Origin: a virus
Reading direction: 5' to 3' (one strand)
IMG/VR virus record: IMGVR_UViG_3300020392_000017
Location: 1 to 60,134 of that record
Length of the DNA stretch: 60,134 nt
A program made the position numbers and the translations under genes. Positions 1 through 60,134 of this stretch are shown piece after piece; position 1 is the first letter of the stretch, and each line of letters opens with the position of its first letter. The notes beneath the pieces are model-generated. The model was given only the letters and a program-made list of their open reading frames with translations. It was not told the DNA's origin and did not search any database.

Positions 1-210
1 GAGGAAGAAGTTGCTGAAGAAGGAGTAACTAACGAAGCAGAAGTAAAGTCTGATGAAGATTTTAAAGAGTATGCATTTACTGTTTTAGGAAAAGCATTCG
101 GAGATAAATTTGACGAAGAAAAAGCACAAGAAGTTGTAGACGGTTTATTAGACAAACACGGCGATGACTATGGTGCAGCAGTTGGCGCACTAACATCATC
201 ACTAGGATAA
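1..210 (+). CDS. C-terminal end of an acidic phage protein, possibly a head or internal protein
   Basis: The open frame enters from the left edge and ends with TAA at 208-210, leaving 69 residues. It starts with a Glu-rich stretch (EEEVAEEGVTNEAEVK) like the acidic region of the scaffold gene at 35782. A compact C-terminal domain of about 50 residues follows, containing VLGKAFGDKFDEEKA and ending in ALTSSLG. The phrase VTNEA resembles the [ILV]xE sites of the tagged proteins downstream. It lies 20 nt before the next gene in the same direction, so it is probably the previous member of the same operon. The function is not known; a prohead core or internal head role is inferred from composition and position only. 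Confidence 0.6.
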   Translation, partial: EEEVAEEGVTNEAEVKSDEDFKEYAFTVLGKAFGDKFDEEKAQEVVDGLLDKHGDDYGAAVGALTSSLG

Positions 211-230
211 AATAAATCTAAAAACTTCTT

Positions 231-1502
231 ATGAAGATATACACAAATTTTACAGAATTCATAAACGAAAAGCTCCAGGTAAACAACTTGGAGAACTTCG
301 TATTTGAGGGTGGGGCTGCAGGACACATGATGCACCCATTCGATGACAACTCACTTACATTTGCTGACTTTAAGAGAATTGTGAACTCTGCTTTACAGGG
401 AGGTCTTGATTTTGAAGAGGCTCCAACTGAAAAGACAGATGGTCAGAATGTATTCGCAACTGTAAAGGATGGTAAAGCTATGTTTGCTAGAAACAAAGGC
501 CAACTAGCTAATCCACTCGACTTAAATGGTATCATTAAGATGTTCACTGGCCACGCTTCAAAGCTGGTTGAAGAAACATTCATCTTCGCTGCTAAAGATC
601 TAGCAGAAGCGCTCCCAAAGCTTAAGGACCAATCTGTATTCCAAGACGGTAAGTCTTTTATCAACATGGAGTTAATTTACTCCAAAAACCCTAATGTAAT
701 TTACTATGATAGAGATGTTATTCAATTCCACGGTATGAAAGTTACTGATGGTAATGGTAATATCATAGGTGAAGAGAATATCGCAGCAGAAATAGTAAAA
801 GCACTGAGAGAGTTAAAAGCTGATATTGGTAAAACATTTACAATAATTCCCCCTCAAATTTTAAAGCTAGCAAAAGATATTAACTTTGATGAGAGAGTCG
901 GCTATTACGAAAAAGCGATAAATAAACTAAGAGATACTTATGGTTTATCAGATCAAGATGAAGTCAAAATGTATCACGAGGCTTGGTGGAGAAACCAAAT
1001 CGAAGAGAACTTTGCAGATTTAGACCCAGCATTAAAAGAAGGTCTTTTATTAAGATGGGCATATTTAGACAAGAAGACTCTAAATATGAGAGATTTAAAG
1101 AAGGCAGTTACTCCAGAACAAGCAAAAGCCGTCAAAGATTTTGATGGTCAAAGAAATAAGAAGTATAAAGAAAACATTCTACCTTTCGAGAACCTATTTT
1201 TAGAATTAGGTGCAGATGTTTTAAAGAACGTTTCTAATTTTGTTGCTGCTAATCCAGAAGCTGAGAAAGCAAGATTACATAAGCAAATCAGATCTGAAGC
1301 AGATAAAGTTAGAAAGAACGGCGACCTAAAACAAATCGATAAAGTAGAAAAAGAATTAAAGAGACTAGAAGGTATTGGTGGTATCGAGTCAATTATTCCA
1401 ACAGAAGGTCTAGTCTTTAAATACAATGGTAAAACATTCAAGTTAACTGGTACTTTTGCCGCTATTAACCAGTTGATGGGTATTATTAAATACGGTAGAT
1501 AA
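231..1502 (+). CDS. Capsid-tagged protein with a covalent nucleotidyltransferase (ligase-like) core
   Basis: 423 residues. The N-terminus MKIYTNFTEFINEK closely resembles the T4 capsid-targeting sequence MKTYQEFIAEA, with a possible protease site after INE (residue 13). A GGAAGHMMHPFD block follows at 27-38. Ligase-superfamily motifs are visible: motif I EKTDGQN with candidate nucleotidyl lysine K68, a motif III-like FINMELIY near 143-150, motif IV EGLVFKY near 392 and motif V FKLTG just after. About 180 mostly helical, charged residues separate motifs III and IV, unlike a minimal DNA or RNA ligase. The substrate cannot be told. The gene next door also has a ligase-like domain, so the two may cooperate. 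The ATG follows an A-rich leader without a Shine-Dalgarno sequence. Confidence 0.7.
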   Translation: MKIYTNFTEFINEKLQVNNLENFVFEGGAAGHMMHPFDDNSLTFADFKRIVNSALQGGLDFEEAPTEKTDGQNVFATVKDGKAMFARNKGQLANPLDLNGIIKMFTGHASKLVEETFIFAAKDLAEALPKLKDQSVFQDGKSFINMELIYSKNPNVIYYDRDVIQFHGMKVTDGNGNIIGEENIAAEIVKALRELKADIGKTFTIIPPQILKLAKDINFDERVGYYEKAINKLRDTYGLSDQDEVKMYHEAWWRNQIEENFADLDPALKEGLLLRWAYLDKKTLNMRDLKKAVTPEQAKAVKDFDGQRNKKYKENILPFENLFLELGADVLKNVSNFVAANPEAEKARLHKQIRSEADKVRKNGDLKQIDKVEKELKRLEGIGGIESIIPTEGLVFKYNGKTFKLTGTFAAINQLMGIIKYGR

Positions 1503-1511
1503 TAAAATACT

Positions 1512-3371
1512 ATGGCACTAAATAACTTAAAAACATATTTCGAAGGAGCTAATATCGCAGACGTTGACAAACTTCTCAACCACAAATGTATTGTGACTGA
1601 GAAAATTAACGGCTCATCTTTTCACGCTAGAAGACAAGGCAATGATTTTGCATTCTATAAGTCAGGTTCTAAAGACAAGATGAATGTAGTCGATAGAACA
1701 ATCGTTAGATATTATGAGAATGCGATTAGACATTTTAGATCTGTTTCACAAGATGTTGTAGAAGATATGCCATTCGATTGGAAATTCGGTTTCGAATATC
1801 TAGCAGATAGTAAAACTCTAGATGTTGACTATGATTTATTACCGAAATCAAATTTAATACTAACACATATACAAGTATTACAACCTTCTAATCCTAACAA
1901 AATTAGAAAGGTAATTAGAGATACTAAAGTACTTAATAAGTGGGCAGATAAATTAGGTGTTGAAAAACCACCAGTAATTTTCGAAGGCTTACTAGACTCA
2001 GGTCAAAAGGATAAACTTAAGCAAACTCTCGCAATGTCAATCAATGAATTTGAAGACATGTTTGAGAATGAAGAAAAACCTTCTTTCACAAGAACTATAT
2101 ACGGTATCTTCAATGAGAACATGAAGCAATCAGCTTTAATGAATGACCTATCTAAGGATGCTGCAGGCTTTATTATTAATTTTCACGATGGTAAAAGCAT
2201 TCAATCATACTTATTAGAGAAGTTTAATAAAAAGCCTAGACCAGATAGAAAACCATCTGACATGTATCAGATTACTATCTTAGATATTGTTGAACACCTA
2301 TCTCAGTTTGATTTTGCTTCAATCCAATTGAATGAAGAAAAACCAGGCTATAGATATTTAGAGTTAATGTCAAGTATATTTAATGACTATGTTCAAGCAA
2401 ATGCAACAAAATATATTGGTGCTAAATTTGACTCTGCAGATTTTTCAGAGTCTCCGATGTTTGAGTTAAACACAAAGTTTATTAATAACGAGAAAACTCT
2501 AACATTAGTACAAGATAAAATTTTAATGGAATTGTTTAAAATTACTTTAGGCTCTTTCAGAAAGAAAAGACATAAAGAGACTGCTCTAATTAATACAGAT
2601 CTAATGCAAGAAATAAATGACATCATTGAGAAAATAGAGAATATGGTGATGGCAAAAACAAACGAAGGCGATGTCATGAATTTTAAACAATATCTACTTA
2701 ACCAATCAATTGATGGTAAAATCAGTCCAATTACAGAAGGTCTAACTGTAAAGTATAAAGACCAAGGTAAGAAGCTCGTAAATATGTTTGTTGGTAGATT
2801 TCAACCATTTACATTAGGACATGCAAAAGTTATAGAAACTATCAATAAGCAAAATGGCTATCCAGTTGTTATCTTCCTAATTAAGTCTAAGACTAAGAAA
2901 GCAGAAGATGCATTCAAGAGACCTTATGATGAAGAAACTCAATTAGCAATGTTAAACAGATTAAAGTCTTCATATCCAATTGAAGATGTAATTATTTTAC
3001 CAACAGCAGCAATTGATAAAATGTTCAACGAATTAAGACCTAAGTACGAACCAGTACTTTGGGGAACTGGAACTGATAGAATGAAAGTATATGGCTATCA
3101 AGTAGACAAGCAAGAGTATAGAGAAGACTTAGGTGTTAGAGATGATTTTGGTCTATTTGAAATTCCAAGATCAGGTAAGAACATTTCAGCTACTCAAGTT
3201 AGAAACGCGATGCTTGATGGCAACGAAAGACTATTTAAAAAATTAACTCCGAAGGGAGTTCACGGTATGTACGGTGAATTAAAGATGAAGTTAGAAGACT
3301 CAATGGGTGTGATGGCAGAATCTAATGAGACAGAGTTCTTAACCTTCGATGAGTTTGTGAAGAATATATAA
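1512..3371 (+). CDS. Fusion of an RNA-ligase-like domain and an NMN adenylyltransferase-like domain
   Basis: 619 residues in two catalytic parts. Residues 1-240 look like an Rnl2-type RNA ligase: motif I TEKINGSSFHA (candidate K31), motif III FGFEYLAD at 92-98, and AGFIINF at 218-224 in place of motif IV. Residues 425-600 look like a NadM/NadR-type nucleotidylyltransferase: GRFQPFTLGH at 428-437 (HxGH variant) and ISATQVR at 558-564 (ISxTxxR signature). This domain would make NAD from NMN and ATP, or a related dinucleotide. Between the parts, MNFKQYLLNQ (389-398) then SPITEG (405-410) looks like an internal capsid tag plus an IxE cleavage site. The C-terminus FLTFDEFVKNI resembles the tag again. 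Joining these two activities is unusual. It lies 9 nt after the previous ligase-like gene. Confidence 0.75.
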   Translation: MALNNLKTYFEGANIADVDKLLNHKCIVTEKINGSSFHARRQGNDFAFYKSGSKDKMNVVDRTIVRYYENAIRHFRSVSQDVVEDMPFDWKFGFEYLADSKTLDVDYDLLPKSNLILTHIQVLQPSNPNKIRKVIRDTKVLNKWADKLGVEKPPVIFEGLLDSGQKDKLKQTLAMSINEFEDMFENEEKPSFTRTIYGIFNENMKQSALMNDLSKDAAGFIINFHDGKSIQSYLLEKFNKKPRPDRKPSDMYQITILDIVEHLSQFDFASIQLNEEKPGYRYLELMSSIFNDYVQANATKYIGAKFDSADFSESPMFELNTKFINNEKTLTLVQDKILMELFKITLGSFRKKRHKETALINTDLMQEINDIIEKIENMVMAKTNEGDVMNFKQYLLNQSIDGKISPITEGLTVKYKDQGKKLVNMFVGRFQPFTLGHAKVIETINKQNGYPVVIFLIKSKTKKAEDAFKRPYDEETQLAMLNRLKSSYPIEDVIILPTAAIDKMFNELRPKYEPVLWGTGTDRMKVYGYQVDKQEYREDLGVRDDFGLFEIPRSGKNISATQVRNAMLDGNERLFKKLTPKGVHGMYGELKMKLEDSMGVMAESNETEFLTFDEFVKNI

Positions 3372-3390
3372 ACAAATATAGCATATTATT

Positions 3391-3795
3391 ATGGAAAACG
3401 TTTTATCATTCGAAGATTTCAAAAACTCAGTAAATGAGTCAATCCAATTCGGCTCATATCACTTTAGTGACAGAACATCATTCGGAGAACACAGTGATGA
3501 TTTACCTGAAAAAGGTGAAAGTAAATTTTTAGTAATGTCACATACTGAAGTAGAGTTTGATGGCAGAAGATACAGACTAGATGGTCAACATACTAGTTTT
3601 GGTCAAGGAAGTAAAAGATATATTATTGGTCTTTTTGAAGACGAAGCTTCTGCTACAGAAGCATACAAGAATGCCATAAAAAAACCAGAAGGCGCATACG
3701 TTTCTTTCTCAATGGGAACATTAACTGCAAAATCTAAATTTGCATTTATGTACACTGAAAAAGAGGGACACCTAGCAAAAATTAAAGTAAGATAA
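3391..3795 (+). CDS. Small protein with capsid-targeting-like N-terminus, function unknown
   Basis: 134 residues. The N-terminus MENVLSFEDFKNSVNES fits the shared tag (hxxFxxFxxxhNE) with a candidate cleavage after VNE at residue 16. The remaining 118 residues are soluble and beta-rich in appearance, with the phrase EVEFDGRRYRLDGQH and no motif I recognise. It sits 19 nt after the ligase/NMNAT fusion and 2 nt before the next tagged protein, in one transcription unit. An AATATATAA stretch at 3364 just before the gene is a weak match to the phage late promoter. Confidence 0.65.
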   Translation: MENVLSFEDFKNSVNESIQFGSYHFSDRTSFGEHSDDLPEKGESKFLVMSHTEVEFDGRRYRLDGQHTSFGQGSKRYIIGLFEDEASATEAYKNAIKKPEGAYVSFSMGTLTAKSKFAFMYTEKEGHLAKIKVR

Positions 3796-3797
3796 TC

Positions 3798-5963
3798 ATG
3801 GCATCATTCGAAGACTTTTTATCAGAAGGTAAGAAATTACAAATCAAAAGAAAATATACAGAGAACCACCCTGCTAAAACCGTAGGTAAAACTGCTAATG
3901 TAAGAAATGCAGTCCTACAAGCTATTAAAGATGGTGTGGTGACAAGAGAAGAGTTCAACAAAATTCTTTCTGAGTTATCTGCTGATTCTAGACAATGGTC
4001 TTCTAGAAACAGAAAGTATTTCAATATCTCTGAAGAAGGTATTAAACTTTCAAAGTGGGGTATGAGAATTCTAAATGAATTAGACTCTGAAGAAGAGGAA
4101 ATGATTCTATCTGATGAAATTAGTGAGAATGTAAAAGTCTTAAAAGACAAATGGCCTTATGTTGAGTTTAAACTAAAAGGCAAAAAGCATAAAGTAGACT
4201 TTGAGTACGAAGATGAAATTGATGACCACGGTAACGAAGGTAAAGATCAATACTATAGAGGAGAAGATGAAGACGGTAATTTCTTTGAAGTAGATGTCTA
4301 TGCTGATTCCAGAGGTGAAGTACAAGATGTATTATATGATACTCTAGTACAAGTTGATGAATCTACAGTAAACGAGAAAGATGATGCAGGTACTCACTTA
4401 GATAATTTAGAATCTATTGTAGGTAAAGCTAGAGATTTCTTTGCAATCGGTAAAGAACTAGATAAAGGTGGTTACAAAAAGAAATACTTCTATAGCGATA
4501 CGATGGCTCCATCATATACAATTGAAGTAGATGGCTTCAAGTTCGCTATCATTAATAAAAAGTATGTTGACAAAGGAGACAGAGAAGTTGGAGACATCGC
4601 AATCGGACTATTAGAAAATATGAATACAAACATGGAAAATAAAAAACTAAACGAAGCTAAAGAATTAGCTATCGGTGAAAAAGGAGTCGACTATAACGAT
4701 AATGTTGTAGAAGTGATAGCAATCGACAGATACAGAAAAATTGCTCAAATGTTCAAAAAAGAAATGAAGGCAGATGCTGAAGATTATGGTTTTGAAGAAA
4801 CTGTAAAGGGAGACTACTACCTCACTAAGAACATCGAATCAGAAGAGGGTAATGTAGGTGACTTTGCAATCTATCCAGTAAAATATGATTTCTCAATGTA
4901 TTGGGGCTTAGATCCAGTAAAAGAATCTTTTAGCCTATTTGAATCATTCGGAGATTTCTTAAATGCTAAAGGTTTTCTTAACGAAGCAATTAACTCTTCT
5001 ATTTTAAGATCAGTTTTATCGAATGGTAGAGAGGGTAAACAAGGTAAGAAAAATCTTTCTATGTTAGCTAAAGGTTTTTATGGATTATCTAAAGTAGCTC
5101 TTGATAAAATTGAAGATGAAGATTTCATTATTAGTAATGATGTAAGTAAAATCTTTAAGAACTATGGTGGTAATAGCCATGTACTTTTCTTTATCTCAGA
5201 TAATGAGAAAGAAAACCCATACTATGATACAAAGAACGGATCTTGGAATGACTATAAGATGGTTCCAGGTGGAGGTATTGTATTAGCAGCTATGTCTGGT
5301 GATAGACAATTCTTCCGTAACGAATGGTCAAGATGGTCAGGTGGTAGAGTTTGGTCTAAAGATAAAAAAGGTGACGAAGGACAAATTGGTATCAACCATA
5401 AATACAGAGGTTGGGGCGCATCAGGACTTAACAACGGTAAGAGAATTGCAGAGATGTCTGATAGAGTTATTGTTATTAACTTAGAATTAATTAGACAAAA
5501 GTATTCTACTGACCAATTAAGAAAAGCTAGAGCAGAAGCTAAAGCAGGTGCATCAGCTTTCAAATCTGATAAAGAATTTAAAGATGCTAACGTAAATAGA
5601 TACCACAAGATCTTAGCTGATAAAGCAGCAAGTTTACCACTAGATAAAATGGTATCAGATGCAATCGATAAACTGGCTAAGCAAATCTCAGATGGTTTAG
5701 CTAAAGGTGAGAAGACTCAATATAATGAAATTAAAATTGGTGTAAGTCCTAAAGGTAGAGATGTAAAAGCAAGAGACGCATCTCAACACATGTCGAATAT
5801 CTTAGATAACTATGGTAGATATGTAGATTACATTAGACAAGGTGAAGAATCTGAAGCTAGATACGGTGAAAGAGAATCTTACTATGAGAGAGAAGCTAAG
5901 AACTACGCTAAAGACGTTAAAGATAAAATCAACAAGATTGATAGTTTCGACTACGCTTGGTAA
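3798..5963 (+). CDS. Large capsid-tagged multi-segment protein, function unknown
   Basis: 721 residues. The N-terminus MASFEDFLSEGKK carries the shared tag with a candidate cut after LSE. More tag- or site-like stretches occur inside: DESTVNEKDD, KKLNEAKEL (just after an in-frame ATG near 4632) and FESFGDFLNAKGFLNEA (about residues 382-398). These divide the chain into at least three segments, as if it were a polyprotein for the prohead protease. The first segment is basic then acidic. The last, about 320 residues, contains GGGIVLAAMSGDRQFFR, a WSRWSGGR patch, and a helical DRVIVINLELIRQKY/LRKARAEAKAGA region. I do not recognise an enzyme family, so a host-directed effector is speculation. 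It is followed 17 nt later by another tagged gene. Confidence 0.6.
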   Translation: MASFEDFLSEGKKLQIKRKYTENHPAKTVGKTANVRNAVLQAIKDGVVTREEFNKILSELSADSRQWSSRNRKYFNISEEGIKLSKWGMRILNELDSEEEEMILSDEISENVKVLKDKWPYVEFKLKGKKHKVDFEYEDEIDDHGNEGKDQYYRGEDEDGNFFEVDVYADSRGEVQDVLYDTLVQVDESTVNEKDDAGTHLDNLESIVGKARDFFAIGKELDKGGYKKKYFYSDTMAPSYTIEVDGFKFAIINKKYVDKGDREVGDIAIGLLENMNTNMENKKLNEAKELAIGEKGVDYNDNVVEVIAIDRYRKIAQMFKKEMKADAEDYGFEETVKGDYYLTKNIESEEGNVGDFAIYPVKYDFSMYWGLDPVKESFSLFESFGDFLNAKGFLNEAINSSILRSVLSNGREGKQGKKNLSMLAKGFYGLSKVALDKIEDEDFIISNDVSKIFKNYGGNSHVLFFISDNEKENPYYDTKNGSWNDYKMVPGGGIVLAAMSGDRQFFRNEWSRWSGGRVWSKDKKGDEGQIGINHKYRGWGASGLNNGKRIAEMSDRVIVINLELIRQKYSTDQLRKARAEAKAGASAFKSDKEFKDANVNRYHKILADKAASLPLDKMVSDAIDKLAKQISDGLAKGEKTQYNEIKIGVSPKGRDVKARDASQHMSNILDNYGRYVDYIRQGEESEARYGERESYYEREAKNYAKDVKDKINKIDSFDYAW

Positions 5964-5980
5964 TATAACACGATAAAGAT

Positions 5981-6532
5981 ATGAAAATAATTCCAACATT
6001 CGAACAATTCTTAAACGAGAAAACATATAGACTTTCTGGTTACTATTCTGCTAAAGGCTTAATCGGTAAGATTATGCAAGCTTTCAAGAAGCAGATACAA
6101 GGCCTAAAACATGAAGGTGATGTCATGGGTACTTTAGAAGAAGTAAACAAGGAATGGGACAAATTCAAGAAAGACGCACATAAAATGATTTTAGACCAGG
6201 TTAAGAAAGCAGTAGGTAGTATGGACGGAGTTGTATTCGTAACAGCAGATCTATCTAAGTGGTCTATGGATGAGGTAAATGGCCTTAATGATTTAGAAGG
6301 TGAATTTGCTTCTTCATTATACATTGCACTATTAGATGGTGATATGGTAATCAATGTTGGTTTTGCAGATGACGTTGACGCTGGTAAATACAAAAGAAAG
6401 TTTGACAAAGAGTCTTACCAAAATTCAGCTATTGCTACAGAAGATGATGTAATCTTCGGTACAATTTCTGATGTAGGTGATAATAACCTAGAGCTAAGAG
6501 CTGGTGAAGTCATGCAGATTGACGCAAAGTAA
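5981..6532 (+). CDS. Capsid-tagged small protein, function unknown
   Basis: 183 residues. MKIIPTFEQFLNEKTYR is one of the clearest tags in the window, with hydrophobic residues, the F..F pair and LNE at 11-13 as a likely cut site. The mature part starts with a short amphipathic segment, then a charged helical region (EEVNKEWDKFKKDAHK), then an acidic C-terminal half containing LDGDMVINVGFADDVD. No catalytic motif was recognised. It is co-directional with its neighbours, and the gap before the next gene is 17 nt. Confidence 0.6.
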   Translation: MKIIPTFEQFLNEKTYRLSGYYSAKGLIGKIMQAFKKQIQGLKHEGDVMGTLEEVNKEWDKFKKDAHKMILDQVKKAVGSMDGVVFVTADLSKWSMDEVNGLNDLEGEFASSLYIALLDGDMVINVGFADDVDAGKYKRKFDKESYQNSAIATEDDVIFGTISDVGDNNLELRAGEVMQIDAK

Positions 6533-6549
6533 AAATACTAAAAAAGGAG

Positions 6550-6756
6550 TTGGCATCTTGTAAATTAAAAGAAAGTAGTAAAGAATATAAAAGAGACAGT
6601 AATAATAAAATGACCAAGAAATGGGCATGGAAACATTACACTGTTCACAACACTTCAACAGAAGAGTTACTAAAGGCTTACGAGAATTCCAACATGCGTA
6701 GAAAGAAGAACATAATTAGAAAAGAATTAGAGAAAAGAAATGCCATCAGTAAGTAA
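6550..6756 (+). CDS. Small basic protein, TTG start likely
   Basis: 68 residues if TTG at 6550 is used; the first ATG in frame is at 6610 and would leave 48 residues. The first 20 residues (ASCKLKESSKEYKRD...) look like normal coding sequence, which favours the upstream start. An AGGAG directly touches the TTG, too close for a classical ribosome binding site. The body is rich in Lys, Arg and aromatic residues (KKWAWKHYTVHNTSTEELLKAY) and ends in a basic helix. It overlaps the start of the next gene by 17 nt in another frame, suggesting translational coupling. It is the only gene of the 231-8095 run without a capsid-like tag. No function is assigned. Confidence 0.5.
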   Translation: MASCKLKESSKEYKRDSNNKMTKKWAWKHYTVHNTSTEELLKAYENSNMRRKKNIIRKELEKRNAISK

Positions 6757-8095
6757 ATCACAACAGAGATTAATGGGAGTTGCATACGCAGTTAAATCTG
6801 GTAGTATGAAACTTAAAGACGTAGACTCAGCTTATAGAGATAAAGTTAAATCTATGGTAGATGGTATGACTAAGAAAGATCTAAAGAAATACGCTTCAAC
6901 AAAACACGATAAATTACCAGAGACAGTAGATGAGACCTATCAACAGACTGCGATTACTCCAGCTGTTATCGGTGGTATGGGAGGCGTTGCTTTTCCTTCA
7001 GCTGGACAATTAGGCTCAGGTGATTTCCCTCACACAATGGTTCAAGTCGCAGATATTGATGACGACGAGGAAAAGAAAAAACAAAAAGGTACAGTGAAGA
7101 ATTTACAAGCAGAAGATCTAGCGTTAACTTTCAAAGCTTTCGTAAACGAAAAGTTTGACCAACGTCCTGGTGAATTAGTTAAAGATCTACATTTTGAGAC
7201 AGATCCTAAGAAAGCTGAAGCGATGAAAATCGAATTAGGTAGAAGACAGGGAGAGGTTACAACAAGAAAGCAAATTGAAGGCGGCGATTATTCTCTAAGA
7301 AGATTTAGAAAAGAGATTAGATATGGTGATGGTTCATACGTTGGAGTATTTATGCCAGGCTCTTATGATGCTGCTACCTCTAAATTAGGTGATGGTCCAC
7401 ATAAGAAAGCAGTTAAGAAAGTAAAGTGGAACTATAAGAAATATCAACAGTGGGTTGATGATGTAGCTTCTAATGATGGTTGGAGACATGCATACGATAT
7501 GGCACAAAATGCAAAGCATGAACCAGGATTACTACAGTGGGCTAAGAAAGAATTTAGAGGAGAAGATGTAATGCAGAGAATTCAATGGGATATTGAAGCT
7601 TATGCAGAATCTGTAGTTACTGAAAAGAAACTTAAATTTAAAGTAGGTGATTTCATTAAAAAGAAGAAAAAGTATGGTGGTGGAGCCTTGTCGTATGAAA
7701 TTAAAGCTATTAAGCCAAAATTTAATGCGGTTGAAATTTATCTAGACGTTACAGGTAAAAGCCAAATGCAAACATTTCAACATATTGAAAAAGAATGGGA
7801 ACTTGCAGAATCTGTAGTTAACGAAAAGAAGTTAGACAGAGAAGATATGATGAAGTTCGTTGACAAGTATATGAGAATAGCTGGAACATCAGAAGAATTT
7901 AACGGAAGCGAAGGAGGTATTTGGGTTTCAGGAGAAGATATGGATGAGTTCAAAGGACAAGTAATATATGACTACTATGCTGAAGGCAGAGGTTATGAGC
8001 TGGGAGTAAATGTCAAGTGGGAAAAGGAACTTAATAAAAGAGGATGGTATAGTGAGTGGTACGATGCAGGCACCGTACAAATATGGCCTATATAA
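6740..8095 (+). CDS. DUF3008-like N-terminus joined to capsid-tagged modules
   Basis: 451 residues. Residues 1-62 (MPSVSKSQQRLMGVAYAV ... KKYASTKHDKLPETV) match the pattern of the small DUF3008 family of phage and bacterial proteins. A linker with an acidic DDDEEKKK patch leads to LTFKAFVNEKFDQ near residue 129, a tag placed internally with a VNE site. Two near-identical decapeptides, AESVVTEKK (about 289) and AESVVNEKK (about 355), each precede a new module. The first module has a KFKVGDFIKKKKKYGG start; the second is acidic. The duplicated VxE junctions look like protease processing sites that release separate products. The gene ends its operon: a strong terminator follows 25 nt later. Confidence 0.6.
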   Translation: MPSVSKSQQRLMGVAYAVKSGSMKLKDVDSAYRDKVKSMVDGMTKKDLKKYASTKHDKLPETVDETYQQTAITPAVIGGMGGVAFPSAGQLGSGDFPHTMVQVADIDDDEEKKKQKGTVKNLQAEDLALTFKAFVNEKFDQRPGELVKDLHFETDPKKAEAMKIELGRRQGEVTTRKQIEGGDYSLRRFRKEIRYGDGSYVGVFMPGSYDAATSKLGDGPHKKAVKKVKWNYKKYQQWVDDVASNDGWRHAYDMAQNAKHEPGLLQWAKKEFRGEDVMQRIQWDIEAYAESVVTEKKLKFKVGDFIKKKKKYGGGALSYEIKAIKPKFNAVEIYLDVTGKSQMQTFQHIEKEWELAESVVNEKKLDREDMMKFVDKYMRIAGTSEEFNGSEGGIWVSGEDMDEFKGQVIYDYYAEGRGYELGVNVKWEKELNKRGWYSEWYDAGTVQIWPI

Positions 8096-8119
8096 GGACA
8101 AAATTTTTACAAAAAAGTT

Positions 8120-8151
8120 AGCCTGATATTTTTTTATGTCAGGCTTTTTTA
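8120..8151 (+). terminator. Rho-independent terminator after the tagged-protein operon
   Basis: AGCCTGA (8120-8126) pairs with TCAGGCT (8139-8145), followed by a run of T residues. It closes the operon that ends at 8095. The right arm also contains the TGTCA box of the promoter that follows, so terminator and promoter overlap physically. Confidence 0.8.
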
Positions 8152-8163
8152 TTATATTAGTAC
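8137..8163 (+). promoter_or_regulatory. Putative middle/early promoter, copy 1 of the TGTCA-N10-TTATATT motif
   Basis: TGTCA at 8137-8141 is followed after 10 nt by TTATATT (8152-8158) and AGTACTGT. The same two boxes with the same spacing occur before the RNase H gene (42458) and, on the minus strand, before the CCA-adding-type gene (18942). The first downstream ATG is at 8168, so the leader would be very short. Confidence 0.5.
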
Positions 8164-8167
8164 TGTG

Positions 8168-8329
8168 ATGAACAAGAAAAAGAAAAATGATGATAAATTA
8201 GACTTCAACGGAGGGTGGTCCTCTGGTGAGGCTGCACATCATATTTCTAAGAAGATGACACAGCAGACTCAAAAGTCTAAAAAGAATTATACAAGAAAGA
8301 AGAAACACAAAAACAAAGACGATGAATAA
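8168..8329 (+). CDS. Small highly basic protein
   Basis: 53 residues, with a Lys-rich start (MNKKKKNDDKLDFNGG), a short central part (WSSGEAAHHISKK) and a Lys/Arg-rich tail (NYTRKKKHKNKDDE). It is the first gene behind the 8137 promoter, and its stop overlaps the start of the phosphoesterase gene by 8 nt, typical of a real coupled gene. Nucleic-acid binding is possible from charge alone; no family was recognised. Confidence 0.5.
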   Translation: MNKKKKNDDKLDFNGGWSSGEAAHHISKKMTQQTQKSKKNYTRKKKHKNKDDE

Positions 8330-9017
8330 AATTGTTTTTATCGGAGACATCCATGGACATGACACATGGAAGCCTATTGTCAGTAAGCATAAGGATGCTG
8401 ACCACTTTGTGTTTGTTGGTGATTACTTTGATGCTTTCTTAATTACTCCTGCAGTACAAATTCAAAACTTCAAGGATATTATTAAGTTCAAAGAGTCTAA
8501 TCCAGACAATGTAACTCTTCTAATCGGTAACCACGACTTTCACTATATGCCTTGGTGTAGAGGTCAGTATGGCGGCTACTCTCATTTCTTTGCAACAGAG
8601 ATTTGGGAACTCCTGAAGAAGAACATGCACAATCTTGAAGCTGCATGGCAATATAACAATGTACTCGTTACTCATGCTGGAACAAGCAAGACTTGGTATT
8701 TTGAACATACTCCAAAACCCGGTAATATGTTTGAGTTAGCAGATAAAATTAATTTGCTTTGGGCTGAGAGACCAGATCTTTTTAATCATAGTGGAAAAGA
8801 GATTCGTGGAAATTCTCCCCATGATGGACCTTTTTGGATTAGGCCGGCTGCTCTTCGTGAGGATCCGATTGACCCAGAAATCATTCAAATCGTTGGACAC
8901 ACTCAGAGAGAACAGATTTCAAATGCAGATAATGTATTTTGTATTGATACTCTACCCAGAGAGTTTCTAATTATAGAAGACTCCGAGTTTATTATCGAGA
9001 ACGTTTATTCCAAATAA
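8322..9017 (+). CDS. Calcineurin-like metallophosphoesterase (PPP-type)
   Basis: 231 residues with the full metal-binding series of the PPP/calcineurin-like family: GDIHGH at 8-13, GDYFD near 33-37, GNHDFH near 69-74, a THAG block and VGHT late in the chain. These coordinate two metal ions for hydrolysis of phosphate esters. Lambda-type phage protein phosphatases and diadenosine tetraphosphate hydrolases share this layout, so the substrate may be phosphoprotein or a nucleotide; it cannot be told here. It is coupled to the upstream basic microprotein by an 8-nt overlap and followed by a strong terminator 7 nt later. It is distinct from the gp47 nuclease at 26168, which has the same fold. Confidence 0.85.
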   Translation: MNKIVFIGDIHGHDTWKPIVSKHKDADHFVFVGDYFDAFLITPAVQIQNFKDIIKFKESNPDNVTLLIGNHDFHYMPWCRGQYGGYSHFFATEIWELLKKNMHNLEAAWQYNNVLVTHAGTSKTWYFEHTPKPGNMFELADKINLLWAERPDLFNHSGKEIRGNSPHDGPFWIRPAALREDPIDPEIIQIVGHTQREQISNADNVFCIDTLPREFLIIEDSEFIIENVYSK

Positions 9018-9023
9018 TCTACT

Positions 9024-9052
9024 GAAAGCCGTGAAACATTCGCGGCTTTCTT
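9024..9052 (+). terminator. Terminator after the phosphoesterase gene
   Basis: GAAAGCCG (9024-9031) pairs with CGGCTTTC (9043-9050) around an 11-nt loop, followed by a short T stretch. A TATAAT box at 9055-9060 directly after it may be the promoter for the next gene cluster. Confidence 0.75.
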
Positions 9053-9084
9053 ACTATAATACTTACAGTTAAATCTAGTATTAT

Positions 9085-9420
9085 ATGAGCAAAAACATTC
9101 TAAAAACAGCAGACGAAATTATTAACAACAGATCTGAAGAAAAAGAACGTATGTACGGTCCTTTCGAAGAAGGCATGAGACGTGCCGCGATGATCTGTTC
9201 AGGTATGACCGGTAAAGAGTGGTCAGGATCTGATATGTATGCAGCGCTAGTCGCACTTAAATTAAGCAGACATTCTTACAACTATAAAGAAGACAATCTT
9301 CTAGATGCCGTAGCCTATCTTGGTGGCCTCGATAACTATATTAAGAAATATGGTTATGGTGAGACTGAAAAACCTATTAATTTAACAGACGCAGACGCTG
9401 GATATGGAGACAAAGAGTAA
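9085..9420 (+). CDS. DUF6378-like phage protein
   Basis: 111 residues. The pattern RMYGPFEEGMRRAA ... MYAALVALKLSRHSYN ... DNLLDAVAYLGGLDNYI matches a helical family common in phages (DUF6378), of unknown role and often near nucleotide-metabolism genes. The last 17 nt overlap the next gene's start in another frame. It is the first gene after a terminator and a TATAAT box, so it probably begins the accessory operon that runs to 12766. Confidence 0.65.
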   Translation: MSKNILKTADEIINNRSEEKERMYGPFEEGMRRAAMICSGMTGKEWSGSDMYAALVALKLSRHSYNYKEDNLLDAVAYLGGLDNYIKKYGYGETEKPINLTDADAGYGDKE

Positions 9421-10480
9421 CCTAGTCTATTTCACAGACTTAGAGAAAGATACTAATATAAGGATTGCAATTTCAGCTCTCGTTGGAAAGCTAAGTGCAA
9501 GACCTACTTCACATAAATCTGGTTGGGCATTCCACCTAGCTAACCAGTTAAAACATGCAGGTTATGAGCATGTTGAAATTATTACAGACAATTCAGCTTG
9601 GAAGGCAGACGATTTCGACGTAGTTCTTTTAGAACACGGTATGGAATTTAAAGGCAACTTTAATATCTTCGGTGGGGCGAACGACGACTTGTATCATCAA
9701 ATCACTAGAATGTTCGCTCCAGATGTACGGATGTATTCGCTCCACCATGATATGCCTTGTGTCGGTACACTAATTGAAAAACGCTTAAAGACAGGTTCTG
9801 ATCTTTTTAAAACCCTTGAGGACAAAATAAAAGATGCTAAGGAAATCTGCGCTACTATTCCCAGAGTAGATAAAATCACTGAGACCACATCGCTGTGTTT
9901 CGGTGACTCGCATAGTTTCAGTCAATACACACCTAATTACATGACTGATCGCCATGATGGTTTAACCCTGTTTGGTACATTAAGGAGAGGTATTCGCTCT
10001 TATGTACCTGAAAACATCACGGCACTGCGCATCTATCTAGGGAATATAGATATAAGACATCATCTTATGAGACAAGATAATCCATCTAAGTCTTTAAAAA
10101 TGATGATGGCTGATTACGAACAACAACTAATAGATTTAGAGATTGATGAGATTGATGTTGTTCAAGCATTACCAATTGAGAATGAGTCTAGACCACTACC
10201 AAAAACAGGCTACTATAAAGATACGCCTTTCTTTGGTACTTGGGCAGAGAGAACAGAGTTAGTAAAAGAATTCAACAGATTGGTAAGAGAAATGTGTACT
10301 AGAAATGGTTGGAAGACTTGGAAACATCCAGAGGTATTCTACAATTCATTCGGTGAATTAACATTTGACGTAATGGAAAAACCAAAGTCTGTACATATTG
10401 CACGTGAGTTCTACAGATGGGACTTAGTGAAAGACGAACCAAATAAGAAACTAATAAAAGTAACGCAAGCGCTATTTTAA
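9404..10480 (+). CDS. SGNH-hydrolase-like protein of the accessory cassette
   Basis: 358 residues. Residues 10-130 look like an alpha/beta nucleotide- or sugar-binding half (SGWAFHLANQLKHAGY, DFDVVLLEHG). The second half has CFGDSHSFSQY (GDS plus H, the block I signature of SGNH/GDSL hydrolases) and later LGNIDIRHHLMRQ, like the block III and catalytic-His region of GSCFA/SGNH proteins. An esterase or acyl/glycosyl-modifying role is possible; the substrate is unknown. It overlaps the upstream DUF6378-like gene by 17 nt, and the next small gene starts 4 nt after its stop. The pairing with a PLP enzyme downstream suggests one pathway. Confidence 0.5.
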   Translation: METKSNLVYFTDLEKDTNIRIAISALVGKLSARPTSHKSGWAFHLANQLKHAGYEHVEIITDNSAWKADDFDVVLLEHGMEFKGNFNIFGGANDDLYHQITRMFAPDVRMYSLHHDMPCVGTLIEKRLKTGSDLFKTLEDKIKDAKEICATIPRVDKITETTSLCFGDSHSFSQYTPNYMTDRHDGLTLFGTLRRGIRSYVPENITALRIYLGNIDIRHHLMRQDNPSKSLKMMMADYEQQLIDLEIDEIDVVQALPIENESRPLPKTGYYKDTPFFGTWAERTELVKEFNRLVREMCTRNGWKTWKHPEVFYNSFGELTFDVMEKPKSVHIAREFYRWDLVKDEPNKKLIKVTQALF

Positions 10481-10484
10481 ATTT

Positions 10485-10658
10485 ATGAAAACCTACAAAA
10501 TACTAATAACACCAAATGTAATAGAGGGAGAACAATCTCAAATTATTGAAAGACCATATACCATTGAAATCAGTACAGACAGAATTGAGTGGTCAATGGA
10601 ACAATACCAGAGAAACCGAGAAACCTTCACATGGGAAATACTAGAAGTGAATGAGTAA
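10485..10658 (+). CDS. Small protein in the accessory cassette
   Basis: 57 residues, MKTYKILITPNVIEGEQ to LEVNE, with alternating charged and hydrophobic residues suggesting a small beta/alpha fold. It starts 4 nt after one gene and its stop overlaps the next start by 8 nt (ATGAGTAA), so it is probably translated as part of the cassette. The MKTY start resembles the capsid tag by chance; there is no F..F..E pattern. No function is assigned. Confidence 0.5.
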   Translation: MKTYKILITPNVIEGEQSQIIERPYTIEISTDRIEWSMEQYQRNRETFTWEILEVNE

Positions 10659-11880
10659 AGAGTGTAAAATTAAGACTACCAGATACTATGATGAGTTTAT
10701 CAGGTATTATGAGTTAGCCTTAGACCAGCAGAAAAAGAGTAACCTAGGCCACATTCCACACGCCGAGTCAAGAATGGACGATCCGTTGATGGAACATATC
10801 GAGCTGTATGATGTAGTCGAAAGGAAGTATGCTGGTTTTAGTCAAATCGTAAATGATGTTTTTTACGGTTGGACTGAAGAACACCCTTACTGGTCAAGAA
10901 TGCAGGAAGGTCTAGTTACAGAACAGCGCAAGGAAGTCGCTAATAACTGGACTGGTAAACAAGATGTCTTCGGCCTACCAGAGTGGCTCTACCTATTCAT
11001 ACTGCATAGAGTATGTGGATCTGCAATTAACTATGCTACCAAGCCAAGCGGTTATCATAACACGCTATTATTCGACTTGTGGCAATCTGATTCTATAGAA
11101 CAAATGTGTGAGCAAGTTAAAGCAGCAACCAAGTCATTCTACACTTCTGTTGGGTATCAATTCCCAGCTTTCCCAAAACCCCCAGTTCCAGAACAAAACG
11201 AGGATGTATTTGTAGGAATGTCGGGGTTTGAAGGTCCTCAGTTTCAATATAAGAGAGGTGGCGACTATTTCCTCTGTGAATTTGCACCACGTTTAGCTAG
11301 AGATATGGCTAACTATTTAGAAGAAGGTGGTAAGAAAGATCTAAGAGACTTAGGTCAATGGATGTTTGATTGGAATGTTGCAAATGGGTTAAGACAATAT
11401 AAATTCCAATATGCTGCAGTTATTGCTGATGTAGCAGATTGGTTTCCACAATATATCAATAAAGAATCAATGTTCTACTATGGCACCAATGCAATAGAAT
11501 GTATTGGTTACTTGGCAGATCCTGTAGAAGGCAAAGGTAAGAAATCAGAACCTTTCCTAGATGCAGTGATGACAAAAATATATGAACAAACAGGCTCTCT
11601 TCCGTATAATGCAGAGGATGTAGCTTGTGACTTTATTCGATGGATTGAGAATTACATGAGACCAGGAGCTGACTATAAACATATTAACATGGACACTCTT
11701 TGGAATTCATCTACAATAATAGACCACCCATACGGTAGACAAAAAGCAATGTTGGACTTAGGTCTAGTAGAAACATTTAACGGAATGAAACACCATCCTT
11801 CCGATGATAAAATAATTGCAGAAGCTGGTATAACAGCAGAAGCATATAAGAAAAAAGTAGCAGAATTTTATGGCACATAA
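10651..11880 (+). CDS. Helical protein, candidate nucleotide/DNA-modification enzyme
   Basis: 409 residues, largely helical, with many aromatic and His residues (FIRYYELALDQQKK, DDPLMEHIELYDVV, FSQIVNDVFYGW). A late motif is IIDHPYGRQKAMLDLGLVE. The first 70 residues resemble in outline the helical domain of alpha-glutamyl/putrescinyl-thymine pyrophosphorylase and 5-hmdU kinase type proteins, which act in thymine hypermodification, but I see no decisive motif. The gene lies between two overlapping neighbours (8 nt with the upstream gene, 11 nt with the downstream PLP enzyme), so the products likely act together. Function should be treated as unknown. Confidence 0.45.
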   Translation: MSKECKIKTTRYYDEFIRYYELALDQQKKSNLGHIPHAESRMDDPLMEHIELYDVVERKYAGFSQIVNDVFYGWTEEHPYWSRMQEGLVTEQRKEVANNWTGKQDVFGLPEWLYLFILHRVCGSAINYATKPSGYHNTLLFDLWQSDSIEQMCEQVKAATKSFYTSVGYQFPAFPKPPVPEQNEDVFVGMSGFEGPQFQYKRGGDYFLCEFAPRLARDMANYLEEGGKKDLRDLGQWMFDWNVANGLRQYKFQYAAVIADVADWFPQYINKESMFYYGTNAIECIGYLADPVEGKGKKSEPFLDAVMTKIYEQTGSLPYNAEDVACDFIRWIENYMRPGADYKHINMDTLWNSSTIIDHPYGRQKAMLDLGLVETFNGMKHHPSDDKIIAEAGITAEAYKKKVAEFYGT

Positions 11881-12766
11881 TAAACATACAAATCTATTAG
11901 TCAACCAAGACTTAAATCTGATGATGCCAAACAGACAGGCATGGTTAGATTTAGCTGGTGATTGGAAAGATCCGTTTCCAGCACCAGAACTAGTAGACCA
12001 TGATGGCTTCAAAGTAGTAAGAGAAGACATGATGGGTTTTGGTTCTAAATGTAGATTCGGAGATATTCTAGTTCAAACTTGTCCTAAAGATACATTAGTA
12101 TATGTTCAACCTAGGTATGGTTTTGCAGGTATCTCACTTGCTTATTTAGCAAAGAAATATAATAAGAAACTTGTACTATTTAGTCCAAGTCAAAAAGAAA
12201 TATCAGACCACCAAGCTATCTGTGTAGAAAGAGGAGCTGAAATGAAGTTTAAGAGAATTGCAGCAATGCCAGTCTTAAATGCTCATGCTAAGAAATGGGC
12301 AGAAGATAATGATGCATTCTTTATTCCACTCGGACTTCGACATGAGCTTGTTACAGCAGCCGCTGTCAAAGTTGCATACGACCTTGCAGAAACACATGGT
12401 TATCCAGAAGAAGCGTGGTCAGCAATATCTACTGGCGTTCTACAAAGGTCTCTGCAAATAGCGTGGCCTGAAACTAAATTTAACGCAGTTGCAGTTGCAA
12501 GAAATATCAAGAAAGGTGAAAGAGGTAGTGCAACTATTTGGTCTCATCCGAAAGCATTTACACAAAACGTAGATGAAAAGTATTTTCCACCATTTCCATC
12601 GGCATTAAATTACGATGCAAAGGCCTGGGAGTTCATGACTAAACATGGAAAACCTGGAGCCTGGTTCTGGAATGTTGGTGGCGACCCTAAACCAGAAAAA
12701 GCAGATACGAAATTGTTAACAAAATCGTACAGAGATTGGGGTCAAGAACTTGAAACAGATAAATGA
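11870..12766 (+). CDS. PLP-dependent enzyme, fold type II (ACC deaminase/cysteine-synthase-like)
   Basis: 298 residues. REDMMGFGSKCRFGD at 51-65 corresponds to the region of fold type II enzymes that carries the PLP-binding lysine (candidate K60). QPRYGFAGISLAYLAKKY matches the next helix that binds the cofactor phosphate or substrate carboxylate. LVLFSPSQKEISDHQAICVERGAE follows as in cysteine synthase and ACC deaminase relatives. A beta-elimination or replacement on an amino acid is expected from the family. It is short for the family (usually 310-340 residues). Start and stop of neighbours overlap, tying it to the helical protein upstream. The gene is followed by dUTPase. A role in amino-acid-type DNA base modification is a hypothesis. 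Confidence 0.6.
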   Translation: MAHNKHTNLLVNQDLNLMMPNRQAWLDLAGDWKDPFPAPELVDHDGFKVVREDMMGFGSKCRFGDILVQTCPKDTLVYVQPRYGFAGISLAYLAKKYNKKLVLFSPSQKEISDHQAICVERGAEMKFKRIAAMPVLNAHAKKWAEDNDAFFIPLGLRHELVTAAAVKVAYDLAETHGYPEEAWSAISTGVLQRSLQIAWPETKFNAVAVARNIKKGERGSATIWSHPKAFTQNVDEKYFPPFPSALNYDAKAWEFMTKHGKPGAWFWNVGGDPKPEKADTKLLTKSYRDWGQELETDK

Positions 12767-12795
12767 TTTTAACTATAAATTACAAATAAAACAAT

Positions 12796-13260
12796 ATGGC
12801 GAACGCAGATAACAAATGTGCAGATTTGAAAGTTGAAGACTTTCACGCAGAAGCTGAAGATACACTCGGCCTAATTTACAACAAACAAGTAGAACTACAA
12901 AAACGTTTAGGTTTCGACTTTACTGGTTGGACACTAAAAGAAATCGCAGATTTCTGGTGTGTTAACAAACATGCAATGTCAGACGAACTAAACGAAATGT
13001 TTGATGCATTAGGAGGTATCAATGATGGAATTGGCTCAGCAGCTTGGAAGTACTGGAAAGGTACTCATAAAGATGCAGCTAATATGAAGATTGAAGATTT
13101 GTCTGAAGAGGACAAGTTAGAACTATTTTATGAATGGATTGATGGATTGCATTTCTATATGAACTTTGCAATTTCTATTGGTATGACTTCAAAAGATATT
13201 GTTAACTTGTACATGGCGAAGAATGCAGAAAATCACGACAGACAAAACCGAGGCTATTAA
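12796..13260 (+). CDS. Dimeric all-alpha dUTPase (MazG-like superfamily)
   Basis: 154 residues. The pattern LQKRLGFDFTGWTLKE, SDELNEMFDALGG, EWIDGLHFYMNFAISIGM and YMAKNAENHDRQNRGY fits the dimeric dUTPase/dCTPase family, with acidic residues for magnesium (ExxE in helix 2, E..D in helix 4) and the KN..N..RQ.GY end. It hydrolyses dUTP to dUMP, protecting DNA from uracil and feeding dTMP synthesis. It overlaps the polymerase N-terminal gene by one base, so both belong to the replication and nucleotide unit. The start ATGGC follows an AT-rich leader with no Shine-Dalgarno. Confidence 0.8.
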   Translation: MANADNKCADLKVEDFHAEAEDTLGLIYNKQVELQKRLGFDFTGWTLKEIADFWCVNKHAMSDELNEMFDALGGINDGIGSAAWKYWKGTHKDAANMKIEDLSEEDKLELFYEWIDGLHFYMNFAISIGMTSKDIVNLYMAKNAENHDRQNRGY

Positions 13261-14666
13261 TGTTATTAGATATTGAACAATTAGAAAAAGAAGTAATAGT
13301 ATCTTATTACGATAAAGAAGGCAAAGTTGCTTTCAAACGTTATCCAATCGATAAATTTCAAAACTGGGTAGTTGCTAAAAAAGATGATAGATGGAAAGAC
13401 CAAAACGTCACAAACTGGGATGGTCGTCCAATCAAGAAGTCTTTAGCTAGATCGTTTAATAAGTTCTCATTACTTTACTTCATGGATGGTCTTCCACAAA
13501 AAGACCAAGATGAAATCTTTGAGTTTAATATGCCTAAAACATACTTTGTCGATATTGAGACAGAGATTGTTGATGGCTTCCCAAAACCTGAAGAGGCTAA
13601 GTCTAGAATCTTAACCTTTTCAATTATCACACCAGAAAGAAAAGCTATCGTATTAGGTCTTGAAGATCTATCTTCCGATGAGATTAAAAAGATTGAAGAC
13701 GATAACAATAAACACTTTACTGGTTACGACCAAGACTGGGAATTTAGTTATTACAAATTTAAGTCGGAGTATGACATGGTTTATACATTCCTACATAAGT
13801 TTTTACCTAAGTTTCCTATGATGACTGGTTGGAATTTTATCAACTATGACTGGCAATATATTGTCAACAGATGTAAAATCTTACAGATTGATTTAACAGA
13901 AGTTGCTATTACTGGTTCGCTTGATAGAAAAGACTCTCGCCCACTTCACATGGGTATTTTGGACTACATGCAACTGTATGATAAATATGATAGGTCAGTT
14001 GCGGTTAAAGAATCTAATGCGTTAGCATTCGTTTCCGGAGCAGTCCTCGAGGGTATAAGCAAGATCCAATACACAGGTTCTCTCCAAGACCTCTACGAAA
14101 ACGACTTTCAAAAGTATGTTTTCTATAACGTAGTTGACTCTGTCTTGGTTTACTACATTGACCAAAAGCTTAGGTCGATGGAAGTACTGCTAACATTAGC
14201 AACAATCACGAGAATGCCTTTGTATAAAGCCGCTTCACCAGTGGCTGTTACTGAATCTCTAATGGCTCGTAAACTTACCGAACTAGGAAAACGTATCGGT
14301 GTAGAATATGACAGAGAAGACAGTAAGAAGGATAGCAAATATGAAGGAGCATTCGTTAAACAACCAATTGTCGGTTATTATGGTGGTGTAAGTGCATTTG
14401 ACTTTGCATCACTATATCCATCGATTATGAGGCAGTTTAACATTTCTCCTGACTCATTCGTCGAAATGGTAGAGGAATCACAGATTAAAGATCGCCGAGA
14501 GGATAAAGATGTAATTGTCTGTGAGAATGGCGTAGTCTATAAGAAGGAAGATAGTATTCTTAAAAAGATATTGGCAGATTTATATGACCAAAGAAGAGAA
14601 TACAAGAAAACTTCTTATGATTATTATGAAAAAGCGCACGAACTTGAGAAAAAATTTAGGCTCTAA
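13260..14666 (+). CDS. 43: Family B DNA polymerase, N-terminal part (exonuclease and motif A)
   Basis: 468 residues, half of a T4 gp43-type polymerase. Exo I is YFVDIETEI with D98 and E100; Exo II is the NFINYDWQY region near 190; Exo III is YNVVDSVLVYY near 290. Polymerase motif A is DFASLYPSI near 381. The chain ends in the fingers helix (LYDQRREYKKTSYDYYEKAHELEKK) and a stop at 14664. Motifs B and C are missing here and appear in the separate gene at 20439. No frameshift can explain this because six other genes lie between. The two proteins must assemble to give an active enzyme. A late-type promoter and hairpins follow directly. Confidence 0.9.
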   Translation: MLLDIEQLEKEVIVSYYDKEGKVAFKRYPIDKFQNWVVAKKDDRWKDQNVTNWDGRPIKKSLARSFNKFSLLYFMDGLPQKDQDEIFEFNMPKTYFVDIETEIVDGFPKPEEAKSRILTFSIITPERKAIVLGLEDLSSDEIKKIEDDNNKHFTGYDQDWEFSYYKFKSEYDMVYTFLHKFLPKFPMMTGWNFINYDWQYIVNRCKILQIDLTEVAITGSLDRKDSRPLHMGILDYMQLYDKYDRSVAVKESNALAFVSGAVLEGISKIQYTGSLQDLYENDFQKYVFYNVVDSVLVYYIDQKLRSMEVLLTLATITRMPLYKAASPVAVTESLMARKLTELGKRIGVEYDREDSKKDSKYEGAFVKQPIVGYYGGVSAFDFASLYPSIMRQFNISPDSFVEMVEESQIKDRREDKDVIVCENGVVYKKEDSILKKILADLYDQRREYKKTSYDYYEKAHELEKKFRL

Positions 14667-14690
14667 ATCTGAAGATTACCAGCAGCGTTA

Positions 14691-14701
14691 AGATATATAA
14701 T
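14691..14701 (+). promoter_or_regulatory. Late-promoter-like box behind the first polymerase half
   Basis: AGATATATAAT, identical to the boxes before capsid genes, but here inside the replication region. It is flanked by direct repeats CAGCAGCG (14680-14687 and 14706-14713), and its own surroundings are nearly palindromic (TTAAGATATATAATCTAA). Confidence 0.5.
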
Positions 14702-14790
14702 CTAACAGCAGCGCTGCTAATAATTTTACGGGTTTTTAAGAGTCTAAGTTTAGGTCGAATCAGACCTTTTTTGGTCTTATAGACCTTTTA
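14702..14790 (+). ncRNA. Candidate small late RNA between the polymerase halves
   Basis: No open frame of note lies between the polymerase stop and NrdB. A late-promoter box ends at 14701. The expected transcript would begin near the palindrome AGCAGCGCTGCT (14707-14718) and meet AGGTC/GACCT (14752-14756 with 14763-14767) plus a T6 run, then a second stem GGTCT/AGACC (14773-14777 with 14781-14785) plus TTTT. Promoter, 5' hairpin and terminator together suggest an RNA of about 80 nt. It could equally be the leader of nrdB or the scar of a lost element. Confidence 0.3.
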
Positions 14791-14831
14791 TTTAAAAACT
14801 TTTGAAATAACTTAAAAAAACAAATTAGCAA

Positions 14832-15833
14832 ATGTCATTATTTACCGAACGTATCCCATTTAAACCATTTGAGTACCCAGAATACTACACTGAAGGGTGG
14901 TTAAAACAAGCTCAAGCATTCTGGCTACACACTGAAATTTCTATGCAGGGTGATGTAAAAGACTGGAATGAAAATCTTTTACCTCATGAAAAACATTTAG
15001 TAGGTAATATATTGTTGGGTTTTGCACAGACAGAATGTGCAGTATCTGACTATTGGACACAATATGTAACGACATGGTTCCCTAAACACGAAATCAAGCA
15101 GATGGCTATGATGTTCGGTTCACAGGAGACTATCCATGCAACTGCATATTCTTATTTAAACGAAACTTTAGGTCTTGAAGATTTTGAAGCATTCTTACAC
15201 GAACCAGCAACTGCAGAAAAGTTTGAACTATTAACTTCAACTTCTGCACCATATACACATGAAGACTTAAAGAGAGACAAACAAGCTAGAAAAGAAGTAG
15301 CAAGATCTTTAGCTATTTTCTCAGCATTCGCTGAAGGTTGTTCACTCTACAGTTCTTTTGCAGTTTTATACTCATTCCAAATGAGAAACTTGTTAAAAGG
15401 TATTGGCCAACAAATGAAGTGGTCAGTAAGAGATGAATCTTTACATTCTAGAATGGGATGTAAATTATTCAGACACATGTGTGAAGAATATCCAGACTTG
15501 AAACAATCGGTAGAAGCCGATATATTAAAAGCAGGAGAGCTTATTAAGGAATTAGAGCACAAGTTTATCGATAAAATGTTCGAACAAGGAGATTTAGATA
15601 ACTTAAAAGCTAAAGACTTAAAGAATTTCATTACTAAGAGAGTAAATGAAAAACTAATTGAGCTTGGTTACGAATCAGCTTTTGAATTTGACGAGGAATC
15701 GGCAGATCAATTAGAATGGTTCTATCATTTAACAGGTGGACACACTCACACTGACTTCTTTGCAATCAGATCTACTGATTACTCTAAAGCAGGTGAAGGT
15801 GAAAACTGGGACGAAGACGATTTATTCGATTAA
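14832..15833 (+). CDS. nrdB: Ribonucleotide reductase class I, beta subunit
   Basis: 333 residues. The diiron and radical residues are all visible: E68 at the first-ligand position, E99 and H102 in SQETIHATAY with the radical tyrosine Y106 four residues after the His, E168 in FAEGCSLY, and E202/H205 in RDESLHSRMG. The protein generates the radical used by NrdA to reduce ribonucleotides. The C-terminus is acidic (ENWDEDDLFD), as expected for docking on the alpha subunit. It precedes nrdA by 9 nt; both are phage copies that raise dNTP supply during infection. The start is set by ATG at 14832 after an A-rich leader. Confidence 0.93.
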   Translation: MSLFTERIPFKPFEYPEYYTEGWLKQAQAFWLHTEISMQGDVKDWNENLLPHEKHLVGNILLGFAQTECAVSDYWTQYVTTWFPKHEIKQMAMMFGSQETIHATAYSYLNETLGLEDFEAFLHEPATAEKFELLTSTSAPYTHEDLKRDKQARKEVARSLAIFSAFAEGCSLYSSFAVLYSFQMRNLLKGIGQQMKWSVRDESLHSRMGCKLFRHMCEEYPDLKQSVEADILKAGELIKELEHKFIDKMFEQGDLDNLKAKDLKNFITKRVNEKLIELGYESAFEFDEESADQLEWFYHLTGGHTHTDFFAIRSTDYSKAGEGENWDEDDLFD

Positions 15834-15842
15834 ACTATAACT

Positions 15843-17663
15843 ATGGCAGACAAAATTAAAAACCACGGCGAGCACCTAGGCTGGAAGATCGACGTAGATT
15901 TTCCATCCTGGGCAAATACCGAGGTGTATGTAAAAACAATATCAGCAGGTTACCTATTTAACGGTGAAAAACCAAAAGACGCTTATTGGAGAGTTTCAAC
16001 TACAGTAGCAAAACGTTTAGGTAAACCTGAATTAGCAAGCAAATTTTTTGATTATATCTGGAAGGGTTGGTTAAACCTAGCCTCTCCAGTTTTATCTAAC
16101 ACAGGACTAGAAAGAGGTTTACCTATTTCTTGTTTTGGTATCGATATAGCAGACTCTATTCACGATATAGGTTCTAAGAACTTAGAGATGATGCTCTTAG
16201 CAAAACATGGTGGTGGAGTAGGTATTGGTGTAAATCAAATCAGACCAGCCGGTGCAAAGATTACCGGTAATGGTACATCAGATGGTGTTGTACCTTTCTG
16301 TAAGATTTATGACTCTACAATACTAGCTACAAACCAAGGTTCAGTAAGACGTGGTGCAGCATCAGTAAATATCGATATTGAACATGGTGATTTCTGGGAA
16401 TGGTTAGAAATTAGAGAGCCTAAAGGTGATGTCAACAGACAGTCACTTAATCTTCATCAATGTGTTGTTGTACCAGATGGTTTCATGCAGAAGGTACAAG
16501 AAGGTGACAAAGAGGCTCGTAAAAGATGGGTTGCAGTTCTTAGAAAAAGAAAAGCAACTGGAGAGCCTTATGTAATGTTCAAAGGGAACATAAACAGAGC
16601 AAACCCGGACGCGTATAAGCAGAATGGCCTTAAAGTTTATATGACCAACATTTGCTCTGAGATTACTCTACACACAGATGAATCTCACTCATTCGTATGT
16701 TGTTTATCTTCAGTAAACTTAGCAAGATATGATGAGTGGAAAGATACAGATCTTATTTACACAGCGACATGGTTCCTTGATGGAGTGTTAGATGAATTTA
16801 TTCAGAAAGCAAAATTCATGAGAGGTTTTGAGAACTCTGTAAGATCTGCAGAAAAAGGTAGAGCGTTAGGTCTTGGTGTACTAGGATGGCATACTTATTT
16901 ACAAGAAAGAGGTATTCCATTCGAGGGACTATCAGCTCAATTTGAGACTAGAAAGATATTCCAACAATTAAGAACTGAGACAGAGAAGGCCAGTAGAGAT
17001 ATGGCGATGGAATATGGTGAACCTCTATGGTGTAGAGATACAGGTATGAGAAACACTCACCTCAGAGCCATTGCACCAACCGTATCGAACTCAAAGCTAG
17101 CAGGTAATGTATCTGCAGGTATCGAGCCTTGGGCTGCTAACGTGTTTACAGAACAAACAGCAAAAGGTACATTTATTAGAAAGAACCCAGTGTTAGAGAA
17201 ATTCTTACAAGTAATTAATAAGAATACTAGAAAGACATGGGATAAAATTCTAGAAGATGGTGGTTCTGTACAAGGCTTAGATTTCATAGATGATTGGTAT
17301 GTAAAGATAGCCACTCATATCGGTGACAAAGAAAACTTAATGGGTAAAAAGAAGTTTGAAGATCTGCCAGAAACAGACAAAGATAACTGGATCCCTGTTA
17401 AGAATATCTTTAAGACATTTAAAGAGATAAATCAATTAGACTTAGTAAAGCAGGCTGGTGTTAGACAACAGTATGTTGACCAGGCAGTAAGCTTAAATTT
17501 AGCATTCCCAACACAAGCAGACTCTAAGTTTATTAATAAAGTACACTTAGAAGCCTATAAAGAAGGCGTCAAGACACTTTATTATATGAGAACAGAGTCA
17601 GTTTTAAGAGGCGATATTGCTACTGCAGCAATCGATCCAGATTGTGCTGCCTGTGACGGTTAA
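15843..17663 (+). CDS. nrdA: Ribonucleotide reductase class I, alpha subunit
   Basis: 606 residues. The catalytic set is present: C97 (PISCFG) as one of the redox pair, N269-C271-E273 (NICSE) for the active site, and FVCCLSS near 286 for the second redox cysteine. The tail ends DPDCAACDG with the CxxC pair that takes reducing power from thioredoxin/glutaredoxin. The usual N-terminal ATP cone is absent: the chain opens directly with the substrate-barrel domain, so overall activity control by dATP is probably lost. It forms an operon with nrdB and ends at a strong terminator shared with the opposing gene. Confidence 0.93.
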   Translation: MADKIKNHGEHLGWKIDVDFPSWANTEVYVKTISAGYLFNGEKPKDAYWRVSTTVAKRLGKPELASKFFDYIWKGWLNLASPVLSNTGLERGLPISCFGIDIADSIHDIGSKNLEMMLLAKHGGGVGIGVNQIRPAGAKITGNGTSDGVVPFCKIYDSTILATNQGSVRRGAASVNIDIEHGDFWEWLEIREPKGDVNRQSLNLHQCVVVPDGFMQKVQEGDKEARKRWVAVLRKRKATGEPYVMFKGNINRANPDAYKQNGLKVYMTNICSEITLHTDESHSFVCCLSSVNLARYDEWKDTDLIYTATWFLDGVLDEFIQKAKFMRGFENSVRSAEKGRALGLGVLGWHTYLQERGIPFEGLSAQFETRKIFQQLRTETEKASRDMAMEYGEPLWCRDTGMRNTHLRAIAPTVSNSKLAGNVSAGIEPWAANVFTEQTAKGTFIRKNPVLEKFLQVINKNTRKTWDKILEDGGSVQGLDFIDDWYVKIATHIGDKENLMGKKKFEDLPETDKDNWIPVKNIFKTFKEINQLDLVKQAGVRQQYVDQAVSLNLAFPTQADSKFINKVHLEAYKEGVKTLYYMRTESVLRGDIATAAIDPDCAACDG

Positions 17664-17667
17664 AGGT

Positions 17668-17750
17668 GTGGTTTGAAGACCACGTCTTAGGACCGAGATA
17701 GTTCTCGGAAAAAGAGGGCCGGAGTTCGCTACTACCGGCCCTTATTTATT
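17668..17750 (+). terminator. Bidirectional terminator and three-hairpin element
   Basis: Three adjacent stems lie between the convergent nrdA and the minus-strand gene: GTGGT/ACCAC (17668-17672, 17679-17683), CCGAGA/TCTCGG (17693-17698, 17703-17708) and AGGGCCGG/CCGGCCCT (17715-17722, 17735-17742). The last is followed by TTATTTATT on the plus strand and by a T-rich tract on the minus strand, so it can stop transcription from both sides. The first two stems have no obvious termination role. Confidence 0.75.
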
Positions 17751-18900
17751 ATAGCAGTTTGGAAAACTTTTCAGCTTCTATCTCTCTGATTTTATCAGCA
17801 ATCTCTGCACCTTTCACATCAAATTGCTTCATTACATCTCTACCGTTAGTAGAAGGTTTGTATTTAAGAAAAGCTCTAATCATTTTCATATCTAATCTTT
17901 TCAATACTGAGAATTCTAGGATAGTCTTTTTATCTAAGTCTACACTATCTCTCTTCTTACTCAATTCAAATACACCTTCTGGTTTTAGAGTTAGAAGAGA
18001 CTTCAAGAAAATAATAGCTTTAATCTCTTTATCTGAAAATGTTAACTTATTCATTTGAGATTTAATCTGGCTATTTTCATTTACTAAAAACAGATTAGCT
18101 ATTTGTACCAACCAATCCTTTGAATTGATGAAGTCTTTATTGACGTAAACAGTAGGAAACATTACAGGCCAAAGCTTAAAGTCTTCCACCATCTGTAAGT
18201 ATTTCTTTGGAGACTTTGCAGTTTCTATAGATTTCTTAAATTCATCTCTAATTCTTTCTGCACTAATTCCCTCTAAAGAGTTATCAGAAATAATAGCCTC
18301 TGCAGTATTCTTTTCTATCTTACCTCCAGTTCTACCAGCAAATCTTAGGGCTCTTAGTTTTCTCAATGGATCTTCCTCAAATCTCTCTTGAGCTCTACCT
18401 ACAGTTCTAATAGAATTAGATTGAATATCCGCAATACCACCGACTAGGTCTACTACTTCTTTCTTTTCAATATCGTAGAATAAAGCATTGATAGTTAAGT
18501 CTCGTCTTAGAACGTCTTTATCAATTGTAGAAAAGTTAACAGCATCTGGTCTTCGACCTTTACCAATATCTTCTCTAAAAGTTGCAATCTCCATACCCTC
18601 TTTAAATGAAGGAGTTTTTGCAATTACAACTCCGAATTGAGTTCCTACTTCACCGATAGTATCAATACCACCAGATTTAAGTATTTTTACAACTTCATCT
18701 GGTTTAGCATCAGTAGCTAAATCAAAGTCTTTTGGTTTGATACCTAACATTGCATCCCTAACCGCACCACCAACTACATAAAGTTCTCTCTTATTCTTCT
18801 TAAAGAGTTTATGTAGATCTTTGACATCACGAGGTATGTTTAGCTTCAATCTCTGTTGAGCTTCTAACAATAAGTTGAATTGTGTGTACGACTTTATCAT
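17749..18900 (-). CDS. CCA-adding/poly(A) polymerase-type tRNA nucleotidyltransferase with a capsid-type tag
   Basis: 383 residues on the minus strand. The catalytic head shows YVVGGAVRDAMLG (GG at 44-45) and DFDLAT with metal-binding D58 and D60. RRDLTINALFYD and EDPLRKLRALRFAGR, typical of class II enzymes, follow. It would add or repair the 3' CCA of tRNA, or add A tails. The first 14 residues, MIKSYTQFNLLLEA, resemble the T4 capsid-targeting sequence, and LLE before A fits the prohead protease rule. Its promoter is of the TGTCA type rather than the late type, which argues somewhat against virion packaging. It is one of only two minus-strand genes in the window. It converges on nrdA. Confidence 0.85.
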   Translation of the reverse strand: MIKSYTQFNLLLEAQQRLKLNIPRDVKDLHKLFKKNKRELYVVGGAVRDAMLGIKPKDFDLATDAKPDEVVKILKSGGIDTIGEVGTQFGVVIAKTPSFKEGMEIATFREDIGKGRRPDAVNFSTIDKDVLRRDLTINALFYDIEKKEVVDLVGGIADIQSNSIRTVGRAQERFEEDPLRKLRALRFAGRTGGKIEKNTAEAIISDNSLEGISAERIRDEFKKSIETAKSPKKYLQMVEDFKLWPVMFPTVYVNKDFINSKDWLVQIANLFLVNENSQIKSQMNKLTFSDKEIKAIIFLKSLLTLKPEGVFELSKKRDSVDLDKKTILEFSVLKRLDMKMIRAFLKYKPSTNGRDVMKQFDVKGAEIADKIREIEAEKFSKLL

Positions 18901-18920
18901 ATTGTATATATTACAGTACT

Positions 18921-18942
18921 AATATAATCAAAAAATATGACA
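18921..18942 (-). promoter_or_regulatory. Putative middle promoter, copy 2 of TGTCA-N10-TTATATT
   Basis: Read on the minus strand, TGTCA (18942-18938) is followed after 10 nt by TTATATT (18927-18921) and AGTACTGT. Spacing and flanks match the copy at 8137. The gene start is 20 nt downstream at 18900. Confidence 0.5.
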
Positions 18943-19169
18943 CTAGAAAGAAAAATGGCAATTATTTTGCAAATAAGTACAATTATTTTGGAACAAATCA
19001 AAAGTTATCTCTATAACATCCCACATTAAGAAAGAAATGAACGATTATTCGTTAACAACTACAAAGACATTAAGAAAAACCTCCGACTCTATGGAGGCTT
19101 ACGCTAGCTCTGACAATACTAGAATAGACTAGCATTATTAAATAATTAAATTAACCTAAATTTTAACAA
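18943..19169 (+). other. Intergenic stretch with two doubtful microORFs
   Basis: Between the divergent CCA-type gene and the barrel gene there are two very short frames: 18937-19029 (30 residues, hydrophobic middle) and 19037-19132 (31 residues, MNDYSLTTTKTLRKTSD...). Neither has recognisable relatives or overlaps a neighbour. A small stem CCTCC/GGAGG lies near 19080-19097. The stretch may mainly be the leader of the barrel gene. Confidence 0.3.
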
Positions 19170-19586
19170 ATGAGAAATTTTATTTTAACAATGGCACTAG
19201 CTGTATTCACAGTATTCAGTGCAACAGCGCAAAACGCTAAAGGCGACTGGTACGTTGGTACTGGCGATATTGACAATGTGGCATGGACGGAATGGTCTAT
19301 CTCACCAACAATAGGGTATGCTTTTTCTGATGATTATATGATCGGGATGAGTGTTGCTCAAGCAGATTCGACTGAGGACATGGTCTTCAATCTTAACGGA
19401 AGATACTTTTACAAAGGTTTCTTCGGTTACGCAGCTATGAATGATTTTGATTTCGATCAAATGCATTTAGGCGTAGGTAAAATGTTTACTTTTAAAAACG
19501 ACATGATTTTTGTTGACCCAAAAATTGTATACGACTTAGGAGCAGAAACAACTAACCTAACTCTAGGCTTTGGCTTAAAATTTTAA
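19170..19586 (+). CDS. Secreted outer-membrane beta-barrel-like protein
   Basis: 138 residues. A signal peptide is clear: MRNFILTMALAVFTVFSATA then Q, with cleavage expected after A20, a form typical of Bacteroidota. The mature 118 residues alternate in short beta-strand-like segments (WYVGTGDID, WSISPTIGYAF, MHLGVGKMF, NLTLGFGLKF) and end in phenylalanine, the usual C-terminal signature for outer-membrane barrel insertion. It would sit in the host outer membrane, perhaps blocking receptors against a second phage or changing permeability. The gene stands alone, with a terminator 20 nt after its stop. It is probably of host origin. Confidence 0.75.
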   Translation: MRNFILTMALAVFTVFSATAQNAKGDWYVGTGDIDNVAWTEWSISPTIGYAFSDDYMIGMSVAQADSTEDMVFNLNGRYFYKGFFGYAAMNDFDFDQMHLGVGKMFTFKNDMIFVDPKIVYDLGAETTNLTLGFGLKF

Positions 19587-19607
19587 GCTAAACACTATAG
19601 AAAAAAC

Positions 19608-19640
19608 AAGCCCAAGATTCTAGGACCTTGGGCTTTTTTT
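19608..19640 (+). terminator. Terminator after the barrel gene
   Basis: AAGCCCAAG (19608-19616) pairs perfectly with CTTGGGCTT (19627-19635), followed by a T run. A TATAAT-like box (AATATAATAA, near 19663) follows and may start the clamp and polymerase unit. Confidence 0.85.
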
Positions 19641-19693
19641 ATGAAACAACTAGCCATCAACCAATATAATAATCAAACAAAAATATATTCTTT

Positions 19694-20437
19694 ATGAAAC
19701 TACAAATTGATCGAATAGACCAGCATGCTTTAACTGGTTTTATTAACAGGGTAAAACTAATTGATTCTTTTGTCTACATGAAAATTCAAAGTGGACAAAT
19801 TCATTCAGCAGTTTATTTACCACAGAGAGACGCAGTAAAATCACACTCTATTGCATGTGACCAGATCTTTCAAATTAGCGAATGGCCTGACACAGATTTA
19901 GAGATGAAAGTTGCCTTCTTTGAAGGAGCTAAAGTAATTGAAGCTATCAAACATTTTGAAGCAGATGCTATTAAAGGTGAAATTGAATTTATCGAGCAAG
20001 AAGGTGAGTTAATTGCTTCTTCTTTGAGAATGTTCAACGATGAGTTAGAGATTACTCTATCTTGTTCAGAACCTTCATTAGGTTTTAAAGACTTAACAGC
20101 AGATCAGCAAGCAGCTATCTTTGCAACTGACAATACACAATTCAGCTTTAATATCGATACACATACTATTAATAAAGTTAAGAACCTATTTGGTCTTGAC
20201 AAAGATGAAACATTTAGCGTTCAAGCGAATGGTAAAGGTGTTAGTGTAAATGGTAAATCATTCAACGCGGTAATCAACCCAGAATCAAATGGACAAGGTG
20301 AAGTAACAGTTTACAAAAAGTACTTAAACCTATTAGACAGAGAAGAGCAAACTGTACACGTTGCAGACTCTAAAATTGTTTTCCAATCAACAGAATCAAA
20401 TACATTACTAACAGTATCTACTTGCCAAACGGCTTAA
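19694..20437 (+). CDS. 45: Sliding clamp, T4 gp45-like
   Basis: 247 residues, close to T4 gp45 (228). There are no catalytic motifs, as expected. The assignment rests on the two-fold repeated beta/alpha pattern, the acidic composition, the length, and direct coupling: its stop is one base before the second polymerase half. It would encircle DNA as a trimer, tether the polymerase and, in T4, also activate late transcription together with gp55. The C-terminal part has VYKKYLNLLDREEQTVHVADSKIVFQ, a strand-rich end typical of clamps. Confidence 0.7.
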   Translation: MKLQIDRIDQHALTGFINRVKLIDSFVYMKIQSGQIHSAVYLPQRDAVKSHSIACDQIFQISEWPDTDLEMKVAFFEGAKVIEAIKHFEADAIKGEIEFIEQEGELIASSLRMFNDELEITLSCSEPSLGFKDLTADQQAAIFATDNTQFSFNIDTHTINKVKNLFGLDKDETFSVQANGKGVSVNGKSFNAVINPESNGQGEVTVYKKYLNLLDREEQTVHVADSKIVFQSTESNTLLTVSTCQTA

Positions 20438-20438
20438 T

Positions 20439-21647
20439 ATGAACGTAACGAAACTCTCTGAGAAACCTATCGATCAACTTAGTAGAGAAGAGGCGGAGCT
20501 GCTTGTAGACCACTACAAGCAGTTATCTGCTAAATATACGGCTTATGAACAAGCAGTAAAATTAACTCTTAACTCTATCTACGGTGCATTCGGTAACAAA
20601 TGGTTTCACTTCTTTAATATCAATATCGCCGAGTCGATAACTAAACAGGGTAAGAATGCTATTCTCTACTCTGAATCTATATTGAATAAGTATTGTCAAG
20701 AGTTTTGGCATAAAGACACTAAAGTACACGAGCAGTTCGGCTTAACAGTAAAAGGTAAAGTTGAAAAGCCTGCAGTAATCTATATTGACACTGACTCGTG
20801 TTACGTGCAGTTTCAAGATCTTTATGAGACTATCGTTTGGAACGATGAGTCTAAAGCTCTACCTATCGACGAGTTTATTCTAGCATTCTATGCATTTAGA
20901 CTCAAGGATTACATCACGGCATGTATGAAGAAATATGCAGACTCTAGAAACACAGACAACTTCTTATTCTTTGAATTAGAATCTCTAGCATATAATGGTA
21001 TTTGGATGTCTAAAAAGAAGTATATTCAAAACATTGCATGGGATGATAAATTGGAAACTACCGATAGACACCCATCACTTAAGAAAGTAAAAACAATCGG
21101 CTTTGATACTATCCAATCTTCTACACCAAAATTCGCCCGCGAAAAACTGGTAGAAGCTCTTAGAATTTTATTTAAGTCACAAAAAACTCCCGGTGCTGAA
21201 GAACTACAACAATTAGTCACATTCATGAAGAATTCTAAGAAAGAATTTCAACTTGCAAACATCGATGACATCTCATTCAATAGAAGAACTAACAACATTG
21301 AGAAGTATATTGTCGACGATCAAATTGAGTTCCAAGTAGGATTAAAATGTCCAGCTAATGTAAAAGCAGCAGGGTATTACAACTATATTCTTAATCAAAA
21401 TAAAAAGTTTAAGAATAAGTACAAAGTAATCGGTAACGGTGAGAAACTAAAAATCTATAACTGTAAGACTCCAATCTCTGAGGTATTTGCCTATTTACCA
21501 GGTGAACATCCTTACGAAATTGCTCCTAAAGTAGATTTCGATACACAGTTTGAAAAGTGTATGATTGACCCACTTAATAGAGTATTAACAGCAATTGGTC
21601 TTCAGACCTTAGATACAAACTTAATTTACGCATCAGCATTATTTTAA
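20439..21647 (+). CDS. 43: Family B DNA polymerase, C-terminal part (motifs B and C)
   Basis: 402 residues. A short helical lead (residues 1-40) goes into motif B, KLTLNSIYGAFGNK at 41-54. Motif C, YIDTDSCYV near 114-122, holds the catalytic DTD. The thumb follows, ending in ASALF, a possible clamp-binding tail. It lacks the exonuclease and motif A, which are in the gene at 13260. The lead EEAELLVDHYKQLSAKYTAYEQAVKL looks like the second fingers helix, so the break falls at the fingers tip where no catalytic residue is lost. No intein-like sequence is visible at either end, so the halves likely associate without splicing. Confidence 0.9.
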   Translation: MNVTKLSEKPIDQLSREEAELLVDHYKQLSAKYTAYEQAVKLTLNSIYGAFGNKWFHFFNINIAESITKQGKNAILYSESILNKYCQEFWHKDTKVHEQFGLTVKGKVEKPAVIYIDTDSCYVQFQDLYETIVWNDESKALPIDEFILAFYAFRLKDYITACMKKYADSRNTDNFLFFELESLAYNGIWMSKKKYIQNIAWDDKLETTDRHPSLKKVKTIGFDTIQSSTPKFAREKLVEALRILFKSQKTPGAEELQQLVTFMKNSKKEFQLANIDDISFNRRTNNIEKYIVDDQIEFQVGLKCPANVKAAGYYNYILNQNKKFKNKYKVIGNGEKLKIYNCKTPISEVFAYLPGEHPYEIAPKVDFDTQFEKCMIDPLNRVLTAIGLQTLDTNLIYASALF

Positions 21648-21651
21648 AATT

Positions 21652-21843
21652 ATGACAATACAAGAAATTAAACAGCTAGTAGAAGACTATCCGAACGATC
21701 AGGACCTCGGAGGTAAAGTAAGAGAACTCTACTGGAAAGACTATAAAAATGGAACTTACTCATTCATTTCATCTCAACTTAATCTATTTGATTCAAAAGA
21801 GGAGGAAGATAAAAGGGATGATGCAGTTTTAGGCTATGACTAA
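21652..21843 (+). CDS. Small acidic protein, unknown
   Basis: 63 residues (MTIQEIKQLVEDYPNDQDLGG ... KEEEDKRDDAVLGYD). It starts 4 nt after the polymerase stop and overlaps the next gene by 8 nt, which supports translation. No family was recognised. Confidence 0.55.
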   Translation: MTIQEIKQLVEDYPNDQDLGGKVRELYWKDYKNGTYSFISSQLNLFDSKEEEDKRDDAVLGYD

Positions 21844-22183
21844 TATAGACAAAAGACCATGGGGCGAGTACGAGGTACTGCTCGATGAAAATAACGTAAA
21901 AGTTAAAAAGATTACAGTCCAACCAGGCGGTAGACTGTCATATCAGTATCATAATAAAAGATCTGAAGTTTGGACTATTATTGAAGGTACTGGTGTACTT
22001 ACGAGAGACGGTGTAACAGAAATTATTTCACCAGGTAATATATTAACTATCCCACAGGGATGTAAACACAGAATTGAGAACACAGGTTCTCAGGCTATCA
22101 TTTTTATTGAAGTACAAATGGGAAGTTACTTCGGCGAAGATGATATAGTTAGAATAGAAGACGACTATGGAAGGAAAGATTAA
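21836..22183 (+). CDS. Cupin protein, mannose-6-phosphate isomerase type II C-terminal-like
   Basis: 115 residues. RPWGEYEVL opens the domain as in the C-terminal half of bifunctional mannose-1-phosphate guanylyltransferase/isomerases. The metal-site pattern QYHNKRSEVWTIIEGTG, then IPQGCKHRIENTG, follows. The fold is a single cupin barrel binding one metal. It could isomerise a sugar phosphate for capsule-like or DNA glycosylation precursors, or be a stand-alone cupin of other use. It overlaps both neighbours (8 nt and 17 nt), so it is embedded in the replication operon. Confidence 0.75.
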   Translation: MTNIDKRPWGEYEVLLDENNVKVKKITVQPGGRLSYQYHNKRSEVWTIIEGTGVLTRDGVTEIISPGNILTIPQGCKHRIENTGSQAIIFIEVQMGSYFGEDDIVRIEDDYGRKD

Positions 22184-22367
22184 CATAGAAGACCTGCCTT
22201 TAGAACAACAAGAGTACGTGAAAGAATATCAAAGAATTCTACATGGACTTGCAGATGTTCAAGACAGTATTAAAGCTCTAGAAGAAAGAGCTAGAGGATT
22301 AACAGAAGAATTAAACACATTAAGAGCCAAAGAGAAGGCTGAGTTCGGTGATGATAATGTTCTCTAA
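22167..22367 (+). CDS. Small coiled-coil protein
   Basis: 66 residues. From residue 14 on, the sequence is a single amphipathic helix with heptad spacing (YVKEYQRILHGLADVQDSIK and on). Its start overlaps the cupin gene by 17 nt. It lies directly before uvsX; an accessory role in recombination is possible from position but not shown. No family was recognised. Confidence 0.5.
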   Translation: MEGKINIEDLPLEQQEYVKEYQRILHGLADVQDSIKALEERARGLTEELNTLRAKEKAEFGDDNVL

Positions 22368-22410
22368 ACAAATCATATAATCACCATATAACTAAATAAA
22401 ATAATAAGAC

Positions 22411-23526
22411 ATGGCTAAAAAGAACGTATTTAGTTTTGACGACATAAATAAAGAGCTAAAGGAAATTAATCCATTAGGTTCTGTTATGGAGCATTCAACA
22501 TTTAGTGAAGTTACAGAATGGATTGACACGGGTAACTATCACTTAAACGCATGTGTCAGTGGTTCACTTTTTAAAGGGTGGCCTAATAACAGATCTTGTT
22601 CAATTGCAGGACCATCTGGTACTGGTAAAACATTCTTAATCTTAAACTCTATTGCAAGAGCAATTGACATGGGTTACAATGTTATTTTCTATGATTCAGA
22701 AGCTGCAGTAGACAGAGAGTTAATGAAGAAGTTTGGTATTGATACTGAGAAAGTAAATTACCAACCATGTAATACAGTACAAGAATTTAGAACATCAGTT
22801 ACTTCAATTACTTCTAAAATGCAAGAGGTAAAAAGAAAAGGTGGAGAGCTACCTAAGATTATGATTATCTTAGACTCAGCTGGTAACCTAGCAACAATGA
22901 AAGAGATTGAAGATGCTAAGTCTGGTTCTGAGAAATCAGATATGACTAGATCAAAAGTTCTTAAGTCAATCTTTAGAATTATTATGACGCCATTGGCTGA
23001 CCTAAAAATACCATTCCTATTTACTAACCACACATATCAAACACAGTCATTTATTTCCCAGACTGTAGCAGGTGGTGGTACTGGACCAGAATATGCAGCA
23101 TCAATTGTTTTATTCTTAGGTAAAGCTCAACTAAAAGAAGGTGGCGAAAAGACTGGTATTGTTGTTACAGCAAAACCAAATAAAAACAGATTTGCAAAAC
23201 CACATCCAATTAAATTCCACTTACATTTTACTGAAGGTATGAACAGATATGTTGGCTTAGAACAATATATTGATTGGGATGATATTGGTATTGCAAGAGG
23301 TGTTGTTGAAAAGAATGGTACAAAGACTCCTAAAGCAACTGCAAGAGGTTGGATCTGTAAACACCTAGATGAAACTGTACCTAACTCAGAATTTTTTACT
23401 GAGAAAGTCTTTACCGAGGAAGTACTTCAAAAAATTGAAAAAAGAATTCAGCCACTTTTCAACTATAATACTGAAGCTAGAGAACTTGATATAGACGAAC
23501 TACTGGAAGAGAATGAAGTTGAATAA
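22411..23526 (+). CDS. uvsX: UvsX/RecA-like recombinase
   Basis: 371 residues. Walker A is GPSGTGKT near 67-74; Walker B is IMIILDSAG. FLFTNHTYQTQSF and VAGGGTGPEYAAS match the L1/L2 DNA-binding region of UvsX. The protein forms filaments on single-stranded DNA and drives strand exchange, supporting recombination-dependent replication. It is close to T4 UvsX in length (about 390). The acidic tail ELDIDELLEENEVE overlaps the start of the next gene by 14 nt. The start ATGGC follows AAATAAAATAATAAGAC, with no Shine-Dalgarno. Confidence 0.9.
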   Translation: MAKKNVFSFDDINKELKEINPLGSVMEHSTFSEVTEWIDTGNYHLNACVSGSLFKGWPNNRSCSIAGPSGTGKTFLILNSIARAIDMGYNVIFYDSEAAVDRELMKKFGIDTEKVNYQPCNTVQEFRTSVTSITSKMQEVKRKGGELPKIMIILDSAGNLATMKEIEDAKSGSEKSDMTRSKVLKSIFRIIMTPLADLKIPFLFTNHTYQTQSFISQTVAGGGTGPEYAASIVLFLGKAQLKEGGEKTGIVVTAKPNKNRFAKPHPIKFHLHFTEGMNRYVGLEQYIDWDDIGIARGVVEKNGTKTPKATARGWICKHLDETVPNSEFFTEKVFTEEVLQKIEKRIQPLFNYNTEARELDIDELLEENEVE

Positions 23527-23812
23527 AGATAAACTGCCGATCAAGTATATCCTAGGGATAGAAAAAGATCTACCAGATTATCCTACTGCTCTCGATGTTT
23601 TACAAGCTGAAGTAAAACTATGTAATCGTAATCCAGATCGATACAAAGGTAGCTTTACCTACCACGCATTGAAAACCTATAGGTTTCCAGACTCAGATCA
23701 CGCAAGAATTCTAGAGTCTGCTAAAGAACTAGTTACTTTGGGTTTATGTGAACAAACAAATGAAGAGCCTGGTAAAGAGGCTTTTAAAATTTTAATAAAC
23801 CCATTTGAATGA
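23513..23812 (+). CDS. Small protein between uvsX and an oxygenase, unknown
   Basis: 99 residues (MKLNKDKLPIKYILGIEKDL ... KILINPFE). A helical centre (DVLQAEVKLCNRNPDRYKG) and YHALKTYRFPDSDHARILESAKELV suggest a compact, possibly winged-helix-like fold. The start overlaps uvsX by 14 nt and the stop overlaps the oxygenase by 4 nt. No function is assigned. Confidence 0.55.
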   Translation: MKLNKDKLPIKYILGIEKDLPDYPTALDVLQAEVKLCNRNPDRYKGSFTYHALKTYRFPDSDHARILESAKELVTLGLCEQTNEEPGKEAFKILINPFE

Positions 23813-24387
23813 TAGCAGTATTTGACAATTTTATACAGAGCGAAGATTTACTACAAGAAATAAACACTAATTACGATACAATCTTTAGAGACCCAGGAGT
23901 CTATAAGTACTATGATGGTTGGTGGAATACTCCAGCTAAGAATACAACACAACGTATAATACAATATGCATGGGGACATGCTTGTCCTATTAACAAGAGT
24001 TTTAATATCGACGGCTTTGAGTATTGGACTGGTATACAATCAGCAGCTGATGTTAAAGATGGTTGGACAGATGACTTAAAGCAACACTATGATAAAGATG
24101 AAGCTTTCTGGAGAGAAACTGGTGAGATAGTAACTCCTATTATGGGTAGTGTATATTATCCACCTGGACAGAGATTCCAGGGAGGTGACTTAGCGGTTTA
24201 CACAGACGGTGTAGAATCAACCCCAGAGATAGTTAAAGCAAAACCTAATAGATTTATTATCTTTAGAGCTGGACAAGACATACACACAGTTAAACAAGTC
24301 ACACAAGGTATTAGACATGCTATCGCAATCAACTTATGGGAAGATGAACCTTATTCTAAACAAAAAGGTATTTTAACCATAGAATAA
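23809..24387 (+). CDS. 2-oxoglutarate/Fe(II)-dependent oxygenase
   Basis: 192 residues. The iron-binding HxD is H93-Y-D95 in KQHYDKDE, the distal His is H159 in GQDIHTV, and R169 ten residues later (GIRHAIAINLW) would bind 2-oxoglutarate. The pattern GSVYYPPGQRFQGGDLAVY in between fits the double-stranded beta-helix fold. Such enzymes hydroxylate protein, nucleic acid or small molecules. Its position between uvsX and the helicase gene suggests a DNA- or replication-linked substrate, or protein hydroxylation. The substrate is unknown. Confidence 0.8.
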   Translation: MIAVFDNFIQSEDLLQEINTNYDTIFRDPGVYKYYDGWWNTPAKNTTQRIIQYAWGHACPINKSFNIDGFEYWTGIQSAADVKDGWTDDLKQHYDKDEAFWRETGEIVTPIMGSVYYPPGQRFQGGDLAVYTDGVESTPEIVKAKPNRFIIFRAGQDIHTVKQVTQGIRHAIAINLWEDEPYSKQKGILTIE

Positions 24388-24398
24388 TTAAAAACAAT

Positions 24399-25715
24399 AT
24401 GCAGTTCGGACAAGACTTTGAAAAGATATTCTTTAGGCTCTCATTAGAAAAGCCAAAATACTTACAGGCAATCAAGTTTAACTTCTATACGTCAGAAGAA
24501 ATTGATGCTTTAAGTTTTTTAGCTAATAAGTTCTATTCTAAATTTAATGAGACTCCTACGATGGAGAATCTAAAATTATTAGTTCAAAGACATCCAAAGT
24601 CTAGAGAAAGAGTAACAGATGAAATCATTGATATTATCTTTGATGTAGATCTGAATAAGTATGACGAAGAATGGTTGACTAATACTGCAGAAGCTTGGAT
24701 TAAATGGAGAACATTCAATACTTCTCTAACAGATACAATTGAGTTTATTAAAACTACAGATGTTAATCCAGAAAATGTTGAGTCTATTGTTACGAAAGTA
24801 AAGGGCTTAATTAATGATAGAAATAATTTAACATTCAATTCAGATCTTGGTCTTGATTTCTTTAACTTTGATTCTCACGACCAGAAAGAAGCTGAGAAAG
24901 TTAGTACAGGTTACAACTTCTTAGACAGAATGTTAGGTGGTGGTTATGATAAAGGTGGTAATCTGGTTGTTTATGCTGGTGAGCAGAACATTGGTAAATC
25001 AATTTATCTAGCTAATGATGCAGCTAACTTTGTAAAGATGGGTACAAATACTGTAGTTATCACTGCAGAGATGGCAGCACATAAATTCGTAAAAAGAATT
25101 GGTTCTAATCTTCTCAATATCAAAATTAACGAATATCCAGAGAAGGCTAAAAATAGAGACCACATTAAAAGAAGGTTAGAAACGGTTGGAGATGGTTTCA
25201 CTCCACCAGGACAACTTTATGTAAAACAATTCCCAACATCCCAAGCTACAGTCTTAGATATTGAAGCTTATGTTGCACAAATTGAAGAAGAGTTACAGAT
25301 TAAAGTAGGTGCAGTCGTAATTGACTATATTAATATCCTAGCTAATTATCGTAACCAAAATACGGAGAATACATATATGAAGATCAAGCAAATTGCAGAA
25401 GACCTTCGTGCTATGGGTATTCGTAATAATTGGTTGATTGTTACAGCAACTCAAATAAACAGAAACGGCTATAATTCTTCAGATATTTCCATGTCAGACG
25501 TTGCAGAATCTGCAGGTCTATCACATACCGCTGACGTAATGTTAGGTATTATTCAAGATGATTTAATGAGAGCTAATCAAGAGTATTGGTTAAAAGTTCT
25601 TAAGATCAGAGACGGTGAGGGTAAAGGTAATAAATGTAAATTGAATGTCGACTACAACTTTATGAGACTAGTGGAAACGGATGATATTAGTAATTCCAGT
25701 ATCCACGGCATTTAA
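24399..25715 (+). CDS. 41: Replicative DNA helicase, gp41/DnaB-like
   Basis: 438 residues. Residues 1-160 form a helical N-terminal domain. The RecA-like core starts with STGYNFLDRMLGGGYDKGG, Walker A GEQNIGKS near 196-203, then VITAEMAAHKF, the Walker B-like VGAVVIDYINIL and LIVTATQINR (arginine finger/sensor region). It is a hexameric 5'-3' helicase that unwinds the fork. It matches T4 gp41 in length (475) and context near uvsX and gp46/47. No separate primase (gp61) was seen in this window. Confidence 0.88.
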   Translation: MQFGQDFEKIFFRLSLEKPKYLQAIKFNFYTSEEIDALSFLANKFYSKFNETPTMENLKLLVQRHPKSRERVTDEIIDIIFDVDLNKYDEEWLTNTAEAWIKWRTFNTSLTDTIEFIKTTDVNPENVESIVTKVKGLINDRNNLTFNSDLGLDFFNFDSHDQKEAEKVSTGYNFLDRMLGGGYDKGGNLVVYAGEQNIGKSIYLANDAANFVKMGTNTVVITAEMAAHKFVKRIGSNLLNIKINEYPEKAKNRDHIKRRLETVGDGFTPPGQLYVKQFPTSQATVLDIEAYVAQIEEELQIKVGAVVIDYINILANYRNQNTENTYMKIKQIAEDLRAMGIRNNWLIVTATQINRNGYNSSDISMSDVAESAGLSHTADVMLGIIQDDLMRANQEYWLKVLKIRDGEGKGNKCKLNVDYNFMRLVETDDISNSSIHGI

Positions 25716-25732
25716 AAATAAAACAAACAAGT

Positions 25733-26167
25733 ATGGCAAATGATAAAATCTTTAATAACAGTTTTGACACACCTGAATTTGAACTAGGTAACATTAGTTT
25801 TGATTTAGACCCTTCATTGAGAGAGGAGTTAGACGCAGAGGAGAAGATTCATTACGAGATGATAGCTCGTAAAATTCATGAGTTAATTACAATATCCAGA
25901 TTCAAAGTATTTAATGAAGTAGATGATTTAGGTAGATGTAATAAACTAAGAAAAACGGACATCAATGAAGTCTATGGTTACATTGTAGATGAAATTGGTA
26001 AGAGTTGGTCAAGAATAGATTTATTTAGTGAATTGTGTATCTATTTTGACATTAAGCCAGCAAAATTTTATAGCTCACTTTCTAATGTATATAAGGAAGA
26101 CCTAATCCAAGAGCTAGACGCAAAAACCGGTATTTTAGAAAAGAAGAACATTAAAAGATTATTTTAG
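25733..26167 (+). CDS. Conserved-looking protein between helicase and gp47, unknown
   Basis: 144 residues. The first 35 are acidic (FELGNISFDLDPSLREELD). The rest is helical with IARKIHELITISRF, VYGYIVDEIGKSWSRIDLFSELCIYFDI and a basic end KKNIKRLF. The stop at 26167 is immediately followed by the gp47 start at 26168. A helicase loader or accessory protein would fit the place but no motif shows it. Confidence 0.55.
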   Translation: MANDKIFNNSFDTPEFELGNISFDLDPSLREELDAEEKIHYEMIARKIHELITISRFKVFNEVDDLGRCNKLRKTDINEVYGYIVDEIGKSWSRIDLFSELCIYFDIKPAKFYSSLSNVYKEDLIQELDAKTGILEKKNIKRLF

Positions 26168-27283
26168 ATGATAGAACCTAAAGTTATCAAGCAAGGCGCA
26201 AACAGAGTTTGGGTACTTGGGGACTTACATTTTGGTGTAAGAGCTAATTCAGTAGAATGGCTAGAGATACAGAAAGATTTCTTTGAGAGATTGTTTATTC
26301 CTACTCTAAAGAAACACGTCCAACCTGGTGATGTGTTAGTTCAAGTAGGTGACACGTTCGATAACAGGCAATCTATTAACATTAAAGTTCTTAACTATGC
26401 AGTTGACCTATTCGAAAGACTGGGTCAAATACTGCCATGCTATGTAATCTGTGGTAACCATGATATTTGGGCAAAGAAGTCAAATGACATTTCATCTATT
26501 GATAGTTTAAAATGGATCCCGAACGTTCAGGTCTACAAAGAACCTAAGCTACTAAAATGGAATAAAAGAAAGATATTGTTAATGCCATGGAGAAGAGATG
26601 CAGAACATGAAGCAGAGACTCTAGCAGAATTCCCACAAGCAGAAATTGTTTTCTGTCATTCAGAAGTGAGAGGTATCTACTTAAATTCAAAAGTAAAGAA
26701 TGACCATGGAACTGAGACTAATATCTATGACAAATATACAAGAGTTTATTCTGGCCATATTCATTTTAGACAAGAGAAGAATAAACTATTAATGGTAGGA
26801 GTGCCGTACCAATTAACTAGATCTGATAGAGATAATCCAAAAGGTTTCGACCTAGTTAATCTAGAAGATATGGAAGAAACATTCTTTGAAAATCATATCT
26901 CCCCTAAATTCTTAAGGTATAATATCAAGGCACTTTATGATATGCCACTCGGACAATTTAAAGAACAAATAGATAATAACTTCGTAGACTTATTTGTACC
27001 TTCACAAATTGCCACAACTAACGCATTGTCCCAACTAGTAAATGAGATACAACATATTTCAAGAAAGTTAGAGCCAAACATCTATGAGGAAGACTCATAT
27101 ATCGATAAAGATTTCTATGACATAAATGAAATTGAGGAAATGTATAAGAACTATAATATCCTTAATTTATGTAATATGTATGTAGACGGAATGAAACATG
27201 ATGGTGAATTGTCTCTAAAACTAAAAGGGAAGTTAAAACAGTTGTATACCCAATGTGCATATAACTACGATACCGATAAATAA
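26168..27283 (+). CDS. 47: Recombination endonuclease subunit gp47 (SbcD/Mre11-like)
   Basis: 371 residues. Mre11-type phosphoesterase motifs are in order: LGDLHFG near 17-23, VGDTFDNRQS near 58-67, CGNHDIW, FCHSEVRG and YSGHIHFRQ. With gp46 it forms the complex that resects DNA ends during recombination-dependent replication and helps degrade host DNA. T4 gp47 is 339 residues. Its stop overlaps the gp46 start by one base. Confidence 0.92.
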   Translation: MIEPKVIKQGANRVWVLGDLHFGVRANSVEWLEIQKDFFERLFIPTLKKHVQPGDVLVQVGDTFDNRQSINIKVLNYAVDLFERLGQILPCYVICGNHDIWAKKSNDISSIDSLKWIPNVQVYKEPKLLKWNKRKILLMPWRRDAEHEAETLAEFPQAEIVFCHSEVRGIYLNSKVKNDHGTETNIYDKYTRVYSGHIHFRQEKNKLLMVGVPYQLTRSDRDNPKGFDLVNLEDMEETFFENHISPKFLRYNIKALYDMPLGQFKEQIDNNFVDLFVPSQIATTNALSQLVNEIQHISRKLEPNIYEEDSYIDKDFYDINEIEEMYKNYNILNLCNMYVDGMKHDGELSLKLKGKLKQLYTQCAYNYDTDK

Positions 27284-28953
27284 TGAGGATAGACTATATT
27301 GAATTCAAAAACTTTGCATCCTACGGAAACCAAAAGCAGAGAATAGATTTTTTAAAAGAAGGTTCCGAGTTATTTCTAACACTAGGTAAAAACGGTGATG
27401 GAAAGACCACTATTGCAAATGCAATTATCTATGCATTATATGGAAAAGTAGAAGGTGTTAAATTAGCAGACTTACCTAATCGTATTAATAAAGAACTTCA
27501 TGTAAAAATAGGACTACAATGTGGTACTATGTTTATCGAAATAGAAAGAGGTATATCACCAAATAAATTTAGTGTTCTAATTAATGGCGTTGAGTTTGAT
27601 AAAGCTGGTAAGAAATCTGTACAAGAGTATTTAGAAGACGAAGTCTTTGGTATTCCATATCACGTATTTAAGAACATAATTATTCTATCAGTAAATGATT
27701 TCAAATCATTCTTAACTATGTCTAATCAAGACAAGAAGCAGATTATCGATAGAATGTTTGGTTTCTCTATTCTTAATGATATGCAGAGACAAATCAAAGA
27801 TGAGAGAAGAGATATTAAATTTGATATAGATTCTTATGACGCTGAGTTAAATCAAATCATGGACTCAATTCGTTCTGTTAGAGGTAAATTAAATACTCTA
27901 ATCGAAGAGTCTAATACAGCCAATAAATCTAAGATACAAGAATTAAAAGACCAGTTAGTTACTCTACATGAGACGGTATTAGATATGGACGCTAATCGTA
28001 AGAAAGAAGAATCTGCGATGAATAAGTTCAATAAAGAATACAATGAAAAGAGAACTGAAGCTGGAGATATTAAAAGAGAAATTGATTATCTAAATAAGAA
28101 GTTAGCATTATATGAAAGCGGTCACTGTCCAACATGTGAAACTAAATTAACTTCTGACTGGCACGTAAAACAAAAAGACCAATTTAGTGAAAAGATTAAA
28201 GAAGATACAGAGACTATTAAGTCGATTAAACTTGAAATGGATAGTCTTCAGACTAAGGCTAATGACGCATCTAAAGCAAAACAAGATATAGAAGGTCAGA
28301 TTAGAGATAATAAGTTTACAATGAAGCAACTTAAAGACGAGTTGTTAAAAATTAAAGATACTCCACAAGGAACTGATTTTGACCATCTAAGAAATCTTAT
28401 TACAGAGTTTGAAGAAAAAGAAGAAAAGAAATCTGCAAGTAAAGACCAGTTAAATGGTGACTATAACTTTATGGAAATAGTAGAGCAGATCTTAGGTGAA
28501 GATGGTGTAAAGAACTTGGCAGTTAAAACTATTCTACCAGGACTTAATACTAATATCGCTGCCATGGCACAAACTATGCACTTACCTTTTCATATTAGAT
28601 TCGATGAGAAGTTCAATTGTATTATTAATCACTTAGGTGAAGATATTAATCCACTGACACTTTCAACTGGAGAGCGTAAGAAAGCAGACTTTATTGTTAT
28701 TGTAGCTATTATTAAAATCTTAAAATTAAGATTCCCACAACTAAACTTATTGTTCTTAGATGAGTTATTATCTTCTGTAGACCATGACGGAGTTTACAAC
28801 ATTCTGAAGATTTTAAACCAAGTTATCAAAGAACATAAGATAAATACTTTTGTAATCAATCACTCTGTGTTACCACATGAGATATTCGATAAAAAGATTC
28901 AAATATATAGAGAAAATGGGTTTTCTAAATTTACTATCGAAAGTATTGATTAA
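27283..28953 (+). CDS. 46: Recombination endonuclease subunit gp46 (SbcC/Rad50-like ATPase)
   Basis: 556 residues, near T4 gp46 (560). Walker A is GKNGDGKTTIANAI near residue 37. Two coiled-coil arms flank a zinc hook, GHCPTCETKL (CPTC), near residue 284. The ABC signature is LSTGERKKADF, followed by Walker B LLFLDELLSSVD and the H-loop VINHSV. It is the ATP-driven partner of gp47. The operon ends here, and a late promoter starts 4 nt after its stop. Confidence 0.93.
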   Translation: MRIDYIEFKNFASYGNQKQRIDFLKEGSELFLTLGKNGDGKTTIANAIIYALYGKVEGVKLADLPNRINKELHVKIGLQCGTMFIEIERGISPNKFSVLINGVEFDKAGKKSVQEYLEDEVFGIPYHVFKNIIILSVNDFKSFLTMSNQDKKQIIDRMFGFSILNDMQRQIKDERRDIKFDIDSYDAELNQIMDSIRSVRGKLNTLIEESNTANKSKIQELKDQLVTLHETVLDMDANRKKEESAMNKFNKEYNEKRTEAGDIKREIDYLNKKLALYESGHCPTCETKLTSDWHVKQKDQFSEKIKEDTETIKSIKLEMDSLQTKANDASKAKQDIEGQIRDNKFTMKQLKDELLKIKDTPQGTDFDHLRNLITEFEEKEEKKSASKDQLNGDYNFMEIVEQILGEDGVKNLAVKTILPGLNTNIAAMAQTMHLPFHIRFDEKFNCIINHLGEDINPLTLSTGERKKADFIVIVAIIKILKLRFPQLNLLFLDELLSSVDHDGVYNILKILNQVIKEHKINTFVINHSVLPHEIFDKKIQIYRENGFSKFTIESID

Positions 28954-28956
28954 TAC

Positions 28957-28967
28957 AGATATATAAT
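28957..28967 (+). promoter_or_regulatory. Late promoter
   Basis: AGATATATAAT, the exact consensus seen before gp21, gp23 and other virion genes. It lies 26 nt before the ATG at 28994 and marks the switch from replication to structural genes. Confidence 0.75.
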
Positions 28968-28993
28968 AAAACGAAAAAGATTAAAATTTAACT

Positions 28994-29725
28994 ATGGCAT
29001 CAGCACAGGCAAATAGAACATTCGGTGTAACTTTCTCCGGTGGCGTAAATGCAGCAATCCTAAACTTTACTACGGCAAAGGGTAGATTACATGCAGCTAC
29101 AGGTCAAGATATAGTTCACCCAAATAATTACGCTAACGTACAATGGGTCGCAGGTCCATCAGAATCAACTGGAAGTATTATAGCTTACGCAAAATTTAAC
29201 GCAGAAGGTAATCCTGTTGTAGTTTCTACAATTGGTGACCAAGGTAGTGATGGTACTCCAGGTACTGCTGACGCATATATTGGCTTTAAGAGAGTTTCAA
29301 ACGACACAGAATTCGTTGCAGCTATCATGTCTATAGCAGCAGCACAAGGTAATCCAAACGATTTCACAGAAAATGTGCCTACAACAGAATCTACTGCAGC
29401 TCAAGCTAAGACTTTCGCAGACGCAGATTTACCTTACTGGACAAACTACACAGTTAGTGGTGAAGCTCCAGGTCCAGGTCAAGGTGGCGGTCAAGAGACT
29501 TACACCTACTGGAACGTTACAGTATGTGGCGGCGTAGAGGAATTCTTAATGAGAGCTCCTGATGGCACAGTACTTCAAGTCGGTCAAGGATACGATCTAT
29601 CAGCAGTAATCATATCTAGTGGTGAAGCTCCAGGTAATCACATTGTGATTGCATCTGAAGCTTCTGAAGGTACTCCTATCTTCGCGATTGGATCAGAGCC
29701 AAACACATTAGAATGTACAGCATAA
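28994..29725 (+). CDS. Putative virion protein, unknown
   Basis: 243 residues, with low charge, rich in Gly, Ala, Ser and Thr, and beta-rich in appearance. It has an N-terminal domain up to about 150 and, after a Gly/Pro linker (GEAPGPGQGGGQETYTYW), a C-terminal domain of about 80 residues with two cysteines (VTVCGG ... LECTA). It has its own late promoter and terminator, so it is expressed strongly and alone. That pattern and composition suit a decoration or fibre-associated protein; this is inference. No family was recognised. Confidence 0.55.
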   Translation: MASAQANRTFGVTFSGGVNAAILNFTTAKGRLHAATGQDIVHPNNYANVQWVAGPSESTGSIIAYAKFNAEGNPVVVSTIGDQGSDGTPGTADAYIGFKRVSNDTEFVAAIMSIAAAQGNPNDFTENVPTTESTAAQAKTFADADLPYWTNYTVSGEAPGPGQGGGQETYTYWNVTVCGGVEEFLMRAPDGTVLQVGQGYDLSAVIISSGEAPGNHIVIASEASEGTPIFAIGSEPNTLECTA

Positions 29726-29798
29726 GAGTATAATTCAGAGATGTCGAGCTACTCCATCTCATATCGGTAAAGTAATCATACCGGTTGAATTGAAAAAG

Positions 29799-29828
29799 AA
29801 TGGCCAATAGAGATATTGGCCATTTTTG
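29799..29828 (+). terminator. Terminator after the putative virion protein
   Basis: AATGGCCAAT (29799-29808) pairs with ATTGGCCATT (29815-29824) around a 6-nt loop, with T residues after. The next late promoter starts 20 nt later. Confidence 0.85.
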
Positions 29829-29843
29829 TTACAGATAAAGGGT

Positions 29844-29852
29844 GATATATAA
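29844..29852 (+). promoter_or_regulatory. Late promoter
   Basis: GATATATAA only 4 nt before the ATG at 29856. If transcription starts 6-8 nt downstream of the box, the mRNA would be leaderless or the start would be at a later codon. Confidence 0.6.
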
Positions 29853-29855
29853 CCT

Positions 29856-30932
29856 ATGGCAACATACAATTTAAAATTTAACAAAGACGACTCTGTCATT
29901 AGACACATTATTGTCGGACTTCTAGCAGACCTAAATAACAAAATGAGCTTTCATCGTCAGATTAGTAACGACGAGAGAGTAGAGGTAGATATACCTTTCT
30001 TTTATGCTGTTGGTGGTGATGAGAATTTTATGAAAGATAATTTTTTATTCTCAAATGTAAATGGTCTAACATGTGACCCTGATGGTGAGTTTGCAGATGG
30101 TAACTATGATAAAGTACCAAGAGGTATTGTAAACCTAACGTCGTTTAATGTCGATCCATCTAAGCTAGTTAATAAGAGAAACTTAGGTCAATACTCGATG
30201 TTAAATGAACAAGGTCTAATGGAAGGTTTTGTTGCCGAATTTGAGATGGTTCCTGTAGTAATCGGCGTAGACGTAGAAATTTTAGTATCAAGTCAATTAG
30301 ACTTATTCAAAGTTACTGAGGCTATTGTAAAGAAAATGTACAAGGCTAATTTCTATCACGTAGATGCTGGTCACTTAGAAGAGGGAACATATAGAATATC
30401 ATCTGAGTATATGATGCCAGATGACTATACACAGGAAAGACCTGTAGAATATAGCTTTGATGATAAACAAAATCATAAAGTAACATTTACTCTAGAGATT
30501 AACTCATTCGTACCTTCATTTGACTTTGAAGAAGATACTTATAGAAAATTCACTAGAACTAGTTATGCCAATGCTATATGTGGTGATTATGGAGATCCAA
30601 ATGGTTTCCTAGATCCTAATATGACTCCTAATGTATATTATGATAGCTTCGAACCAGCTAAATGGGAAGCAAACGGCAGTGAGTGGATAAAAACAGAAGT
30701 AGGTAAAGACTGCTCCCACCCAGACGTTATTAATACTTTAGGTCAGAAACAGACCACTGAAACTCAAATTAAGAGAATTAGTAGAAGAAGAAAACAGTCT
30801 AATAGAATGTTTACAATTGGTAACTCAGATCTAGTTAATTCTGTAAATACAGAACAACAGCAATCAATGCTTGGAGATAACTATAAAGTTAAAGCCAAGA
30901 GGTTCCCATGGGGAGATAACATTGAAGAATAA
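29856..30932 (+). CDS. 15: Tail sheath stabiliser/completion protein, T4 gp15-like
   Basis: 358 residues. The order of segments resembles T4 gp15 (272 residues): an N-terminal IIVGLLADLNNKMSFHRQ followed by ERVEVDIPFFYAV (T4 has LMGDLFSNIQIKRQ then IRVPITYA). A central MEGFVAEFEMVPVVIGVDVE and DLFKVTEAIVKKMY come next, then KVTFTLEINSFVPSFDF before an EEDTYRKFTRTSYAN segment. gp15 caps the finished tail tube and sheath and joins it to the neck. The C-terminal 80 residues are basic and specific to this phage. The match is by pattern, not by strong identity. Confidence 0.55.
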   Translation: MATYNLKFNKDDSVIRHIIVGLLADLNNKMSFHRQISNDERVEVDIPFFYAVGGDENFMKDNFLFSNVNGLTCDPDGEFADGNYDKVPRGIVNLTSFNVDPSKLVNKRNLGQYSMLNEQGLMEGFVAEFEMVPVVIGVDVEILVSSQLDLFKVTEAIVKKMYKANFYHVDAGHLEEGTYRISSEYMMPDDYTQERPVEYSFDDKQNHKVTFTLEINSFVPSFDFEEDTYRKFTRTSYANAICGDYGDPNGFLDPNMTPNVYYDSFEPAKWEANGSEWIKTEVGKDCSHPDVINTLGQKQTTETQIKRISRRRKQSNRMFTIGNSDLVNSVNTEQQQSMLGDNYKVKAKRFPWGDNIEE

Positions 30933-30939
30933 TTTGACT

Positions 30940-30948
30940 GATATATAG
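30940..30948 (+). promoter_or_regulatory. Late promoter (variant)
   Basis: GATATATAG, 25 nt before the ATG at 30974. The last base differs from the common GATATATAA. Confidence 0.6.
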
Positions 30949-30973
30949 TATAAGAAAACATAAATAATTTGAA

Positions 30974-32158
30974 ATGACAAATTCAATAAACAAAGAAGTA
31001 GTATCACCAATTCTAGAGCAAGGACAAGGTTATTTGTTCCATGCTGCAGGTGCAAACTTCAAAGTAACTGGTAGTCACATGGAGCAAGTTGCAGAAACTA
31101 ATGATGTATTTAATACACTAGTTGCAGCTAATAAAGCTTTTGAAATCACTAACGAAGGTATTTCATTCTTATATGACTACAACAACAAACAAATACTTTC
31201 TAAAGTTGAAGAGGGTGCAGTTGAATCTTTCGATAACTTAAATACTTTAACAGAGAAAGAGACTTTCTTACAAGGTCAAGCTAAAGAATTAAGATTATCT
31301 GGTCTAAAAGGCCCTGCATTAACTGAAGTCACTAAGGAATTAGTTTCAACTCAAGCTGCAATCGAAGAGGCTAAGGCTTCATCTATTGCTATTAACTTTA
31401 GATATGTAAAAGAATCAAACGCATTTTTTGCTGGTAATATCGAAGTAACATTAGGTAACGAAGAGTCTTTAGCTGAAAGATTTTTCAATGTAGGTTACAT
31501 TAAGTACCAAGACAAAACTCTCTTAGAGATGTTCCAAACTGCAGCTAAAAACTTTGAAGCATTTAAAGTATTAGACTTCTTAACTGAGTCTAAGTCTGAT
31601 GGTATTACAGTTCTTTCAATGAGAGCAGAGAAAAATGTATATGTATATAGACTAAACGAAGGCACTAAGATTGCTAAATTCAAGAAAATGTTAGCAGACG
31701 CTGCAATTGAATTTGTAGCAGAAGAAACTGGTGCTGATGTAACAGAACAATTCTCTGACTTATTAGAAACTGCATCAAGAGTTACTGAAATGAGAAAAGA
31801 GAAGATTACACTCTACAAAGAGATGTTATCATTCCTATATGACCAAAGAGGTAAATTAGCAGAAGCAGATAGAAATCTTCCAGATATTAAAGCTGCTGAT
31901 AATTTAATTGAAACTGAAATCGCTAAGATTACAGAAGATCTTAATGAATTAGAAGATAAATTAGATATTGAAGATGGTTATGTAAATGCTTCATTAAAAT
32001 CAGAAGTTGATGGTTTACCAGAAGATGCTTCAATTAAAGTTGACGCTGTTGAATTTAATCAAGCAGGTAAGAATGATATTCTAACAGTTTTCTTTGAAGA
32101 CAGACCATTCAGAGTAGAGAAGTACAAGATTAACATCTCACAAGAAGACAACGTATAA
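30974..32158 (+). CDS. Putative structural protein with coiled coil, unknown
   Basis: 394 residues. The first 240 are mixed alpha/beta (HAAGANFKVTGSHMEQV, AINFRYVKESNAFFAGNIEV). About 245-330 is a long charged helix pair (RVTEMRKEKITLYKEMLSFLY, IAKITEDLNELEDKLDIE). A short beta-rich end follows. It is driven by its own late promoter and followed by a terminator, so it is made late. A head or tail role is likely from this, but no family was recognised. Confidence 0.5.
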   Translation: MTNSINKEVVSPILEQGQGYLFHAAGANFKVTGSHMEQVAETNDVFNTLVAANKAFEITNEGISFLYDYNNKQILSKVEEGAVESFDNLNTLTEKETFLQGQAKELRLSGLKGPALTEVTKELVSTQAAIEEAKASSIAINFRYVKESNAFFAGNIEVTLGNEESLAERFFNVGYIKYQDKTLLEMFQTAAKNFEAFKVLDFLTESKSDGITVLSMRAEKNVYVYRLNEGTKIAKFKKMLADAAIEFVAEETGADVTEQFSDLLETASRVTEMRKEKITLYKEMLSFLYDQRGKLAEADRNLPDIKAADNLIETEIAKITEDLNELEDKLDIEDGYVNASLKSEVDGLPEDASIKVDAVEFNQAGKNDILTVFFEDRPFRVEKYKINISQEDNV

Positions 32159-32187
32159 TCAATACGTTCACCTTATTATTTAAAGAA

Positions 32188-32218
32188 AAGCTCATTTCGA
32201 AACAAATGGGCTTTTTTT
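32188..32218 (+). terminator. Terminator
   Basis: AAGCTCATTT (32188-32197) pairs with AAATGGGCTT (32204-32213), allowing one G-T pair, followed by a T7 run. Confidence 0.8.
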
Positions 32219-32248
32219 CATATAATTGATAATCAATTAGAATTAAAC

Positions 32249-32626
32249 GTGCCAAGAAAAAAGAATTACTTAAATAATCGGGACTTATACGACCAGATTG
32301 TTCTATCTTTAGAAGCAGATAAACTTACTAAAGATGCAGAGAAAATGCTAATACTAATAGCGGAAAGAGCTATTAGAAAATTAGTGTATTTGAATGAAGA
32401 TGATAAACATGATTGTTTACAATTTGCGATATTAGACCTGTTAAAGTACTGGAGGAATTTTAATCCTAAGTACACTAACGCATTTGCATACTTTACGGAG
32501 ATTGCAAAGAGAGGGTACGCAAAGGGCTGGAATAAAATTCACCCAACAAAATATAAGAACACAATGTCGATGGATCGTATTAACACGAGAAATGGTGACG
32601 GCGATTCTGGTATGTTTAACATCTAA
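32249..32626 (+). CDS. 55: Late-transcription sigma factor, T4 gp55-like
   Basis: 125 residues from a GTG start at 32249; no ATG fits upstream. The pattern AEKMLILIAERAIRKLVYL, DDKHDCLQFAILDLLKYWRNFNPKYTNAFAYFTEIAKRGYAKGW closely follows sigma region 2 of T4 gp55 (aromatic residues for promoter melting, NPFAYF in T4). It is shorter than T4 gp55 (185). With the clamp it would direct host RNA polymerase to the GATATATAA boxes before the virion genes. It overlaps the gp4 start by one base. Confidence 0.8.
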   Translation: MPRKKNYLNNRDLYDQIVLSLEADKLTKDAEKMLILIAERAIRKLVYLNEDDKHDCLQFAILDLLKYWRNFNPKYTNAFAYFTEIAKRGYAKGWNKIHPTKYKNTMSMDRINTRNGDGDSGMFNI

Positions 32627-33099
32627 TGTCGATAAAGAACTTAAAACCAACTGGAAACTCAGGGTTTGTACAAGGATATTTTACACCAGAAAACCCTGAC
32701 AGATATATCGGCCCAACGCCGATCATTTATCGTTCCTCTTGGGAAAGAAAGTTTATGATAATGTGCGATACAAAAGATAATGTATTAAAATGGTCAAGTG
32801 AACCTGTTGCTATTAAATACAGGTCAACGATGGATAAAAGAGAACACACTTATTATCCTGACTTCTATATGAAAACTAAGGGTGAAGAAGGCCCAGTAGA
32901 GTGGTTAGTAGAGATTAAACCAGAAGCACAGATTAAAAAACCTAGACCACCTCTTAAGAAATCACAGAAAGCACTTAAGTCCTATAAATTCTTAGCAGAA
33001 CAGTATATTAAGAATAGAGATAAATATGCCTATGCTAATGCTTGGTGTGAAAATAGAGGTTGGAGGTTTATTGTTCTAACAGAAAAGACTCTTAAATAA
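32626..33099 (+). CDS. 4: Head completion protein, T4 gp4/gp50-like
   Basis: 157 residues, close to T4 gp4 (150). Conserved blocks are GFVQGYFTPENPDRYIG, IIYRSSWERKFMIMCD, VLKWSSEP, YYPDFYM and WLVEIKPEAQI. The E, D and ExK residues match the TnsA-like nuclease fold reported for this family. gp4 finishes filled heads before tail joining. It overlaps both neighbours by one base, forming a gp55-gp4-unknown unit. Confidence 0.85.
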   Translation: MSIKNLKPTGNSGFVQGYFTPENPDRYIGPTPIIYRSSWERKFMIMCDTKDNVLKWSSEPVAIKYRSTMDKREHTYYPDFYMKTKGEEGPVEWLVEIKPEAQIKKPRPPLKKSQKALKSYKFLAEQYIKNRDKYAYANAWCENRGWRFIVLTEKTLK

Positions 33100-33701
33100 T
33101 GGGTAAAGTAAGAAAGGACATAAGATTATTAAGTAAAGAAGCTGGCGGAAAGCTAAGAGCTAGAATGGATGCTGAGGCTTGGTTTGAATCTAGTAAGAAA
33201 GCTATTAGAGAGAAAGCGGTTAGTGCAGATGGTAGACCATTTGTACCAGGTAAGATTTATGTGTTCAGATACAATAATCCAGTTTCTGCTTATTGGTGGG
33301 ATAGTAATCCAGTAGTATTGGCTTTAGATCCGCCAAACTCAGCAGGTAACGATATGGGTATTAATCTAAATATGTTGCCTGTCTCAGTAAAAGAAGATTT
33401 GTTAGATTTTATATATGACCAATATGAGCAGTATATAAATGGACAAACTAGAGGAAATAAGCTAGAGAATGCAAGAGCACAAGCAGGTTTACCATCATTT
33501 AGTTATGATGGTGCAAAAGCATTTCTACAGCGTTATGGTTTTGATTTCGCCATAAGACAATATAAAAGAAATCGTAAAGGTAATCAGGTGATAGTCTCGT
33601 ATGAGAACTGGGCAAAGATAGTACTCTGTGACTTTATCGAGCTAAATGGCTCGTCAATTGGTAAGATCAGAGCAATGTTCAGAAACCACCTAAATAAATG
33701 A
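33099..33701 (+). CDS. Conserved phage protein next to gp4, unknown
   Basis: 200 residues. FVPGKIYVFRYNNP, WWDSNPVVLALDPP and MGINLNMLPVSVKEDLLDFIYDQY form a domain seen in several T4-like phages. The C-terminal part has SYDGAKAFLQRYGFDFAIRQY and ends basic. In T4, gene 2 (DNA end protector) and gene 53 (baseplate wedge) neighbour gene 4, but I cannot match either securely. It is coupled to gp4 by a one-base overlap, and the portal operon starts right after it. Confidence 0.55.
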   Translation: MGKVRKDIRLLSKEAGGKLRARMDAEAWFESSKKAIREKAVSADGRPFVPGKIYVFRYNNPVSAYWWDSNPVVLALDPPNSAGNDMGINLNMLPVSVKEDLLDFIYDQYEQYINGQTRGNKLENARAQAGLPSFSYDGAKAFLQRYGFDFAIRQYKRNRKGNQVIVSYENWAKIVLCDFIELNGSSIGKIRAMFRNHLNK

Positions 33702-33710
33702 GATATATAA
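33701..33710 (+). promoter_or_regulatory. Late promoter for the portal gene
   Basis: AGATATATAA, 20 nt before the ATG at 33731, overlapping the stop of the previous gene by one base. Confidence 0.75.
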
Positions 33711-33730
33711 AACAGAAATAATAATACATT

Positions 33731-35335
33731 ATGGCAGGTTTTACTGACAAAAGAAACGGACCTTTAAGTTCAAATAGCAGACCATTTAGTCTCTCCAATG
33801 CATTGAAGACACTAAGTTCTTTTGGTATGCGCTATGATGACATGGTCTTAAGACAATCACAAGCGATTGGTCCAATGGAAGACCAGTTCGGCTACAACCA
33901 AGTAAATGGTATTAATCCATTTGGTCTAGATAACGATGACATCTATGGTGCATTCGCTGCATTATCGATGACAGATATTAATATGAAGAAGAACGTACCG
34001 TTCTTTGATATTGATTATCCTGGTAAGAGAGATGAATTAAGAAGATTTTCACTTAATGATGAAGTAGAAGATATTCTAGATATTCTTTGTGATGAGGCTG
34101 TTGTATATGATGAGAAGAATTTCTTTGCACAACCATCTATTATGGGACTTGATGTCTCTGATAGCGTTAACAAAGACCTTAACAAATACTTTAGACAGAT
34201 CTATCACTACTTTGGTTTTAACGGTGAGCAATCAGCATGGTATTTCTTTAGAAAATTCTTAGTAGATGGTTATCTAGCATTTGAGATTATCTACTCACCT
34301 GACCAAAAAGAAATTATAGGTTTCAAAGAGTTAGACCCAATTACTCTAATGCCTGGTTTTAATAAAGACGACGGTAAGAAAGTTTGGATCCAGTATAAAG
34401 ACGAACCTACAAAAGAAAGAGTTCTATATGACTCTCAAATTATTTACATTTCATATTCTTCCCTTTCAACTGCTTCAAGAGTTAGTTACGTTGAGAGACT
34501 AGTAAGATCTTTTAACTTACTAAGAATTATGGAACATACCAGAGTGGTATGGGCAGTAACCAACGCTTCATTCAGAATGAAGTTTATTATTCCTGTTGGT
34601 GGTAAATCTAAAACAAGAGCAAAACAATCGTTAGCTCAACTAATGAATAACTATAAAGAAGTCGTTGACTTTGACTTCGAGTCTGGTTCATTAACTACAG
34701 ACGGTAAACCAATGTTACAATTCTCTAAAGAATACTGGTTACCTTCTAAAGACGGTGAGCAACCAGAGATTGAAACTCTTGGTGGTGAAGGACCAGATCT
34801 ATCAGATACAGAAGCACTCAAGTACTTCTCTGATAAATTAAAAGAGGTTTCAAAAATTCCTTACAACAGATTCTTATATGAAGATGATGGTGGTGACTAT
34901 GCATTAGCAGGTGATGGTATGGTAAGAGATGAGATTAAGTTTGGTAAATTTATCAAGCGTCTAAGATCAGTCTTCCAAGAGATACTAGTAAAACCACTTT
35001 ATATTCAAATGTGTCTTAAATACCCAGAGTTTACAGACGATCCACAATTTAAAACTCAGGTAGCTCTAAGGTTTAATGAAGAGAATGTATTTGCAGAATT
35101 AAAAGAACAAGAGATTATGCAATTGAGATTAGACTTTATCTCAAGTATGAGAGATTCTCTAATGACAACCAATCAAGAGACTATGGAAGAAGAATACTAT
35201 TTCGATCAAGAGTACTTAGTTACTAAATATCTGAAATTAACAGACGATGAAATTAGAGCCAACAAAGCCTATAAGGCTAAAGCGGCAAAAGATGATGCAG
35301 AAGAACCAGAAGAAGAGGACCCAATGGCACTCTAA
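33731..35335 (+). CDS. 20: Portal vertex protein, gp20-like
   Basis: 534 residues (T4 gp20 is 524). The N-terminal region contains SLNDEVEDILDILCDEAVVYDE, then the wing and clip domains with FRKFLVDGYLAFEIIY and GFKELDPITLMPG, and IPYNRFLYEDDGGDYALAGDG in the stem region. It forms the 12-fold ring through which DNA is packed and on which the prohead is built. The acidic end EEPEEEDPMAL resembles the end of the next gene product. Gene order portal, small acidic protein, protease, capsid is the T4 order. Confidence 0.92.
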   Translation: MAGFTDKRNGPLSSNSRPFSLSNALKTLSSFGMRYDDMVLRQSQAIGPMEDQFGYNQVNGINPFGLDNDDIYGAFAALSMTDINMKKNVPFFDIDYPGKRDELRRFSLNDEVEDILDILCDEAVVYDEKNFFAQPSIMGLDVSDSVNKDLNKYFRQIYHYFGFNGEQSAWYFFRKFLVDGYLAFEIIYSPDQKEIIGFKELDPITLMPGFNKDDGKKVWIQYKDEPTKERVLYDSQIIYISYSSLSTASRVSYVERLVRSFNLLRIMEHTRVVWAVTNASFRMKFIIPVGGKSKTRAKQSLAQLMNNYKEVVDFDFESGSLTTDGKPMLQFSKEYWLPSKDGEQPEIETLGGEGPDLSDTEALKYFSDKLKEVSKIPYNRFLYEDDGGDYALAGDGMVRDEIKFGKFIKRLRSVFQEILVKPLYIQMCLKYPEFTDDPQFKTQVALRFNEENVFAELKEQEIMQLRLDFISSMRDSLMTTNQETMEEEYYFDQEYLVTKYLKLTDDEIRANKAYKAKAAKDDAEEPEEEDPMAL

Positions 35336-35355
35336 CCTAGATTCTGTAGAAAAAG

Positions 35356-35365
35356 AGATATATAA
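35356..35365 (+). promoter_or_regulatory. Late promoter
   Basis: AGATATATAA with the ATG at 35369 only 4 nt away, similar to the compact arrangement at 29844. Confidence 0.65.
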
Positions 35366-35368
35366 AAC

Positions 35369-35719
35369 ATGAAACAAGATTTTAAAATTTTCAGAACCTT
35401 TGAAGAGTTCGTTAGTGAAGATGCATTGAAAGCTGGCGAGGACTCAAAGATATATGTTCAAGACTTAACTTTAGACTCAGGTCATACTATAAAATCAGCA
35501 GAGATTCTAGGTGCTATTACTGCATCTGCTACTGAGGAAGACTTTAAAGAGTATTTCTTCCAAGAGTATGGTAATGATGCATTTGCTGAAGGTGAGATGG
35601 ACATTTTAACTGCTTACTTTTTAGATAAATCAGCAGAAGATGCTGAAGAAGAGAAAGAAGCAGAGAAAGATGCAGAAGCAGAGGGCGGTGAAGAAGAAGA
35701 CCCACTGGCTGACATCTAA
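35369..35719 (+). CDS. Small acidic prohead core protein (gp67/gp68 position) with capsid tag
   Basis: 116 residues. The N-terminus FKIFRTFEEFVSEDALKAG has the shared F..F..E tag and a VSE site. The C-terminal third is nearly all Glu, Asp, Ala and Lys and ends EEEDPLADI. In T4 the genes between portal and protease are 67 and 68, both small prohead core proteins cleaved by gp21; position, size and acidity agree. It would be part of the core and be degraded or trimmed on maturation. Presence of the tag on a near-certain core protein supports reading the tag as a capsid signal. Confidence 0.65.
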   Translation: MKQDFKIFRTFEEFVSEDALKAGEDSKIYVQDLTLDSGHTIKSAEILGAITASATEEDFKEYFFQEYGNDAFAEGEMDILTAYFLDKSAEDAEEEKEAEKDAEAEGGEEEDPLADI

Positions 35720-35749
35720 AAGATATTAGGATAATTGCATAATACAAGT

Positions 35750-35760
35750 AGATATATAAT
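35750..35760 (+). promoter_or_regulatory. Late promoter for the protease/scaffold gene
   Basis: AGATATATAAT, 21 nt before the ATG at 35782. Confidence 0.75.
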
Positions 35761-35781
35761 AAAAATAGATAAACCATAGAT

Positions 35782-38133
35782 ATGGCAAATAAAAACGACT
35801 TATTGATTGTCGAAATGTCTTCGTCTCAGTTAACTGGTACAGTTTCTGAGAATAAAGAATACATTCTAGAGGGTATCTTTGGAGAAATTGACTCCAAGAA
35901 TAAAAATAATCGTATTTATACTGAAGATGAGTATTTACCTCAGATTCAGCAACTACAAGATAAGATTAAATCATCCAAGTTGTTAGGTGAGTTAGACCAC
36001 CCACAACAATTTGATGTTTCCCTTAAAAATGTTTCTCACATTATCGAAGAACTTTTCTACGACAAGGACAACAAACAAGTAAAAGGTAAAATCAGATTAT
36101 TAGATACTGATGCAGGTAGACAAGCTAAAGCTCTTGTTGATGCTGGAGTACCTTTACAAATCTCTTCTAGAGCAGCTGGTGCTGTTGAATCAAACGGTAA
36201 AGTAAAAATTAAGCAATTATTTACTTATGACCTAGTTGCAGATCCTGGTTTTGCAAATGCAGAGCTAAAAAGAGTTAACGAGTCTTATGGCTTTGACAAT
36301 GAGTCAGGTCTATGGATCTACGAAATGGACAGTAATACTCCAGAAGTAGAAAAAGAAATTACAGAAACCAATACAGAAACAAATAATAATAAAAACATGG
36401 CAGAATTTGTAAAAGCTGAAGATTTCCACAAGTATTCTGAGTACTTAGCAAATGAAATTAAAGGCATAAAAGAGTCTATCGGAGCAAATAGCGAAGATAA
36501 CACGTTAGAGAACGTAAAGTCTCATAACGACCACATCGTTGAGCGCGTTAATACTCTCTCAGAATATGTTGAGTATTTAGCTGGCAAATTAGACGAGTCA
36601 ATCCAGTATTCAGAGCACGTTGCTGAGAAAGCAGATCAAGGTATTTCTTACAGCGAATCTATTGCTGAAAAATTAGATCAAGGTATTCAATACTCTGAGC
36701 ATTTAGCTGAGGCTGTTGGTAAAGTTAAAGACTTTGCTAACTATTTAGCTGAACAGCACAATGAAGGTACTGAAACTTCTAAGAACTTATTATCTTATGT
36801 AGAATACTTAAAAGAAAATCTACAGAATGTATCTGAGTATGCAGAGTATATTGCAACTCAAATCAACGAAGGTATGGTAAAAGAGGAAGAAGTTGAAGAA
36901 ACTGAAGAAGTTGAAGAAACTGACGAAACTCCAGAAGTTACTGAAGAGGAAACTCCAGAAACTAACGAAGAAGAAACTACTAACGAAGAGGAAGTAGAAG
37001 AAACTGAAGAAGTTGAGGAAACTGAAGAAGTAGCTGAAGAAGATGAAGCAGGTGAAGGCGCTGAAGAAGTAGTTGAAGACGAAGTCACTGAAGAAGAAGG
37101 TGAAGAAGTTGAAGAAACTATGGAAGAGGAAGAAACTACTGAAGAATCTGAAGAAACTAACGAAGAAGACGAAGCTGGCGAAGGTGCTGAAGAAGTTGCT
37201 GAAGAAGATGAAGCAGGTGAAGGCGCTGAAGAAGTAGTTGAAGACGAAGTTACTGAAGAAGAAGTCGAAGAAATGCACGACGAAGAAAAAGAAGAAGTCG
37301 AAGAAATGCACGACGAAGAAAAAGAAGAAGTAGCTGAAGAAGACGAAGCTGGTGAAGGTGCTGAAGAAGTAGTTGAAGACGAAACTAACGAAGAAGACGA
37401 AGCTGGCGAAGGTGCTGAAGAAGTAGTTGAAGACGAAACTAACGAAGAGGAAGAAGCTACTGAAGAATCTGAAGAAACTAACGAAGAGGAAGAAGCTACT
37501 GAAGAATCTGAAGAAACTAATGAAGAAGAAACTACTAACGAAGAGGAAGTAGAAGAAACTGAAGAAGTTAAAGAAGAGGAAGAAGAAGTTGAAGAATCTG
37601 CTTTAGATACTTACAAGAAAGAAATTTCATCTAAATTAGATGCATTAGTTGAAGCTGCACAAACTAAAGAAAATGAAAACCCATCATTCTTTAAGGTTGT
37701 ATCTAGCTCAACACAAGAAAAGTACAATGCATTAAACGAAGATGCTAAAACTGAAGTTAGACAAAGAGTTGCTAAAAGAGGTTTTATGACTGAAGGCGAA
37801 ATCAACGCAATCGTTGAATCTTCTGAAGCAGTTGTAGAAGCTAGAACAGCTGAACCATTCTTTATCACTGCAGCTCCTGCAGAGTACAAAGAGAAGTTCG
37901 AAGCTCTAACTGAAGGAAAACAAAATCAAATCAAAGCTCAAGCTAAATACCATACTCTAAATACTGAGTATCAAGTTAGAAACTTCTGGGAAACTAGAGA
38001 TCTAAGAGAGGTAAAAGTTGACCTAGAAAAATTAGCGGCAGTTAACGAATCAGCAGCGACTGAGAAGAAAGACGAGCCACTATATGATGTGTCTAACTAC
38101 GCTGAAAGCTTAAAGAAAAGATTTAAAAAGTAA
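35782..38133 (+). CDS. 21/22: Fused prohead protease (gp21) and scaffold (gp22)
   Basis: 783 residues. Residues 1-165 are the protease: GELDHPQQ with H73, then LQISSRAAG with S128/S129, as in the His/Ser catalytic pair of T4 gp21 and herpesvirus assemblins, then DLVADPGFANAE. KRVNESYG (about 163-170) has a VNE site where the protease could free itself. From M206 (nt 36397) the chain becomes scaffold-like: repeated SEYVEYLAGKLDE, SEHVAEKADQ, SESIAEKLDQ units, then some 240 Glu-rich residues, then a helical 180-residue end. T4 makes these as two genes. The stop of the chain is 2 nt before the next late promoter. Confidence 0.88.
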   Translation: MANKNDLLIVEMSSSQLTGTVSENKEYILEGIFGEIDSKNKNNRIYTEDEYLPQIQQLQDKIKSSKLLGELDHPQQFDVSLKNVSHIIEELFYDKDNKQVKGKIRLLDTDAGRQAKALVDAGVPLQISSRAAGAVESNGKVKIKQLFTYDLVADPGFANAELKRVNESYGFDNESGLWIYEMDSNTPEVEKEITETNTETNNNKNMAEFVKAEDFHKYSEYLANEIKGIKESIGANSEDNTLENVKSHNDHIVERVNTLSEYVEYLAGKLDESIQYSEHVAEKADQGISYSESIAEKLDQGIQYSEHLAEAVGKVKDFANYLAEQHNEGTETSKNLLSYVEYLKENLQNVSEYAEYIATQINEGMVKEEEVEETEEVEETDETPEVTEEETPETNEEETTNEEEVEETEEVEETEEVAEEDEAGEGAEEVVEDEVTEEEGEEVEETMEEEETTEESEETNEEDEAGEGAEEVAEEDEAGEGAEEVVEDEVTEEEVEEMHDEEKEEVEEMHDEEKEEVAEEDEAGEGAEEVVEDETNEEDEAGEGAEEVVEDETNEEEEATEESEETNEEEEATEESEETNEEETTNEEEVEETEEVKEEEEEVEESALDTYKKEISSKLDALVEAAQTKENENPSFFKVVSSSTQEKYNALNEDAKTEVRQRVAKRGFMTEGEINAIVESSEAVVEARTAEPFFITAAPAEYKEKFEALTEGKQNQIKAQAKYHTLNTEYQVRNFWETRDLREVKVDLEKLAAVNESAATEKKDEPLYDVSNYAESLKKRFKK
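36397..38133 (+). CDS. 22: Possible separate scaffold product from an internal start
   Basis: An in-frame ATGGC at 36397 is preceded by ACAAATAATAATAAAAAC, the same kind of A/T-rich, Shine-Dalgarno-free leader found before most genes here, and it marks exactly where protease sequence ends and scaffold sequence (MAEFVKAEDFHKYSEYLANE) begins. Translation from here would give 578 residues of scaffold alone, allowing much more scaffold than protease to be made. It is nested in the same frame as the fused protein. Confidence 0.4.
   Translation: MAEFVKAEDFHKYSEYLANEIKGIKESIGANSEDNTLENVKSHNDHIVERVNTLSEYVEYLAGKLDESIQYSEHVAEKADQGISYSESIAEKLDQGIQYSEHLAEAVGKVKDFANYLAEQHNEGTETSKNLLSYVEYLKENLQNVSEYAEYIATQINEGMVKEEEVEETEEVEETDETPEVTEEETPETNEEETTNEEEVEETEEVEETEEVAEEDEAGEGAEEVVEDEVTEEEGEEVEETMEEEETTEESEETNEEDEAGEGAEEVAEEDEAGEGAEEVVEDEVTEEEVEEMHDEEKEEVEEMHDEEKEEVAEEDEAGEGAEEVVEDETNEEDEAGEGAEEVVEDETNEEEEATEESEETNEEEEATEESEETNEEETTNEEEVEETEEVKEEEEEVEESALDTYKKEISSKLDALVEAAQTKENENPSFFKVVSSSTQEKYNALNEDAKTEVRQRVAKRGFMTEGEINAIVESSEAVVEARTAEPFFITAAPAEYKEKFEALTEGKQNQIKAQAKYHTLNTEYQVRNFWETRDLREVKVDLEKLAAVNESAATEKKDEPLYDVSNYAESLKKRFKK
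36877..37605 (+). repeat. Degenerate Glu-rich coding repeat in the scaffold
   Basis: About 730 nt of GAA/GAG-rich repeats coding for EEVEETEE, EEDEAGEGAEEVVEDE (several copies near 37036, 37165, 37207, 37333 and 37390) and ESEETNEE units. A 33-nt unit coding EEVEEMHDEEK is tandemly duplicated at about 37258-37330. Copies differ mostly at third positions. Copy number may vary between isolates. Confidence 0.9.
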
Positions 38134-38134
38134 A

Positions 38135-38145
38135 AGATATATAAT
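38135..38145 (+). promoter_or_regulatory. Late promoter for the major capsid gene
   Basis: AGATATATAAT. The ATG is 98 nt away, the longest leader among the late genes here, and it contains a nested stem-loop. Confidence 0.75.
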
Positions 38146-38148
38146 TAA

Positions 38149-38193
38149 TCGACGATATAGGAGTAGCGAAGCAGAAAACTCCAAGCAAGTCGA
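38149..38193 (+). promoter_or_regulatory. Nested stem-loop at the 5' end of the capsid mRNA
   Basis: Outer stem TCGAC/GTCGA (38149-38153, 38189-38193) encloses inner stem GGAGT/ACTCC (38160-38164, 38078+ equivalents at 38178-38182). It lies right where transcription from the late promoter should begin, so it could protect the mRNA 5' end. There is no T-run, so it is not a terminator. Confidence 0.45.
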
Positions 38194-38243
38194 GTTCAGA
38201 AATGAACGCTTAAACAAAACCATTAAAAATAAAAAACTGAAAA

Positions 38244-39626
38244 ATGGCAAATTTAATTAACGAAGCTGAAATCAGAAACACATGGTCTCCAATCATTGAA
38301 GAGGCTACTGGTATCAACGAAGCTTCAAAGCTAGCTTGGATGTCGGAATACTGCCACAATCACAAGCTTTATGAAGATGCATCTACAATGACTTTAGGTA
38401 CTGCAGGTAACATCTTTGGTATGGGCCCAACACTTTTTCCAGGTGGTTCAAGTACTGCTCAAGGCGGTGCTGGTGCAAATGGTTCAGGTGACAAAGCTCC
38501 AACATTATTACCGTTAGCAATGCAAGTTGCTGCACAAACAATTGGTTTAGACTTAGTACCTGTTGTTCCTATGGCTGGTCCTATGGGATTACTATCTTAC
38601 CTAGACTTCGTATACGAAGGTGGTAAATTAGCTGGGTCTGAAACTCCAACTTACATCAAAACTGACGAAGCTAAAGCTGGTGGTGACGTTGTAGTTGGTA
38701 CGTCAAGAATCGATGGTTTCAACATCATCAGAATCGTTGACGCATTAGATGCTAATAACGGTGAAACTAAAATTACTGACAGATACGCTAACGCTGTATT
38801 AGTAAAAGCTTTAGAAGATCACATTCCTGGCTTCTCAGGTGCTGATGACGCTGGTAACCCTTATTCAAGAGGTGCTGGTGAGCAAGCAAATGACAAAGTA
38901 ATGGGATTAAGCTTATTCTCTAAATCAGTTTCTGCTGAAACTTTCCAAGTTGCAGCAGCTGTAACAAGAGAGCAAGTACAAGATCTTAAGCAATTCGGTG
39001 TTGACGCTGTTGCTCAAGTAGAAGCAGTATTAACTAACGAGTTAACTCAGTCAATCAACAACCACATCTTAACTAAGATGAGAGCAATCGCTGGTAAAGG
39101 TTTAGGAGTTGATAACGCAGGCGTAAACGAAGTTGATATAGCTGTAGCTGCTAACTCTGGTGAAACTAGAGCAGATTCTTACAGAAAGATCTTAACTAAC
39201 ATCTTAGCTGCTGCGAACTTAATCGCACAAAAAGGTAGAAGAGGTGCTGGTAACTTCGCTGTTGTAGGTGGTGCTGTAGCATCAGCTATTCAGTCAATCG
39301 CTGGTTTCGTAGCTTACCCAATGGCTAACACTGTTAACCAAGTTGCAGGTTCAATCTATCCTTTAGGTTCTGTTGCTGGTATCAATGTTTACACTGACCC
39401 ATCAATTGACTTCGCTTCTGCTAAAGTATTAGTAGGTAGAAAAGGTGACGGTAACGGTCCAGGTCTTGTATTCATGCCTTACTTAATGGCTGAATCAGTA
39501 CAAGCAATCGTTGAAGGTACTATGGCTCCAAAAGTAGCTGTAAAATCTAGATACGCATTGGTTGAAGCTGGTTTCCACCCAACAACTCAATATGAGAAGT
39601 TTACACTTAAAGGTTTCGCACTGTAA
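38244..39626 (+). CDS. 23: Major capsid protein, gp23-like
   Basis: 460 residues (T4 gp23 is 521). The N-terminus MANLINEAEIRNTWSPIIEEATGINEASK contains two [IL]NE-A sites like those cut by the prohead protease. Blocks such as LPLAMQVAAQTIGLDLVPVVPMAGPMGLLSYLDF, AAVTREQVQDLKQFGVD and FNRYALVEAGFHPTTQYEKF-type ending (KSRYALVEAGFHPTTQYEKF) are typical of the HK97-fold gp23 family. It builds the head shell. It has its own late promoter and a strong terminator, as expected for the most abundant product. Confidence 0.93.
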   Translation: MANLINEAEIRNTWSPIIEEATGINEASKLAWMSEYCHNHKLYEDASTMTLGTAGNIFGMGPTLFPGGSSTAQGGAGANGSGDKAPTLLPLAMQVAAQTIGLDLVPVVPMAGPMGLLSYLDFVYEGGKLAGSETPTYIKTDEAKAGGDVVVGTSRIDGFNIIRIVDALDANNGETKITDRYANAVLVKALEDHIPGFSGADDAGNPYSRGAGEQANDKVMGLSLFSKSVSAETFQVAAAVTREQVQDLKQFGVDAVAQVEAVLTNELTQSINNHILTKMRAIAGKGLGVDNAGVNEVDIAVAANSGETRADSYRKILTNILAAANLIAQKGRRGAGNFAVVGGAVASAIQSIAGFVAYPMANTVNQVAGSIYPLGSVAGINVYTDPSIDFASAKVLVGRKGDGNGPGLVFMPYLMAESVQAIVEGTMAPKVAVKSRYALVEAGFHPTTQYEKFTLKGFAL

Positions 39627-39651
39627 TCTATAGATTCATAGAAACTATATT

Positions 39652-39682
39652 AAAAGGCCCTCTTTCGAGGGCCTTTTCTTTT
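39652..39682 (+). terminator. Strong terminator after the capsid gene
   Basis: AAAAGGCCCTC (39652-39662) pairs with GAGGGCCTTTT (39667-39677) around a 4-nt loop, with a T-rich tract after. It is the strongest stem in the window. Confidence 0.92.
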
Positions 39683-39696
39683 TGGCAGACTTTGAT

Positions 39697-39707
39697 AGAT
39701 ATATAAT
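39697..39707 (+). promoter_or_regulatory. Late promoter
   Basis: AGATATATAAT, 26 nt before the ATG at 39734, directly behind the capsid terminator. Confidence 0.75.
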
Positions 39708-39733
39708 CTATATTAAATAATCAAACCCAAATT

Positions 39734-40921
39734 ATGATTAATACTAACAAAGTTAAATTATTTGAAGAGTTTGCTGCTGGCGAGGTTTCTAACCCAGAAC
39801 AAAATGTTGCTCCAGCTGCTAAAACTACTTCCGACACTGTTGCAGTCGATAAAGTTGCAGCAGAACCACAGGGCGCAGAATTAAGAGCAGAAATTATTAA
39901 AGATGTAGATACTATCCTGAATAATCTAGAAGCTCTATCCACAAGAATACAAGAAAATATCCAAAATTTATCGAAAGACATCAAAGAAGGTGTTGAGGTT
40001 GACCCTCTAGTTATCGAGGCTGTACAATCACTAGGTGTAGTTAATGAAGCTGATGAGCCTTCTAAGATTATGGACATTTTATTCTATGCACCAAAGGCAA
40101 GAAAAGCAATGGCCAAGGTTAACAAGATTAAGGATAACCAAATAGCGATAGACTTAGCTGCAGATAACTTAGATGGTAGTGATGAAAAGCAAAAGAAAAA
40201 GAAAGAAAAGCTACAGGTAAAAGCAAAGAAAGCTAAAGAACAAGCTGATGAGTTAGAGAAGACTATCAGAGATAAATTCGCCGACAGAGGTAAAATCGTT
40301 AAGAAAGCTATTACTAAAGTAGATATTGACGGTCAAGCTGAGAGAATTAAGAAGCTAACAGGTATGGAAGATGACCCAAAGAAAAAGAAAGCCCTAGCAG
40401 ATCAATTCAAAGAAATCAAAACTAAGCAGAAAGAAGAAGAGAAAGCAATCGCTGACATTAATAAACTTTCTGCCGCTGAAAAGAAAAAGTTAGCCGCGAA
40501 GCAAAAAGAACTGAAGGCAAAGGATGAAGCTGTAGAAGTTGAAGAAGTTGAAGAAGGTAACGCATTCGGTGCTGCAAGAGCAGAAGCAATTGCAAAAGGT
40601 GAAGACAAATTCAAAGTAGGTGACGAAGAGTACGACGTTGAAGGTGTAGACGCTGACGATAAAGAAAATGCAAAAGAGTTTGCAGATGAAGAAGGTATCG
40701 AAGTAAAGGAAAAAGAAGAAGCTTCAGTTGAAGAAGAACTTAAAGGTCATGCTAAGAAAATGAAAGAAGACGGTGTTTCTGATGAAGAAATAAAAAAGAT
40801 GCACCCAGAAGTTTCTGATGAAGATTTAAAAGAAGAAGATGAAGTAGAAGAAACTTCACATCCTGAAGTTCCACATTATCTTTCTGTATCAGAAAAAATG
40901 AAAATTATTTTAAAGAGATAA
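39734..40921 (+). CDS. Highly charged putative internal head protein with capsid-type tag
   Basis: 395 residues, about half Lys, Glu, Asp and Ala. The N-terminus VKLFEEFAAGE is a looser version of the shared tag. A helical middle with many KKK runs follows, then EEGNAFGAARAEAIAKGEDKFKVGDEEYDVEGV, a small motif found in assorted T4-like virion proteins. The acidic end has two DGVSDEEIKKMHPEVSDEDLKEE-type segments. Late promoter, charge and tag point to a DNA-associated internal or core protein. It overlaps the convergent minus-strand gene by 12 nt at the 3' end. Confidence 0.6.
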   Translation: MINTNKVKLFEEFAAGEVSNPEQNVAPAAKTTSDTVAVDKVAAEPQGAELRAEIIKDVDTILNNLEALSTRIQENIQNLSKDIKEGVEVDPLVIEAVQSLGVVNEADEPSKIMDILFYAPKARKAMAKVNKIKDNQIAIDLAADNLDGSDEKQKKKKEKLQVKAKKAKEQADELEKTIRDKFADRGKIVKKAITKVDIDGQAERIKKLTGMEDDPKKKKALADQFKEIKTKQKEEEKAIADINKLSAAEKKKLAAKQKELKAKDEAVEVEEVEEGNAFGAARAEAIAKGEDKFKVGDEEYDVEGVDADDKENAKEFADEEGIEVKEKEEASVEEELKGHAKKMKEDGVSDEEIKKMHPEVSDEDLKEEDEVEETSHPEVPHYLSVSEKMKIILKR

Positions 40922-41404
40922 ATTCGATTTAGAATTCTTTTTAGCAAGTATTAGAAACTCCTGCCTCTGTTGAAGTAGGAGTTTTTTACATTTCTTACGA
41001 AAGTCAACAGAAGATTTTAATATACGACTATCTACCATAGGTGCTTTTAAAGTATCATGATATTCTGGATGTACAAAATTCTCTAAGTCAAAATTCATAA
41101 ACTTAGCTTTAATGGGTTTTAGACTAATTGCACAATACCAATCAATAGTATGATATGACTTCTTTAAACCTTTCTCAGTTAAAGCTCTATCATTAGCTAT
41201 ATCCCAATAAATTTTAGTAGAAGTTGTAGAATTAGGTCTTTGTGTTTTCAAGACACATTCCATAAACTGGTCATCATCAGACCATTTAGCAAGATTTCTA
41301 TGAGTTATTAGAAACTTTCTTAAAAATCTAGGTAAATGCTTTAAAATAATACCGTATCGGTTCGCGGGCCAAGGGCCTCCTGTCTTCTCAATTCGTATAC
41401 TCAT
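40910..41404 (-). CDS. Minus-strand protein, unknown
   Basis: 164 residues, basic. Phrases such as IEKTGGPWPANRYGIILKHLPRFLRKFLITHRN, YWDIANDRALTEKGLKKS and IDWYCAISLKPIKAKFMNF suggest a soluble alpha/beta protein. No nuclease or regulator motif was recognised. It interrupts the plus-strand order between the capsid region and gp44, and it is divergent from gp44 with 64 nt between the starts, so the two may share a control region. It could be a recently gained cargo gene. Confidence 0.6.
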   Translation of the reverse strand: MSIRIEKTGGPWPANRYGIILKHLPRFLRKFLITHRNLAKWSDDDQFMECVLKTQRPNSTTSTKIYWDIANDRALTEKGLKKSYHTIDWYCAISLKPIKAKFMNFDLENFVHPEYHDTLKAPMVDSRILKSSVDFRKKCKKLLLQQRQEFLILAKKNSKSNLSL

Positions 41405-41468
41405 ATAGTATATTTATCTATGAAACATTTGAGCCATTTGATACTATAACAATTAAACTCATAGTTGT

Positions 41469-42428
41469 ATGCAATCATTAAATCAGCTTTTTACCGAAAA
41501 ATATCGGCCTAAAAATTTAAAAGAACTAATACTGCCTGATGCAGTAATGAATAAGTTTAAAGACGGACTAGTCCAGAATATGCTGTTTGCGGGCTCACCA
41601 GGGACAGGTAAGACTTCTTGTGCTAAAGCCGTTGTCAATCAGTTTGAATTGCCTTATTTGTACATTAACGCGTCCACAGACACATCTGTTGATGTAATTA
41701 GAACCAGAATTATTGATTTTTGTTCTACAGTGTCTATCATGGATAAACCTGGTACATTTAAAGTAGTTATTCTCGATGAGGTTGACGGTGTATCAGATCA
41801 GTTCTTTAAAGCACTTCGTGCTACAATGGAGCAATTTGCCTCTAATTCCAGGTTTATTGCAACATGTAATTATATTAATAAATTACCAGATCCTATTCTA
41901 TCAAGATTTGAAGTTATTAACTTTGACTTTGATAAAGAAGAAGAAACAGAGTTAACAAAGAAGTATATTCGTAGAGTATATGAAATTTGTAAGCAAGAAG
42001 AGATGTCAATTGAGAAAGATGCTCTTGTAGAGTTTGTTAGACGTAATTTCCCAGATCTAAGAACTACTCTAAATAAACTACAAGGCTATAAGACTCAAGG
42101 TACTACTAATATCACAGTACAAGATGTAAAGAGATTTAATTCAGTCTATAAAGATGTATTTGAATTAGTATTTAATGAGACAGATCCAGCTAAGAATTAT
42201 CAGATGTTAGTAAGCAATTATTCTAATAGAGTAGATGATGTATTACAAACATTGGGTGCAGAGTTTGTTGAATATATACAACAAGAACAATTGCAATCGG
42301 TAAAGCATATCCCACAGATCATTATTTCTGTAGCTAAACACCAACAGCAGAGAGTTCATGTAATCGATCCTGTAATTACAATGTTAAGTTGTATTTACGA
42401 GATACAAGGTATAATTAAGGCAAATTAA
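41469..42428 (+). CDS. 44: Clamp loader ATPase subunit, gp44-like
   Basis: 319 residues, exactly the T4 gp44 size. FTEKYRPKNLKELILP opens the AAA+ domain, Walker A is GSPGTGKT at 42-49, and Walker B is VVILDEVDGV, with KALRATMEQFASNSRFIATCNYINKLPDPILSRFE giving sensor 1 and the SRF arginine finger. It loads the gp45 clamp together with a small subunit, a candidate for which lies 1.5 kb downstream. Confidence 0.93.
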   Translation: MQSLNQLFTEKYRPKNLKELILPDAVMNKFKDGLVQNMLFAGSPGTGKTSCAKAVVNQFELPYLYINASTDTSVDVIRTRIIDFCSTVSIMDKPGTFKVVILDEVDGVSDQFFKALRATMEQFASNSRFIATCNYINKLPDPILSRFEVINFDFDKEEETELTKKYIRRVYEICKQEEMSIEKDALVEFVRRNFPDLRTTLNKLQGYKTQGTTNITVQDVKRFNSVYKDVFELVFNETDPAKNYQMLVSNYSNRVDDVLQTLGAEFVEYIQQEQLQSVKHIPQIIISVAKHQQQRVHVIDPVITMLSCIYEIQGIIKAN

Positions 42429-42457
42429 AGCAAAATAAGTGTTAAATAATTTTTCTA

Positions 42458-42481
42458 TGTCAGATATTTTTATTATATTTG
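42458..42481 (+). promoter_or_regulatory. Putative middle promoter, copy 3, with a Bacteroidota-type -7 box
   Basis: TGTCA (42458-42462), then 10 nt, then TTATATT (42473-42479). The same stretch reads TATATTTG at 42474-42481, a match to the TAnnTTTG box of Bacteroidota housekeeping promoters. The RNase H gene starts 24 nt later. Confidence 0.55.
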
Positions 42482-42504
42482 TATAGGAAGCATAAACTAA
42501 AGAT

Positions 42505-43779
42505 ATGAAAGTGGGAAAACATACACTATTAATAGACGGTAACTATTTCGTCTTCAGTAGACTATTCGTACTACCCAAACCTAAACAGGGTAAACTACTA
42601 GAAGATGATAAACAAAGAGCGCAGTTCATGCGTAAGTTAGCCATTGACTTTGCATCAGAGATGCGAAAGTTAAAAATGTTTGTAGATGACGTAGTCTTGG
42701 CAGTAGACTCCAAATCATGGAGAAAGGACCTATTCCCTGCATCAGACTATAAAGGTACAAGAAAACAAAATCAAACAGTAGACTGGCCATCAGTATATGC
42801 AGTCTATGAAGAATTTCAAAAAGTTGTAGCAACTAAAGGTGTTACTGTACATCAAATTCAAGGTGCAGAAGCAGACGATGTTATCTTTGGTTGGTCAACT
42901 ATGCTAAATGCTAGAGGTAAATCATGTATTGTGTGGACAGGTGACAGAGACTTAATTCAATTAGTCAACTATTCAGATACTAATGATGCTCACACCATTT
43001 GGTACTACAATACTAAGAAAACACTTTATGCATATAAAGGTTTCGAGAAAGATATGTCCAGTTCAGCAACAGAAACTATGACAGAAGATGATATGTTATT
43101 CAATATGGGTGGTAAGAATATGCTACGTGATAACTATCAGTCAGATATTATGAACTGGGTTACAGCTAATAAGATTAAGATTCAAGAAGTAGATTGTGAT
43201 GAATTTATCTTCAAGAAAATACTTGTAGGTGATAAATCAGATAATATCCAATCAGTAGTAACATGGCAGAAAGAAATGAAGAATGGTAAACTTAGAAACT
43301 ATTCTATTACAGATAAAACTGCAGATACTATATGGAAACAATATATCAAAGAATATGATGATTTCACTATTGACTTCTTATTCTCAACAGAAGCTAAAGA
43401 TATTCTATCAGATATTATTTACAGAGTTGTAGGTCACACTAACACTACTCTAATTAAGACTAATCTTACTACTAACATTGCATTAATGTTATTACACAAT
43501 AAGACTATTCCAGATCCAATTCAAAAAGCTATCTATGAAGCAATTGAATTAGACTGGGAAGGTGCAATTGAGTCTAAAGAATCTATCATGGAAATGGATA
43601 AAATTCTTGAAGGTACTGATTGGTTAGAAGGAGCTAAGAAGGCTAATTTTGCACCAGACCCATTTGCAGGTATGGATGTACCTGATGAACCTAAGAAGTC
43701 TCCAATGAAATTAGTAGGTAAGAAGACTAAGAAGACTAAGAAGACTGTAAAGAAAGACCCAACTAAAAAATTATTTTAA
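42505..43779 (+). CDS. rnh: 5'-3' exonuclease/RNase H, T4 Rnh-like
   Basis: 424 residues, longer than T4 Rnh (305). FEN-1/RNase H acidic sites are visible: LLIDGNYF at the start, VVLAVDSKSWRKDLFPASDYKGTRK, GAEADDVIFGW, WTGDRDLIQL and VGDKSDNI (H3TH region). It removes RNA primers from lagging-strand fragments. The extra length lies in a segment around 170-210 and in a Lys-rich tail (KKTKKTKKTVKKDPTKKLF) that ends like a clamp-binding peptide. The next small gene starts on the very next base. Confidence 0.85.
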   Translation: MKVGKHTLLIDGNYFVFSRLFVLPKPKQGKLLEDDKQRAQFMRKLAIDFASEMRKLKMFVDDVVLAVDSKSWRKDLFPASDYKGTRKQNQTVDWPSVYAVYEEFQKVVATKGVTVHQIQGAEADDVIFGWSTMLNARGKSCIVWTGDRDLIQLVNYSDTNDAHTIWYYNTKKTLYAYKGFEKDMSSSATETMTEDDMLFNMGGKNMLRDNYQSDIMNWVTANKIKIQEVDCDEFIFKKILVGDKSDNIQSVVTWQKEMKNGKLRNYSITDKTADTIWKQYIKEYDDFTIDFLFSTEAKDILSDIIYRVVGHTNTTLIKTNLTTNIALMLLHNKTIPDPIQKAIYEAIELDWEGAIESKESIMEMDKILEGTDWLEGAKKANFAPDPFAGMDVPDEPKKSPMKLVGKKTKKTKKTVKKDPTKKLF

Positions 43780-43950
43780 ATGCTAAGAGATATGACTCTA
43801 GATGAACACTTAACTATCGAAGAAATTTTAGCTGAGGCTAACGCCTACGGACTAAAAGCAGAAGTACAAGCAACTGCTAATAAACTTTTGAATGATGGTT
43901 ATGACTATGAGTCTGCTTATACTATGGCATTCCATGAATGGTGCAAGTAA
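43780..43950 (+). CDS. Small acidic helical protein
   Basis: 56 residues (MLRDMTLDEHLTIEEILAEAN ... MAFHEWCK). The ATG begins one base after the RNase H stop. ANAYGLKAEVQATANKLLNDGYDYESAYTMAFHEW suggests two or three helices, like a UBA-sized bundle. No family was recognised. Confidence 0.5.
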   Translation: MLRDMTLDEHLTIEEILAEANAYGLKAEVQATANKLLNDGYDYESAYTMAFHEWCK

Positions 43951-43979
43951 ACTTTAGCACTTAATACCATATAATAAAT

Positions 43980-44411
43980 ATGTTAGACGAAACAAAGTTA
44001 TTTGACTTTGTGAAAATAATGTTCACAAAGCCTGCACAATACAAGAAATTAAAACAACATTCTAAGAAGCGACATCACTTCATGATTAATCGCTTTATGT
44101 CAATTAAATATCCTAGTAATGCACAGCTATTCAACATTAATGGTATAAATGGAGGTAACGTAGTAGAATGTTGGTCTGTTGTTGCTTCCAGGTTCAAATC
44201 TGTCCCTGGTTGGTTTTATACAAAAACTAAAAAGGCTAAGAAAAATAAGGCTGATAAATATAATCCCAGTGATAGATCTATTGAGATTTATATGGATAAA
44301 AACGAAATCGGACAGAGAGAATTTGACGAACTAAAACACTTCGCTAAAGATGCACTCTATTCTGACTTGAAAAAAATTGAAGAACAGATAGAAGTTTATG
44401 CAAAAAGCTGA
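43980..44411 (+). CDS. 62: Putative clamp loader small subunit, gp62-like
   Basis: 143 residues. LFDFVKIMFTKPAQY, HHFMINRFMSIKYPSNAQ and VPGWFYTKTKKAKKNK follow the pattern of small clamp-loader subunits in T4-like phages (an FMINRF-type block, then an aromatic-basic block). T4 gp62 is 187 residues. The placement in the gp44-RNase H cluster supports this. Without an alignment the call is moderate. It overlaps the next gene by 14 nt. Confidence 0.5.
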   Translation: MLDETKLFDFVKIMFTKPAQYKKLKQHSKKRHHFMINRFMSIKYPSNAQLFNINGINGGNVVECWSVVASRFKSVPGWFYTKTKKAKKNKADKYNPSDRSIEIYMDKNEIGQREFDELKHFAKDALYSDLKKIEEQIEVYAKS

Positions 44412-45045
44412 AGACCACTTTTCAGAAGTAATAGATATTACTTTATATAAGTACAACTCAATCGACCTCAAGTTATGGGGTGTAATCATGAGAGACTTTA
44501 AGACCAGATCTACTGGTGATAAATCTATGTTAGTCTCAAAAGATAGAATGTTAGAGTACTTACAGGTAGGTTTTAGAGATGATGTCAATAGATTCTCAGC
44601 AGTTAGTGATGTTAACATTCACAAAGAGGCTACTTCCATCTATTTTATTTGGCAGATATTTCAAACCATGCCTAATCTTAGATATATTAGAGTAAATCTA
44701 AATATGAATTCTAGCTATAATAGAATTGTAAATGTAGACCAGGTTAAAACAATCAAATATGATATTAAAACCTTAAGAGGAAGTATTCGTATGTTCGACC
44801 TATTTAATCCACATGAATTACAATTAGCTAATACAATTTTAAGAAAAGCTGGTCTAATTAAAGGTGGTGAGAAATTCAAAACATTTAAACTAAGAGATTT
44901 CTTAAACTCGTTAGATTTATTTCAACAAGAGAATAATACAGTAGAAATTCTAGGAGTAACTAACGCATTTATCCATACATTAGAGCACCATGAGTCAGAT
45001 AACCCTGAAATGCTCTTAATCACCGACTGGGAGTCAGATATATAA
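44398..45045 (+). CDS. Unknown protein at the end of the gp44 cluster
   Basis: 215 residues, mixed alpha/beta (EVIDITLYKYNSIDLKLWGVIMRDF, MPNLRYIRVNLNMNSSYNRI, NTVEILGVTNAFIHTLEHH). In T4 the next gene after 62 is regA, a translational repressor, but length and sequence do not fit it. It starts inside the previous gene and its stop overlaps the late promoter of the neck gene. Confidence 0.5.
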   Translation: MQKAEDHFSEVIDITLYKYNSIDLKLWGVIMRDFKTRSTGDKSMLVSKDRMLEYLQVGFRDDVNRFSAVSDVNIHKEATSIYFIWQIFQTMPNLRYIRVNLNMNSSYNRIVNVDQVKTIKYDIKTLRGSIRMFDLFNPHELQLANTILRKAGLIKGGEKFKTFKLRDFLNSLDLFQQENNTVEILGVTNAFIHTLEHHESDNPEMLLITDWESDI

Positions 45046-45046
45046 T
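45036..45046 (+). promoter_or_regulatory. Late promoter for the neck gene
   Basis: AGATATATAAT, overlapping the previous stop codon. A small hairpin AGACT/AGTCT (45056-45060, 45064-45068) follows where the transcript should start; the ATG is at 45075. Confidence 0.7.
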
Positions 45047-45074
45047 AAAAATAATAGACTCATAGTCTTTCAAT

Positions 45075-47039
45075 ATGGCGGTAACAAATTTTACAGCAGA
45101 TGCAATAGGAGATTATTTCTTCGCTAAATTACAAGAGCCTTATGCTAATGTAAATAGAATTACTAACTGGTCAATTTTAGTTGGTGTAAACTCTCCGAAT
45201 AGCGTGGGTACTTTAACCTTAACTGCTGGTAGTAATGTAATTACTGGTACTAATGTCAATTGGACATTAACACCAGGTAGTCAATTTATTGCTGGTGGTC
45301 AGACTTTTCAAGTCCAAACTATTACTGCAGATACAATTACTACAGAATCTAATTCAACATTTACAGGTACTGATGTAAAGTGGTATGAAGTACCAGATGT
45401 TGATAATTATTTTACCTATGATTTCAGATGGTCTCAAGAGGGTAGTTCATCTGATGGTGGTCAAATGTCAGAATTAAGACCTCTAAACAATGGCATTGGT
45501 CCAAGAGATTTATTAGGTTTAACTTTTGACCCTACAAAACCAGTTTGGATAGATGTAAAAGCAGAAGTATTCAGACTTTCAGCACTACATTCTTTAAGTT
45601 TACTTTCAGTTACATTTGAATTAGAAACTGCAAGTGGTCAAGTTCAATCTTGTCCACAATTATGTGGTGACTGTAACGACCCTTATTTACCAGGTTGTAC
45701 TAATATCGTTATTGATTGTTCAGATCCAATCTATGACCCATATAATTTAAGTAAACCAACTAAAATTTATGAAGAAATCAGTGAATTGGCTGCTAATATG
45801 TGGGGTCATAACACTCAATACTTTAGAGTAGAGCCAGATCAAAGATCTAGAGATGTTATCCTTATGGAATACTCACTCTATAATGTGAAAGAACAAGGTA
45901 ACGTAAAGATTATAGTACCAGATAATGCTCTACCAACTAGAGAATTTACTTATGATATTTTTGGTATGGGCTTTGAAGAATTTGAAATTCATATTACAAA
46001 AGGTCAGATGGAACAGGCATTCGGTGAAGGTATTCATCCAAGACCTAGAGACTATATGTACATTCCAATTATGAATAGAATGTATGAGGTTAGTTCAGTA
46101 AGTTTTGCAGATGAATTCAATCTGGAAATGACTTATTGGAGATTAATGTTGAAGAAATATGAAGAGCGTAGTTCAAGTATTATCGACACAGATACTGCAG
46201 AAGGTCAGGCAATTGATACAGCACTTGATGATTTATATACTGGAGTCGAAGAAGTATTCGGCGAAGAGATTCAAGACGAATATACAAAAACTACAAAACC
46301 AGCTCAATATCAAACTGTATTCTCAGAAGTAGCCGATGGTATTAGAGATAGAATTCACAATGCTCTAACTATTTCAGATAAAGAAATTAGAAATAAGTGG
46401 ACTATTATTGCTAAAAATTCTTATGACTTAGAGTCTGTTAAAGACTTAGGTATTGAGTGTCTATTATACAGAAAGTATTCTAGTCTACCAGTAGATAAAA
46501 ACCTAGCTATTTCTATGTGGTTTAAACCTAACTTAACTTCTAATACAGCAGAACAAACGTTAATTGATGGAAGACAAGGTAACAAAGGTATTAAGTTGAC
46601 ATTTAACAAGACAGTAATTAAAGCATATATTAATGATACAGTCTTAGAATATCCATGGACAACTCAACCAGTTAATGATAATTGGTATGGTTTAGTCTAT
46701 AATCTAAACAATAGTTTCATCAATACTGGAGCCTATGTGTATAAATTAAACCCACAGTCTAATGGTTTAAATTCACTACCAGTATCTGATACTCTACAAG
46801 AAGTGATGGACGTTACAAATGAAATTCCTTCTGCTTTAGGATGGTCTACAAAGAAACAATGGTCGCTTATGCCAGGTAAATTAGCGCTGACTAATTTTAG
46901 ATTATTTAAGAAAACTATTGGTAAAGATCAGCATACTAACATTCTACAACAATATGTAGTTAGAGATAATCACTTAGCAGATATTATTGATAATGCAATT
47001 CCTTCTATCCAGCTAAGAAGATACAATCAGAACCGATAA
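45075..47039 (+). CDS. 14: Neck protein, gp14-like core with an added lectin-like domain
   Basis: 654 residues, far longer than T4 gp14 (256). Residues 230-385 hold the gp14-like pattern: ELAANMWGHNTQYFRVEPDQRSRDVILMEYSLY-type segment (gp14: a D-V-x-Y-x-R block), FEEFEIHITKGQMEQAFGEG and RPRDYMYIPIMNRMYEVSSV (gp14: RPREGD..Y.P). An N-terminal beta-rich part contains an Ig-like segment (LTLTAGSNVITGTNVNWTL). Residues about 470-620 (ISMWFKPNL, GIKLTFNKTVIKAYINDTV, NWYGLVYNL) look like a concanavalin/LamG jelly roll. Position before gp16-gp17 agrees with the T4 order 13-14-15-16-17. Confidence 0.6.
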   Translation: MAVTNFTADAIGDYFFAKLQEPYANVNRITNWSILVGVNSPNSVGTLTLTAGSNVITGTNVNWTLTPGSQFIAGGQTFQVQTITADTITTESNSTFTGTDVKWYEVPDVDNYFTYDFRWSQEGSSSDGGQMSELRPLNNGIGPRDLLGLTFDPTKPVWIDVKAEVFRLSALHSLSLLSVTFELETASGQVQSCPQLCGDCNDPYLPGCTNIVIDCSDPIYDPYNLSKPTKIYEEISELAANMWGHNTQYFRVEPDQRSRDVILMEYSLYNVKEQGNVKIIVPDNALPTREFTYDIFGMGFEEFEIHITKGQMEQAFGEGIHPRPRDYMYIPIMNRMYEVSSVSFADEFNLEMTYWRLMLKKYEERSSSIIDTDTAEGQAIDTALDDLYTGVEEVFGEEIQDEYTKTTKPAQYQTVFSEVADGIRDRIHNALTISDKEIRNKWTIIAKNSYDLESVKDLGIECLLYRKYSSLPVDKNLAISMWFKPNLTSNTAEQTLIDGRQGNKGIKLTFNKTVIKAYINDTVLEYPWTTQPVNDNWYGLVYNLNNSFINTGAYVYKLNPQSNGLNSLPVSDTLQEVMDVTNEIPSALGWSTKKQWSLMPGKLALTNFRLFKKTIGKDQHTNILQQYVVRDNHLADIIDNAIPSIQLRRYNQNR

Positions 47040-47071
47040 TGAAAACATATTCAGATCTAGACTGATTTGCT

Positions 47072-47081
47072 AGATATATAG
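47072..47081 (+). promoter_or_regulatory. Late promoter (variant) for the terminase genes
   Basis: AGATATATAG, 16 nt before the ATG at 47098. Confidence 0.65.
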
Positions 47082-47097
47082 AATATATTATGATATT

Positions 47098-47766
47098 ATG
47101 AGTGAAGAAAATTCAAAGAAAAAGAGAACAATAGCTGAACAAGCAGATGATATTAGAAAGGAGTTAGATGATTTGATAGGGGATAGTCCTCTAGAAGTTG
47201 AAAACGACCCTAAAGATTTGCCTATTCAAGCTAGACCAACGGATGTTGCACCAATGGTCAATTATACAGATCTCAAAGCAGGTGCTAGTAAAAAAGCACA
47301 AAAGACTATTACAAGTCTAATGAAATTTTATCTGGATGCAGATATTATTGAAAAAGATGAGTATATTAAAGCTAAGAAGCAAATGGATGAGATGACAATG
47401 TCTTCTCTCATTTATCAATTACAAGCAGGTGAAAGAGCACTTACAACTCTATTAGAAACTATTGACTCAGGTGAATTAGCACCTAGAATGTTTGAAGTAC
47501 TAGCAACTCTACAGAAGTCAATGTTAGATATTATTAAATCTCAGACCATGTATTTAATGGCTGCAGAAGAAGGTACTAAAAGAATTGCTAGAGATATAGA
47601 AATCTATCAACAAAGACAGAATCAAACTGAAATAGAAGGAGCGGGTGGAGATTCTGGTAATAAAAATATCCAAAGAGGTACAAAAGACTTAATGGCTGCA
47701 ATTCAAGCAGGTATTCACGGTGCTGATGAGCAGGATATTGAGGATGTTGAGCCAACAGAAGAATAA
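47098..47766 (+). CDS. 16: Terminase small subunit, gp16-like
   Basis: 222 residues (T4 gp16 is 164). The central part is long helices (TITSLMKFYLDADIIEKDEYI, MSSLIYQLQAGERALTTLLE, MLDIIKSQTMYLMAAEEGTKRI) as in the coiled-coil oligomerisation region of gp16. Both ends are charged and likely disordered. It selects DNA and regulates the packaging motor. It overlaps gp17 by one base, the same order as in T4. Confidence 0.8.
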   Translation: MSEENSKKKRTIAEQADDIRKELDDLIGDSPLEVENDPKDLPIQARPTDVAPMVNYTDLKAGASKKAQKTITSLMKFYLDADIIEKDEYIKAKKQMDEMTMSSLIYQLQAGERALTTLLETIDSGELAPRMFEVLATLQKSMLDIIKSQTMYLMAAEEGTKRIARDIEIYQQRQNQTEIEGAGGDSGNKNIQRGTKDLMAAIQAGIHGADEQDIEDVEPTEE

Positions 47767-49598
47767 TGGCAGACTACGTAGGAGATAATAAATGGATCCC
47801 GAAAGAGGAAGGGCCACAGGCAGCCTCGGAAAGAATTGTTTGGTCCACCAAGCAGATCAATGACTTATTGGTTGCTATGGACCAGGGTTATCGTCCTAAG
47901 ATTAAGTTACCATTCTACGAGGGTAGACAATTTCTAAAGAAAGGTAATATAGTATTTGAATATACTGATGAGGAAATATCTGAGCTAGCTAGATGCGCCG
48001 CTGACATTGTCTACTTTGCAGAGAAATATGCAGTGGTAATGACAGATAATGGTATTCAACAAGTAAAGTTGAGAGATTATCAAGTAGAGATGTTACAGAA
48101 TCTACAGAATGAGAGATTTAATATCGTTCTAGCATCTCGTCAGATGGGTAAAACAGTTACAGCATCTATTTTCAATGCATGGTATTTAACTTTTAATATG
48201 GACAAGAACACTCTGTTACTTGCCAACAAATCTGACTCAACGAAAGAAATTATTGATAAAGCCAAAACAGTTATTGAAAATCTTCCATTCTTTATGAAGC
48301 CTGGTATTATTAAATACGATGTCATGAATGTAAGATGTGATAATGGTTGTCGACTAATAGGACAATCAACCACAGCAAAATCTGGTATTGGTTTTACAAT
48401 TCACAATCTATATCTGGATGAGTTTGCTCACATCCATCCATCAATCGCAGATTCTTTCTACGAGAATGTATATCCTACACTATCCTCGTCGAAAGTCTCA
48501 AGAATTACAATTACATCTACACCAAATGGCTTTAATAAATTCTACCAAATTTACTCAGCAGCAGATCGTAAAGATAATGAATATCATCCTATGCGTATCG
48601 ACTGGTGGCAACATCCTGACAGAGACGAAGCATGGTACGACAGAGAACTCAAAAACTTAGGTTCAATTGAAGCATTCAATAAACAATATGGAAATGAATT
48701 CGTTTCTAGTTCAAATCTACTATTAGACCCAGTAGATATGAAGAAGATGAGAAAGCGAATGCAGCCCTATGTTTATCATGACTTTGATGAGTTCGACTAT
48801 ATCTCTATTGACACTAAAGGTTTCTTAGAGTGGGCTCCAGATTTTGATATTGATACCTGTAAAGATAAAGAGAACTTCTGGTTATTTTCAGTAGATATTG
48901 CAGAAGGTAACGGTGGTGATGCATCAGTAATTAATGTATTCCAGGTCGATCCAATGAATAAGGACGAAATAAAGAATGTGGTTAATCCTGGTGCGATGTA
49001 TGATTTCTTTAAATTTACTCAAGTTTGTAGATTTAGATCAAATGAACATGTAATTGAAGATTTCGCAAAAGTACTGTATACTCTATCAGTCGACATATTC
49101 TACTCAGAGAACGTGAAAATGATTGTGGAATATAATACTTATGGTACTGTACTATTTAATTATCTAAGACAGATTTTTCCACAGAGAAATGATTTTGATG
49201 ATGAGATGATAGTAAAGTTTAAACATCGACATGATGGAAGAGCATTAAAGCCAGGTATTAAGCTAAAATCTGACAATAAAGCTATCTTTTGTCAGAACTT
49301 TGCGAAATTATATAAGATAAATAGATTAGATTTAACAGATGAGGTTACAGTGACTGAAGCTTCCTTGTTTGGTACCCTGCCAAACGGTAGTTACGGCGCT
49401 CAAATGGGCAATGACGACGTGATTATGACTTGTATCACTGCAACCGAGTTTTTTAATACGACAGACTATGCAGATTTTGTAGAAGAGCTCTTAGATTTCA
49501 TAGATCCAGACATCCATGATGAGATGGAGGCAGTCCTTTACAAGGACAATGACCAGGCTGGAGATTTACAATATGATATTTATGACCTTTTGAAATAA
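47766..49598 (+). CDS. 17: Terminase large subunit, gp17-like
   Basis: 610 residues, the T4 gp17 length. Walker A variant ASRQMGKT near 124-131, Walker B LYLDEFAHI near 215-223, and ITITSTPNG as the coupling motif belong to the ATPase. The nuclease domain begins with FSVDIAEGNGGDAS and has IVEYNTYG and NDDVIMTC acidic sites. It cuts concatemers and pumps DNA into the head. Confidence 0.94.
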   Translation: MADYVGDNKWIPKEEGPQAASERIVWSTKQINDLLVAMDQGYRPKIKLPFYEGRQFLKKGNIVFEYTDEEISELARCAADIVYFAEKYAVVMTDNGIQQVKLRDYQVEMLQNLQNERFNIVLASRQMGKTVTASIFNAWYLTFNMDKNTLLLANKSDSTKEIIDKAKTVIENLPFFMKPGIIKYDVMNVRCDNGCRLIGQSTTAKSGIGFTIHNLYLDEFAHIHPSIADSFYENVYPTLSSSKVSRITITSTPNGFNKFYQIYSAADRKDNEYHPMRIDWWQHPDRDEAWYDRELKNLGSIEAFNKQYGNEFVSSSNLLLDPVDMKKMRKRMQPYVYHDFDEFDYISIDTKGFLEWAPDFDIDTCKDKENFWLFSVDIAEGNGGDASVINVFQVDPMNKDEIKNVVNPGAMYDFFKFTQVCRFRSNEHVIEDFAKVLYTLSVDIFYSENVKMIVEYNTYGTVLFNYLRQIFPQRNDFDDEMIVKFKHRHDGRALKPGIKLKSDNKAIFCQNFAKLYKINRLDLTDEVTVTEASLFGTLPNGSYGAQMGNDDVIMTCITATEFFNTTDYADFVEELLDFIDPDIHDEMEAVLYKDNDQAGDLQYDIYDLLK

Positions 49599-49614
49599 AT
49601 TTGCAGAAAGACAA

Positions 49615-49625
49615 GGATATATAAT
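49615..49625 (+). promoter_or_regulatory. Late promoter for the sheath gene
   Basis: GGATATATAAT, 30 nt before the ATG at 49656. Confidence 0.7.
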
Positions 49626-49655
49626 AAAAGAATTAAAAAATAATAACGAACAACT

Positions 49656-52520
49656 ATGGCATTAAGTCCTCAATTATTACAGTTCAAAAGCTCAGGCGTA
49701 TATCGTCTAGAGTTTGACAAGTCACAAACCGTTAACATTCCTGCGGAAACTATCAGACTAGTTGTAGGTAGATCTATGAAAGGTCCTTACAACACTCCAG
49801 TTCTTATAGAAGATGTAGAGCAATTCAAGCAAGTTTTCGGTGGAATAGACAAGTCCTTAGAAAAGAAAAATATGTTCTTCCACAGATCAGCAATTGAAGC
49901 TCTATCAAGAGGTCCAATTTTAGCTATTAACATGACTACAGCGTCTGATGATGATAAAGTGAGTATTTTCTCACCAGCAACTAACTCTGCAGTACAAGGT
50001 TTATCAGCTAATTCACTTCAAGCATCTGCAATGACTTCTAAGAAGTATTCAGATGTATTTGATACAGATAAATTCTGGGTACCTTCAGATGAGAAGTTAT
50101 TAAGTGCTGCTGCAGAAGATCAAAATCATGCAATCTCATTTGTTAATATCAAACAAGATCCGATTACAGTTATCATTAGACAAGCTGCAGACGTTAGAGG
50201 TTTTGAATTAACAGCAAGAGAATGGTATGGTGAAGCTAACATTCCAGAAGGAATTGACGCAGACGAGTACGTATCAGACTACTTAGTAGATGTATTTGTA
50301 TTTAAAGGCAAATTCGATGCTGCTGAATTAAACAACGATCCTAACTACGGAGACTTCTTCGACCAGGATGGTTTATTCAGAGCACAATTCGCTCAGTTTG
50401 CAGGTTTAAGAGAAGTAACTCTTTTAGCACAATATGATGGTGTATCTTTAATACCAGAATTTATTGATGCTGAAGGTAATCAAATGTACATCGAGACTCT
50501 AATTAATATGGAGGCTAGAAGAACAGGTTTATTCTGTGCAGTACAAGAAGATGCACTTCCACAAATCGACCTAATCGGAAATGGCTTTGACATTTACAAT
50601 GATTACGAAATTTTATCACATAAAGTGAAGCAAGTTGCTTCTGAATCTATTGCAGATTTAACAGCTCAAGGTGGTGTTGTAACAGTAGATAACGATAACA
50701 ACCAGTTAATAATTAACGGTACTAACCTTTCTGCTGCTATCTTAGCATCAACACACAGTATTAATACCTCTAAATACTTAGAGTCTTATATTGCTGGTGA
50801 GTTTGTAGCAATAACTGGAATCGCAGATACAGGTGCAAACCAAGTAACAATCACAGCGGCGGGACAAATTTCAAAAGGATATGAAGCTTATGCAGCAGGT
50901 ACTGCGGCTGACTTCGTAAACGCTGGTCCAGTTACAATTACTAAATTAGCTAATGGTAACTTGAAACTATCACACGGTCCTGATAACTATAATTCATTAG
51001 TAGTAGGTGCATTCTTACTATCAGTTAATGCTGGTGAATTCACACAAATCTCAGATATTACTGTAGACCCTAACGATAATACAGTAGAAATATCTGCAGG
51101 TGGTGGTGTTGCATTCAGCGATGACTATGTAGGAGCAAACCAAACTTCATTAGCTGCATTTAGTGCAATTATCCAATCATCTTTCGATGTATGGACTTTA
51201 CAGCCTAACTCAAGAGCAGTATTATTCCCAACATTAGCAGAAGGTTGGACATTCACAGCAAACGGTGCTGGAATCTTCACTTTCTCTGGTGATTTAAGTG
51301 CTGCAGGTACTGTAGCTTGGCCAACTGAAATTAAAGTTGGACAATATGTACCAGGCGATGGAGGTAAACTATCCAGAATTAAGAAGATTGTTAAGTCAGT
51401 AGTTGGCGGATCAACTTTCTTCAGATTTGAAACATCAAGAATCGTTTCAAGTAGACCAGGTTATGCACTTAAGAGATATGAAGAATCTGCAGGTGTATAC
51501 AAAACATTCCCACTAGAAGGTGCAACACAAGGAGACAAGCTAATCGCTGACTTACTTTCTGCAATCAAGCCGGGAACTGGTTTAGGAAACGCACTTATTG
51601 ACAAAGACAACATTACATTTAGATATGTTGTTGATACATTCGGTTCATTAGAGAACGGTGGATTACTTAACAAAGAAGAATTATCATTCTTATGTAAAGA
51701 AAGACAAAATGCTTCAGCAATTCTTAACGCACCAATGGTGAAAGAATTCAAAGCATCTACTAACCCATCATTCTTAAACACTATAACAGGTGCATTCGAT
51801 GTGAACACAGTGGCAACTGGAGGTAACTTAGAGTTAAACCCATCAGCTCTTTATACATTACCATCGATCAACGAGGGTGCTAACTACGCATTCTACTATG
51901 GTCCTGGTCTTAATGTAATTGAGAACGGTAGAACTAAAGTTATTCCACCAGCAGCATACGTATCAAACAACTATATCGATAAATTTTTAGATGCTTTACC
52001 ATGGTCAATCATCGCAGGCCCAAGAAGAGGTGTTGTAGGTGGAACAGGTGTTCAGTCTCTAGAATTTGCATTTGACAAATTCGACAGAGATGTACTTGAG
52101 CCATTCGGTTACAACCCAATCGTATTTGAAAGAGGCGTTGGTTTAACGATCAAAGGTAATAAAACAGCTCAACAAGGAATTCAATCAGCACTTTCTTCTG
52201 CTCACGTAAGAGAAGTATTAATTTACATCGAGGATGGTCTAGCTGAAATTCTTAAGAACTATCTGTTCGAGTTTAACAATGCTCAAACTAGATTAGAAAT
52301 CAAAACTTTAGCTGATAACTTCATGGAATCAGTTAAGAAAGACGGTGGTGTATTCGACTTTAAGAATATCATGGACACTTCAAACAACACGTCTGAAGTA
52401 ATCGACAACAACATGGGTATTCTTGATACGTTCGTAGAACCAGTTAAAGGTCTTGAGATTCTAGTATCTAGGGTGACTGTATTAAACACAGGTGAGATCG
52501 CAACAGGTAACTTTGCATAA
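49656..52520 (+). CDS. 18: Tail sheath protein, gp18-like, with a large insertion
   Basis: 954 residues against 659 in T4. The N-terminus (SSGVYRLEFDKSQTVNIPAETIRLVVGRSMKGPYNTPVLI) and the C-terminal third (PWSIIAGPRRGVVGG, FDRDVLEPFGYNPIVFERGVGLTIKGNKTAQ, LIYIEDGLAEILKNYLFEFN, ending VLNTGEIATGNFA) are classic contractile sheath regions. About 330-560 is an extra beta-rich stretch (VVTVDNDNNQLIINGTN, ITKLANGNLKLSHGPD, ISAGGGVAFSD) of low charge that should sit on the outer face of the sheath. The protein contracts to drive the tube through the envelope. Confidence 0.92.
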   Translation: MALSPQLLQFKSSGVYRLEFDKSQTVNIPAETIRLVVGRSMKGPYNTPVLIEDVEQFKQVFGGIDKSLEKKNMFFHRSAIEALSRGPILAINMTTASDDDKVSIFSPATNSAVQGLSANSLQASAMTSKKYSDVFDTDKFWVPSDEKLLSAAAEDQNHAISFVNIKQDPITVIIRQAADVRGFELTAREWYGEANIPEGIDADEYVSDYLVDVFVFKGKFDAAELNNDPNYGDFFDQDGLFRAQFAQFAGLREVTLLAQYDGVSLIPEFIDAEGNQMYIETLINMEARRTGLFCAVQEDALPQIDLIGNGFDIYNDYEILSHKVKQVASESIADLTAQGGVVTVDNDNNQLIINGTNLSAAILASTHSINTSKYLESYIAGEFVAITGIADTGANQVTITAAGQISKGYEAYAAGTAADFVNAGPVTITKLANGNLKLSHGPDNYNSLVVGAFLLSVNAGEFTQISDITVDPNDNTVEISAGGGVAFSDDYVGANQTSLAAFSAIIQSSFDVWTLQPNSRAVLFPTLAEGWTFTANGAGIFTFSGDLSAAGTVAWPTEIKVGQYVPGDGGKLSRIKKIVKSVVGGSTFFRFETSRIVSSRPGYALKRYEESAGVYKTFPLEGATQGDKLIADLLSAIKPGTGLGNALIDKDNITFRYVVDTFGSLENGGLLNKEELSFLCKERQNASAILNAPMVKEFKASTNPSFLNTITGAFDVNTVATGGNLELNPSALYTLPSINEGANYAFYYGPGLNVIENGRTKVIPPAAYVSNNYIDKFLDALPWSIIAGPRRGVVGGTGVQSLEFAFDKFDRDVLEPFGYNPIVFERGVGLTIKGNKTAQQGIQSALSSAHVREVLIYIEDGLAEILKNYLFEFNNAQTRLEIKTLADNFMESVKKDGGVFDFKNIMDTSNNTSEVIDNNMGILDTFVEPVKGLEILVSRVTVLNTGEIATGNFA

Positions 52521-52529
52521 GAAAATAAC

Positions 52530-52538
52530 GATATATAA
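52530..52538 (+). promoter_or_regulatory. Late promoter for the tube gene
   Basis: GATATATAA, 22 nt before the ATG at 52561. Confidence 0.7.
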
Positions 52539-52560
52539 ATAAAATAAGAAAAATTAAGAT

Positions 52561-53118
52561 ATGGCTTTACCACATTATTCAGAAGACCAAACTAGCAGAA
52601 AAGGTAGAAACTTTGAGCCAGTACAAGGTAACCTATTCGAGGTAACTATTTTACCTCCAGCAGGTGTTGGCGGACAAGAGTTCTTACTACAACAAGTTAA
52701 CACAGTAGCAGGTCTAGACGGATTAGCTCCAGCAGTAGAAGCGATTGGACAGAAATATAAATTTGCAGACAGATCATACGCAGGTATGGCTCCGTCTACA
52801 GCAGTAGATCTGACTATCAATTTCTCGCTGAACCTAAACGACTCTAACCAGGCTTACATTTACAAAACATTAAGACAATGGTACAGAGCGGCGTACAACC
52901 CTGAAACTGGAGAAATGGGTCTTAAAAAGAATTATGTAGGTACTATTGTTGTTGTACAATTCAACAGAGAAGGTGATATTTACAGAAAAGTAACTCTAGA
53001 TGATTGTTTCATCACATCAGGTGTAAACTTGGTGGACGGATTAGACTATGCAGATGCAGAGGCTAGAACATTAGAAGTTATTTGGAAGTGTGATACTTAC
53101 TCTGAAGAATTAACATAA
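52561..53118 (+). CDS. 19: Tail tube protein, gp19-like
   Basis: 185 residues (T4 gp19 is 163). FEPVQGNLFEVTILPP, FLLQQVNTVAGLDG, FADRSYAGMAPSTAVDLTINFSLNLND and YIYKTLRQWYRAAYNPETGEMGLKK fit the beta-barrel tube fold shared by gp19 and Hcp. It stacks in hexamers inside the sheath. It directly follows the sheath gene, with a terminator after its stop. Confidence 0.92.
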   Translation: MALPHYSEDQTSRKGRNFEPVQGNLFEVTILPPAGVGGQEFLLQQVNTVAGLDGLAPAVEAIGQKYKFADRSYAGMAPSTAVDLTINFSLNLNDSNQAYIYKTLRQWYRAAYNPETGEMGLKKNYVGTIVVVQFNREGDIYRKVTLDDCFITSGVNLVDGLDYADAEARTLEVIWKCDTYSEELT

Positions 53119-53137
53119 GCGTAAAAGTTTTTAGATA

Positions 53138-53169
53138 AAAAGGAGGCTGAATTTCAGCCCCCTTTTTTT
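53138..53169 (+). terminator. Terminator after the tube gene
   Basis: GGCTGA/TCAGCC (53145-53150, 53154-53159) is extended outwards past one A-C mismatch by AAAGG/CCTTT, then a T7 run. Confidence 0.75.
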
Positions 53170-53211
53170 AAACTCTAAAAACATAATATAATATCCTAAT
53201 AATAAGAGATT

Positions 53212-53430
53212 ATGAGTGATAAATTAACCAAAAAATTACAAGTCTTACTGACTGAAGACGAAGTTCGAGAAGTAAATCGTGTTATTCTAAATGATGCTTT
53301 ACAATACGAACAACGTCCTATTTCAGTGAGCGCATTTATTAGACAATTAATAAAAGATGAGCTTAGTAAGAGAAGCATTGACCAAAAATCTTACATAAAA
53401 CAAAATTTGAAAAACCTAAAAAGTAAATAA
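53212..53430 (+). CDS. Ribbon-helix-helix-like small protein
   Basis: 72 residues. KKLQVLLTEDEVREVNRVIL followed by ISVSAFIRQLIKDELSK has the strand-helix-helix outline of Arc/MetJ-type DNA-binding proteins, with a basic tail. Such proteins bind operators as dimers. It stands behind the tube terminator and an AATATAATAT box near 53186, and its stop is 1 nt before the baseplate gene. A regulator inside the late region would be unusual; the call rests on pattern only. Confidence 0.5.
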   Translation: MSDKLTKKLQVLLTEDEVREVNRVILNDALQYEQRPISVSAFIRQLIKDELSKRSIDQKSYIKQNLKNLKSK

Positions 53431-53431
53431 T

Positions 53432-54436
53432 ATGAGCGACAAGAAAAAGAAACTCAGCGCAGAGGAAGCAAGAATGGCAAAGGCTTTAGCAGCTAAAGAT
53501 GCTATTAACGATCCTCAAGTAGAATCTACAGATACAGAAGCAACTAATATGGAAGCTGCTGTGGCTGCAGGAGGTTTAGGTAAAGTTAATATGGGTAACT
53601 TCGGACCAGATAGAGCACAGTCTTCAGACTCTGCTTTAGGATGGCACGTGTTAGACCTAGAACAATTACCTTCAAAGGCAAAGTTTTATCCAAAAGGAAC
53701 TGTAATCAAGATTAGATCTGCTAAAGCAGCAGAAATAAGACATTTCTCAACAATGGACGAGAATAACTATATCGATATGGAAGATAAGTTAAACTCAATT
53801 GTTGAATCTTGTATGCAGATGACTTCTGAAAAGAAAAGACTTTCCTACAAAGATCTACTTGAAGAGGACAGAATTATAGTCTTACTCGCAGTTAGAGACT
53901 TAACTTTCCCAGAACCTGAAAACAAATTAATGTTAAAAGGTAAAACTGATCAGGGTAAAAAGCCAGTTGAAATTGAATTATCAATTAGAAACTTGGTACC
54001 TTCAGTTATCGATGAAGAAATAGAAAAGTACTATAACGAGAAAGCTAGAACGTATGTAATTAAGACACGTTCTGCTGGTGAAGTTAGAATGCATCCACCA
54101 ACAATTGGTGTTATGCAGGAAGTAACTAACTATCTTAGAGATCGTCAGGAGAAAGAAGTTGAGTTCGATAAAGCTTTTATCCAAGTTCTACCTTATGTTC
54201 AATCCGACTGGAGATCATTAGGCCTAAACAAAATTTTTCAACTAGAGGTTGACTATAAGGCTTGGGATGAGAAAAAGTTCATGGTAATCTACAGATTAGC
54301 TGAAAGAATGAGAATTGGTGTTCAAGCAACACTAGAAACTACCTTAGACGGAGAGAAGGCATCGGCCCCTCTTGAGTTCCCAGGTGGCATCAAAAGTCTT
54401 TTCATTATTTCAGATCTCGCTGGAGAATTACTTTAA
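53432..54436 (+). CDS. 26: Baseplate hub/tail assembly protein, T4 gp26-like
   Basis: 334 residues. After an acidic, disordered 70-residue start come LDLEQLPSKAKFYPKGTVIKIRSAKAAEIRHFSTMD, DKLNSIVESCMQM and RIIVLLAVRDLTFP. The pattern fits the T4 baseplate-protein family (gp26/gp51 group), which has similar 'PSxGxFY...I..R......E...' starts. T4 gp26 is 208 residues. The product would help assemble the hub. The last 65 nt overlap the next gene in the +1 frame. Confidence 0.6.
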   Translation: MSDKKKKLSAEEARMAKALAAKDAINDPQVESTDTEATNMEAAVAAGGLGKVNMGNFGPDRAQSSDSALGWHVLDLEQLPSKAKFYPKGTVIKIRSAKAAEIRHFSTMDENNYIDMEDKLNSIVESCMQMTSEKKRLSYKDLLEEDRIIVLLAVRDLTFPEPENKLMLKGKTDQGKKPVEIELSIRNLVPSVIDEEIEKYYNEKARTYVIKTRSAGEVRMHPPTIGVMQEVTNYLRDRQEKEVEFDKAFIQVLPYVQSDWRSLGLNKIFQLEVDYKAWDEKKFMVIYRLAERMRIGVQATLETTLDGEKASAPLEFPGGIKSLFIISDLAGELL

Positions 54437-54683
54437 GACTAAGTTCTACCTGGGCATTCACCTCAGGATGCAACCATCTGAGATTGAAAACATGTATTAC
54501 TACGAATACTGGTATTATGTGAAGAATCTCTCAGAATACATCAAAGAGAGGAATAAACAATCTAAGGACCAACAAGAACAGGCGAACGAAAAACAGAGTT
54601 CAATGAGCTCTAAATACAAAACGCCAAAGATGCCTAAGGTCCCTACAATGAGGACACCTACGTTAAAGATGCCTAAGTTGTAG
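54372..54683 (+). CDS. Tail/baseplate assembly protein overlapping gp26-like gene
   Basis: 103 residues if TTG at 54372 is used; the first ATG in frame is at 54468. ENYFKTKFYLGIHLRMQPSEIENMYYYEYWYYVKNLSEYIKERN matches the short 'E-E-M-x-x-x-E' helical protein that follows gp26 in T4-like phages (gp51 position). A Pro/Lys-rich end follows (TPKMPKVPTMRTPTLKMPKL). It lies in the +1 frame relative to the upstream gene and the conserved part begins inside the overlap before any ATG, so either the TTG is used or ribosomes shift frame from the upstream gene. Confidence 0.55.
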   Translation: MSSQVASKVFSLFQISLENYFKTKFYLGIHLRMQPSEIENMYYYEYWYYVKNLSEYIKERNKQSKDQQEQANEKQSSMSSKYKTPKMPKVPTMRTPTLKMPKL

Positions 54684-54694
54684 AGATATATAAT
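54684..54694 (+). promoter_or_regulatory. Late promoter for the tape-measure-like gene
   Basis: AGATATATAAT, directly after the stop codon of the previous gene. Confidence 0.75.
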
Positions 54695-54702
54695 ATAGTA
54701 TT

Positions 54703-54730
54703 AGGGGTATGTTCCTAAAAGCATACCCCT
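54703..54730 (+). promoter_or_regulatory. Perfect 9-bp hairpin at the expected mRNA 5' end
   Basis: AGGGGTATG (54703-54711) pairs with CATACCCCT (54722-54730). It lies 8 nt after the late box, so the transcript would start with it. The stem includes an ATG (54709) that is in frame with the following gene, and TTATTTTAAA follows it. It could protect the 5' end or act as a weak terminator. Confidence 0.6.
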
Positions 54731-54759
54731 TTATTTTAAAAAATACTGAGGAGTATCTA

Positions 54760-57700
54760 GTGAATTTTAAGTTTTTAGCAAGTGCATTTGATAAACTAGG
54801 AGGTCAAACTGAGCTCTTAGAACAAATCAAAGACAATTCAGATTTAACAGCCGCAGCAATCAACCCTGGTGGTGAGTTATTTGATCGCGTTGAGAGAATG
54901 ACAGACGCGTTGGAAAAGCTCGAAGAGAATACCAAGGCTGGTAAAGGTGGTTTACAAGAGGCTATAGTTTTAAAACTAGTAGCTCCAACACTTAAACCTA
55001 TTGGTCTAGGCTTAGGCTTTATTGTAGAAGCATTAGAAAAGGCAGGTCCTGCAGAGGAATTGTCTAAGAAAATGGAAGCAATTACAAAAGGTCTAGTTGT
55101 TCTAGGTGATGTAGGTAAATCACTACTCATATTTGCAACTACCATTATTTTAGCTACTCCACTACTCCTCGTGGCAGCGGCAGCTTCTATTATTTGGATC
55201 CCAGCAACTATCATGATGATTAGGGGTCTAAATTTCGCTACAGAAGATCTAGACCAGAAAAGATTAGAATCAATTGCTTTATTAGGAGATGTCGGTGTGG
55301 CATTACTTAAACTAGCAGGTTCATTAGCCCTAGTAGCTTTATTAGCACTTCCAGCTCTGGTTGGTCTATTAGCAACTACAGTTATATTAGTAGGTATTGC
55401 AGGTGTATTTAAAATCTTAGATATGATTGGTGCAGATCCAAAGAAAATGGAAAACTTTGGGGATGCAATTAAAGCACTTGGTATTGGTTTACTTCTATTA
55501 GGTGGTACTCTAGCTCTATTGAGTCTTGTCGCTATGCCAGTTCTAAAAGGACTTCTAGTAGCGATGGCAGTTGTAGCAGGTATTGGTCTAACATTCTTCT
55601 TATTAGATAAACTAGGAGTAGATAAATCTATGCGTAAGATGGCGCTTAGCTTAATGTTAGTGTCACTATCATTAGTTACATTAGCCGCAGGTTTAATGTT
55701 CTTCTCTGTATTAGCTCCACCATTAATGCAATCACTAGAGATTGTAGCAGTCGTTGGTGCCGTGGCATTAGTGTTCGGACTCGCAGGTATGTTCGCATCA
55801 CAAATTGTAAAAGGCTCACTTGTTATGATACTAGCAGGTGTATCTTTAATTGTGATTGGGATGGGATTAAAGAAAATTGAAGAATCATTCCCTAAAAAAG
55901 GTAGATGGGAGTTTATTGGTCAGGTCGGTGCTATTGTAGTTGGATTAGGTGTAGCAATGGCTGCAGCTGGTGCGGCAGCAATGTTTATCGCTCCAGGTGC
56001 TGGTGTAATGATTTTAGCAGGTGGTGCGTTAATTGCAATAGGCTTAGGTCTAAAAGCAATCGCATCAGTAGACTTTAAAGAATTAGGTTCATTATCTAAC
56101 GGTAAAGGTGGTAAAGCATTCGATTGGTCTGGTGAAGTCAGTGAAGGTTTCCTAGGTTTTGGTGCTGGTCGTAAGAAGACTAACTTTGAAGTTGCAATGG
56201 AAAGCGTTGCAGCAGGTATGGCATTAGGACCTCTATCTATAGCTGGTATTCTAGCTGGTGCACCAACTCTTCTCTTAGCTTCCGCAGCATTAATTGGTAT
56301 TGGAAAAGGTCTAAGAACATTTAAAGAAGTTGTTGCAGAAGCAGACCTACCTAAATTATCAGAGAATGTTGATTTTATTGTATCAGGTTTAGCAGATACA
56401 TTTGCTAAAGTAGGTGAGAAATATCCAGGTGGAGGTGGTGGTATTATGTCAGCACTATTTGGTTCTGGTAGTGATACTTCAGTTGTAGCTCAAGGTATAT
56501 CTGCTGTTGGCGGTATGGGTAGAGCTCTAAAAGGTATTGCAAAAGGTGTACAAGCAATGGCGAACTTAAAGTTCCCAACTGGTTTTGATAAAGATGGTAA
56601 CCCAACTGGGTTTGAGACTATCAATCTAACAACCGCTGTACCAGCCTTAATTGCTAATACACAATTAATTGTTACAGGTTTAAGTAAGACATTTGCAGAA
56701 GTAGGAGAATCAGATGCTGCTCAAGGTAGCTCATGGTTTACTTCATCATCTTATGAGAAAGGTATTAAAGTTGTTAAGAAAATGGGTGAACCCCTGTATA
56801 ACTTAGCAAATGGAGTACAGAATATGGCGAACTTAAAGTTCCCAGTAGGTTATGATAAAGACGGTAATCCAACTGGTTTTAAATCTATTGGTAATGTAGG
56901 TTCGTTAGTTAAAAAATTAACTAAGAATACAAAGGCTATCATTATTGGTTTAGCTGGTGTATTTGAACAAGTAGGTAAATCAGAAGCTGCTGATAGTGGT
57001 GGATGGTTTAGTAAATCTAACTTTGAGAAAGGTATTGAAGTTGCACAACAATTAGCAGAACCTTATTCTGCGTTAGCCGATGCTGTAGAAGATGTAACTA
57101 AGATTACAAGCTCTGTTGGTGCTGCAGAAGAAGTTAAAGCTAAAGTAACTGCTATGATTTCTGCAATTACAGATGCTGGTGGTGATGGTACTTTAATGAT
57201 GGGTAAGACCATGTTAATCTCTATGATAGGTTCAACTTATGAGAAATTAGGTATTGCAATTCCAAAAATCATAAGTTCTATTGCAAACTTCACTGTAGAT
57301 AAAGCAAAAGCATTTGCTTCTATTTTCGGTGGTGAATCTCCTGCAGAATTATTTGAATCTAAAACTCAATTCTTAAAAGGACTTTCAGTTTCATATCTGA
57401 GAATGGCAATGGCTATTCCGTTAATTGTAGGTTCTATTAATTCAGTTCAAGCAGAACAACTAGAAGCATTTACTGCTGTTTATGGTGGTAAGATGACTGA
57501 CGTCGAGATGATGTCTTCTAGAGAAAGTCTATTCGTAGCAATCGGAGATTCTTATGAGAAAGTAGGTAGAGCTGTACCTTCAATTACTTCAGCAATTTCA
57601 AGTATTAATCCAGAACAAGTTGATTCATTTAAAGGTCTACTTGTTGGTAGAGTTAGTATGCTTAGACCAGTTGCAGGTTACGAAGCTCAGACTGCACTTT

Positions 57701-58125
57701 GGGATGCAATCGGTACGAATATGGGTGCAACTGCTTCCGCATTCCCACAAATCTCTGAGAGTATTAATAGCATGGATCTGGCTAAGTTAACTGAAACTCG
57801 TCAGATGTTTGAAGCTCTTGCAGTTCTAGCAGAAGGTGGAGAAGATCCAGAAGATATTCTAGAAGCAATGGGTGAATCTTTATCTACTGCTTTAGAAAAT
57901 CTAACTGAAATGATTGAGTCGTTTAGAACTACTGTAGAAACTGGTAACGCTGAAACAGGTGGTGTACTTGAAGGTGTTGCATCGACGGTCGGTGGAGCAG
58001 TTGGAGCATTTAGAGACGCAGTTACTGGTGGTGGCGGAGATAATACTCAAGTTGTAGCGGCAATTAATTCTCTTAAAAAGCAATTGGCTAATAAGGGAGT
58101 TAAGATTACTGGAATAATTAATTAA
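54760..58125 (+). CDS. Large hydrophobic tail protein, possible tape measure
   Basis: 1121 residues from GTG 54760. An in-frame ATG at 54709 lies in a hairpin stem at the mRNA 5' end, so I prefer the GTG. The first 430 residues alternate charged helices with strongly hydrophobic segments (IFATTIILATPLLLVAAAASIIWIP and similar, at least eight). The centre repeats a module of about 100 residues ending MANLKFPTGFDKDGNPTGF and MANLKFPVGYDKDGNPTGF, and the rest is helical, with a Gly-rich end before AAINSLKKQL. Length, helix content, hydrophobic segments and place after the hub genes suit a tape measure (gp29 role). The family is not recognised. Confidence 0.55.
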   Translation: MNFKFLASAFDKLGGQTELLEQIKDNSDLTAAAINPGGELFDRVERMTDALEKLEENTKAGKGGLQEAIVLKLVAPTLKPIGLGLGFIVEALEKAGPAEELSKKMEAITKGLVVLGDVGKSLLIFATTIILATPLLLVAAAASIIWIPATIMMIRGLNFATEDLDQKRLESIALLGDVGVALLKLAGSLALVALLALPALVGLLATTVILVGIAGVFKILDMIGADPKKMENFGDAIKALGIGLLLLGGTLALLSLVAMPVLKGLLVAMAVVAGIGLTFFLLDKLGVDKSMRKMALSLMLVSLSLVTLAAGLMFFSVLAPPLMQSLEIVAVVGAVALVFGLAGMFASQIVKGSLVMILAGVSLIVIGMGLKKIEESFPKKGRWEFIGQVGAIVVGLGVAMAAAGAAAMFIAPGAGVMILAGGALIAIGLGLKAIASVDFKELGSLSNGKGGKAFDWSGEVSEGFLGFGAGRKKTNFEVAMESVAAGMALGPLSIAGILAGAPTLLLASAALIGIGKGLRTFKEVVAEADLPKLSENVDFIVSGLADTFAKVGEKYPGGGGGIMSALFGSGSDTSVVAQGISAVGGMGRALKGIAKGVQAMANLKFPTGFDKDGNPTGFETINLTTAVPALIANTQLIVTGLSKTFAEVGESDAAQGSSWFTSSSYEKGIKVVKKMGEPLYNLANGVQNMANLKFPVGYDKDGNPTGFKSIGNVGSLVKKLTKNTKAIIIGLAGVFEQVGKSEAADSGGWFSKSNFEKGIEVAQQLAEPYSALADAVEDVTKITSSVGAAEEVKAKVTAMISAITDAGGDGTLMMGKTMLISMIGSTYEKLGIAIPKIISSIANFTVDKAKAFASIFGGESPAELFESKTQFLKGLSVSYLRMAMAIPLIVGSINSVQAEQLEAFTAVYGGKMTDVEMMSSRESLFVAIGDSYEKVGRAVPSITSAISSINPEQVDSFKGLLVGRVSMLRPVAGYEAQTALWDAIGTNMGATASAFPQISESINSMDLAKLTETRQMFEALAVLAEGGEDPEDILEAMGESLSTALENLTEMIESFRTTVETGNAETGGVLEGVASTVGGAVGAFRDAVTGGGGDNTQVVAAINSLKKQLANKGVKITGIIN

Positions 58126-58169
58126 GAAACTATTCTTACTAGTATGGTATAACTCATAAATTATATTTT

Positions 58170-58418
58170 ATGATTACATCAACCATTTGCCAATATGATA
58201 GCTCAACTTTAACATCAGCTGCATATAACTTTAAACATAAAACTTTAACTGTACATTTTAATCATGCAAGCTACTTGTATCATGATGTTGATGTACAAGA
58301 TTGGCATTCTTTTAATAATGCTGAATCTCAAGGTAAAGCTCTGAATGAATTTATTAAGGGTAAATATGAGTACCATAAAGTAAACGAAACAATCAACCAT
58401 CCAACAGGATATGATTAA
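58170..58418 (+). CDS. KTSC-domain protein
   Basis: 82 residues. SSTLTSAAYNFKHKTLTVHF, ASYLYHDVDVQDWHSFNNAES and GKALNEFIKGKYEYHKV follow the KTSC domain pattern (S-S...Y......L.V.F....Y.Y..V......F..A.S.G...N..I...Y). These small domains occur in phages and bacteria, sometimes beside lysyl-tRNA synthetase-like genes; their role is unclear. It overlaps the next small gene by 8 nt. Confidence 0.7.
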   Translation: MITSTICQYDSSTLTSAAYNFKHKTLTVHFNHASYLYHDVDVQDWHSFNNAESQGKALNEFIKGKYEYHKVNETINHPTGYD

Positions 58419-58524
58419 GAAAGTAATTAAGAGAATAAAGAAATGGCATGCCTACTGGGTGTGGATAGAAGAGCAGAGAATGAAAGCTGCAGAATATACA
58501 GGTAGTGCCGGACCATTATTATGA
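58411..58524 (+). CDS. Microprotein, basic helix
   Basis: 37 residues, MIKKVIKRIKKWHAYWVWIEE ... GPLL. It is one amphipathic, basic and aromatic helix with a short tail. Overlaps of 8 nt upstream and 4 nt downstream (ATGA) make a coupled chain of genes, which supports translation. It could be a membrane-active peptide; this is speculation. Confidence 0.45.
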   Translation: MIKKVIKRIKKWHAYWVWIEEQRMKAAEYTGSAGPLL

Positions 58525-58712
58525 AACTATTCAGAAGAAGTACAAAGCGTAGAAAATTATTCGGTATATGTGGAGGTTTAGCAGAATACACTAACACAGA
58601 TCCATTGTTATGGAGGTTCATGGCTATAATCTTATTCTTTATACCTTATGTTCCAGTAGTAGTACTCTACATAATTCTAACATTTTTAACAGAAGAAGAT
58701 GGCATTCAATAA
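58521..58712 (+). CDS. PspC-domain membrane microprotein
   Basis: 63 residues. RRSTKRRKLFGICGGLAEYTNTDPLLWRF matches the PspC domain signature (G-x-C-G-G-L-A-x-Y, D-P-x-x-x-R), followed by one hydrophobic segment (MAIILFFIPYVPVVVLYIILTF) that spans the inner membrane. Cellular PspC senses membrane stress and activates the phage shock response. A phage copy could adjust that response during infection or lysis. It is coupled to both neighbours by overlaps. Confidence 0.85.
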   Translation: MKLFRRSTKRRKLFGICGGLAEYTNTDPLLWRFMAIILFFIPYVPVVVLYIILTFLTEEDGIQ

Positions 58713-58995
58713 TCTTAAATTTACAAAACATAGAAACGGCTCAGGTTATCAGTCACTACACAAGTTTGATAATGGTTACACTCTATCAGTAGTATGTGGC
58801 GAGTATTATTATTGTACTCCTAAATTAAGTTTACCAGAAGCTAATAGATATTCTAGTTTCGAGATTGCAGTTTTAGATAAAGAAGATAATTTCTGTACAA
58901 AAGACTTTGTTAAAGTTGAAGACCAAGTTGCAGGTTGGATTAGCAGAGAAAAAATCACAGAAGTTATGGAACAAATTGAAAAGCTACCAGTATAA
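58699..58995 (+). CDS. Small phage protein, unknown
   Basis: 98 residues. GSGYQSLHKFDNGYTLSVVCGEYYYCTPK, SFEIAVLDKEDNFCTKDFV and VAGWISREKITEVMEQIEKL resemble a small beta/alpha protein common in T4-like phages, of unknown role. It starts inside the PspC gene's end (14 nt overlap). Confidence 0.6.
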   Translation: MAFNNLKFTKHRNGSGYQSLHKFDNGYTLSVVCGEYYYCTPKLSLPEANRYSSFEIAVLDKEDNFCTKDFVKVEDQVAGWISREKITEVMEQIEKLPV

Positions 58996-59013
58996 AGCAC
59001 AAACATTTAAACT

Positions 59014-59205
59014 ATGACAAAGGCAAAGATTGTACAGAGGTTATTAGATAAAAAGCATATCAATGCAGAAGAGGCTGTTATCTTGTTAAAAGAAGAAACT
59101 ACAACCTACCCTTATTGGACAACCAACCCTTATTTTCCAGAAGGTCCTACTCCAGACCATACTCCCCCTCCAGTCTGGTTTCAGAATTCTACACTAGACA
59201 AATAA
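59014..59205 (+). CDS. Small Pro-rich-tailed protein, unknown
   Basis: 63 residues. The first 30 form a basic then acidic helix (KAKIVQRLLDKKHINAEEAVILLKEE); the tail is rich in Pro, Thr and Tyr (YPYWTTNPYFPEGPTPDHTPPP). It follows the previous gene by 18 nt. No family was recognised. Confidence 0.5.
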   Translation: MTKAKIVQRLLDKKHINAEEAVILLKEETTTYPYWTTNPYFPEGPTPDHTPPPVWFQNSTLDK

Positions 59206-59223
59206 TTCTATAACATAATTTTA

Positions 59224-59376
59224 ATGAATAAGTCGAGCAAGCCTTTCGAGGCCCAAGACGACGACATTAACCGTCGTAAGAAGCTTCAGTTCAAAAAGAA
59301 GAAGATGAAGCAGAGAGAACCTAAGTTTAACTACAAGGACATTCGTTCAATTGAAGACATCGATGATTACGAATAA
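59224..59376 (+). CDS. Small basic protein, unknown
   Basis: 50 residues, MNKSSKPFEAQDDDINRRKKL then a KKKKMKQREPK run and an acidic end (SIEDIDDYE). The ATG is 18 nt after the previous stop, and another short frame overlaps its end. It resembles the basic microprotein at 8168 in charge pattern only. Confidence 0.45.
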   Translation: MNKSSKPFEAQDDDINRRKKLQFKKKKMKQREPKFNYKDIRSIEDIDDYE

Positions 59377-59455
59377 ACCCAATACAAATAACGACCATAT
59401 CTATTGGGAAGACAGTTGGAATTTGTGTGAAACAAATGATGCAAAAGAGCTATAA
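59363..59455 (+). CDS. Doubtful 30-residue microORF
   Basis: MITNKPNTNNDHIYWEDSWN ... DAKEL, overlapping the previous small gene by 14 nt and ending 17 nt before the glycosylase start. The overlap pattern is like that of its neighbours; nothing else supports it. Confidence 0.25.
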   Translation: MITNKPNTNNDHIYWEDSWNLCETNDAKEL

Positions 59456-59472
59456 TAATTAAATCAGTTATT

Positions 59473-60134
59473 ATGCCAGAGTTAGCGGAACTCAAATTCA
59501 CATCAGACTACGTCAATCAAGTATCGGAAGGTATGACTTATATTGGAGTTAAAAAGAACCCCATTCATAAGTGTGAAGATATTGACCAAGAGTATTTCAA
59601 CAATCAAGAATTTACTATTACTTCAGAATCTAGAGGTAAAGAGATGATTCTTACTATGGAAAGAAACCAGGTACAAATGCCTATTCAATTTACGATGGGT
59701 ATGACTGGTCATTTCAAAGTTACAAATACTGGCCAAGAGCCAAAACACACTCACCTATTTTTCTACAGATCAGATGGTACTACACTTTGTTTTGTAGATG
59801 TTAGACGTTTCGGTAAGTGGAAAGTAGCTCAAGCTTGGAATACTAAGAGAGGACCAGATCCAACGACAGAATACAAAGCATTCTGGGACAATGTGATGAC
59901 TAACTTGACAAAACTGAAGAAACCACTCTATGAAATGTTGATGGACCAAAAATACTTCAACGGTATTGGTAACTATCTAAGAGCAGAAATAATTTTTAGA
60001 GCAGGTGACGTTGACCCATTTCTTCCAGCAGGAATGCAGTTCGCTAAATATCCAAAACTATTAGACCTATGTAGAGATATTCCACTTCTAGCCTATGCAA
60101 AAGGTGGTGGTGCAATCAAAGACTGGGATAATCC
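59473..60134 (+). CDS. Formamidopyrimidine/endonuclease VIII-type DNA glycosylase, cut by the window edge
   Basis: 220 residues are visible and the frame is still open at the edge. After the initiator Met, PELAEL carries the catalytic Pro and Glu of the Fpg/Nei family. MGMTGHFKV and FVDVRRFGKW are conserved strand and loop regions, and MDQKYFNGIGNYLRAEIIFRAG is the helix-two-turn-helix. The zinc-finger end, if any, lies beyond the window. The enzyme removes oxidised or, in this context, possibly modified bases. The preceding TATAATAATT near 59451-59460 may be its promoter. Confidence 0.9.
   Translation, partial: MPELAELKFTSDYVNQVSEGMTYIGVKKNPIHKCEDIDQEYFNNQEFTITSESRGKEMILTMERNQVQMPIQFTMGMTGHFKVTNTGQEPKHTHLFFYRSDGTTLCFVDVRRFGKWKVAQAWNTKRGPDPTTEYKAFWDNVMTNLTKLKKPLYEMLMDQKYFNGIGNYLRAEIIFRAGDVDPFLPAGMQFAKYPKLLDLCRDIPLLAYAKGGGAIKDWDN

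Follow-up and report, generated by a model that had tools for sequence, protein, structure and literature searches.

The open reading frame at positions 1512 to 3371 (+) of the window, the 60,134-nucleotide stretch of viral DNA analysed here, probably encodes the precursor of a T4-type internal head protein, a capsid cargo that is packaged, cleaved and injected. The predicted protein of 619 amino acids consists of an N-terminal half with the fold of T4 RNA ligase 2 (Rnl2) and a C-terminal half resembling NMN adenylyltransferases (NMNAT). Several observations favor the cargo reading, 1) the linker between the halves carries a packaging-like tag in 102 of 102 distinct fusion sequences and a predicted prohead-protease site in 100 of them, both within a disordered and variable stretch, 2) the layout is that of the T4 IPI leader, neighboring genes are also tagged and the window encodes gp20, a gp21-like protease and gp23, 3) NMNAT-like proteins have been detected in cyanophage virions, cyanophage genes have similar leaders and the domains have been reshuffled with the leader retained and 4) the ligase half has decayed, none of 106 distinct sequences having the canonical catalytic set.

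The fusion and its two halves

An earlier note on this DNA had proposed two domains in one protein, and the uninterrupted frame together with the 102 distinct sequences bears this out, showing that the fusion is conserved and real. A first scan matched 22 loci, at identities of 49-100%, and a profile scan gave 284 encoded relatives. Among the fetched loci, which were retrieved by means of the fusion itself, both domains were present in 175 open reading frames and none had the NMNAT half alone, while those with only the ligase half came from huge phages, contig ends or an interrupted frame (L014). A 462-kb phage also has the fusion, with 35% identity over 93% of the query. The 22 loci, the 175 fusion frames and this phage rule out an assembly accident, and the fusion is old and maintained. 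An overall pTM of 0.58 means that the AlphaFold model does not predict how the halves are placed relative to each other. The best matches among predicted viral structures were a 623-residue full-length relative and a 436-residue ligase-only relative (rmsd 2.4, 385 columns), and the fusion profile matched NMNATs among PDB sequences, along with chance matches. The host is probably a member of the Flavobacteriaceae, the lead being one Flavobacteriaceae MAG contig; T4-like viruses of marine Bacteroidetes have already been described (PMC7198788).

The ligase half, designated LIG2 (residues 1-380, 1512 to 2651), had no Pfam match by sequence. The AlphaFold model was confident over residues 1-235 (pLDDT mostly 84-97), and Foldseek identified T4 RNA ligase 2 as the best PDB match (2hvr, E 1.2e-7), followed by 2hvq (4.8e-7), 1s68 (5.4e-5), tRNA ligases and Rnl1. 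The search thus indicated the Rnl2 nucleotidyltransferase fold, with poor residue-level rmsd values. The VIA-align listing for the whole fusion was filled by NMNAT folds and so bears on the C-terminal half.

Motif I of the ligase half, TEKINGSSF, parallels REKIHGTNF in the T4 Rnl2 record. Its lysine, K31 (1602 to 1604), is present in 97 of the 106 distinct sequences; the replacements (Q in four, D in three, N in two) occur in deep relatives, and the near clade retains K31 throughout. Positions beyond motif I were assigned by predicted strand order rather than residue-level structural alignment, since hhalign could not align the ligase half with T4 Rnl2. The glycine of motif I is alanine in 71 sequences and motif III is E or D, with Q or N in six. 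The motif IV glutamate position is occupied by D in 75, A in 14 (including the window protein), E in 10 and S in seven, and the second motif V lysine is replaced by Glu in 81. The window protein has Ala at the motif IV glutamate position and Leu and Glu in place of the two motif V lysines. Mutagenesis of T4 Rnl2 established that these motif positions are essential in that enzyme, and no sequence among the 106 combined the Rnl2 residues of motifs I, III, IV and V. As judged from the predicted fold, this half is a pseudo-ligase or a ligase of altered kind. The conservation of K31 across the near clade counts against a dead domain, which would not need the lysine, and may reflect residual or altered chemistry.

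The C-terminal half (residues 420-600, 2769 to 3311) matched Pfam CTP_transf_like (5.8e-9, residues 425-565), TIGR00125 (4e-9) and, far below their own cut-offs, NadM-type models (about 1e-6). In VIA-align the model aligned to archaeal NMNATs, the best match being M. jannaschii NMNAT (1f9a, Z 14.4, rmsd 2.5, 155 residues), with PPAT and NadD structures scoring almost equally, so that the scores firmly support the fold but not a particular substrate. The (H/T)xGH motif, GRFQPFTLGH (2793 to 2822), was found in all relatives that cover it, with variation at position 435 in four, and in the ISxTxxR motif, ISATQVR (3183 to 3203), S559, A560, V563 and R564 are invariant. With both motifs on an NMNAT fold, this half is a NMNAT-like nucleotidyltransferase of the HIGH superfamily; most simply, its product would putatively convert NMN and ATP to NAD+.

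Structure prediction, which the earlier note had proposed as a check, therefore recovered both folds. The NMNAT-type half was confirmed in fold and motifs. The Rnl2-like domain was upheld in its fold and in K31, but not in the remainder of the active site, where most of the Rnl2 catalytic residues are missing.

Putative packaging tags, the predicted cut site and neighboring genes

AlphaFold gave pLDDT values below 50 for residues 383-409, and amid the variable columns of the linker residues 391, 394 and 409-411 stand out (F391 in 101 of 106 sequences, Y or F394 in all 106, E409 in 99, A or G410 in 104 and L411 in 100). The first two belong to the embedded tag, MNFKQYLLNQ (residues 389-398, 2676 to 2705), whose [FY]xx[FY] pattern occurs in every fusion. 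Residues 409 and 410 belong to the sequence I-T-E↓G (residues 407-410, 2730 to 2741; the arrow marks the cut), where the prohead protease is predicted to cleave, and L411 follows it. The general form of the site, [ILVM]x[ED]↓[AG], was absent as a simple pattern from two diverged relatives, L024 and L136, and the cargo may also be carried uncut. The end of the protein carries a second tag, LTFDEF (C-terminal tag EFLTFDEFVKNI, 3333 to 3368), and 93 of the 102 fusions have a tag there.

In T4, the targeting determinants of IPIII are residues 4 and 7, the leader is cut after L/I-X-E and Alt is cleaved at its two ends (PMC9026906). The leaders in the T4 record are MKTFKEFTSTTTPVSTITE↓A for IPI (FKEF…ITE↓A) and MKTYQEFIAE↓A for IPIII. 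The linker of the window protein, NFKQY...SPITE↓G, fits both the published layout and the IPI leader, with aromatic residues three apart followed by L/I-x-E↓A/G as in the T4 internal head proteins. With so short a tag and so loose a cut rule, individual sites may occur by chance. The tag-like sequence and the ITE-G site pointed out in the earlier note are thus conserved in otherwise variable linkers, and its suggestion of a possible separation of the halves within the virion is the best supported part of that reading.

Pfam identified gp20, a Peptidase_S77 prohead protease, gp23 and a T4-type terminase in the window, so a gp21-family protease, the presumed processing enzyme, is encoded by the same genome (35782 to 38133 (+), 2e-12). 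In its reading frame the protease domain is joined to a very long stretch of acidic and repetitive sequence, perhaps as a protease-scaffold fusion. Elsewhere in the window, the frames at 13260-14666 and 20439-21647 (+) resemble, by eye, parts of a split family-B DNA polymerase; they are about 5.8 kb apart, with ribonucleotide reductase-like and other genes between them.

Immediately upstream of the fusion is a second ligase-like gene, LIG1 (231 to 1502 (+)), with an N-terminal tag, NFTEFINE, and an FVFE↓G site. Residues E67-K68, D70-G71, R87, E147, E392-G393 and K404 were invariant in 103 of 103 LIG1 sequences, as were E26 and G27 at the cut site. The predicted model was confident, and the best structural matches were the N. 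gruberi ligase (Z 9.3), T4 Rnl1 (8.3) and T4 Rnl2 (8.0), values in the grey zone; the LIG1 profile gave only spurious matches to PDB sequences. On all fetched DNA that includes both genes, LIG1 precedes the fusion, in most cases directly and in some with an insertion between them. Judging by its sequence, the intact ligase-like enzyme is LIG1 rather than the N-terminal half of the fusion. No sequence-profile homology was detected by hhalign between LIG2 and T4 Rnl2, between LIG2 and LIG1 or between LIG1 and the cyanophage family DUF6267, so these relations are ones of structure and motifs only.

A gene on the other strand (17749 to 18900 (-)) encodes a tRNA-nucleotidyltransferase-type protein (PolyA_pol, 5e-33; PHROG tRNA nucleotidyltransferase, 5e-58) with the N-terminal leader MIKSYTQFNLLLE↓A. 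The tag and LLE↓A were retained in five relatives, which suggests a virion-packaged RNA-repair enzyme. In L042, the gene lies within the gene run of the fusion. Downstream of the fusion (3391 to 8095 (+)), N-terminal tags occur in the genes beginning at 3391, 3798 and 5981. Over the window, 7 of 49 genes have an N-terminal tag (1.6 expected), and in the relatives the tag was found in 38% of the open reading frames downstream of the fusion vs 6.8% of interior segments. The genes at 3798-5963 and 6740-8095 (+) also have internal tag-like stretches (SFGDFLNAKGFLNE↓A and LTFKAFVNE); their sequences suggest that they may be multi-part cargo precursors as well.

The domains are not always combined in the same way. 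In three relatives (L167:7266-10619, L171:7254-10622 and L181:7266-10610), a third domain of about 500 residues follows the C-terminal tag in a single open reading frame of 1,114-1,122 amino acids. In L218, a contig of the Flavobacteriaceae MAG UBA5079, the NMNAT-like domain is on a different tagged partner, the domain that begins window gene 3798; the two are separated by an LNE↓A site and the leader is kept. The C-terminal part of the ligase half is fused there to the third domain. The third domain had no Pfam or PHROG match in any of these four loci. Such modularity fits precursors of cut cargo and argues against a fixed two-enzyme machine.

Proposed route and alternative explanations

If the gene product is capsid cargo, its tags would bind to the prohead core and the phage's own Peptidase_S77 protease would cleave it at ITE↓G as the head matures. 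The resulting two proteins would then enter the cell separately, along with the DNA. The one resembling NMNAT would act as a nucleotidyltransferase very early in infection, putatively adenylylating NMN. The pseudo-ligase product would function otherwise than by ordinary ligation, for example by binding RNA or nucleotides as a partner of LIG1. In the weakest step of the scheme, the pseudo-ligase product, LIG1 and the tagged tRNA nucleotidyltransferase may together constitute a packaged RNA-repair kit. A tentative generalization, which we consider somewhat unlikely, is that T4-like phages infecting marine Flavobacteria load into their heads, ahead of infection, a polyprotein-derived RNA-repair and nucleotide kit comprising active LIG1, the pseudo-ligase, the NMNAT-like enzyme and the tRNA nucleotidyltransferase. 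The capsid protease would free the components from their precursors, the NMNAT-like enzyme would recycle the ligase cofactor or repair NAD, and the kit would act at injection, before phage gene expression.

The presence of K31 throughout the near clade, and of ligase-motif and NMNAT-like pairs, fused or neighboring, in many T4-like phages, would also suit a working bifunctional enzyme in which the ligase half self-adenylylates, perhaps with NAD+ as the AMP donor and release of NMN, while the other half uses NMN and ATP to restore NAD+, the two chemistries being coupled. This explanation is quite unlikely given that the full Rnl2 catalytic set is lacking throughout, that K31 is replaced by Q, N or D in deep relatives, that a conserved predicted cut site separates the halves and that huge phages have the ligase half alone while the NMNAT-like domain of L218 has another partner. 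The coupling of NAD synthesis to sealing in one protein, as proposed in the earlier note, is weakened by the lost ligase residues, the cut site and the L218 pairing, and its suggestion of NAD capping of RNA found no specific support. Two overlapping products, with the NMNAT half and its leader also made from the ATG at 2676, are very improbable. This codon directly precedes the tag and has GAAGG upstream, but Met389 is present in only 61 of 106 relatives. Most others have L, Y, H or Q at this position, and the tag nevertheless persists; the internal start was rejected on this ground.

The earlier note had also raised the countering of NAD-depleting defence, which is possible but, in our estimate, unlikely. 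The injected NMNAT half would rebuild NAD+ after the action of a host NADase, the ligase fold serving as a carrier or packaging domain. The NMNAT motifs are intact, phage pathways that rebuild NAD (PMC9503650) and virion NMNAT-like proteins (PMC10665884) are known, and NadV was found in 4 of 22 large related contigs and in five of five huge phages. On the other hand, the PPAT and NadD structures match the C-terminal half nearly as well as NMNAT does. To our knowledge, NMN is not produced by NADases. Moreover, phage NadM is always accompanied by NadV (PMC9503650), yet NadV was not found in 18 of the 22 large contigs, which may be incomplete; the window's own record is a 60-kb fragment.

Comparison with known phage systems

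The capsid cargo reading would explain a puzzling enzyme fusion, and a tag with E↓A/G between domains would be a testable sign by which to find injected enzymes among the abundant marine phages of the T4 type. Phages may, moreover, deliver tRNA-repair enzymes by injection and not depend solely on their synthesis after infection. NMNAT-like cargo is not itself new, since NMNAT-like proteins were detected in purified virions of cyanophages S-SM1, S-CBWM1, S-SZBM1, S-SCSM1 and S-CREM2 (PMC3037559, PMC10665884), with contamination considered possible by the authors of PMC10665884. The new elements are the tag and site embedded in the linker, the partnership with a pseudo-ligase and the tag on a tRNA-repair-like gene. 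In the open-access literature, we found no description of an RNA-ligase-NMNAT phage fusion, of DUF6267 or of packaged RNA-repair enzymes.

As judged by motifs and structure searches, other T4-like phages likewise have a ligase-motif protein next to or fused with an NMNAT-like domain. DUF6267 and NMNAT are fused in cyanophage metaG-MbCM1, adjacent in S-CAM9, S-CAM4 and P-RSM3 and one small gene apart in a Methylophilales phage. Ligase-motif/NMNAT fusions occur in Campylobacter CPt10 and Vibrio phiKT1024, and neighboring genes in Stenotrophomonas Moby and Xanthomonas X1. The metaG-MbCM1 protein (YP_007001680.1, L189:3903-6089) is annotated as 'NrdB ribonucleotide reductase A subunit', a misannotation, as Pfam identifies DUF6267 (3e-81) and an NMNAT-like domain.

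The cyanophage pair of DUF6267 and 'cytitidyltransferase' (S-PM2, metaG-MbCM1 and others) has KxDG, EGxV and K motifs adjoining or fused to an NMNAT-like domain with a tag-like leader (e.g. MKKFSEIIE↓A), and was matched by the fusion in whole-model Foldseek searches. By motif, DUF6267 is closer to LIG1 than to the degenerate ligase half, and the ligase-fold/NMNAT-fold question thus extends to this widespread gene pair. The huge phages LR756501, LR756502, LR756504 and LR745206 have the ligase half without the NMNAT half. Their proteins are homologous over residues ~20-406 (24-27% identity); they have D or N where motif I has its lysine, and a tag-like LLNFNDYF near the C-terminus. T4 Rnl2 is the best solved fold match of the N-terminal half and has a similar motif I, but the latter lacks the motif IV glutamate and the motif V lysines and has no significant sequence similarity to it. 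The C-terminal half shares with NadM-type NMN adenylyltransferases the fold, GRFQPF(T/H)xGH and ISxTxxR, but has no Nudix domain and scores far below the NadM model cut-offs. Finally, T4 IPI, IPIII and Alt have, like the fusion linker, an aromatic i/i+3 tag followed by L/I-x-E↓A/G, the IPI leader ending in ITE↓A and the linker in ITE↓G, whereas in the fusion, for which packaging is predicted, the tag and site lie between enzyme domains and a tag recurs at the C-terminus.
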